NCBI GenBank assembly: GCA_021414185.1
Contig: JAIOOZ010000038.1
Location: 1-35,189 of the forward strand
DNA from: Betaproteobacteria bacterium
Lineage (GTDB): Bacteria; Pseudomonadota; Gammaproteobacteria; Burkholderiales; SG8-41
Length of the DNA: 35,189 bases
Reading direction: 5' to 3'
Under the pieces are notes generated by a model. It was not told the DNA's origin and did no database searches. It saw only the letters and a list, made by a program, of their open reading frames with translations. Position 1 is the stretch's first letter, and the number at the start of each line of letters is the position of its first letter. The position numbers and the translations under genes were made by a program. Shown here piece after piece: positions 1 to 35,189 of this stretch.

Positions 1-2
1 AG

Positions 3-101
3 GCGATCAGCGATTTGAACCTGCAGCAGGTCTACCTGCAGGCGGCGCAGCAGGCGTTCCTGAAGACCACCTCGCTCAACCTGTTCGATATCCTGCGATG
101 A
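3..101 (+). CDS. flgL: Partial CDS, C-terminus of probable flagellar hook-associated protein FlgL (flagellin family)
   Basis: Open frame from the window edge encodes AISDLNLQQVYLQAAQQAFLKTTSLNLFDILR-stop, typical of flagellin/FlgL C-termini; the flagellar context agrees. The 5' part lies outside the window. Confidence 0.6.
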   Translation, partial: AISDLNLQQVYLQAAQQAFLKTTSLNLFDILR

Positions 102-538
102 GCGCCCGGCGCCTGGTTCGGGTTTTCTGCGTGTGCGCGACCGCGCTGGCCAGCGGCTGCATCGGCATCGACGGCGTGAGTTCGCGCGGCGTCGTCATCC
201 CGAATGAAGCACTCACCCTGAGCCGCTCGGTCGCGATTCCGTTTGAATCGATCATCGCGGGCGCCGCGCTCTACATGATCATCGACCCGCTGGCGCCCAA
301 CTGGCAGATCGAGGAAACCCGCTACGAAGGCGGGCGTTACCTGATCGCCATGAAGAAAAAGCGCTTCACCACCGGCGGCGACGGCGAAGCCGCGCAAATC
401 TTCTACCGCCGTGCCGCGCAGATCGCGAACGAGCAGGGCGGCAGCACCTACCGCATCGTCGAGTATTCCGAAGGTGTTGAATCGAACGTGCTGATCGCGC
501 AGCGCGTCGCGCAGGGTGTGGTGGTGGTTGTTAAGTAG
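98..538 (+). CDS. Small putative lipoprotein, function unknown
   Basis: 146-aa ORF overlapping the upstream stop (ATGA). The N-terminus MSARRLVRVFCVCATALASGC looks like a signal peptide with a lipobox. Confidence 0.65.
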   Translation: MSARRLVRVFCVCATALASGCIGIDGVSSRGVVIPNEALTLSRSVAIPFESIIAGAALYMIIDPLAPNWQIEETRYEGGRYLIAMKKKRFTTGGDGEAAQIFYRRAAQIANEQGGSTYRIVEYSEGVESNVLIAQRVAQGVVVVVK

Positions 539-580
539 TTTGGCGGGAGCGCCCGCTCGATAGCGGAGGGGGCGTCGGTT

Positions 581-1060
581 TTACGGAGCCAAAACGCTGC
601 CGTTGAGCTCAATGAACTTGCCCGTCTGGAAACGGGCGCCTAAGGTGTGCTCTTCGTCCCACGCAGTGGTGTAGCCAAGCTCCACGGTAAGTGAGCCGTC
701 CAACGGGGTGACGGCGACGTAGATAAGCTTTGCGTGAGGCCAAACCCCGTTTGGCGTTGCGATTTCAGGGAAAGACTCTTCCATCGGTTCAAGCTCGCCC
801 GCAGCTACAGATTCCGCGTAAGGGCTGTAGTGCTCGAACAATCCAGTCTCAATCGTTGCGCGCCATGAAGCGAATTGCGCCGGCACCTCTTTGGCCAATG
901 CGATCGCCTGTGCGTCAGGTTCGGTTCGCGTGCCGGACAGAACTAGCGGAACGCTTTCGCCGCCCGCAAGAGCAAGCGACCCGCGCCAATGCCCGCGCGA
1001 GCGTTTCAGCTCTCCGAGTTGCGGGTCGCTAAATGGTGGTGATTTGAATAGGCCGAACAA
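581..1060 (-). CDS. Hypothetical protein
   Basis: 159-aa ORF with soluble-protein-like composition. No family recognised. Confidence 0.55.
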   Translation of the reverse strand: MFGLFKSPPFSDPQLGELKRSRGHWRGSLALAGGESVPLVLSGTRTEPDAQAIALAKEVPAQFASWRATIETGLFEHYSPYAESVAAGELEPMEESFPEIATPNGVWPHAKLIYVAVTPLDGSLTVELGYTTAWDEEHTLGARFQTGKFIELNGSVLAP

Positions 1061-1142
1061 TTGCGCCCCCGATCGACTACGCTTTTAGCATCCGTGTTGT
1101 GTTGCGCGCGGCTGTTCTCGCCGCGTGTCACACTCGACGCAG

Positions 1143-1418
1143 TTAAGTGCGGACCTGCGCCACCAACGGAAACTCTTCCGGGTGACGAATTGATTCGACG
1201 GCCAAGTCGACATCGAGGTCGGGCCAGTACAGATGATGCGATTGTGGACGTTCGACATTCATGAGTTTTGCGATCGGCGCGTCCTTGAACCATGGAAACG
1301 ACGAAAACGGTACAAACAGCTCCTCGGCTTCGAGCATAAGCCAGAAGCCATGCGGCGAGACGTTCGTAACCTCAACGTCCAAAGTGCTTGTGCCAGGCCT
1401 TGCGGATGTCATTTTCAT
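1143..1418 (-). CDS. DUF2442 domain protein
   Basis: Translation contains VEVTNVSPHGFWLMLEAEELFVPFSSFPWFKDAPIAKLMNVERPQSHHLYWPDLDVDLAVESIRHPEEFPL, which I recognise as DUF2442-like. Confidence 0.8.
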   Translation of the reverse strand: MKMTSARPGTSTLDVEVTNVSPHGFWLMLEAEELFVPFSSFPWFKDAPIAKLMNVERPQSHHLYWPDLDVDLAVESIRHPEEFPLVAQVRT

Positions 1419-1665
1419 GTTTCCGGATCAACGCTTCTGCCGCCCGCATCTGGCGGTCGTTCAGGCCATAATTCTGCGCCAGTTCGATGTGAGGTTCAAG
1501 CCAGAATTTCGCTTCGCCATCGGCGCAATTCACGTGCACGTGCATTCGCAATTCCTCGCGGGAGAAGAAAAAGAACCGGAATCCGTCTTCACGAAAGATT
1601 GTTGGGCTCAAAGCTATTTCCTGCGGCGCTTTAGATGTTATTTTAAAGATTGGTAACTGCCACAT
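1372..1665 (-). CDS. DUF4160 domain protein, partner of the DUF2442 protein
   Basis: SPTIFREDGFRFFFFSREELRMHVHVNCADGEAKFWLEPHIELAQNYGL is DUF4160-like. Its 3' end overlaps the DUF2442 ORF. Confidence 0.75.
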   Translation of the reverse strand: MWQLPIFKITSKAPQEIALSPTIFREDGFRFFFFSREELRMHVHVNCADGEAKFWLEPHIELAQNYGLNDRQMRAAEALIRKHENDIRKAWHKHFGR

Positions 1666-1699
1666 TACGCTGCATGCAATCTAAGCGCAATTCTGTTTC

Positions 1700-1713
1700 C
1701 CACCGTACGGTGG
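1700..1713. promoter_or_regulatory. Perfect 14-bp palindrome CCACCGTACGGTGG upstream of the DUF4160 gene; possible operator or hairpin
   Basis: Read directly; lies about 35 nt upstream of the annotated DUF4160 start and just after fliR. Confidence 0.45.
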
Positions 1714-1730
1714 AGGCCCACCGGTGAGCG

Positions 1731-2507
1731 CTAGTGCGACGCCACTTTCATCATCGCCTGTAAACCCTGCTCGAAGAGTCTCTCAAAGCCGGGGATCATG
1801 TAGGGCAGGACGAGCAGCAGGGCGATGAAGCCGACGCCGAGGGTGATGGGGAAGCCGATGGCGAAGATGTTGAGCTGCGGCGAGGCGCGGGTGAGGACGG
1901 CCAGTGCAGAGTTGGTGATGAGGAGGGCGGCGATCAAAGGCAGCGACAATTGCACCGCGGCCTGGATGATCATGCTGCCCCATTGCACCAGCGCCATCGA
2001 GCCCGCGGCGAGTGAAAGGGTTGCTTCGGGCGGCACGTTTTGGAAGGACTCGACCAGCGTTGCGATCAGCAGGAGGTGGCCGTTGATCGACAGGAAGACG
2101 AGCGTGGCGAGGAGTCCGAGGAACTGACCGACCACCGGCACGTGCGCGCTTGATTGCGGATCGTAGAACTGCGCGAAGCCCAAGCCCATCTGCAGCCCGA
2201 TGATGTCGCCGGCCATGTTGACGGCGGCGAACACGACGCGCATCGCGAGACCCATGCCGATGCCGATCAGGATTTCGCGCGCGAGCAGCAGCATGCCGTA
2301 GGCCGAGCCGGGCGATACCGTCGGGACTGCCGGCAGCGCAGGTGCGACGAGAATAGTCAGCAGTACGGCGAGCCCGATTTTTGCCGTGAGCGGAAATTGC
2401 TGGTTGCCGAGGACCGGCGCGCTCGCAACGAGCGCGAGGATGCGCGTGAGCGGCCACACGATAAGCATGATCCACGCGTCGAGTTGCGCCGAGGTAACGG
2501 TGATCAT
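1731..2507 (-). CDS. fliR: Flagellar export apparatus protein FliR
   Basis: 258-aa multi-spanning membrane protein with FliR-like sequence (AMRVVFAAVNMAGDIIGLQMGLGFAQFYDP); next to fliQ. Confidence 0.95.
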   Translation of the reverse strand: MITVTSAQLDAWIMLIVWPLTRILALVASAPVLGNQQFPLTAKIGLAVLLTILVAPALPAVPTVSPGSAYGMLLLAREILIGIGMGLAMRVVFAAVNMAGDIIGLQMGLGFAQFYDPQSSAHVPVVGQFLGLLATLVFLSINGHLLLIATLVESFQNVPPEATLSLAAGSMALVQWGSMIIQAAVQLSLPLIAALLITNSALAVLTRASPQLNIFAIGFPITLGVGFIALLLVLPYMIPGFERLFEQGLQAMMKVASH

Positions 2508-2544
2508 GCGCTCTCGCGGGCTTGTCGGCGGCTACCCGCCGGTA

Positions 2545-2814
2545 TCAACCGATGATGCCCGGGATGCTGGCGAACAAGCGCCGCACGTAATCGACCAGCA
2601 CCGTGGTCATCCACGGGCCTGCCACCACCAGCGTGAAAAACACGCCCAGCAATTTGGGAATGAACGACAAGGTCATTTCGTTGATCTGCGTCGCGGCCTG
2701 GAACACGCTGATCAGGAGGCCAATAGCGAGCGCGGCGAGCAGCACGGGTGCTGAAACCAGCAACATGGTCAGCAGCGCCTGCTGGCCGAGCGACATGACG
2801 GATTCGGGCGTCAT
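2545..2814 (-). CDS. fliQ: Flagellar export apparatus protein FliQ
   Basis: 89 aa, two TM segments; MTPESVMSLGQQALLTMLLVSAPVLLAALAIGLLISVFQAATQINEMTLSFIPKL is classic FliQ. Confidence 0.97.
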   Translation of the reverse strand: MTPESVMSLGQQALLTMLLVSAPVLLAALAIGLLISVFQAATQINEMTLSFIPKLLGVFFTLVVAGPWMTTVLVDYVRRLFASIPGIIG

Positions 2815-2904
2815 GGCTGCGCCGAGAGGCGTGAGGCGAGAGGCGGTGGCCGCACCCGGTGCGTTCAGTCGTTTTACATCTCGAGCTTTTCATGGAGTGC
2901 ACCA

Positions 2905-3669
2905 TCAAACCGCGAAACTCTGCGCGAGCGAGCCGATCAGCAGCGCCCAGCCGTCAACGAGCACGAAGATCATGAGCTTGAACGGCAGCGACACCATCGC
3001 CGGCGACACCATCATCATGCCCATGGACATCAGCACGCTGGCGACCACCATGTCGATGATGAGGAACGGTATCAGCACGATAAAGCCGATCTGGAATGCG
3101 GTTTTCAATTCGCTGGTGACAAAGGCCGGAAGCAATACTTTCATCGGCACCTGCTTGATGTCTTCGAGTTTATGGTCGGCGAGTTTCAGGAAGAGGGCGA
3201 GATCGCCTTCGCGCGTCTGCTTCAGCATGAAAGTACGCAGCGGCACGCTGCCTTGTTCGAGCGCCTGGACAAGATTGATCTTGTTCTCGGCGAACGGCTG
3301 ATAGGCATCCGCGTAGACTTTGTCGAGCACCGGCGACATTACGAACAACGTCAGAAACAGCGCGAGTCCGATCAGGACCTGGTTGGGCGGCGAGCTCGGT
3401 GTGCCCAGTGCCTGACGCAGCAGCGAGAGCACGATGATGATGCGCGTGAAGCCCGTCATCATCAGCAGTACTGCCGGCAGAAAGGCAAGCGACGTCAGCA
3501 GCAGCAGGGTCTGTATGCTCAGGCTGTAGGTCTGGCCACCGCCGGGCGCGGGCGTGCTGGTGAGCGCGGGCAAGCCCTGCGCCGCCGCCGGCAATGCCAG
3601 CGTGCACAGGACGATGGCGAGCCACGTGCAATTTTTTGCAAAAACGTTCGGGCTGAGGTATCGAAGCAT
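2905..3669 (-). CDS. fliP: Flagellar export apparatus protein FliP
   Basis: FliP-like core ([57 protein letters not shown]). Start taken at the internal ATG (MLRYLSPNV) before the signal peptide; the ORF extends open to 3753. Confidence 0.93.
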
Positions 3670-3742
3670 GAACGGGCGCGTCCACGAGACTATCCTTTTC
3701 ACGCTTCTATACATCAGCGCGAACGGATTCCTAAGCGAGCTT

Positions 3743-4177
3743 CTACCGTTCATTGCGTTTATCCATCATTTTTCTCAGCCATTGCGCGAATGGGGGCATC
3801 GCGTCCGCAGTCACGGGCGCATTGGCGATTTCATCGGGGCGCGGCATTTGATGCAGCGAATTGACGCTGCCGGGCGCAACACCCAGCACGAGCCAGGTCG
3901 CGCCGACTTCGACGATCACCACGCGTTCGCGTTGACCAACGGCGGCACCGGCGACCACGCGCAAGACGCTCGAAGCGCCGTATGTTTTCGGCGCAAGGCG
4001 TTTCAACAACCATGCGGTGCCGGCGATGACTGCGAGCACGACTGCGAGGCCGAGGAAGAGGCTCAACAACTGTCCGGTCACCGCACCCGACGCCGCGGGT
4101 GTTTGTTCCGCCAACGCGAGGCGGCTTGCGCCGACGGCGATGGCAAAGCACGCAATTTGGCCGAACAAGACGCTCAT
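3743..4177 (-). CDS. fliO: Flagellar biosynthesis protein FliO
   Basis: 144 aa, single TM plus a FliO-like domain ([54 protein letters not shown]). Confidence 0.92.
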
Positions 4178-4584
4178 CGCTTGAGCTTGCGCAGCCGTTC
4201 CGACGGCGTGATGATGTCGGTGAGGCGGATGCCGAACTTGTCGTTGACCACCACGACTTCGCCCTGCGCGATGAGGCAGCCGTTGACCAGCACGTCCATC
4301 GGTTCACCCGCGAGCCCGTCGAGTTCGACGACCGAGCCCTGCGCGAGCTGGAGCAGGTTCTTGATTGCGATCTTGGTGCGTCCGAGTTCGACCGTGAGCT
4401 GCACCGGGATATCGAGAATCATGTCGATATCGTTGTGCGCGCCCGCGGGCGCACCCCCGGCCGAGAATTGCTCGAATATCGGCGCCGCGACCTGGGACGA
4501 TGCGTCGGGGCCGGCCGGCGCCTGCTCTGCCGTCGAGGGTGCCCAGTCGCCGGCCGAAATCTGCGCTTCTGCTGTTTCGCTCAT
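4174..4584 (-). CDS. fliN: Flagellar motor switch protein FliN
   Basis: C-terminal SpoA domain: DIPVQLTVELGRTKIAIKNLLQLAQGSVVELDGLAGEPMDVLVNGCLIAQGEVVVVNDKFGIRLTDI. Confidence 0.96.
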   Translation of the reverse strand: MSETAEAQISAGDWAPSTAEQAPAGPDASSQVAAPIFEQFSAGGAPAGAHNDIDMILDIPVQLTVELGRTKIAIKNLLQLAQGSVVELDGLAGEPMDVLVNGCLIAQGEVVVVNDKFGIRLTDIITPSERLRKLKR

Positions 4585-4596
4585 GGTGATCTCCTG

Positions 4597-5580
4597 TCAA
4601 TTCTCGTGCGCGGCGCTCGGCAGCAATTGCTCGACACGCAACGCATACTGGCCGTTGAAAATTCCGCATTTGCATTCCATCACGGGCACGCCGTCGACTT
4701 CCGCGACTATGGGCTGCGGAATGTCCAGCGCGATGATGTCGCCGACCTGCATGCCGAGCAGCTGGTCGAACGTCAGCTCGACATTGCCGAGATTGACGAC
4801 CATTTCGACTTCGGCGCTTTGCACCTGTTTCGACAGCTGGCGTATCCAGTGCTTGTCGGCTTCCACGTGCTCGCTCTGCAGGCTGCTGCGCAGCAGGTCG
4901 CCGATGGGCTCGAGCATCGAATACGGCATGCAGATGTGAAATTCGCCGCCGCGGGAGGCGCCGAACTCGATGTTGAAAGTGGTGACGACCACCACCTCGT
5001 TCGGCATGGCGATGCTGGCGAACTGCGTGGTGATTTCGGAGCGCACGTGTTCGCATTTAACCGCATGCACCGAGGCCCATGATTTTTCGAGGTCCTCGAA
5101 CACGATCTGCAGCATGCAACGGATGATGCGCTGCTCGGTCGGCGTGAATTCGCGACCTTCGGCGCGCTCCGGCAACTGGCCGCTGCCGCCGAACAGGTTG
5201 TCCACGATCATGAACACGAGGTTGGCATCGAAAACGAAAAGCGCGGTGCCGCGCAGCGGCTTTACCTGCACCAGATTGAGGTTGGCCGGCACCAGCAGGT
5301 TGCGGACGAATTCGCTGTACTTGACCACGCGCACCGGACCCGCGGAGATGTCGACGCTGCGGCGCACGAAGTTGAAGAGCCCGGTCCGCAGGTGGCGCAC
5401 GAAGCGCTCGTTGATGATCTCGAGCATGGGCATGCGTCCGCGCACGATGCGTTCCTGGGTCGCGAGGTTGTACGGGCGCACGCCGGAGTCCGCGCCCTCG
5501 TCCTTCGCCTCCTCGGGTTCGCCGCTCACGCCTTTCAACAGCGCGTCGACTTCTTCCTGCGACAGAAAATCCTTGCTCAT
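4597..5580 (-). CDS. fliM: Flagellar motor switch protein FliM
   Basis: Starts MSKDFLSQEEVDALLKGVSG (start trimmed from the 5805 ORF); the rest is canonical FliM. Confidence 0.96.
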   Translation of the reverse strand: MSKDFLSQEEVDALLKGVSGEPEEAKDEGADSGVRPYNLATQERIVRGRMPMLEIINERFVRHLRTGLFNFVRRSVDISAGPVRVVKYSEFVRNLLVPANLNLVQVKPLRGTALFVFDANLVFMIVDNLFGGSGQLPERAEGREFTPTEQRIIRCMLQIVFEDLEKSWASVHAVKCEHVRSEITTQFASIAMPNEVVVVTTFNIEFGASRGGEFHICMPYSMLEPIGDLLRSSLQSEHVEADKHWIRQLSKQVQSAEVEMVVNLGNVELTFDQLLGMQVGDIIALDIPQPIVAEVDGVPVMECKCGIFNGQYALRVEQLLPSAAHEN

Positions 5581-5587
5581 GGCGCCG

Positions 5588-6247
5588 TCACTGCACGATG
5601 AAGGAAGTAAACAACACGGCCAGCACGGGCAGGGCGGGCTTCGCGCCGGCGGGCGGCGCATCATTCGCCTCTGCGGATTCGGTTTCAGGCTTCGCATCGG
5701 CATCGGATTCGGCCGCGCCTTTGGTTGCGTCGACATCGGCCTTGGCCGGCGCGGCGGGCTTTTTCGGCGTGTCCGCGGTGATCGAGGACGGCACCAGAAT
5801 GCCATTGATCGACGTCACGATATCGGTGGCGAGCCTGCGTTTGCCGTCGAGCGTCAGCAGCGTCGAAGCTTTCTGGCTCGACAGCAGCAGCAGGATGCGG
5901 TCGCGCACCTCGGGCATATGCAGCTTGATGGCGTCTACCGCGGCATTGTCGGCGACCCTGAGCGTGAGTCCGACCTGCAGGAATTGCGGGTTGTCTTCGA
6001 GCTGCAGGTTGACGGTGAATGGATCGAGCGGCATGAACTGCGGCGGCTTGGCGGGTTCAGCTTTGGCTTCCTTCGCGGCGTCGTCGTGGGAGCGGTTCAG
6101 GTGCCAGTAAGCGCCGCCGCCGGCAGCGCCGACGATCGCCAACACTGCTACCAGCATCTTCCAGTTGAGCGATTTTTTTTTCGGCGGCGGGGCGTCCGCT
6201 GCCGCGTCGGGCTTGACTGCTTCCTTCTTGACTGCGCTTACCGCCAT
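5588..6247 (-). CDS. fliL: Flagellar basal body-associated protein FliL
   Basis: 219 aa, N-terminal TM, FliL-like core (MPLDPFTVNLQLEDNPQFLQVGLTLRVADNAAVDAIKLHMPEVRDRILLLLSSQ); extended C-terminal tail. Confidence 0.93.
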   Translation of the reverse strand: MAVSAVKKEAVKPDAAADAPPPKKKSLNWKMLVAVLAIVGAAGGGAYWHLNRSHDDAAKEAKAEPAKPPQFMPLDPFTVNLQLEDNPQFLQVGLTLRVADNAAVDAIKLHMPEVRDRILLLLSSQKASTLLTLDGKRRLATDIVTSINGILVPSSITADTPKKPAAPAKADVDATKGAAESDADAKPETESAEANDAPPAGAKPALPVLAVLFTSFIVQ

Positions 6248-6325
6248 GTTGATTCCCTCGCCGGTACGTTCGGGTACGTCGAAGAATTATGGCGGTCTGG
6301 CGGGTGCTGCAATGGGATGAAAAGA

Positions 6326-6338
6326 CCGCCTATTTGCG
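6326..6338. promoter_or_regulatory. CCGCCTATTTGCG 13-mer, putative FlhDC-type half-site upstream of fliL
   Basis: Identical to the right arm plus flank of the inverted repeat between fliF and fliE (12748..12760); resembles the FlhDC half-site core CGCTATTT. Confidence 0.4.
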
Positions 6339-6367
6339 TTCTACTCGGGTGTTTGGAAGCGGCCCGT

Positions 6368-7444
6368 TCAGGCGAACAGGTCGACCAGGCCGCGGCGTCG
6401 TGTCGGCAGCGTGGTGACAAGCGGTGCTCCCGGTGCCCCCGGCTCCTGTACCGGTATATTTGAGTTGCCGCGCCGGGCGTGGTCCTGGGGGGTGGCGAAC
6501 GCGGCGCCGTCGCGTGGCGTGTCGGCGGTCACGCTGGCGTTGCCGAGCATGACCCCGCTTTCGGCCAGGACTTCGCGCAGCCGCGGCAATGATGCTTCCA
6601 CGGCGTCGCGGACCGCTCCATGCGGTGAAGTGAACACCGCGGTCGTGTGGTGCTCGTTGATCGTGAGCTTGATATCGAGCGGGCCGAGTTCGGGCGGATT
6701 GACGCGCAGCTCGGCGACGTGCTGTTTCTCGCCTATCATCCAGACGACTTTTTGACCGAGCTCGCTTCCCCATGCGGCAGAGCCGACCACTGCGTTGATT
6801 TGCAATTTCTGCAATTGCGCAGCTTGCGGTGCCGGCGCGGCCGCCGGCGGTGTTGCGTGCGCCGGCGTCAACGGCGCCAGCGGCAGCGGGGGCGCATCGC
6901 GGCCCGCTTCAAGTCGATTGCCTTCGGGTGTTGCGGGGTGTTCGGCGAGCCGCATCACCGTCGCGGCCTCGCCGGCCGCTTCCGGCGCGGGTTTTTGCGC
7001 GGGTGCGGCTTCGAGGCTGGCGGTCGGCGCGGTGCCGGCGGGCACCGCCGCGGAAATCGCCGGAGCTGCCGGCGCGTCGGCCGCGCGGGCGTCCTGTTTT
7101 ACGTCGCCTGCAGACTGCGGCGCGGTGGGTACCGCCGGCAGCAGCGCCGCCAGGACCGCGAGCGGCGTGCCCGCGGCGCCGGCGTCGAGCGCGGTCGCCG
7201 CTGCGGTCATTTCGTCGGCTTCGTCTTCGTTCACGGCAGCATTTGCCGGGTCGTCCGCATCGACCGCATCGCCGGCGCTCATGCCGGGAAGCCCCGCAGG
7301 CTTGCCGCCCTTGGCGTGCTGCGTGAACGCGGCTTGCAGCGCCACGGCCCACGGCAGCGCTTCGAATTCACCGGTTGCTTCCGCAGGAGAGCCCCTGGCA
7401 CCGCCGGGCGCGATCGGGGACGACGTGACTGGCAGCGTTTCCAT
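6368..7444 (-). CDS. fliK: Flagellar hook-length control protein FliK
   Basis: Low-complexity Ala/Pro-rich N-terminus and a FliK C-terminal domain (VAELRVNPPELGPLDIKLTINEHHTTAVFTSPHGAVRDAVEASLPRLREVLAESGVMLGNASV). Confidence 0.95.
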   Translation of the reverse strand: METLPVTSSPIAPGGARGSPAEATGEFEALPWAVALQAAFTQHAKGGKPAGLPGMSAGDAVDADDPANAAVNEDEADEMTAAATALDAGAAGTPLAVLAALLPAVPTAPQSAGDVKQDARAADAPAAPAISAAVPAGTAPTASLEAAPAQKPAPEAAGEAATVMRLAEHPATPEGNRLEAGRDAPPLPLAPLTPAHATPPAAAPAPQAAQLQKLQINAVVGSAAWGSELGQKVVWMIGEKQHVAELRVNPPELGPLDIKLTINEHHTTAVFTSPHGAVRDAVEASLPRLREVLAESGVMLGNASVTADTPRDGAAFATPQDHARRGNSNIPVQEPGAPGAPLVTTLPTRRRGLVDLFA

Positions 7445-7446
7445 GT

Positions 7447-7944
7447 TTATCTCCGGTTCTTTGGCGTGGCGCCGCCGCCATGCGCGTTGTGCTGGGCGCG
7501 GTTGGCACGGCTCGCGAAATCATCCTGTATTTTTTGCTCGCGGCCCGCTTCGCGGCGCTGCGCCACGGCGTCGAAGCGCTGGGCGAGCGTGCCGAACGCC
7601 TTGGACTTGCGCTCTTTCAGCTGCCAGTCGTTGCGGCCGCATTCGACGCGCGTGCGCGTATCGACCACCAGCGCGTGCTGCTGCAGGATAGCCTGTTCCA
7701 GGCGCTCCAGAAACTCGTGGAAGTTCCGCAACCCGGCGCCGTCGAGTCCGCTGCCGCCGGCGTGTCGCAGGCGTTGCTGGTATTCGTCGCGATACTTGAA
7801 GAGCAGCATTAATTTCTCTTCGTGTTGCTGCAGCTGCCGGTTCAGCGCCCCCAGGCTTGCCGCCGCCGATTCGGCGGTCGTCTCGGCAATTTGCAGCAGT
7901 TGTTTCAGGGCAAATGGTTGCGACATGGGTTTTTTCCGATGCAT
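7447..7944 (-). CDS. fliJ: Flagellar export protein FliJ
   Basis: 165-aa coiled-coil protein between fliI and fliK; FliJ-like N-terminus (LKQLLQIAETTAESAAASLGALNRQLQQHEEKLMLLFKYRDEY). Confidence 0.92.
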   Translation of the reverse strand: MHRKKPMSQPFALKQLLQIAETTAESAAASLGALNRQLQQHEEKLMLLFKYRDEYQQRLRHAGGSGLDGAGLRNFHEFLERLEQAILQQHALVVDTRTRVECGRNDWQLKERKSKAFGTLAQRFDAVAQRREAGREQKIQDDFASRANRAQHNAHGGGATPKNRR

Positions 7945-7960
7945 GAATTATTCGATCCGT

Positions 7961-9370
7961 TCAAGCGGCGCCCGGCGCCCCAACGACATTGCACAAACCG
8001 CTGACGCTGTCTGCGTAGCCGGCGCGCTCCGTCATGTTCTGCTGAAGAAACGCTTCCATCCGCGGGTAAATCGCCAGCGCCTGGTCGAGCGCCGGGTCAC
8101 TGCCTGCGGCATAGGCGCCGACGCTGACCAGGTCGCGGTTGCGCTGGTAACGCGAGTAAAGCGCCTTGAAGCGGCGCACATGCTCGAACTGCGGCCGGTC
8201 AATAAGGTTCGTCAAGGCGCGGCTGATTGAAGCCTCGATATCGATCGCCGGATAGTGGCCCTGGTCGGCAAGCGCGCGCGTGAGCACGATATGGCCGTCG
8301 AGAATCGCGCGCGCACCGTCGGCAATCGGGTCTTGCTGGTCGTCGCCTTCGGCGAGCACCGTGTAGAACGCGGTGATTGAGCCGCCGCCGCGTCCGGCGT
8401 TGCCTGCGCGCTCGACGAGCTGCGGCATTTTCGCAAACACCGACGGCGGATAGCCTTTGGTCACCGGCGGTTCGCCGATGGCGAGCGCAATTTCACGCTG
8501 GGCCATGGCAAAACGCGTGAGCGAATCCATGATGAGCAGCACGTGGCGGCCCTGGTCGCGGAAGTATTCGGCGATCGCCGTTGCGTAAGCGGCGCCCTGC
8601 AAGCGCATCAAGGGGCTGGTATCGGCGGGGGCGGCCACCACCACGGAGCGCGCGAGCCCTGCGGCGCCGAGGATGTTCTCGATGAACTCTTTGACTTCGC
8701 GGCCGCGTTCGCCGATGAGGCCGACAACGATCACGTCCGCGCTGGTGAAGCGCGCCATCATGCCCAGCAGCACGCTTTTGCCGATGCCGCTGCCGGCGAA
8801 GAGGCCCATGCGCTGGCCGCGGCCGACGGTCAGGAGGCCGTTGATCGCGCGCACGCCGACATCAAGCACGTCGGTGATCGGCGCCCGTTCGAGCGGATTC
8901 AGCGGGCGATTGTGCAGCGACATACTGTGCTCGCAATGCAGCGCACCCAACTGGTCGAGCGGCTTGCCGGAGCTGTCGAGCACGCGGCCGAGCAGCGCAT
9001 CGCCGACCGGCACGTGTTTGGCCTGGTCGGCAACGCGGCGGCGCGGCCGCGGCGGAAAGGTCAACACCGGACGCTCGGGCGCGGCTTCGAGCGGCGTAAC
9101 GAGCGCGCCCGGCGTCAATCCGTAGACGTCGTTGATCGGCATCAGGAACAGGCGGTCTTCGGAGAAGCCGACGACCTCGGCTTCCACGCAATTGCCATTG
9201 GGCAGCGAAACCTGGCAACAACTGCCGACCGCGAGCCTGAGTCCCGACGCTTCCAGCACCAGGCCGGCGACGCGCGTAAGCCTGCCGCTTACGGCGAACG
9301 TGTCGGTCGCCGCCACCAGCTCGCGGCAATCGTGCAGAAATCCCGGCAGATTCAGCGTCGCGGTTTGCAT
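7961..9370 (-). CDS. fliI: Flagellum-specific ATP synthase FliI
   Basis: Walker [20 protein letters not shown] and Walker [38 protein letters not shown]. Start set at [10 protein letters not shown]. Confidence 0.97.
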
Positions 9371-9398
9371 GGCGTGTTGCGGCGGTCGTCGCCGCGGT

Positions 9399-10025
9399 TC
9401 ATTTGGCGATCCAGTCGGTACTGTGGCCGAGGGCGGCAGCGACGCGCTGCCAGCGCGTAGCCATGGTGGCGTCGATCCGGGTGGCGGCGGTCTGCAGCAA
9501 CGCGCCGCCGCGAGCGAGCTTCGGATCTTCGGCGATGCGCCAGCCCGCGGCAGCGAGTTCGTCGCCGAGTTGCCCGCGCACGAGCGCCGCATCGGCGGGA
9601 TTGAGCGCGATGGTCGCGCCCGCCGGCGGCTGCGTCGTGCGCGCCAGCGCATCGTGGATGAGCGTCACTATGAGTTCCGGTTTTACCTCCAGCGCCTGCC
9701 GCACCATCTGGCGCGCGACTTCGAGCGCGAGTTCCAGCACATCTTGGGCGAGGCGCTGGTTGATCTCGTGGCTTTGCCGTTCGACAGCGGCGAGCACCGC
9801 CTTGATCTGCTGCGCTTCGGCCACCGCTTTTTCAGCGCCTTCGCGCAGGCCGGCGGCGTGTCCTGCGTCATACGCGTGTTGATGGATGTGCCGGACTTTT
9901 TCCGCTTCCGCTGCGGCGGTGTTGGGAGCCGGCGGGCGTGCGTCGGCCGGCGCGTCGAATGGATGCAATTCCCAGCGCTGGTACGCGGACAGCTTTTCCT
10001 TGGGGATGACCGGGCTGTTAGACAT
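9399..10025 (-). CDS. fliH: Flagellar assembly protein FliH
   Basis: 208 aa between fliG and fli[17 protein letters not shown]... and [42 protein letters not shown] are FliH-like. Confidence 0.93.
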
Positions 10026-11013
10026 AACCTTCGTCTCCCTGCCCGCCCATTACGATCTGGCCTTCGTCCGCCAGGCGGCGCACGATTTTCAGAATTTCTT
10101 TCTGCTGTGCCTCGACTTCGGATACGCGCACCATGCCCTTCGCTTCGAGGTCCTCGCGCAGCATTTCGCCGGCGCGCTGCGACATGTTGCCGAAAATCTT
10201 TTCGCGCAGAGCCTCGGACGAACCCTTCAGCGCGAGAATAAGCGATTCGGACTGCACTTCCTTCAGCAGCATTTGAATCGCGCGGTCGTCCAGCGCCAGC
10301 AGGTTTTCCCACACGAACATCTCGTCGACGATTTTCTGCGCGAGATCGGCGTCGAATTCCTTGATGCTGTCGACGACCGACGCTTCCTGCGTGCCGGGCA
10401 TGAAATTCAGTATTTCCGCGGCGGTGCGCACGCCGCCCATCGCGGCACTCTTGACGTTCTTGTTGCCGGCCAGCAGCGCGGTCAGCACGGTGTTGAGTTC
10501 CTGCAGCGCCGCGGGTTGAATGCCGTCGAGTGTAGCGATGCGCAGCAGCACGTCGTTGCGCGTGCGCTCCGGCAGCAGCGCGAGTATCTCGGACGCCTGG
10601 TCGCGCTCGAGGTGGACGAGGATGGTGGCGATGATCTGCGGATGCTCGTTCCCGATCAGCTCGGCCACCGCGGGCGAACCCATCCATTTCAGTCCTTCGA
10701 TGCCGCTGTTGTCCCCGCCCTGCAATATGCGGTCGATCAGCGCCGCCGATTTGTCGTCGCCAAGCGCTTTCTTCAGCACGTTGCGGATGTAGTCGCCGGA
10801 CGCCATGCCTAGCGTGCTGCGGCCCTGCGCCTGGTCGCAGAACTCGCTCATCACCGTGGTGATTTCCTCGCGGCTCACCGCCTTGAGCTTGGCCATCGCC
10901 GCGCCTATTTTCTGCACTTCGCGCGGGCCGAGGTGCTTGAAGACTTCCGCCGCCTCGTCTTCGCCGAGCGACATCATGAGAATCGCGCTCTTGGTTATGC
11001 CTTCAGCGGCCAT
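10018..11013 (-). CDS. fliG: Flagellar motor switch protein FliG
   Basis: MAAEGITKSAILMMSLGEDEAAEVFKHLGPREVQKIGAAMAKL and EHPQIIATILVHLERDQASEIL; start trimmed. Confidence 0.97.
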   Translation of the reverse strand: MAAEGITKSAILMMSLGEDEAAEVFKHLGPREVQKIGAAMAKLKAVSREEITTVMSEFCDQAQGRSTLGMASGDYIRNVLKKALGDDKSAALIDRILQGGDNSGIEGLKWMGSPAVAELIGNEHPQIIATILVHLERDQASEILALLPERTRNDVLLRIATLDGIQPAALQELNTVLTALLAGNKNVKSAAMGGVRTAAEILNFMPGTQEASVVDSIKEFDADLAQKIVDEMFVWENLLALDDRAIQMLLKEVQSESLILALKGSSEALREKIFGNMSQRAGEMLREDLEAKGMVRVSEVEAQQKEILKIVRRLADEGQIVMGGQGDEGYV

Positions 11014-12610
11014 TGCCGGACACCCAATCCTTGACAACGTTGGCGACGATCCGGGGATCGCCGCGCGCGATCTGCTTGGCGTGGTCGACACTCTGCTCGT
11101 AACTGCCGAACTGCGGCTGCTGCGTGCCCTGCGCGTGCGGGTCGTGCGTCAACGCCGGCGCGGCCGGCGGCGTGGCGAGTGTCTTCAGCAGCGGCCGCAG
11201 CACGCGCAGCACGACGAACAGCAACACGGCCGCGATCAGCAGGTTCTTGCCTGTCATTTTCGCGAGCTCGATGGTGTCGGGCTGCTTCCACAGCGGCACT
11301 TCGGGGATTTTTTCGGGTTCGGACACGTTGAATGCGCTGTTCATCACGCTGACCGTGTCGCCGCGCTCCTTGTTGTAGCCCATGACTTCCTTGACGAGGC
11401 TGGTGATCTTGGCGAGTTCCTCTTCCTTCAACGGCGTGCTGGTAGCCTTGCCCTCCTTGTTCACCTGCCGGCGGTAATTGACGACCACCGCGACTGCGAT
11501 CCGCTTGATGCGCCCGATCTCCTGCCGCGTGTGGCGTATCGTCTTGTCGACCTCGTAGTTGATCGTCGCGTCTTTGCGCGTATTGGCGGGCGCTGCCGCC
11601 GCAATTCCCGCAGCGGGTGCGGCGATGGGCGCGGTGGGCGTGGCCGGCGGCTGGTTCGACAGTGCGCCAGGCACTCCGCCGGCGGCGCCCGTTCCATTCG
11701 CGGTAAGCGCTTCGCTCGTTTGCTGGCTGCGGATGACTGCTGATTCCGCGGTCTGGTTCGGCTTGTAAATTTCTTCGGCGTGCTCCATCTCGGAGAAGTC
11801 GAGGTCGGCGGTGACTTGCGCGCGCACGTTGTTGGGTCCTGTCAGCGGGGTGAGGATAGCTTCGATGCGCGAGTTGAAGCTGCGCTCGATTTCCTGGCGG
11901 TATTTGAGCTGATTGGGGTCGGCCGCGCCGCGCGCGCCCACCGCCGGGTCGGTGCTCAGCAGATTGCCGTTCTGGTCGACCACCGACACGTTCCTGCCCT
12001 GCAGGTCGGGCACGCTGTTGGTGACGAGGTGCACGACCGCGCTGACCTGCGTGCCGTCCAAAGTACGGCCCGGATAAAGGTTCAGCAGCACCGACGCACT
12101 GGGCTTCGGCTGTTCGCGCAGGAACGCGGAGGGTTTCGACAGCGCGAGATGCACGCGCGCATTCTGGACCGCCGACAACGACTGGATCGAGCGCGCAAGT
12201 TCGCCTTCGAGCGCGCGCTGGTAGTTGATCTGCTCGGCGAACTGGCTGACGCCGAATTTCTGGGATTCCATCAGCTCGAAGCCGACCAGTCCGCCCTTCG
12301 GCAAGCCCTGGGCGGCGAGGCGCAGGCGCATTTCGTGGACCTGCCCCGCCGGGATCATCAGCGCGCCGCCGTCGGCGAATTTGTACGGCACGTTCATCTG
12401 TTGCAGCGCCGCGATGACGGTGCCGCCGTCGCGGTCCGAGAGGTTGCCGTAGAGCACGCGGTAATCCGGCGCCTGGCTCCATAGCCAGCCGGCCACCAGC
12501 ACTGCGATCAGCGAGGCGACCGTCAGCATGAAGGCGATATGCCGCGAACCCGGCAACGGGAAACCGCGCGGTGCAGGCACCGCTATCGATTGTCCGGACA
12601 TTTCCGCCAT
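11003..12610 (-). CDS. fliF: Flagellar M-ring protein FliF
   Basis: 535 aa with two TM segments; DYRVLYGNLSDRDGGTVIAALQQMNVPYKFADGGALMIPAGQVHEMRLRLAAQGLP is characteristic. Confidence 0.97.
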   Translation of the reverse strand: MAEMSGQSIAVPAPRGFPLPGSRHIAFMLTVASLIAVLVAGWLWSQAPDYRVLYGNLSDRDGGTVIAALQQMNVPYKFADGGALMIPAGQVHEMRLRLAAQGLPKGGLVGFELMESQKFGVSQFAEQINYQRALEGELARSIQSLSAVQNARVHLALSKPSAFLREQPKPSASVLLNLYPGRTLDGTQVSAVVHLVTNSVPDLQGRNVSVVDQNGNLLSTDPAVGARGAADPNQLKYRQEIERSFNSRIEAILTPLTGPNNVRAQVTADLDFSEMEHAEEIYKPNQTAESAVIRSQQTSEALTANGTGAAGGVPGALSNQPPATPTAPIAAPAAGIAAAAPANTRKDATINYEVDKTIRHTRQEIGRIKRIAVAVVVNYRRQVNKEGKATSTPLKEEELAKITSLVKEVMGYNKERGDTVSVMNSAFNVSEPEKIPEVPLWKQPDTIELAKMTGKNLLIAAVLLFVVLRVLRPLLKTLATPPAAPALTHDPHAQGTQQPQFGSYEQSVDHAKQIARGDPRIVANVVKDWVSGNGR

Positions 12611-12726
12611 AACGTGCTCCTGAAGTGCGTTGACTTAGGCATGGTGCGCCGGGCCCTGGGGACCGCTGCCTCACGCCAGGGTTTTGCAAGTGGAGGAATT
12701 ATGAAGAATCGCCGCCGCGGCAAAGC

Positions 12727-12760
12727 CGCAAATAGGGGTGCCTTTCGCCGCCTATTTGCG
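12727..12760. promoter_or_regulatory. Inverted repeat CGCAAATAGG-N14-CCTATTTGCG in the fliF/fliE divergent region; candidate FlhDC box
   Basis: Perfect 10-bp arms read directly (12727..12736 and 12751..12760); resembles the FlhDC consensus arms AAYGSNNNAAATAGCG / CGCTATTT. Confidence 0.55.
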
Positions 12761-12830
12761 CGGCCGCGCCCGGGGGGCGACTGTTAATCTGCTTCACGTC
12801 CAATCGGGTCAATGCCCAGAGGAAGCAACC

Positions 12831-13157
12831 ATGCAGATCAACTCGCTAGACCAGGTCCTCGGCCAGCTGCGCACCGCCGCGGCGATGGCGTCCGGCACGG
12901 GCGTCAAAGCCCCCACGGATGCCGGCAACAAGGCGGGCGATTTCGCCACCGTGCTGAAGGCCTCGCTCGACCAGGCCAACGGCATGCAGCAGCAGGCGAC
13001 CAGGCTCGCGCGCGATTTCGAACTCGGCGCGACCGACGCCAGCCTGCCCGACGTGATGGTGTCGATCCAGAAAGCCAACGTGTCGTTCCAGCAGGTCGTG
13101 CAGGTGAGAAACAAGCTGGTTTCCGCCTATCACGAGATCATGAATATGCAGGTGTAA
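12831..13157 (+). CDS. fliE: Flagellar hook-basal body complex protein FliE
   Basis: Start at MQINSLDQVLGQLRTAAAMA; FliE-like C-terminus LPDVMVSIQKANVSFQQVVQVRNKLVSAYHEIMNMQV. Confidence 0.96.
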   Translation: MQINSLDQVLGQLRTAAAMASGTGVKAPTDAGNKAGDFATVLKASLDQANGMQQQATRLARDFELGATDASLPDVMVSIQKANVSFQQVVQVRNKLVSAYHEIMNMQV

Positions 13158-13161
13158 GTTT

Positions 13162-13281
13162 GTCGAGAGACGCCGGGCGAGAGACGAGAGACGGAAAAGC
13201 ATTAAAACTCCGTCTATCGTCTATCCTGCTTCTTCCTCTCTCCAGATTCTAAATCCCGTCTCTCGCCCGGCGCCTCTCGAC
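13162..13281. repeat. 25-bp imperfect inverted repeat (one mismatch) between convergent fliE and the PilZ brake gene; probable bidirectional terminator or palindromic repeat element
   Basis: GTCGAGAGACGCCGGGCGAGAGACG at 13162..13186 pairs with CGTCTCTCGCCCGGCGCCTCTCGAC at 13257..13281. Confidence 0.75.
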
Positions 13282-13295
13282 GAGTTCCTATGCGC

Positions 13296-14054
13296 TTATT
13301 TCTTGCGCTGGCGCTCGAGCGCCAAAATGTAGCGCTGCACGATGGACAGCATGCTCTCGCGCAGATCGACGTACGCGAAGCCGGAACGCTGCACGGATTT
13401 GCCGTTGGCGAGATTCATCATGAATGCGTTGCGTGCCTGGACGCGCGTGCGCAGGACGGCGGTGCCGGGCAGATGGATGCCGCAGTCGTAAACGGCGCCC
13501 AGCGCGGGCGTGAACAGTTCCGGCGGCGTCAGCATGGCGATGCCGCCGCAGCTGATGTCGACGAGGCTCAATTGGACGTTCGTGTTCCCGTCGTTGTGCG
13601 GCACGGTCATCGTGCATTTCACCGGCACCGTGACGGGCGTCGCCATGCGGAAATATTCGCGCCGCTGCAGCCGCAGCAGATCCTGCGGCAGCGCTATCCT
13701 GAATGCATCGCGGCCTTCGCAGGTCGCAAGCGCGATGTCTTCGCATACGAACTGGATCTTGATTTTTTCGAGAGTCGTGCTGCACAGCAGGCGTTGCCTG
13801 CTCAATATGCGGTCGGCAAAGCGGCCGTTGCGCTCGCATTCCAGCATAAGGCAGCCGGCGGCGTCGTCTATCTGGACAATCGAGGTCAGAAAAAAATCGT
13901 CGCCGATGGAAGCGGTAATCAGTGCGGCTTGCCGCATGATTGCATGCAGGATCTGGCTGATTTCCAGCCGCGAACCCACCGCATACTGGTGGTAGTCGGT
14001 ATCCGCGGTTGAGACCGTTTTGGCCTGATCCGCAACTACTGTTGAATTTGGCAT
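13296..14054 (-). CDS. ycgR: YcgR-family flagellar brake protein (YcgR N-terminal domain plus PilZ c-di-GMP-binding domain)
   Basis: 252 aa; PilZ signature QRREYFR...VDISCGGIAM and a YcgR-like N-terminal domain. Confidence 0.88.
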   Translation of the reverse strand: MPNSTVVADQAKTVSTADTDYHQYAVGSRLEISQILHAIMRQAALITASIGDDFFLTSIVQIDDAAGCLMLECERNGRFADRILSRQRLLCSTTLEKIKIQFVCEDIALATCEGRDAFRIALPQDLLRLQRREYFRMATPVTVPVKCTMTVPHNDGNTNVQLSLVDISCGGIAMLTPPELFTPALGAVYDCGIHLPGTAVLRTRVQARNAFMMNLANGKSVQRSGFAYVDLRESMLSIVQRYILALERQRKK

Positions 14055-14157
14055 GGTTGAGGAGGCGCTCCGATAGCCGAACTATAGGGCACCCTCATTC
14101 CGGGCAAATCCGGGAACAGCTGTCGTTTTACGCGCCTTCTCGGGCGAACGGCCATTC

Positions 14158-14448
14158 TCAGCCGTCACGGCGCGGCGGTGCGTCCTTGCCATGCTCGATC
14201 CGGTACAGCCACGCGAGAAGCTCGGCCACCGCGACATAGAGTTGTTCCGGAATGCGCGAGTCCATATCGATCTGCATCAGCAGCGCGACCAGCGCAGGCG
14301 ATTCGTGGACATAGATGCCCGCTTCGCGCGCACGCGCGATGATCTCTTCGGCGGCGATTCCGCGCCCTTTCGCGGCAACGCGTGGCGCGCGTTCCTTGTC
14401 GTCATAGGCAAGAGCGACGGCCGTGTGGCGGAGGTCAGGCGGATTCAT
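14158..14448 (-). CDS. FlhB C-terminal domain-like protein (FhlB type)
   Basis: MNPPDLRHTAVALAYDDKERAPRVAAKGRGIAAEEIIARAREAGIYVHESPALVALLMQIDMDSRIPEQLYVAVAELLAWLYRIE resembles the FlhB cytoplasmic domain; start trimmed. Confidence 0.88.
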   Translation of the reverse strand: MNPPDLRHTAVALAYDDKERAPRVAAKGRGIAAEEIIARAREAGIYVHESPALVALLMQIDMDSRIPEQLYVAVAELLAWLYRIEHGKDAPPRRDG

Positions 14449-15454
14449 TGCGCCGCACCGCGATGCCGAGGGAATTGACGCCGGCATCGCCAAGGGATTT
14501 CTGCAGTTGCGCGCGGTGCGCGGTGAGTCCCGCAAGCGCATCCGTATCGGCGGCATGCAGGATAATGCTGACGCCGCGCTCCGCCACCCGCAGCGTGGCA
14601 TCGATCCTGCCCAGCCGCGGCAGCGTCAGGCGCAAGCGAGTGCGCCATTGCGTTTCGTCCGTTGGCGCCGGTGTTGGCCGGTCTTCCTCGACAATCTCCC
14701 AGTCGAGCGGCTGGCCGTGCCAAATCATGCCGTGCCAGCCGACCTGACGTGACTCCAGCGTGTCGAGTTGCTGCCTGATCAGGGCCAGCGCGTCGCGGTG
14801 GACGGGCAATTCGGGCATGCCAGGCGCGCGGTCCGCGACGATCAACGGGGACTCCGGGTCGCCGCCGTTGCCGGCCTCCGCGGCGCCTTGCCTGCGCAGC
14901 GGCTCGAAGCGGGCCTGCGGCTCGCGCATCAGTTGTGTAATTGCGCGCTCGCCGGCGGCCCATTGCGCCTGATGTGCTTCATAAAAGATGCCGCTTTGCA
15001 CGAGAGCATCGCGCAGGGCGGCAGCAGTTCGGGCGCCACCGCCTGACAAGCTCTCAAGCAGGGCTGCGCCAGGGCGCACGGCGGCAGTCAGCGGCAGCCG
15101 GTCGCTCTCGTCCAGCAAAGCGGTGATAAATCGCGCCGTTTCGCTCAGCGTGGTAGACAGCGCGCCGGGGTCGTCCGCCGCGACGAGCGCGAATTTAAAA
15201 TGCGGCCCGCCCGCCACGACGTTCAGTTGCAATGTGTCGCCTGCATGCGGCTGTACCGGCAGGCGCAGTAACAATTGCCGGTTGCCGACTAAAACACGGA
15301 AAGTACCGTCAGGCATGACCGCTTCCACGCGCGCGTGTACATGGTCGCCCGGCATCAGCCCGTTTAAGGTGTCCGGATTGGCGCGCGAAACCGCCTGCAC
15401 CTGTCCGTTCGCGAACGTGCGCAGGCGGACGAGATCCGAAAGGCGGTTGAGCAT
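14435..15454 (-). CDS. FliK-like flagellar hook-length control domain protein
   Basis: 339 aa; C-terminal domain RLRLTLPRLGRIDATLRVAERGVSIILHAADTDALAGLTAHRAQLQKSLGDAGVNSLGIAVRR is FliK_C-like; paired with the FlhB-like gene. Confidence 0.75.
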   Translation of the reverse strand: MLNRLSDLVRLRTFANGQVQAVSRANPDTLNGLMPGDHVHARVEAVMPDGTFRVLVGNRQLLLRLPVQPHAGDTLQLNVVAGGPHFKFALVAADDPGALSTTLSETARFITALLDESDRLPLTAAVRPGAALLESLSGGGARTAAALRDALVQSGIFYEAHQAQWAAGERAITQLMREPQARFEPLRRQGAAEAGNGGDPESPLIVADRAPGMPELPVHRDALALIRQQLDTLESRQVGWHGMIWHGQPLDWEIVEEDRPTPAPTDETQWRTRLRLTLPRLGRIDATLRVAERGVSIILHAADTDALAGLTAHRAQLQKSLGDAGVNSLGIAVRRNESA

Positions 15455-15498
15455 GATCGGTTCCGGGCGTGAGGCGCGGGCGCGGCTTCGTTACCGGC

Positions 15499-15828
15499 TC
15501 ACTCGCCGGACTGGTAGGTCTGCGACAGGCGGCGCTGGCGTCCGGCATGGCCGAGCAGGATCGCGAGATTCGCCATCCACGGCTCGACGAGCAGTCTGAT
15601 CTCGGCATCGTCGTCGAGAACGCCGCGGATCAACTCTGCCTTGCGGCGCTGAAAATCGGTGCCGCGCGGCCGCTGATCTTCGCCGTTCATGAGCCGGGCA
15701 AACAGGCCGCTGCATTCGCGTTCGTGCCGCACCAGGCCGTCCCAGTCCCCGTTGCGGGCGGCGGCCAGCATCTGCCTGGTGAGGCGCGAGATGCTCTCGT
15801 AAGTTGCCAGTATCAGCTCGTCGTTCAT
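15499..15828 (-). CDS. fliT: Flagellar chaperone FliT
   Basis: Small helical protein (MNDELILATYESISRLTRQMLAAARNGDWDGLVRHERECSGLFARL) directly after fliS with an ATGA overlap. Confidence 0.85.
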   Translation of the reverse strand: MNDELILATYESISRLTRQMLAAARNGDWDGLVRHERECSGLFARLMNGEDQRPRGTDFQRRKAELIRGVLDDDAEIRLLVEPWMANLAILLGHAGRQRRLSQTYQSGE

Positions 15829-16247
15829 CGTCCGCCAGTCCGTGCCGCGGCGGCGGGCGCCGGCCTGATCTGCTCCCACGCTTCGCGCAATTCGTTCAAC
15901 AGACGGCTGACTTCATCGACCGCTTCCGGGCGGTCATGCAGGTTCGCCCGCAGCAGACAATCGCACATATAGGCGTAGAGCGCGTCGAGGCGTTCGCCCA
16001 GTTCGCCGCCGGCCTTCACGTCGAGGCTCGCCCGCAGGCCGCTTTCGATGATCATGATGGCTTTGGAAAGCGCGCGACCTTTGGCGGCCGTTTCGCGCCG
16101 TGCCATGTGCAGTTTGGCGTCAGCGAGCGCAAGCAGCGCGCCTTCATACAGCATCAATATCAGCTTGTGCGGGTCCGCTTCGGGTACGCCGGTTTCGAGA
16201 CCGACGCTCATATAGGCATTGATGCCGTGTTGTGCAGTTGCGAACAT
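15825..16247 (-). CDS. fliS: Flagellar secretion chaperone FliS
   Basis: NAYMSVGLETGVPEADPHKLILMLYEGALLALADAKLHM is canonical FliS. Confidence 0.95.
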   Translation of the reverse strand: MFATAQHGINAYMSVGLETGVPEADPHKLILMLYEGALLALADAKLHMARRETAAKGRALSKAIMIIESGLRASLDVKAGGELGERLDALYAYMCDCLLRANLHDRPEAVDEVSRLLNELREAWEQIRPAPAAAARTGGR

Positions 16248-16266
16248 GGTCGTGGATTTCTTGCGG

Positions 16267-18231
16267 TTATTTGGTGCTGGCGGTCAGATTGGCCAGTTGC
16301 TGCGTCAGAAAGCTGCTGGTCTGGTTGAGGCTGCTCACCATCGTATCGAGCGCCGCGAACTGCGCCCGATAGTTGGCTTCGATCTGGGTCAGTCGCCGGT
16401 TGACGGCTGCGCGCTGGCTGTCGAGACTCTTGATGCTCGAATTCAGGCCCGCGGTGCGGCCCGCGAGCGGACCGGCGGGATCGAGCACATTGGTGGCGAA
16501 TTTGTTCAGCAACGACGCATAACCTTCGGCATAGTTGAGGGTCACGCTGTTATTGGCCGCGAGCTGGGCGGGCGTTCCTGTGTACTGGACCTTGATGCCG
16601 TCGGCTGCTGAACCGCTGCTCGCGGTGAGGATGCGGCCGCTGCCGGTAGCGGCATAAGTGACGCCGTTGTGCATGAAGCTGCCTGCAACATCGCTGCCCG
16701 TGCCGCTTTCGCCGCCACTGTAACCGAGCGCTGAAATCGCGGTGCCGGCGATGCCGGCGATGCTGGATGCGGCGCCGAAATCCTTCGACGCGATTACGAG
16801 CTTGCCGGAATCGAGCGTGACGGTGGCGGCGGCGCCCGCGGCGGTGAGCGCCGACTGCACTGCGCTGGCGAGTTGGGCCGGCGTGTAGGTGCCGTGCGCC
16901 AGCGTCAGCGCGCCGCTGGCGGTACCGTTGATATTGAGTGACAAGCCGTCGTTGGTACCATCGATTACGGTCGATCCTGCCGGTGCGGCGCCGGCGCTTG
17001 CCGCAGCCTGCGTTGCAGCGGCGGTAATGTTCACCTGGTAATCGCCCGCGACGGCGTGCGCGCCCGCGCCCGCGAAACTCAGGAAACTGCTGCTGCTCTT
17101 GCCCTGCACGCTGAACAGCGCGGCAATGCCGGAAAAGTTGGTGTTGATCCCATTGGTGAGCTTGGTGGCGTCGACCGCCAGCGAGCCTTCTTTCTGGAAC
17201 GAGACGCCGATCTGCGACAGCGTAGTGAGGCTGCCACCGGTTCCCGCCACCGCGCGCGACAGGATCGAGCGCACCTGTACTTGCAGGTTCTGCGCCGCTG
17301 AGTCGCCCAGCAGCGGTCCGCCCTGCTTGGTGGTCGCGTTATAGCCGGTAAGACTGCCGAGCGTGCTGTTGACGTTGTTGTAGGCGTTCACAAAAGCTCC
17401 TACGGCGGCTTGCAGCGCGGCGTTGTCGCGCGCTACCGTCAGAGTTGAAGCGCCGGACTTTATGAGATTGAGCGTGATGCCGGGGATCACTGTCGTAACG
17501 GCGTTCGACGCACTCTTGACGGTGACGCCGTTGACGGTCAGCGTGGCGTCTGCGCCGGCGCGCGCCTCGGCCAGGCTGGCGATCGTATCGTGCAGTTCGC
17601 CTGCCGCAAGATTGTTCGTAATCTGTATCGTATTGGACGTGCCGGTGGCGTTGGCGGTCAGCACGAGCTTGTAGGGACTTGCGCTGCCATCGTTGACGAC
17701 GCTGGCGGTGACGCCGGCGCCGGCCGCGTTAATCGCGTCGCGCACGCCTTCAAGCGTATTGTTGGACGCGTCTATGGTCACCGCCGCCGCGGTGCCGCTG
17801 CCGACCTTGATGGTCAGCGTGCCCGTCGAGCTCGCGCTTTGCGCGCTGAGGATGCCGGTAGCGGCAAGCACCTGGGTCTGCGCGATGTTGGCAACGCTCA
17901 CGGTGTAGCTGCCGGGCGTCGCGGTGGTCGCCGCGCTGCCGGTGAATATTGAAGGGTCCGACGAGCCCGCGGTCAGTCCCTGATAGCTCGCAGCGGCCGA
18001 CAGGTTTTTCATCGCGCCCTGGAACGCGGCAAACAGGCTGTTCAGCGTGCCGAACGCGCTGAGATCGGTTTGATAGCTGGATTGCTTCTGGTCGAGTAGT
18101 GCCAAAGGGCGCTGCTCGATGGACATCAGTTTGGAAACTATGGTGTTGACGTCAAGTCCGGAACCGATGCCGGGGGACGTGATCGCACCTGTCGTCGTCG
18201 TGCCGACTGTCGAACCTGCCGTCAGTGCCAT
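16267..18231 (-). CDS. fliD: Flagellar filament capping protein FliD
   Basis: 654 aa; N-terminus ITSPGIGSGLDVNTIVSKLMSIEQRPLALLDQKQSSYQTDLSAFGTLNS and C-terminal LTQIEANYRAQFAALDTMVSSLNQTSSFLTQQLANL. Confidence 0.96.
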   Translation of the reverse strand: MALTAGSTVGTTTTGAITSPGIGSGLDVNTIVSKLMSIEQRPLALLDQKQSSYQTDLSAFGTLNSLFAAFQGAMKNLSAAASYQGLTAGSSDPSIFTGSAATTATPGSYTVSVANIAQTQVLAATGILSAQSASSTGTLTIKVGSGTAAAVTIDASNNTLEGVRDAINAAGAGVTASVVNDGSASPYKLVLTANATGTSNTIQITNNLAAGELHDTIASLAEARAGADATLTVNGVTVKSASNAVTTVIPGITLNLIKSGASTLTVARDNAALQAAVGAFVNAYNNVNSTLGSLTGYNATTKQGGPLLGDSAAQNLQVQVRSILSRAVAGTGGSLTTLSQIGVSFQKEGSLAVDATKLTNGINTNFSGIAALFSVQGKSSSSFLSFAGAGAHAVAGDYQVNITAAATQAAASAGAAPAGSTVIDGTNDGLSLNINGTASGALTLAHGTYTPAQLASAVQSALTAAGAAATVTLDSGKLVIASKDFGAASSIAGIAGTAISALGYSGGESGTGSDVAGSFMHNGVTYAATGSGRILTASSGSAADGIKVQYTGTPAQLAANNSVTLNYAEGYASLLNKFATNVLDPAGPLAGRTAGLNSSIKSLDSQRAAVNRRLTQIEANYRAQFAALDTMVSSLNQTSSFLTQQLANLTASTK

Positions 18232-18430
18232 GATCGGATGTCCCTGTCTTTTTTCTGCCGGCCGCCGCCGGTTCGGCGAGTCGAGCCTTGATTGCGGTAT
18301 TGCCTGCCGGCGGCGCGAATGGCCGGAGTTCTAGCGGGTGGCACCGCAGATGCATTTCATCTGATGCCGGCGCCATGCGGCGCCGCAATACGCGATGCTG
18401 AAATGAGTGATCAGCACGTCGAAAATTCGC

Positions 18431-18461
18431 TAAAAACCCCGGCCAGCTCGCGCCGGCCGGG
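18431..18461 (-). terminator. Rho-independent terminator downstream of fliC
   Basis: Minus strand reads CCCGGCC-GGCGCGAGCT-GGCCGGG-GTTTTTA: 7-bp GC stem followed by a T run. Confidence 0.85.
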
Positions 18462-18472
18462 ACCTGAGTTGC

Positions 18473-19933
18473 TTACTTCAGCAGCGACAGCACGCTTTGC
18501 GGCAGTGCGTTGGCTTGCGACAGGATCGCGATCCCGGCTTGCTGCAGCACCTGGTTCTTCGTCAGGCTCGCTGTTTCTGACGCGAAATCCGCGTCCTGTA
18601 TGCGGCTGCGCGACGCGGTCAGGTTTTCGGCGGTCGTTTGCAGCGATGCCACCACCGAAGCGAAGCGGTTTTGATACGCGCCCAGCGCCGCGCGGTTGCC
18701 GTTGACCGAGGTCAGGGCCGAGTCGATCGAGTTGATTGCCGCGTTGGCGCCGTTGACCGTCGAGATGTCGATGGCCGATACGGCAGTGCCGGTTGCCGCC
18801 GAGGCGGTCGTGCCGTTTGCAACACCTTTCACGCCCGCCGCTGCCGAGCCTGCGACGACCACGCTGCCCGTGCCGGAGTAAGTGAGGCTGTATGAGCCGT
18901 AGTTTGTCGCGGCAACTCCGCCGAGCCCGATGTCCGCCAGCGCAGCACCCGTGGCGCCGCCTGCGGCGAAAGATACGGCGATGTTTCTGCCGTCAGCCGC
19001 GCTCAATGCGATCGTGTTGCCGGCACCGAGTGTCGCAGTCACGCCCGTGGCAGCGCTGTTTGACTGGATGGCGGCAACCGTGGTCGCGACGTTGGTCGCA
19101 CCGATGCCGGCTGTGGTCAACCCGAGGTTGATCGCGGTGCCGTTTATCGTCAGAACCGCGGTGCCGTCGGCGGTGATCGGCGTGGAAGCGTAGGTGCCGG
19201 TGACCGACGTGGCGTTGGCGCGGGCGGTGATGCCCGTGATGTTCGCCGCGTTGATCGCGCTGGCGAGGGAGCGCGCATCACCCGCGACGGCCGCGCCGCC
19301 CGAAGCGGAGAAAACGTCGACCGCTGTTGCGCCGTTAACTGCAACGGTAAACTGGCCCGCGGCGGTCAGGCCCGTCGCGGCGCTCAACGTGCTGGTGGTG
19401 ACGTTCGCGCCATAGCTCTGGCCGAGCGCGCTGGTACGGGCGCTGGTGATCGACGAAACGCTGATCGTCTGGCCGGCATCCGCGCCAACCTGGAACTGCT
19501 GGTTGCTGAACGAGCCGTCGAGCAGGTTCACGCCGTTGAACTTGGAATTGACCGAGGTACGGTCGATCTCGGCGATAAGTTGCGCGGCTTCCTGCTGAAG
19601 CGCTGCGCGGTCGGAAGAGCTGTTCGTCGAGTTGGCCGACTGCACCGCGAGTTCGCGGATGCGCTGCAGGTTGTTGCCGATTTGCGTGAGATCGCCTTCC
19701 GCGGTTTGCGCGAGCGAGATCGCATCGTTCGCATTGCGTGCCGCCTGGTTGTCGCCGTTGATCTGCGCGGTGAAACGCTGCGCAATCGCGAGGCCGGCCG
19801 CATCGTCCTTGGCGCTGTTGATGCGCAGGCCCGAGGACAGGCGTTGCAGAGACGTGGACAACGCGCTTTGCGAGGTATTGAGGTTGCGTTGCGCATTGAG
19901 CGACGCAATGTTCGTGCTGATGATCTGGGGCAT
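18473..19933 (-). CDS. fliC: Flagellin FliC
   Basis: 486 aa; conserved N-terminus [54 protein letters not shown] and C-terminus ending [27 protein letters not shown]. Confidence 0.98.
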
Positions 19934-20024
19934 TTGAATCTCCTTTACACGGTTGTTGGTTAGCGGCCCTGTGCCGTGACTTCGGACCTGCGCGCCGTAT
20001 TGGCGTGAGCCGCCGTCCTAAGCA

Positions 20025-20051
20025 ATTACGGCGGTATATGAAGGGACTTTA
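20025..20051 (-). promoter_or_regulatory. FliA (sigma-28) promoter of fliC
   Basis: Minus strand TAAAGTCC-N11-GCCGTAAT; the enterobacterial FliA consensus is TAAAGTTT-N11-GCCGATAA. About 90 nt upstream of the fliC start. Confidence 0.85.
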
Positions 20052-20108
20052 GGGGGCACACGGCCGAAATGGCGATCGCATGGCGGCAGAGATCACGATG
20101 TGCCGTTG

Positions 20109-20945
20109 TCAGTCTGCCGTGACGGCGCGGTTTTTGCCGGCGCTCTTCGCCCGGTAGAGCGCGCGGTCGGCCCGCGCAATCACCGCGTCGCGTGTTTCAC
20201 CCGTCTTGCGCACGGCAATGCCCGCACTGAACGTGATCGGCAATCTGCAGTTGCCGTAGACGAGCGGGGAGCGATGCAGATCCTGCTGCAGCCGGGACAA
20301 TGCCCGGGCGGTATCGTCCGTCCCCGAATCGGGCAGCAAAAACAGGAACTCTTCGCCGCCAAAACGGACGACCACGTCGCTGGGGCGCATCGAGCGCTTG
20401 ATCACCTGCGCAAAATGCACCAGCGCCGCGTCGCCGGCCTGGTGCCCGTGGCGGTCGTTGATGCTTTTGAAATCGTCAATGTCGAGCAGCGCCGTTCCGA
20501 GCGGCGCTGCCTGGCGATCGGCGCGCGCAGCTTCGCGCGGATAGACCTGGTCGAATCCGCAGCGGTTAAGGGCGCCGGTCAGATGGTCGACGTGGACCAT
20601 GCCGCGCAGCTGTTCGAGTTCAGTTTTCAGCGCCTCGATTTCCAGTTCGGCGCGCGTGATCTCGGCGAGCGCAACGCTCGCCGGCACCTCGTTGCGGGCA
20701 GACCCTGCTTCGCGCAGAGCTTCTTCGATGATCGAGACGATCGAGCCGACGTCATCCGTGCGGTGGATCCTGCGCGCGAAGTCCTCAAGCCGGTGATGAT
20801 AATCGCCGGTTGCGGGCGCTGCGCGCGGCACGATTTGCGGCGCGCCGGCCGGGTTGACGGAGGCCTTGACCATCCGCAACGCAGCATGTTTGACCTTGCT
20901 CGTTTGCATCGCACAGCTCCAGTAAGTCGCCGGCAGACCGGCCAT
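20109..20945 (-). CDS. GGEEF diguanylate cyclase (short)
   Basis: VVRFGGEEFLFLLPDSG with RPSD five residues upstream (I-site). An internal start at 20909 is possible. Confidence 0.92.
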   Translation of the reverse strand: MAGLPATYWSCAMQTSKVKHAALRMVKASVNPAGAPQIVPRAAPATGDYHHRLEDFARRIHRTDDVGSIVSIIEEALREAGSARNEVPASVALAEITRAELEIEALKTELEQLRGMVHVDHLTGALNRCGFDQVYPREAARADRQAAPLGTALLDIDDFKSINDRHGHQAGDAALVHFAQVIKRSMRPSDVVVRFGGEEFLFLLPDSGTDDTARALSRLQQDLHRSPLVYGNCRLPITFSAGIAVRKTGETRDAVIARADRALYRAKSAGKNRAVTAD

Positions 20946-21032
20946 GAAGCGTCAAGATAACAAGGAACCGCCTGCGCGCCCGGCTGGAATACCGGGCAAA
21001 ATCCCCCGCAATTCCCGCAAATGCCTGAAAAA

Positions 21033-22781
21033 TCAGGCCGCGACCACGCGGTTCTTGCCCGCGCGCTTGGCCTGGTACAGCGCGCGGTCGGCGCGCGCGA
21101 TAACGGCCGACTGCGTGTCTCCCTGCTGGTAAGTGGCGATGCCGGCGCTAAAGGTGATCAGCAGCTTGCGGTTGTCATGCAGGAAAAAGCGTTTGGTCAT
21201 TTCGCGCTGCAGCCGCGTGACCGCCGCGGCACTCTGTTCAGCGTCTGAACCGGGCAGCAGGATCAGGAATTCCTCGCCGCCAAAGCGTGCCACGCTGTCG
21301 CTGGGCCGCATGGTGTCCTTGATTACGCCCGCGATGTGCACCAGCGCATCGTCGCCGACCTGGTGGCCGAGCGTGTCGTTCAGGTCCTTGAAATTATCGA
21401 TGTCGAGCAGCGCGATACTTAGCGCCTCCTGCTTGCGGTCCGCGAATGCGATTTCGCGGTCAAATGCCTCGTTCAGGCCGCGCCGGTTGAGCGTGCCCGT
21501 CAAATGGTCGCGCAGCACCTTATCACTTACCTGCTCCAGCTCGCTTTCCAGGTCGCGTATGCGGTTTTCGGCGACGCTGACCTGTTCGCGCGCGCGCAGC
21601 ACTTCGCGGCGCGAATTCAGTGCGCTTGCCTGCACGGTTCGCGTCTCGCGCAGCACCTCTTCGAGGAGGACGTTCAACTGCCCGACGTCTTCGGTCTGGC
21701 GAATGCGCTGGGCGAGGCTTTCAATCGAATCGTGATAGTCGCCGGTGGCGGTCGACAGCGTGCCCAGTTCGTCGATGAAAGAGGCGACCATCTCTTTCAA
21801 CATTGACTTGGTTTCATTGAGGCTCTGTTTGAGCACGCCCTGGTGATGTATGGCGTTCTTCAAATTGCGTTGCGCTTCTTCGATCGCGTCGAGGTTCAAC
21901 GGGCCCGAAATGACCTGCAGCACGACGGCGATCTGGCCGCGCAGCCACTGATCGTCGGCGACCAGCTCGCCCACGTTTTCGGCGAGCAGGCGCAGGAGCT
22001 GCAACAGGCCGTTCTGCACGCCGTCGCGCGCGTTGCCGTGCAATTCGACATTGAGAAAAAGCTTTTTCAGCTCGGCGCGCAAGGCTGCCAGATCGATCGC
22101 CTCGGGCGCGCGCAACTGGCGGGCCAGCGCGTTGGCTTGCGCCGTCGGGAGCGGTGCATCGATCAAGCGCGCGCCGACGGCGATTTCAAGCGTGTACGCG
22201 AGCAATTCGCGCAGTTCCAGTGCACCCGCGCCGCCGCCGGCGCAGCCGCCACAGGCGGCATCGGCATGGGCGTGCGCCGCCGGCGTGACGAGCGTCGGCG
22301 ATTTTGCCCAGGCGTGCGTCAGATTCAGCAGCCGCCCGTAAAGCATTTGCGTGGTGCCGCCGGCCGCCAGTGCTCTTTCCAGAGCGGTCTGGCGCTCGCT
22401 GTACGGACTGCCCGGCAGGTGGTCGCGTAACAGCCGCGCGAGTTCGCGCAGCAATGCCGCCCATTCGGCGGCGGATGCGTGTTCGCATTGCTGTTTCGCA
22501 AAGTCGATCAGCGCGCGGTGGCCATCGTCCCAGTTGCGGCTGGCGGCCGCAGCGGCCAGCGAGTTGCCCAGCCGCGCGAGTTCGGGCGTGCTGCGCGGCA
22601 GTTCGGCGGTCAGCCGCTGGAGCATGCGGTCGATGCCGCCGGCCGCGAGGCCGACGTCGTCGCCGCCGGCAATTTCGCAATAGAGGCGTCCGTAGTTCTC
22701 CGGTGTCGGCGCTTCTTTGCGCGTTACCAGCAACCGCAGGGTCTCGCGCGCGATATCGTTGGGCTTGCTGAGAACCGTCAT
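21033..22781 (-). CDS. GGEEF diguanylate cyclase with long N-terminal helical region
   Basis: 582 aa; ARFGGEEFLILLPGSD with RPSD I-site; N-terminus MTVLSKPNDIARETLRLLVTRKEAPTPENYGRLYCEIAG. Confidence 0.93.
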   Translation of the reverse strand: MTVLSKPNDIARETLRLLVTRKEAPTPENYGRLYCEIAGGDDVGLAAGGIDRMLQRLTAELPRSTPELARLGNSLAAAAASRNWDDGHRALIDFAKQQCEHASAAEWAALLRELARLLRDHLPGSPYSERQTALERALAAGGTTQMLYGRLLNLTHAWAKSPTLVTPAAHAHADAACGGCAGGGAGALELRELLAYTLEIAVGARLIDAPLPTAQANALARQLRAPEAIDLAALRAELKKLFLNVELHGNARDGVQNGLLQLLRLLAENVGELVADDQWLRGQIAVVLQVISGPLNLDAIEEAQRNLKNAIHHQGVLKQSLNETKSMLKEMVASFIDELGTLSTATGDYHDSIESLAQRIRQTEDVGQLNVLLEEVLRETRTVQASALNSRREVLRAREQVSVAENRIRDLESELEQVSDKVLRDHLTGTLNRRGLNEAFDREIAFADRKQEALSIALLDIDNFKDLNDTLGHQVGDDALVHIAGVIKDTMRPSDSVARFGGEEFLILLPGSDAEQSAAAVTRLQREMTKRFFLHDNRKLLITFSAGIATYQQGDTQSAVIARADRALYQAKRAGKNRVVAA

Positions 22782-22861
22782 GTATTCCTCGCGAATGGAT
22801 CGTCGCTCTAGGCAGCGATTAATCCCGCTGCGCCTGACTTAAGGCTTCAGCAGAGAGGAAA

Positions 22862-22888
22862 ACATCGGCAAAATCCGGCCGGACTTTA
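22862..22888 (-). promoter_or_regulatory. Candidate FliA (sigma-28) promoter for the 582-aa diguanylate cyclase
   Basis: Minus strand TAAAGTCC-GGCCGGATTTT-GCCGATGT; same -35 octamer and same 11-nt spacing as the fliC promoter. Confidence 0.75.
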
Positions 22889-22905
22889 ATCGGCGCGGCG
22901 CTGCC

Positions 22906-23538
22906 CTAGTCGATTATCTGGTTCTTGATCGCGTAATGCGTGAGTTCAGCGTTGTTCTTAAGGCGCATTTTTTCGAGCACGCGGGCGCGGTACACACTGA
23001 CCGTCTTCACGCTGATCGACAAGTGCCGCGCGATGTCGGTCAGGTTCTTGCCGGAAGCAATCATGCAAAGGGTCTGGTATTCCCGGATCGACAGCGTTTC
23101 GTGCTGCGGCCGTTCGCTGTCCTCGCCGATCGAGTTCGCGAGTTCCTGGGCGACGCTCGGCGTCACGTATTTCCGGCCTTCGGTGACCTGGCGGATCGCG
23201 CTTACCAGCTGCGAAGGCGCACTTTGCTTGGTCAGATAGCCGGCCGCGCCCGCTTTCAGCGCGCGCACCGCATACTGGTTTTCCGGGTGCATCGACAGCA
23301 TCAGGATGTGCAGCGCGGGGAATTCCTTGCGGATCAGCTTGAGAGTTTCGATTCCATTGCGGTCGGGCAGTGAAATGTCAAGCAGCACCACGTCGCACGT
23401 TTTGTCTCTCAGCAGGCGCATTGCGTCGGCGCTGGTTTCCGCTTCGCCGACCACCTGCATGTTGCCGCTTTCGGCGATGATCTGCGTCAGGCCGCGGCGC
23501 AGGATTGCATGGTCGTCGATGATGACGACGCGGATCAT
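22906..23538 (-). CDS. NarL/FixJ-family response regulator (REC + LuxR-type HTH)
   Basis: IIDDHAILRRGLTQII, VVLLDISLPDRNG, and HTH LSIREYQTLCMIASGKNLTDIARHLSISVKTVSVYRARVLEKMRL. Confidence 0.95.
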   Translation of the reverse strand: MIRVVIIDDHAILRRGLTQIIAESGNMQVVGEAETSADAMRLLRDKTCDVVLLDISLPDRNGIETLKLIRKEFPALHILMLSMHPENQYAVRALKAGAAGYLTKQSAPSQLVSAIRQVTEGRKYVTPSVAQELANSIGEDSERPQHETLSIREYQTLCMIASGKNLTDIARHLSISVKTVSVYRARVLEKMRLKNNAELTHYAIKNQIID

Positions 23539-25043
23539 GCCGGCCCCGCGGGCGAAATGTGATCCGGGGTATGGCTTACGGGATCCAGCGGCAGCAGTGC
23601 GGTGATGCTGGTTCCCGTGCCGGACTGGCCGTCGAAGCGTATTTCACCCCCGAGGCTGCGCGCCCGTTCGAGCATTCCGCGCAGGCCGAACGAGCCGCGC
23701 TTGAGCAGATCGGACTGCGCCATGCCGCGCCCGTTGTCGACTATGCACATGATCAACATGGTGCCGTCCGTGCCGAGTTCGACTTCGACTTTGGTCGCCG
23801 CCGCGTGTTTTGAGATGTTGGTGAGGATTTCGCGAAATATGCTGAATGCGGCGTTGCCGAGATCGGGGTCGACCGGCAGGTCTTCGGTTTTGCAGGTCAC
23901 CACGCACGGGATTTCCATGCGCTTCTGGAATTCCGCCGCTTCCCATTCTATCGCCGCTACCAGTCCCAGATCGAGCAGGGGCGGGCGCAGATCGCGCGCG
24001 ATGCGCGAGGTGATCTCCATGGTGCGGTCGACGAGTGTTTCAAGAGAGCGCGCCTTGTCCAGAAGATCGTTGCGTTCCCTGTCGATGCGGTGCACCAGCC
24101 ATAACAGGTCGATCTTCAAAGCGGTCAGGTTGCCGCCGATATCGTCGTGCACTTCGCGCGCAATGCGTGTGCGCTCGATTTCCTTCGCTTTTTGCAGGTG
24201 CGCGGACAGCGCCGACAATTGCTGGCGAGAGCGCAGGAGCTCGCTCTCAGCCTGCTTGCGCTGCGAAATATTTTCCATGATGCCGTCCCATTGCACGAGG
24301 CTTGAATTGAGCGGTCGCGGCCGCATGCGGATCTCGATCCACTTCGTGATGTCACCCGATGCCACGCGGAACCGGCCTTCCCAGCTGAGCGGCTGCAGTG
24401 TCTGCGCCGACGCGACGACGCGTTTGCGCAGCACATCACCACCGCCGTCGAGCACCAGTTCGTAAAACAGGCTGGCGTCGTCCTGCATCTGCTGCGGCGT
24501 CAGTTCGAGCAGCTGGTTGCTGCCGTCGCTGACGTAGGAAAAACGGAAGCCGCCCTTGCCGTCGCGCTGCAGCTGAAACACCACGCCGGGGACGTTTGAA
24601 ACGATGGCGCGAAAGCGCGCCTCATTTTCTTCGAGTTCGCGCTGCGCCTGGCGCCCGCGACGGCGCTCCACGCTTTCGCGCAGTTCGCGCTCGATCGCCG
24701 GAATCAGGCGTGACCGGTTGCCTTCCATCAAGTAGTCATGGGCGCCCGCCCGCATTGCTTCCACGGCAATGTCTTCGCCGATATTCCCGGAGTTGATGAT
24801 GAAGGGCAGGTCGGGATCGTGTTGCTGCACGATTTTCAGCGCTGCCAGGCCGCTGAACTGGGGCATCGTGTAGTTGCTTATCACGATGTCCCAAAATTCG
24901 CTCATGAGCGCGTCCTGCGTCGCCCGCGCGGTGTCCGCGCGACGATAGATCGGGTCGTAGCCGCCGTGGCGGATTTCTTCCAGCAGCAGCTCGGCGTATT
25001 CTTCAGAGTCCTCGATCAGCAATAAGCGCAGCGGTTCCGGCAT
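23535..25043 (-). CDS. Hybrid-type sensor kinase: N-terminal (pseudo)receiver, PAS, HisKA_3, HATPase
   Basis: H-box RTRIAREVHDDIGGNLTALKIDLLW; HATPase VDNGRGM...FGLRGMLERARSLGGEI; ATGA overlap with the NarL-type regulator. Confidence 0.93.
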   Translation of the reverse strand: MPEPLRLLLIEDSEEYAELLLEEIRHGGYDPIYRRADTARATQDALMSEFWDIVISNYTMPQFSGLAALKIVQQHDPDLPFIINSGNIGEDIAVEAMRAGAHDYLMEGNRSRLIPAIERELRESVERRRGRQAQRELEENEARFRAIVSNVPGVVFQLQRDGKGGFRFSYVSDGSNQLLELTPQQMQDDASLFYELVLDGGGDVLRKRVVASAQTLQPLSWEGRFRVASGDITKWIEIRMRPRPLNSSLVQWDGIMENISQRKQAESELLRSRQQLSALSAHLQKAKEIERTRIAREVHDDIGGNLTALKIDLLWLVHRIDRERNDLLDKARSLETLVDRTMEITSRIARDLRPPLLDLGLVAAIEWEAAEFQKRMEIPCVVTCKTEDLPVDPDLGNAAFSIFREILTNISKHAAATKVEVELGTDGTMLIMCIVDNGRGMAQSDLLKRGSFGLRGMLERARSLGGEIRFDGQSGTGTSITALLPLDPVSHTPDHISPAGPA

Positions 25044-25445
25044 GGGGAAAAAGTGTCGTAAGGATGTCGTGGGGCAAAGTGAAAAGTTGCGCCCGGATCT
25101 GTCTGCGTATCATAAGCCACTTATGCCGGCGATGTCATGACGCACGGCGCGGACGGAAAGGCGCGCGCTCCAGGCTCAAGTTTTTTTGCGCGCGGCCGAT
25201 ATCGGGAGGGGCGCCGCGGACGACAAAATGTCTCGCGGCGCACGGTTTTGCCATGCCGCCAATTTTCCTTTGCAAAAACGCCTTGGGCATCTTTTTCTCC
25301 GGCACGAGCGGGCGCGGCGCGACAGCAATGCGCAAGACAGGGCGCCCTGGCGCATATGCAGCCGTCGATCGAAAGCATGCCTGCGCCGTGCTTCGCGCGG
25401 CAGTGTGGCGCCGCAGTTAAACGGAAGCGAACGGTTGGGCACACG

Positions 25446-27080
25446 ATGATCAAATTGTCTTCAGGTGCGCAGGTCCTGTGGAAAAAACTGCGTGCGGCAT
25501 GCGGGCTGGAGTGTTTTCCCCTGTCCCGGAACTCGCAGCGCATGCCGGACCACGAGCGGCTGATGCTGCGGATACTCGTCGATCACATGCCCGAAGACAT
25601 ATTCACGCTCGATACCGACGGGCGATTCACGATGGTCAACACCGCGTGGCTCGTGGAGCATGGCTATGCGAGCGACAAGGGCATCATCGGGCGCACGGTC
25701 TTCGACGTGTTTGACGCCGAAACCGCGGCGCACGCCGCCGCTGAAAACAAAAGCATCATGGAAACCGGGCTCGGCCGCTATAACCAGAGCCGGGAGGTTC
25801 CGCGGCCGGGCGGCGGCAACCGCTCGATATTGATCAACAAGGTTCCCATGCGCGACGCGCAGGGCCGGGTGCTCGGCATTATCGGCATTATTCGCGACGT
25901 GACGGAGCTGAAGTCTGCGCTCGACAACCTGCGGCAGGAGCGCAACCTGCTGCGCTCCATCATCGACAGTTCGCCGGATGCGATACATGTCAAGGACCGT
26001 GCCGGCCGTTACGTCATCATGAACAAGGCGACCATGCGGCTGCGTAATGTCGCGAGCCACGCGGATGTCGTCGGCAAAACCGCGTACGACTTTTTTCCCG
26101 AGACTTCGGCCGCGGCGATCGAAGCCGAGGACCGCGCGATCATGAATACGGACCGCCCCCTGCTCGAATGCCAGCGCAAATCACGTGAGCCGAATGATCC
26201 CGACCGCTGGGTTTCGATGTCGAAGCTCCCGCTGCATGACGGGGAGGGCGCGGTGGCGGGGCTGGTCACCATCAATCGCGATATTACGAACCTGAAGAAC
26301 GTCATTGAAGAAGCGCGCAGCCTCAACGCGCAGCTCGAAGATCGCGTGCGCATTCGCACCCTCGAGCTGCAGGAAGCAAACAAGGAACTGGAAGCGTTTT
26401 CGTATTCGGTATCGCACGACTTGCGGGCACCGTTGCGCAGCATCTCCGGCTTCGGCAACTTCCTCCTGAAGGACAATTACGGGCAGCTCGATGCCGCGGG
26501 CAAGGGCAGGCTCAATCGCATCCTGGCGGCCAGCGAGCGCATGGGCAAGTTGATCGACGACCTGCTCAAGCTTGCGCGGATTTCGCGCCAGTCGATTTCG
26601 TACCGCAAAGTCGACCTGCACGCACTCGCGGCCGAGGTGGTGGCCGCGCTGCGGGACGCCAGCCCGGAACGGCTCGTCGAAGTCATACTTGAGCGGGATC
26701 TGACGGTGGAGGCCGACGCGGGACTCATGCGGGTGGTGCTGGAGAACCTGCTCGGCAATGCATGGAAGTTTACCGCCAAGCGGCCGGATGCGCGCATCGA
26801 ACTGGGGGCGGCAGTCGTCGACGGCCGGCGCGAGTTTTTCGTGCGCGACAACGGGGCGGGTTTCGACATGGTCTATGCCGGCAAACTGTTTGCGCCGTTC
26901 CAGCGCATGCATTCACAGCACCAGTTTGAAGGTACCGGCATCGGGCTGGCGACGGTCAAGCGCATCATCGAGCGCCACCTCGGCAGAATCTGGATCGACA
27001 GCGCAGTGAATCAGGGAACGACCGTTAGCTTTACCATCAGCGCGGCAGGCCCGGTCCAGACGGCCGCAGAAGCAACCTGA
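25446..27080 (+). CDS. PAS-PAS sensor histidine kinase (HisKA/HATPase_c)
   Basis: Two PAS-like blocks, H-box FSYSVSHDLRAPLRSISGFG, N and G boxes. Start set at MIKLSSGAQV; the ORF is open from 25137. Confidence 0.92.
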   Translation: MIKLSSGAQVLWKKLRAACGLECFPLSRNSQRMPDHERLMLRILVDHMPEDIFTLDTDGRFTMVNTAWLVEHGYASDKGIIGRTVFDVFDAETAAHAAAENKSIMETGLGRYNQSREVPRPGGGNRSILINKVPMRDAQGRVLGIIGIIRDVTELKSALDNLRQERNLLRSIIDSSPDAIHVKDRAGRYVIMNKATMRLRNVASHADVVGKTAYDFFPETSAAAIEAEDRAIMNTDRPLLECQRKSREPNDPDRWVSMSKLPLHDGEGAVAGLVTINRDITNLKNVIEEARSLNAQLEDRVRIRTLELQEANKELEAFSYSVSHDLRAPLRSISGFGNFLLKDNYGQLDAAGKGRLNRILAASERMGKLIDDLLKLARISRQSISYRKVDLHALAAEVVAALRDASPERLVEVILERDLTVEADAGLMRVVLENLLGNAWKFTAKRPDARIELGAAVVDGRREFFVRDNGAGFDMVYAGKLFAPFQRMHSQHQFEGTGIGLATVKRIIERHLGRIWIDSAVNQGTTVSFTISAAGPVQTAAEAT

Positions 27081-27098
27081 CCAATTGTGCGAGCTGCG

Positions 27099-27557
27099 AT
27101 GAGACCCAATATTCAATGCGCCGGCGGCGAAGTGCTGATGGTGGATGACAGCGTCGATGACGTTGAGCTTGCCGTCACCGTACTTTCGTCTTACTGGCCG
27201 GCCGATCGCATAGCGGTGGTGCACGATGGCGCCGAAGCGGGTGACTATCTGTACCGGCGCGGTCGTTATGCAAATCGCGAGCCCGGGCATCCGGTGCTTA
27301 TCCTGCTCGATATCAAGATGCCCAAGGTGGACGGCCTCGAACTGTTGCTCGTGCTGAAGAGCGACGAGTTTCTCAAGCCCATACCGGTGGTCATGCTGAC
27401 CTCTTCGCGCGAGGAGCGCGACGTTCGCGCCAGTTACCGCCTGGGCACCAATGCTTACGTTGTCAAGCCGCTGGTTTTCGCCGAATTCCAGGACACCCTC
27501 AGGAGGCTAGGCGCTTTCTGGCTGAGCGCAAACGAAATGACCGAGCCAGGAACCTAG
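27099..27557 (+). CDS. Rcp1-like single-domain response regulator
   Basis: VLMVDDSVDDVELAVTVL, LILLDIKMPKVDGLELL, VVMLTSS, YVVKPL; directly follows the kinase. An alternative start lies at 27087. Confidence 0.92.
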   Translation: MRPNIQCAGGEVLMVDDSVDDVELAVTVLSSYWPADRIAVVHDGAEAGDYLYRRGRYANREPGHPVLILLDIKMPKVDGLELLLVLKSDEFLKPIPVVMLTSSREERDVRASYRLGTNAYVVKPLVFAEFQDTLRRLGAFWLSANEMTEPGT

Positions 27558-27770
27558 CGCCGGGCATATTCCCGTTACCGCGCGTTAAAGAACTTGCGCG
27601 CGCGTGCCGTTAAACCTGCGACAGCGCAACCAGCGACGAAGTGCCGTGCACATCAACGTTTTGATCAGTGACGGTAACGCGGTCGCCGATACTGCACCGG
27701 CAATTCGATTTCGGCGCGCCCCCGGAATTCCGGAACTGGTGCAAGCGGAAATTAAACAAGGACAGAAAGC

Positions 27771-28238
27771 ATGGACGGCGGAACTGCGGCAACCACAGGC
27801 ACGACCGACCCTGCCGTCACGAGCGTGCTGATCGCAGGCAACGCTGCGGTCGACTTGCTGCACAGGGCGCACCTGCTGCGCAGGCTCGAAGGTTGCAGTG
27901 TGCAACAGTTCACCGATCCGGCACAGGCTCTGGCGTGGGCAGCGGACAACGATGCCGCTCTCGCAATCGTCGACTATATGACGCCGGAATTCGACAGTCT
28001 CGAGTTTGCGCGGCGTTTCCGCGCGTGCGCCGGCAAGTCCGCAACGCCGTTGCTGATGGTCACCGCCAATCACGTCATCGAGCTGCGCCATCGCGCGCTG
28101 CAGGCCGGTGCGGAGGATTTCCTCAACAAGCCGCTTGACGGTGCGGAATTTTTCGCGTGCGTGAAAATCACGCCGGATCTGCGCGCGCGCCACAGGCAAT
28201 TCGCATTGCGCGCCGTACTGCCCGCGCAAGCGGCCTGA
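27771..28238 (+). CDS. Single-domain receiver-like protein with atypical acidic pocket
   Basis: [13 protein letters not shown]..., [16 protein letters not shown]..., LLMVTAN..., FLNKPLDG. Confidence 0.85.
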
Positions 28239-28243
28239 AAATC

Positions 28244-30427
28244 ATGGATACGACAATGGATATGCACGAAGCCGTGGCCAAACCGCCAGTCCATGCATTG
28301 CGCAACGCGTCACATGCGAGCACACCGTTGCGACTGCTGTGCGTCGACGATTGCGAAGCCGATGTCGCGCTCATAGTCGAAACATTGCGCAGCGGCGGAT
28401 TCGCGCCGGTTTTTCAACGCGTATGCACGCGCGAGGACATGACGGCGGCGCTCGACCGCCAGGCCTGGGACGTCGTCATTTCCGACCATTCGATGCCGCA
28501 ATTCGACGGCACGGAGGCGCTCGCGGTCGTGACCGCCCGCAAGCTCGACATCCCGTTTATCCTGGTCTCCGGCGCGGTCGGCGAGGAAATCGCCGTGCTC
28601 GCGATGAAATCAGGCGCCCACGACTACATGATGAAACAGGACCTGGGCCGCCTTGTTCCCGTGATCCGCCGCGAGCTGACCGAGGCGGAGGTGCGGCGCG
28701 CGCGGCGCCTCGCCGAAGCCAATTTGCGCTCGAGCGAGGCCTTGCTTAACTCGATCGTCAACACCGCCGCCGACGGCATCATCGTGATCGACGAGATCGG
28801 CATGCTGGAATTCGCGAACGCGGCGGTCGAACGCATGTTCGGCTGGAAGCCGCTTGAATTGATCGGACGCAACGTCGATTGCCTGCTGCCGGCGCGCCAT
28901 CGCAACGCACACCGTCCCGGCAGCGAGGATGTCGCGCTGACCAGCGGCGTGGGCCGCGAGGTCAAGGCCCAGCGCAGGAACGGCAGTGTATTCCCGATCG
29001 AGCTCACGTTCGGTGAAATGCGCATCGACGGGCGCATCAAGTACGCGGGCATCATGCGCGACGTCACCGAGCGCAAATGGGCCGAGGAGCGCATCCGCCA
29101 TCTCGCGCACTATGACGAATTGACCGGGCTGCCGAATCGGGCGCTCTTTTCGCAACTGCTCGAGCAGGCGCTGTCGGAATCGAAGTTTTCGCAGAAGCAG
29201 GTCGCGGTGCTGTTCATCGATCTGGACCGCTTCAAACTGATCAACGATTCTCTGAGCCACGCATCAGGCGACACCGTCCTGCAACAGGTGGCAAAGCGGC
29301 TGACCGAGGCGCTGCCGCGGCGCGATACGATCGCCCGCCTGGGCGGCGATGAATTCGTAGTGCTGATGCGCGATTGCAGCATTCCGGCGGACGCCGCAGA
29401 AACGGCGCAAACGCTGCTGACTGCGGTGGCGCAGCCGCTGCTGATCGAAGGGCAGGATTACCATCTGACGGCGAGCATCGGCATCAGCGCGTATCCCGGC
29501 GACGGCGAAAATTCCCAGACCATACTCAAGCATGCGGACATCGCCATGTGCCGCGCCAAGGAGCACGGCAAGAACAATTACCAGTTCTACTCCTCGCAAA
29601 TGAACCTGCATTCGTTCGAGCGCCTGGTGCTCGAGCGCTTTCTGCGCCATGCCATGGAACAGGACGAATTCCATGTTTACTACCAGCCCAAGCTTGATCT
29701 CTTGACCGGTTGCGTAACCGGCATGGAAGCGTTGCTGCGCTGGGTGCATCCGGGAATGGGCATGATTTCGCCGACCAAATTCATTCCGCTTGCGGAAGAA
29801 ACCGGACTCATCGTACCGATCGGCGCGTGGGTGCTGCGCGCGGCCTGCGCGCAAAACCGCGCGTGGCAGCTGCAGGGCCTGCCGCCGCTGCGGGTCGCCG
29901 TCAACCTGTCGGCACGGCAGTTTGCGCAGGATGATCTGCTCTCCACCATCGTCAACGTGCTCGCGGAAACCGGCCTTGCGCCCGAACTGCTCGAGCTGGA
30001 GCTCACCGAAAGCGTGACGATGGATAATCCCGAGCACGCCGCAACGCTGCTCAAGAAGCTCAAGGCGCTCGGCATCCGGCTCGCGATCGACGATTTCGGC
30101 ACCGGCTATTCCTCGCTGAGTTATCTCAAGCGGTTCCCGATCGATAACGTCAAGATCGACCGCTCCTTCATCAAGGATATCCCCGATGACGAAGACGACG
30201 TCGCAATCACGCAGGCGGTCATCGCAATGGCGCACAGCCTGCGCCTCAAGGTCATTGCGGAAGGGGTCGAATCAGAGCAGCACGTCGAGTTCCTGCGCGA
30301 GCATGGATGCGACGAGGCGCAGGGCTATCTGTTCGGCGCGCCAATGCCGGCGGACGAGTTCAGAGAGGCGATGGTACGTTGCGCAAACGGGATTCCGCTG
30401 CGTGCCAGGCTGACGAACCGGCCCTGA
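28244..30427 (+). CDS. REC-PAS-GGDEF-EAL c-di-GMP turnover protein
   Basis: REC ([24 protein letters not shown]), [55 protein letters not shown]; start trimmed. Confidence 0.95.
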
Positions 30428-30585
30428 TCCAATCCACTTGCCGGTTTCACGGCGCGGCCCGGTTGTCGCGGCTATTGTGCGAATTGCGCGACAAATCCGT
30501 CTCTATTCCGAAGTTTCGGGCGGCCGCCCGCCGCCATAATCCTTTTCAACAGGTGGCGCCGCCGCCTGCCGAGGGAGGTTTTATC

Positions 30586-33500
30586 ATGGGGCAACCGGCG
30601 ATCCAATCCAAATTGAGCGTGGCGCACGACGCGACGCGTGGCGCCGATGCTGAAGGCACACCGGACGTGCGCACCATCAAGGAGGCAATTGCGCGCGCCG
30701 AGGCCGAGACCAGCGCCACGCTGGCCGCCGAGACGCGCGGAGCCTGGGAAGACCATGCCCGCAGCCGTGCCACCGAACGCGCGAAAACCGAACATGAAGC
30801 GCGTCAGGAACTCGAACGCCGCGCGCGCGCCGATGAAGAAGCTGCGGAGGCAGCCCGCGCGCGCATTGCGGCGGAGCGTGTATTGCACGAGGAAGCATTG
30901 GCCCGCCGCGCTGCCGAAAGCGAAGCGTTGCGCGAAACCCAGAAACGGCTTGAGACCGAACGCGCAGCCACGCGTGCCGCCGACGAAAGGGCCGCTGCCG
31001 AACGCGCGGCCCACAGCCGGGCCGAGGGCAGACTGGCCGAGGAGCGCGCCGCCACCGAGCGTGCCCGCGTGGCCATGCAGGAATTGTCGGAATTTACCGA
31101 GCAACTGCGCAGCGGTGAAAAAGCAAGCCGCGAAGAAGCCTTGCGCGCCGCGGCGTTTCACCGCGCCCGGGTCGCGGCTGAACAGCGCGCTTTGGAGCAA
31201 TCGCAATTGCGCGTGCAGGCAGAAAGCGCCGCTGCGGCAGAAGCCGAACAGCGTGCGGTGGCCGAAACCCGCCTGCGCGACGGCGCGCTGGCGCAGGCCG
31301 AGTCGGAAGGGCAATTGCGTCTACTCGCAGAGGCGAGGGTGGCGGCCGAGGCCAAGGTCGCCGCCGAAGCGGAGGCCAGGGTCAAGGCCGAGCAAGCGGC
31401 AGTGGCCGCCGTGCAGGGCCGGAGCTTGAGCGAAGCGCAGGCGCGGGAATCCGCACAGCAGCGCGTGCGGATCGAACAGGAACTTGCGCAGACGGCCGCT
31501 GCCGCCGCGCAGCAGGCGGCGCGGGTATGCGCCGAAGCCGCGGCGCGCAACCGCGCGCAGGCGCGCGAACTCGCCGAAATCGAGGGCAAGCTCACAGCTG
31601 AAATCCACGCGCGCGCGGCCGCCGAAGCGCGCGCGCAGGCGGCACATGAGCTGCGGCGAGCAGCCGACGAGCGCGCGGAAGCGGAACAGAGGGCGCGCGA
31701 AGAAGCAGAAGCTCGCGTGCATGCCGAATCGCGCGCGCTGGCCGAGGCACGTTTGCGCCAGGCGGCCGAAACGCGCGGACGGGAGGAGGCGGCCGAACTG
31801 GCCGCGGCGGAACGCGAGGCGGCGGCGCTCGCGCAGGCGCGCGCCGAACTCGACGCGCTGACCGCCGAAGTCACGCGCGCGCGCATTACCGCCGAAAGCG
31901 AATTCAAACGCAAGGCCGAAGACCGGCTTGCGCTGGAAGCACAGGCACGCAGCGAAGCCGAAGCGCGCCTTGCCGCGGAAGCGGAACTCGAGCGCATTGC
32001 GCAGGCGCGCGTCAATGCCGAGCAACTCGCCCGCGATGCCGCCAAATTGAGCGTGCAGGCGCAGGCGCGCGAGTTCGAGCAGCAGCAAGCTGCTTTGGTC
32101 GCCGAACGCAATGCGATAGCCGCGGCGGAGCTGCACGCCCAGGCCCATGCGGAATATGCGGCGCAATCCCGGGCGCGCGCCGCCGCCGAGCATGACGCGA
32201 TTGCGGAAACAGAAATACGCCACGCGGCGGAAGCCGAAGCGATTGCAGCCTCCCGCATGCGCGAGCAAGCCGAACGCGAACTGGCGATTGCAGCGGACGA
32301 GCGTTCTCGTATCGAAGCGGCTGCGCTGCGCGAGGCGGCGGAACGTCGCGAGCGCGAGCAGGAGGCCGCGTCAGTCGCACGCGCGGCCGAACATGCCGAC
32401 CGCGCCGCGCGGCGCGCCGCGGAAGAATGCGCGGCGATGGCCCTGCAACTGGCTGCAACGGCGAACGCGCGCGCCGATTCAGAGGCAGCTGCGCAGCGCG
32501 AACTGGATGGCCGCCGCGCCACGGAGGCCGCGGCACTGGCTGCGGCCGAGAAAAGGCGCAGCCTTGAACTGGCCGCGCGCGCCGAGCTGGAGCAACGCGC
32601 GGCGGCTGACCGGGTTCTGGCACAAGAAGCCGATGAACGTCGCCGCGCGGAAAGTGCCGCGCTGGCGGCAACCGAAAAGCGGCGCAGAAACGAGCGCCGG
32701 TTCCACGCCGCGTCGAAGGCGCGCGAGTACGCGGAGTCAGAGCTTGCCGCGGTCGCAGCGACGCGCGCCCGTACCGAACTCGAACTCGCAGTCGAAGCGA
32801 ACAAGCGCGCCGGGGGCGAATGCGAAATGTTGCGAGCAACGCAGCAACGCCTGCTCTCCGAGCAACGCGCGAGCCTGGCATACGAAGCCCAGATCGACGC
32901 CGAACGGCTTGCAGCGACGGCCGGGCAGGTTGCGGAAAATTCGGCATGGGCGCGCGTGCAGACGCTGCGCGCGGCGACTGCCGCGCACCGCGCACGCGCC
33001 GCCGCCGAAAAACGGCGCGCGGCCGCAGCGCAAAAGCTCGAGCGCGCCCAGCAGGCCGCGGCGGAAGCGGCGCACGCGCGCGAAATCGAATGCGAATGCT
33101 TGCAGCAAGCCGAACAGGCACGGGCTGCGGCGGAACTCGAAACGGGTGCCGCTGCTGAAGCAGCGCGCGCCGCGCACGAAGCCGCTGCGACCGCGGCGTG
33201 CGAACGTACAAGCGCGGAGCGGCAACGCGATCTGCAAATGCAGGCGGCGCTGAGCGCCGAACGCGCGGCGTCTGCGCTGGCGCTGGCTGCGCAAAAAATC
33301 GCAGCCGAGGCCGAACAGGCAGCCATTGCGCGCCATGCCGCCGAAGTCGCGGCGACCCGTGCCCTGGAATTGAAGCTGCAGCAGGATCGCGAATTCGCTG
33401 CAGCCGCCGAGGCGCAACGCGCGGCACTTGAGTCGGAGCCGCGAGGCCTGCGCAGATGGGTGTCGGTGCTGCGGCCCTATTCCGCTGCTGGCGCCGCTGC

Positions 33501-33690
33501 GGTTTGCGGAATGTTATCCACGGTCGCGCTGATCGGTGTTGTGGCAGCGCCCCGCGCAACGGAAACAATGCTGTTGTCGTCGCAGCCCCGACCCGCCGCC
33601 GCAGCAGTCGCCTGCCAATTGTGCGCAACTGCCGAAGACGGGTTGCAGTTGAAACTGGCAACGTCGCTCGCAAAAGCCGGTGAACGATAA
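30586..33690 (+). CDS. Very long Ala/Glu/Arg-rich, proline-free helical (coiled-coil or single-alpha-helix) protein with C-terminal TM segment
   Basis: 1034 aa from ATG at 30586 preceded by the RBS-like GAGGGAGG; AEAR/AAE-type repeats throughout; TM-like YSAAGAAAVCGMLSTVALIGVVAA near the C-terminus. Confidence 0.85.
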   Translation: MGQPAIQSKLSVAHDATRGADAEGTPDVRTIKEAIARAEAETSATLAAETRGAWEDHARSRATERAKTEHEARQELERRARADEEAAEAARARIAAERVLHEEALARRAAESEALRETQKRLETERAATRAADERAAAERAAHSRAEGRLAEERAATERARVAMQELSEFTEQLRSGEKASREEALRAAAFHRARVAAEQRALEQSQLRVQAESAAAAEAEQRAVAETRLRDGALAQAESEGQLRLLAEARVAAEAKVAAEAEARVKAEQAAVAAVQGRSLSEAQARESAQQRVRIEQELAQTAAAAAQQAARVCAEAAARNRAQARELAEIEGKLTAEIHARAAAEARAQAAHELRRAADERAEAEQRAREEAEARVHAESRALAEARLRQAAETRGREEAAELAAAEREAAALAQARAELDALTAEVTRARITAESEFKRKAEDRLALEAQARSEAEARLAAEAELERIAQARVNAEQLARDAAKLSVQAQAREFEQQQAALVAERNAIAAAELHAQAHAEYAAQSRARAAAEHDAIAETEIRHAAEAEAIAASRMREQAERELAIAADERSRIEAAALREAAERREREQEAASVARAAEHADRAARRAAEECAAMALQLAATANARADSEAAAQRELDGRRATEAAALAAAEKRRSLELAARAELEQRAAADRVLAQEADERRRAESAALAATEKRRRNERRFHAASKAREYAESELAAVAATRARTELELAVEANKRAGGECEMLRATQQRLLSEQRASLAYEAQIDAERLAATAGQVAENSAWARVQTLRAATAAHRARAAAEKRRAAAAQKLERAQQAAAEAAHAREIECECLQQAEQARAAAELETGAAAEAARAAHEAAATAACERTSAERQRDLQMQAALSAERAASALALAAQKIAAEAEQAAIARHAAEVAATRALELKLQQDREFAAAAEAQRAALESEPRGLRRWVSVLRPYSAAGAAAVCGMLSTVALIGVVAAPRATETMLLSSQPRPAAAAVACQLCATAEDGLQLKLATSLAKAGER

Positions 33691-33845
33691 GAATCCCGGG
33701 TGTCACGCATGCTGATTTGCGGCGCGCGGGGTTCGCCGCGGCTCACGCGAACGGGCGATGCAGGAATTCGCGCTGGCGCAATAAGCGGATAGTCGTTAAG
33801 GATGGCGCCGCCGCAAACACTTGCGGGTCTCTGGTCTCCAGCGTG

Positions 33846-34835
33846 TCAACGGGCCGCATTACCCCGCAGGCCCACTTCCTTGAATAGCGCCGACCATTTC
33901 GCGATCTCCGTCCGGATCCTCGAGGCAAGCTCAGCGGGCGTGCTGCCGGCGGCTTCGAAACCCTGCTCGGACAATCTTTCCTTGATTTCAGGCAACGCGA
34001 CGATTCTGACGACTTCTGCATTGAGTTTTGCGACGATTGCGGGCGGCGTCTTTTTCGGTGCGACCAAGCCGAACCATTGCGCGACTTCAAAACCCGGTAA
34101 TCCGGACTCCGCGAACGTCGGCACATCGGGCGCGCCCGCCACGCGCATCGGCGTTGCCACGCCCATAACGCGCAACTTCCCTGTTTTCAGCAAAGGGAGC
34201 GCAGTCGAAAGACTGCCGAACACGAGCTGCACCTCGCCGCCTACCAGTCCGAACACAGACCCGCTGGTGCCTTTGTACGGCACATGCAACAACTTGATGC
34301 CCGCGGAGTGACTCAGGAGCTCGCCCGCGATATGTGACGTAGTTGCAACACCGGCCGACCCGTAAGCGATCTTCCCCGGTTGCGTCTTCGCGAGCTGGAT
34401 GAGCTCACGCACCGAATTGGCCTGGAGCGACGGATGCACCATGAGGAAATTCGGAATCATGGCCATCAGTGAAATCGGCGCGAAATCGTTGATCACGTCG
34501 TAAGGCAAATCGGGAGTAAGCGCGGCGCCGACCGAAAATTGGCTCGATGAAGCGACCAGAATGGTATAGCCGTCGGGTGCGGCACCCGCAGCGAGCTGCA
34601 CTCCGATTACTCCGCCGCCGCCTGCCCGATTGTCGATGACGATCTGCTGGCCCCATTTTTCGGTCAGCTTTTGCCCGACAGCGCGCGCGACGAAATCCAC
34701 CGCGCCGCCCGGGGCAGTCGCCGAAATGAACCGGATGGATTTGCTGGGAAACTCCTGCGCCGCGGCCGCCGGCGGTCGGAGCATCATTGCTGCAACCGCA
34801 GCCGCAGCGAATACATGTAATTTCACGGCTCTCAC
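33846..34835 (-). CDS. Tripartite tricarboxylate transporter substrate-binding protein (Bug/TctC family)
   Basis: QEFPSKSIRFISATAPGGAVDFVARAVGQKLTEKWGQQIVIDNRAGGGGVIGVQLAAGAAPDGYTILVASSSQFSVGAAL is classic Bug. Confidence 0.95.
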   Translation of the reverse strand: MRAVKLHVFAAAAVAAMMLRPPAAAAQEFPSKSIRFISATAPGGAVDFVARAVGQKLTEKWGQQIVIDNRAGGGGVIGVQLAAGAAPDGYTILVASSSQFSVGAALTPDLPYDVINDFAPISLMAMIPNFLMVHPSLQANSVRELIQLAKTQPGKIAYGSAGVATTSHIAGELLSHSAGIKLLHVPYKGTSGSVFGLVGGEVQLVFGSLSTALPLLKTGKLRVMGVATPMRVAGAPDVPTFAESGLPGFEVAQWFGLVAPKKTPPAIVAKLNAEVVRIVALPEIKERLSEQGFEAAGSTPAELASRIRTEIAKWSALFKEVGLRGNAAR

Positions 34836-34837
34836 GC

Positions 34838-35188
34838 CTAGCGCTTCTGCTCGAGAAGCCCGGCTTGCTTGACCAGCTTCGAGAACTTCGCGAATTCGCT
34901 GCCGATGAACTTGGCAAATTCTTCGGGTGTGCCGCTTTCCAATTCATAACTCTGCGCGGCGAAACGCTCCCTGATTTCGGGCAGCGCCAGGATCGCGATG
35001 ACCTCTCTGTTGAGTGTCGTGATGAGCGCACGCGGCGTTCCCCGCGGTACGACAACGCCTTGCCATTGCAAGACTTCATATCCGGGGACGCCGGACTCGA
35101 TGAACGTTGGAACTTCCGGCAGCGTGGGTATGCGCTTGGCGGTCGTGATGCCGAGAACCTTCAGTTTCCCCGCCTTGATCATCGGCAA
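34838..35188 (-). CDS. Second Bug/TctC substrate-binding protein, 5' end truncated by the window edge
   Basis: MIKAGKLKVLGITTAKRIPTLPEVPTFIESGVPGYEVLQWQGVVVPRGTPRALITTLNREVI is the Bug C-terminal half; the frame stays open to the edge. Confidence 0.9.
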   Translation of the reverse strand: MPMIKAGKLKVLGITTAKRIPTLPEVPTFIESGVPGYEVLQWQGVVVPRGTPRALITTLNREVIAILALPEIRERFAAQSYELESGTPEEFAKFIGSEFAKFSKLVKQAGLLEQKR

Positions 35189-35189
35189 C

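Follow-up and report, generated by a model that had tools for sequence, protein, structure and literature searches.

This locus raises the question of what a protein of more than a thousand residues, almost free of proline and encoded beside two-component and c-di-GMP signalling genes, could do for the cell, and whether it is a real protein at all. The window analysed here is a stretch of 35,189 nucleotides from the Betaproteobacteria bacterium contig JAIOOZ010000038.1. An earlier, sequence-only reading had placed in it an open reading frame of 1034 codons, here called the rod gene, and its position was confirmed: the gene starts with an ATG at 30586 and its stop codon ends at 33690 (30586..33690, + strand; ORF, orthologues and omega). 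A ribosome-binding site, GAGGGAGG, is found at 30571..30578 (+), with GGAGG 7 nt 5' of the ATG. An alternative in-frame ATG at 30307 would give a protein of 1127 residues, but would overlap the upstream gene, and in the alignment the starts of the relatives correspond to the ATG at 30586 and not to that at 30307.

One explanation would be a functionless low-complexity ORF, an artefact of GC-rich DNA. Long antisense ORFs in the same DNA speak for it, such as a Ser/Ala/Arg-rich frame of 722 residues inside the rod gene (31158-33326, - strand); this antisense ORF is a composition effect. The rod DNA contains no 21-bp or 42-bp array that would indicate an origin by tandem duplication. Using the C-terminal 87 residues as query, four relatives were found within the genus, and the N-terminal block retrieved one more, from G011, which is cut by a contig end. 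The genus alignment sets four relatives, three full-length and the partial protein of G007, against the window protein, to which they are 50-52% (full-length) and 36% (G007) identical. No gap interrupts residues 16-850 (about 835 residues) when the window protein is aligned with the three full-length relatives, and the indels of the genus relatives lie in the N-terminus, towards the end of the helix and in the tail. Omega was 0.25 at a dS of 0.27 for G001 and the partial G007, which form the closest pair, and values of 0.18-0.25 were obtained among the three full-length relatives; pairs with the window protein gave 0.27-0.48, less reliable since dS exceeds 1. Purifying selection on the rod is strongly supported by these ratios. 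Together with the gap-free conservation, the ribosome-binding site and the conserved ends and gene order described below, it leaves the artefact a negligible probability. The rod gene is real and conserved, and the low-complexity artefact of which the sequence-only reading had warned is contradicted by an omega of about 0.2 in a gap-free rod.

The prolines of the protein are at positions 4, 26, 952, 964, 989, 1001 and 1003, leaving a proline-free heptad rod of 925 residues (27-951; 30664..33438, +), composed of 33% A, 16% E, 14% R, 7% L and 7% Q. At a proline content of 2-5%, the chance probability of such a gap is 8e-9 to 2e-21, and all the relatives examined likewise contain a giant tract without proline, 306-1,677 residues long. 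Glutamate and arginine recur in the window rod with a period of 7.00 residues, indicating that the AEAR..AAE motif noticed earlier reflects a real heptad; the proline-free span noticed with it is confirmed by the proline positions. A single-sequence AlphaFold2 model, with a helix at residues 28-949 interrupted by short low-confidence breaks (pLDDT 57), weakly supports a rod. Its length would be about 137 nm for an unbroken rod (922 residues in helix x 0.1485 nm), close to the 140 nm first proposed.

The spacing of conserved residues bears on the kind of helix. Identity between orthologues has a period of exactly 3.50 residues in the genus (power 24.3; the highest shuffle value was 10.7), as well as in g6 (37.7) and f8 (39.2), with three proteins each and 42-46% rod identity. 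The g8 pair, 69% identical and hence a less divergent set, gave a power of 59.6 at the same period, and the f25 pair showed no 3.50 period (6.1, below the shuffle maximum of 10.6). Across the rods, residues and conservation show periods of 3.50, 4.67 and 7.00. A free helix has a period of about 3.6. R-x-x-x-E, with R at i and E at i+4, is enriched in six rods (z 10-15), and hydrophobic pairs at i+3, i+4 and i+7 are not enriched in the rods. The best-conserved heptad positions are mostly R (identical in 63% of columns) and E (52%), suggesting that the conserved stripe consists of Ala with Arg/Glu and is not mainly hydrophobic. The very high Ala/Glu/Arg content and the missing enrichment of hydrophobic pairs would also fit a single alpha helix, or an elastic helix like that of TolA, instead of a coiled coil. 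This is improbable, given that the periods are 3.50, 4.67 and 7.00 instead of 3.6 and that R-to-E at i+4 outweighs E-to-R at i+4, ER/K single helices being usually described with an E-to-R preference; a TolA-like helix would in addition call for a membrane segment at the N-terminus and a globular domain at the C-terminus, neither of which is present. A multi-stranded coiled coil is favoured because the conservation period is exactly 3.50, and a coiled coil with a conserved face at this spacing is well supported by the sequences compared. The sequence-only reading had offered either structure; of the two, its coiled coil is the more probable. Gap-free blocks of 793 (g6), 1,252 (f8) and 1,253 residues (g8) point to a strict register or length of the rods, less strongly for the close g8 pair.

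The sole hydrophobic segment of the window protein comprises residues 967-988 (33484..33549, +; sequence, alignment and flank charges) and is preceded by an Arg-rich interface, RRWVSVLRPY; no such segment is found at the N-terminus. In 11 of 12 members, the 15 residues before the membrane segment hold more lysine and arginine than those that follow it; in the remaining member the numbers are equal. This bias and the absent N-terminal hydrophobic segment favour a cytoplasmic rod, so that the N-terminus and rod would lie in the cytoplasm and the C-terminal tail of 46 residues (989-1034; 33550..33687, +) in the periplasm, as judged by sequence and the positive-inside count. The membrane anchor proposed by the sequence-only reading was upheld at 967-988, whereas its CxxC tail was not borne out by the relatives: CQLC (residues 1010-1013; 33613..33624, +) is not conserved in the alignment, and none of the four genus relatives whose sequence extends to the C-terminus has a CxxC. 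The label tail-anchored had to be dropped, since it applies to membrane segments within about 30 residues of the C-terminus and 46 residues follow here. What the tails do share is L[KR][LMFVI], which occurs as LKL at residues 1022-1024 of the window protein, within GLQLKLATSL (33640..33669, +). It is present in 12/13 lineages, against a mean of 1.2 and a maximum of 6 in 5,000 shuffles, an optimistic comparison because the motif was picked after inspecting the tails; the four genus relatives keep just its L-K.

Homology across the order begins with an N-terminal signature at residues 30-92 (TIKEAIARAEAET...AWEDH...; 30673..30861, +). The N-terminal profile matched 13/74 genomes of the bacterial family and, with added members, 37/398 genomes of the order (E<=1e-5), where some of the weaker matches may be unrelated coiled coils. 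In a class sample of 369 genomes, it matched the window's own genome alone at E<=1e-7, and none outside the order. Members have proline-free rods of about 300-1,700 residues, and a C-terminal membrane segment is present in many of those inspected and missing from some. The window protein matches profiles A3/A5, being itself among the profile sequences, and combines the N-terminal signature, the proline-free heptad rod and the C-terminal membrane segment with L[KR][LMFVI]. By these shared features, it belongs to an unnamed order-wide family. The window protein had no Pfam or NCBIfam match, and seven other members matched no Pfam or NCBIfam family, except for one g8 match to an NCBIfam adhesin far below cut-off. 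Searches with the rod of the PDB, and of plasmids and phages by tblastn, gave no match, and no description of the family was found in the open-licence literature, in agreement with the earlier view of an undescribed protein. The known families considered at that time do not apply: phasin identity was rejected for lack of a Phasin match in Pfam or NCBIfam, and TolA identity because the membrane segment is C-terminal and neither a TolA C-terminal domain nor any known domain is present. Some giant rods (L031, L033, L080 and L091) begin with a second N-terminal type (SRLLDSIKQAERSR, LSKLLDNIKNA), which we take to bear a loose resemblance to the start of GspB-type proteins.

The gene neighbourhood bears on the function. 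In the window, a flagellar cluster is located upstream of the rod gene, and the following genes, assigned by Pfam and all on the + strand, form its signalling neighbours: a PAS histidine kinase of the same cluster (25542..27080), a single-domain response regulator (27099..27557), a response-regulator-like protein (27771..28238) and, directly upstream, a REC-PAS-GGDEF-EAL protein (28157..30427). The c-di-GMP and two-component context reported at the outset is thus correct, and the check proposed with it, for homologues and synteny, gave homologues in many lineages of the order and the GGDEF-EAL gene followed by the rod gene in G001, G002, G011 and G013. The gene order MCP-CheV-CheV-CheY-CheZ-CheA-GGDEF/EAL-rod occurs in G001 and G002, the names besides CheA, CheZ and GGDEF-EAL being read from the sequences. 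Besides its full-length rod gene, G011 carries a paralogue of 457 residues (L018:6657-8030) shortly downstream of CheY-CheZ, from which a small called ORF separates it. The rod is preceded by CheD, CheB and HDOD genes in another family (f11) and by a REC-HD-GYP gene in G010. In G028 (L092:3605-6217), REC and HD-GYP (HD_5) are fused to a proline-free Ala/Glu rod in a protein cut by the contig end; this rod is a weaker family match, from a genome without a FliG match. Other contexts are different, with the rod between thiG and trmB in g6, f24 and f19, and before trmL in g8. G001, G002 and G007 have a Ser/Thr kinase-HDOD gene (L009:11831-14350) convergent to the rod gene.

Within the bacterial family, the genomes with a rod match are all FliG-positive. 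FliG was detected in 13/13 rod genomes versus 26/74 overall (p 1e-7 by Fisher's test, and 3e-6 with stratification by genus), in a set whose genomes are not independent and many of which are incomplete. The three rod genomes of g8 are its three FliG genomes. In the order the association is weaker than in the family, with FliG in 32/37 rod genomes versus 270/398 (p 0.006), and rod genomes without detected FliG include G218 and G283. G007, outside the 13, keeps the 3' part of the rod alone and has no detected FliG; a 5'-truncated fliF and the truncated rod are joined back to back (L010:6482-9905), and the start of fliG is fused to fliJ, an arrangement that misassembly or flagellar decay could explain. 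FliG-positive genomes lacking the rod were searched for divergent rods in the vicinity of FliG or CheZ, and none was found; in G004, the contig ends 150 nt past the GGDEF-EAL gene, making absence of the rod there unsafe. The gene order in relatives, the FliG-positive family genomes and the REC-HD-GYP fusion give the link to flagella and c-di-GMP more strength than the sequence-only reading could have known.

The architecture of the protein is well supported; its function we infer from this context. We favour, with a probability of roughly one half, a coiled-coil scaffold that is anchored in the inner membrane and serves motility and c-di-GMP signalling, similar to PodJ or a golgin. By docking on a periplasmic partner, the tail motif would fix the site of the anchor, and the N-terminal signature would be kept at a distance from the membrane set by the defined length of the rod, estimated at about 137 nm here and at as much as about 250 nm in relatives. 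The signature, in turn, may collect chemotaxis, flagellar or c-di-GMP signalling proteins, for example the adjoining GGDEF-EAL response regulator, so that the protein would work for the motility system as PodJ does, or as a golgin. A general rod of the envelope or cell architecture, acting as a spacer, a mechanical element or an organiser of nucleoid and membrane, is a possible but rather doubtful alternative, with the flagellar link arising through shared neighbourhoods or lifestyle. The thiG-rod-trmB and rod-trmL contexts in several genera would suit such a rod, as would the rods of G218 and G283 without detected FliG; however, the family rods are confined to FliG-positive genomes even outside motility operons (g6 and g8), and paralogues and a fusion recur near chemotaxis and c-di-GMP genes.

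The proposed signalling scaffold has partial counterparts among known systems. PodJ, a polar scaffold of Caulobacter, has cytoplasmic coiled coils, one membrane segment and a periplasmic C-terminus, and is a scaffold for a histidine kinase (PMC8980812). The window protein resembles it in its predicted cytoplasmic coiled coil and single membrane segment, a likeness at the level of sequence; PodJ, however, has six separate coiled coils and a disordered region instead of one long rod, and periplasmic TPR and peptidoglycan-binding domains instead of a 46-residue tail without Pfam match. The polar landmarks HubP/FimV, large and tethered to the membrane, organise chemotaxis arrays and flagella (PMC8789113), but the periplasmic LysM, acidic repeats and C-terminal TPR of HubP were not found in the window protein with Pfam or NCBIfam. 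Golgins are anchored in the membrane by their carboxy terminus and reach into the cytoplasm with an extended coiled coil (PMC4707255). They are eukaryotic Golgi tethers, alike in layout, and homology is not claimed.

Domain II of TolA is likewise a helical rod, charged and rich in Ala, with a connection to the inner membrane, but TolA has an N-terminal anchor and is periplasmic, whereas the window rod has a C-terminal anchor and is probably cytoplasmic. Crescentin and AglZ are long bacterial coiled coils, and AglZ couples a response regulator to a coiled coil, an arrangement resembled by the REC-HD-GYP-rod fusion of G028. Scaffolds of the crescentin/AglZ type gave no sequence match to the rod here and, to our knowledge, lack a C-terminal membrane segment and the tail motif.

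A few model bacteria rely on large coiled-coil scaffolds to organise their poles and signalling, and we know of no described bacterial scaffold with the layout of the rod protein. A broader proposal, put forward tentatively and rated rather unlikely by ourselves, is that the order has its own fixed-length inner-membrane rods (about 45-250 nm), with an interface largely of Ala and conserved Arg/Glu, which would set the cytoplasmic depth of motility and c-di-GMP signalling proteins and be a bacterial counterpart of golgins. If this were true, rods that outsize most bacterial machines, with a near-fixed length in each group and a polar interface, would be a means of setting distances inside the cell.
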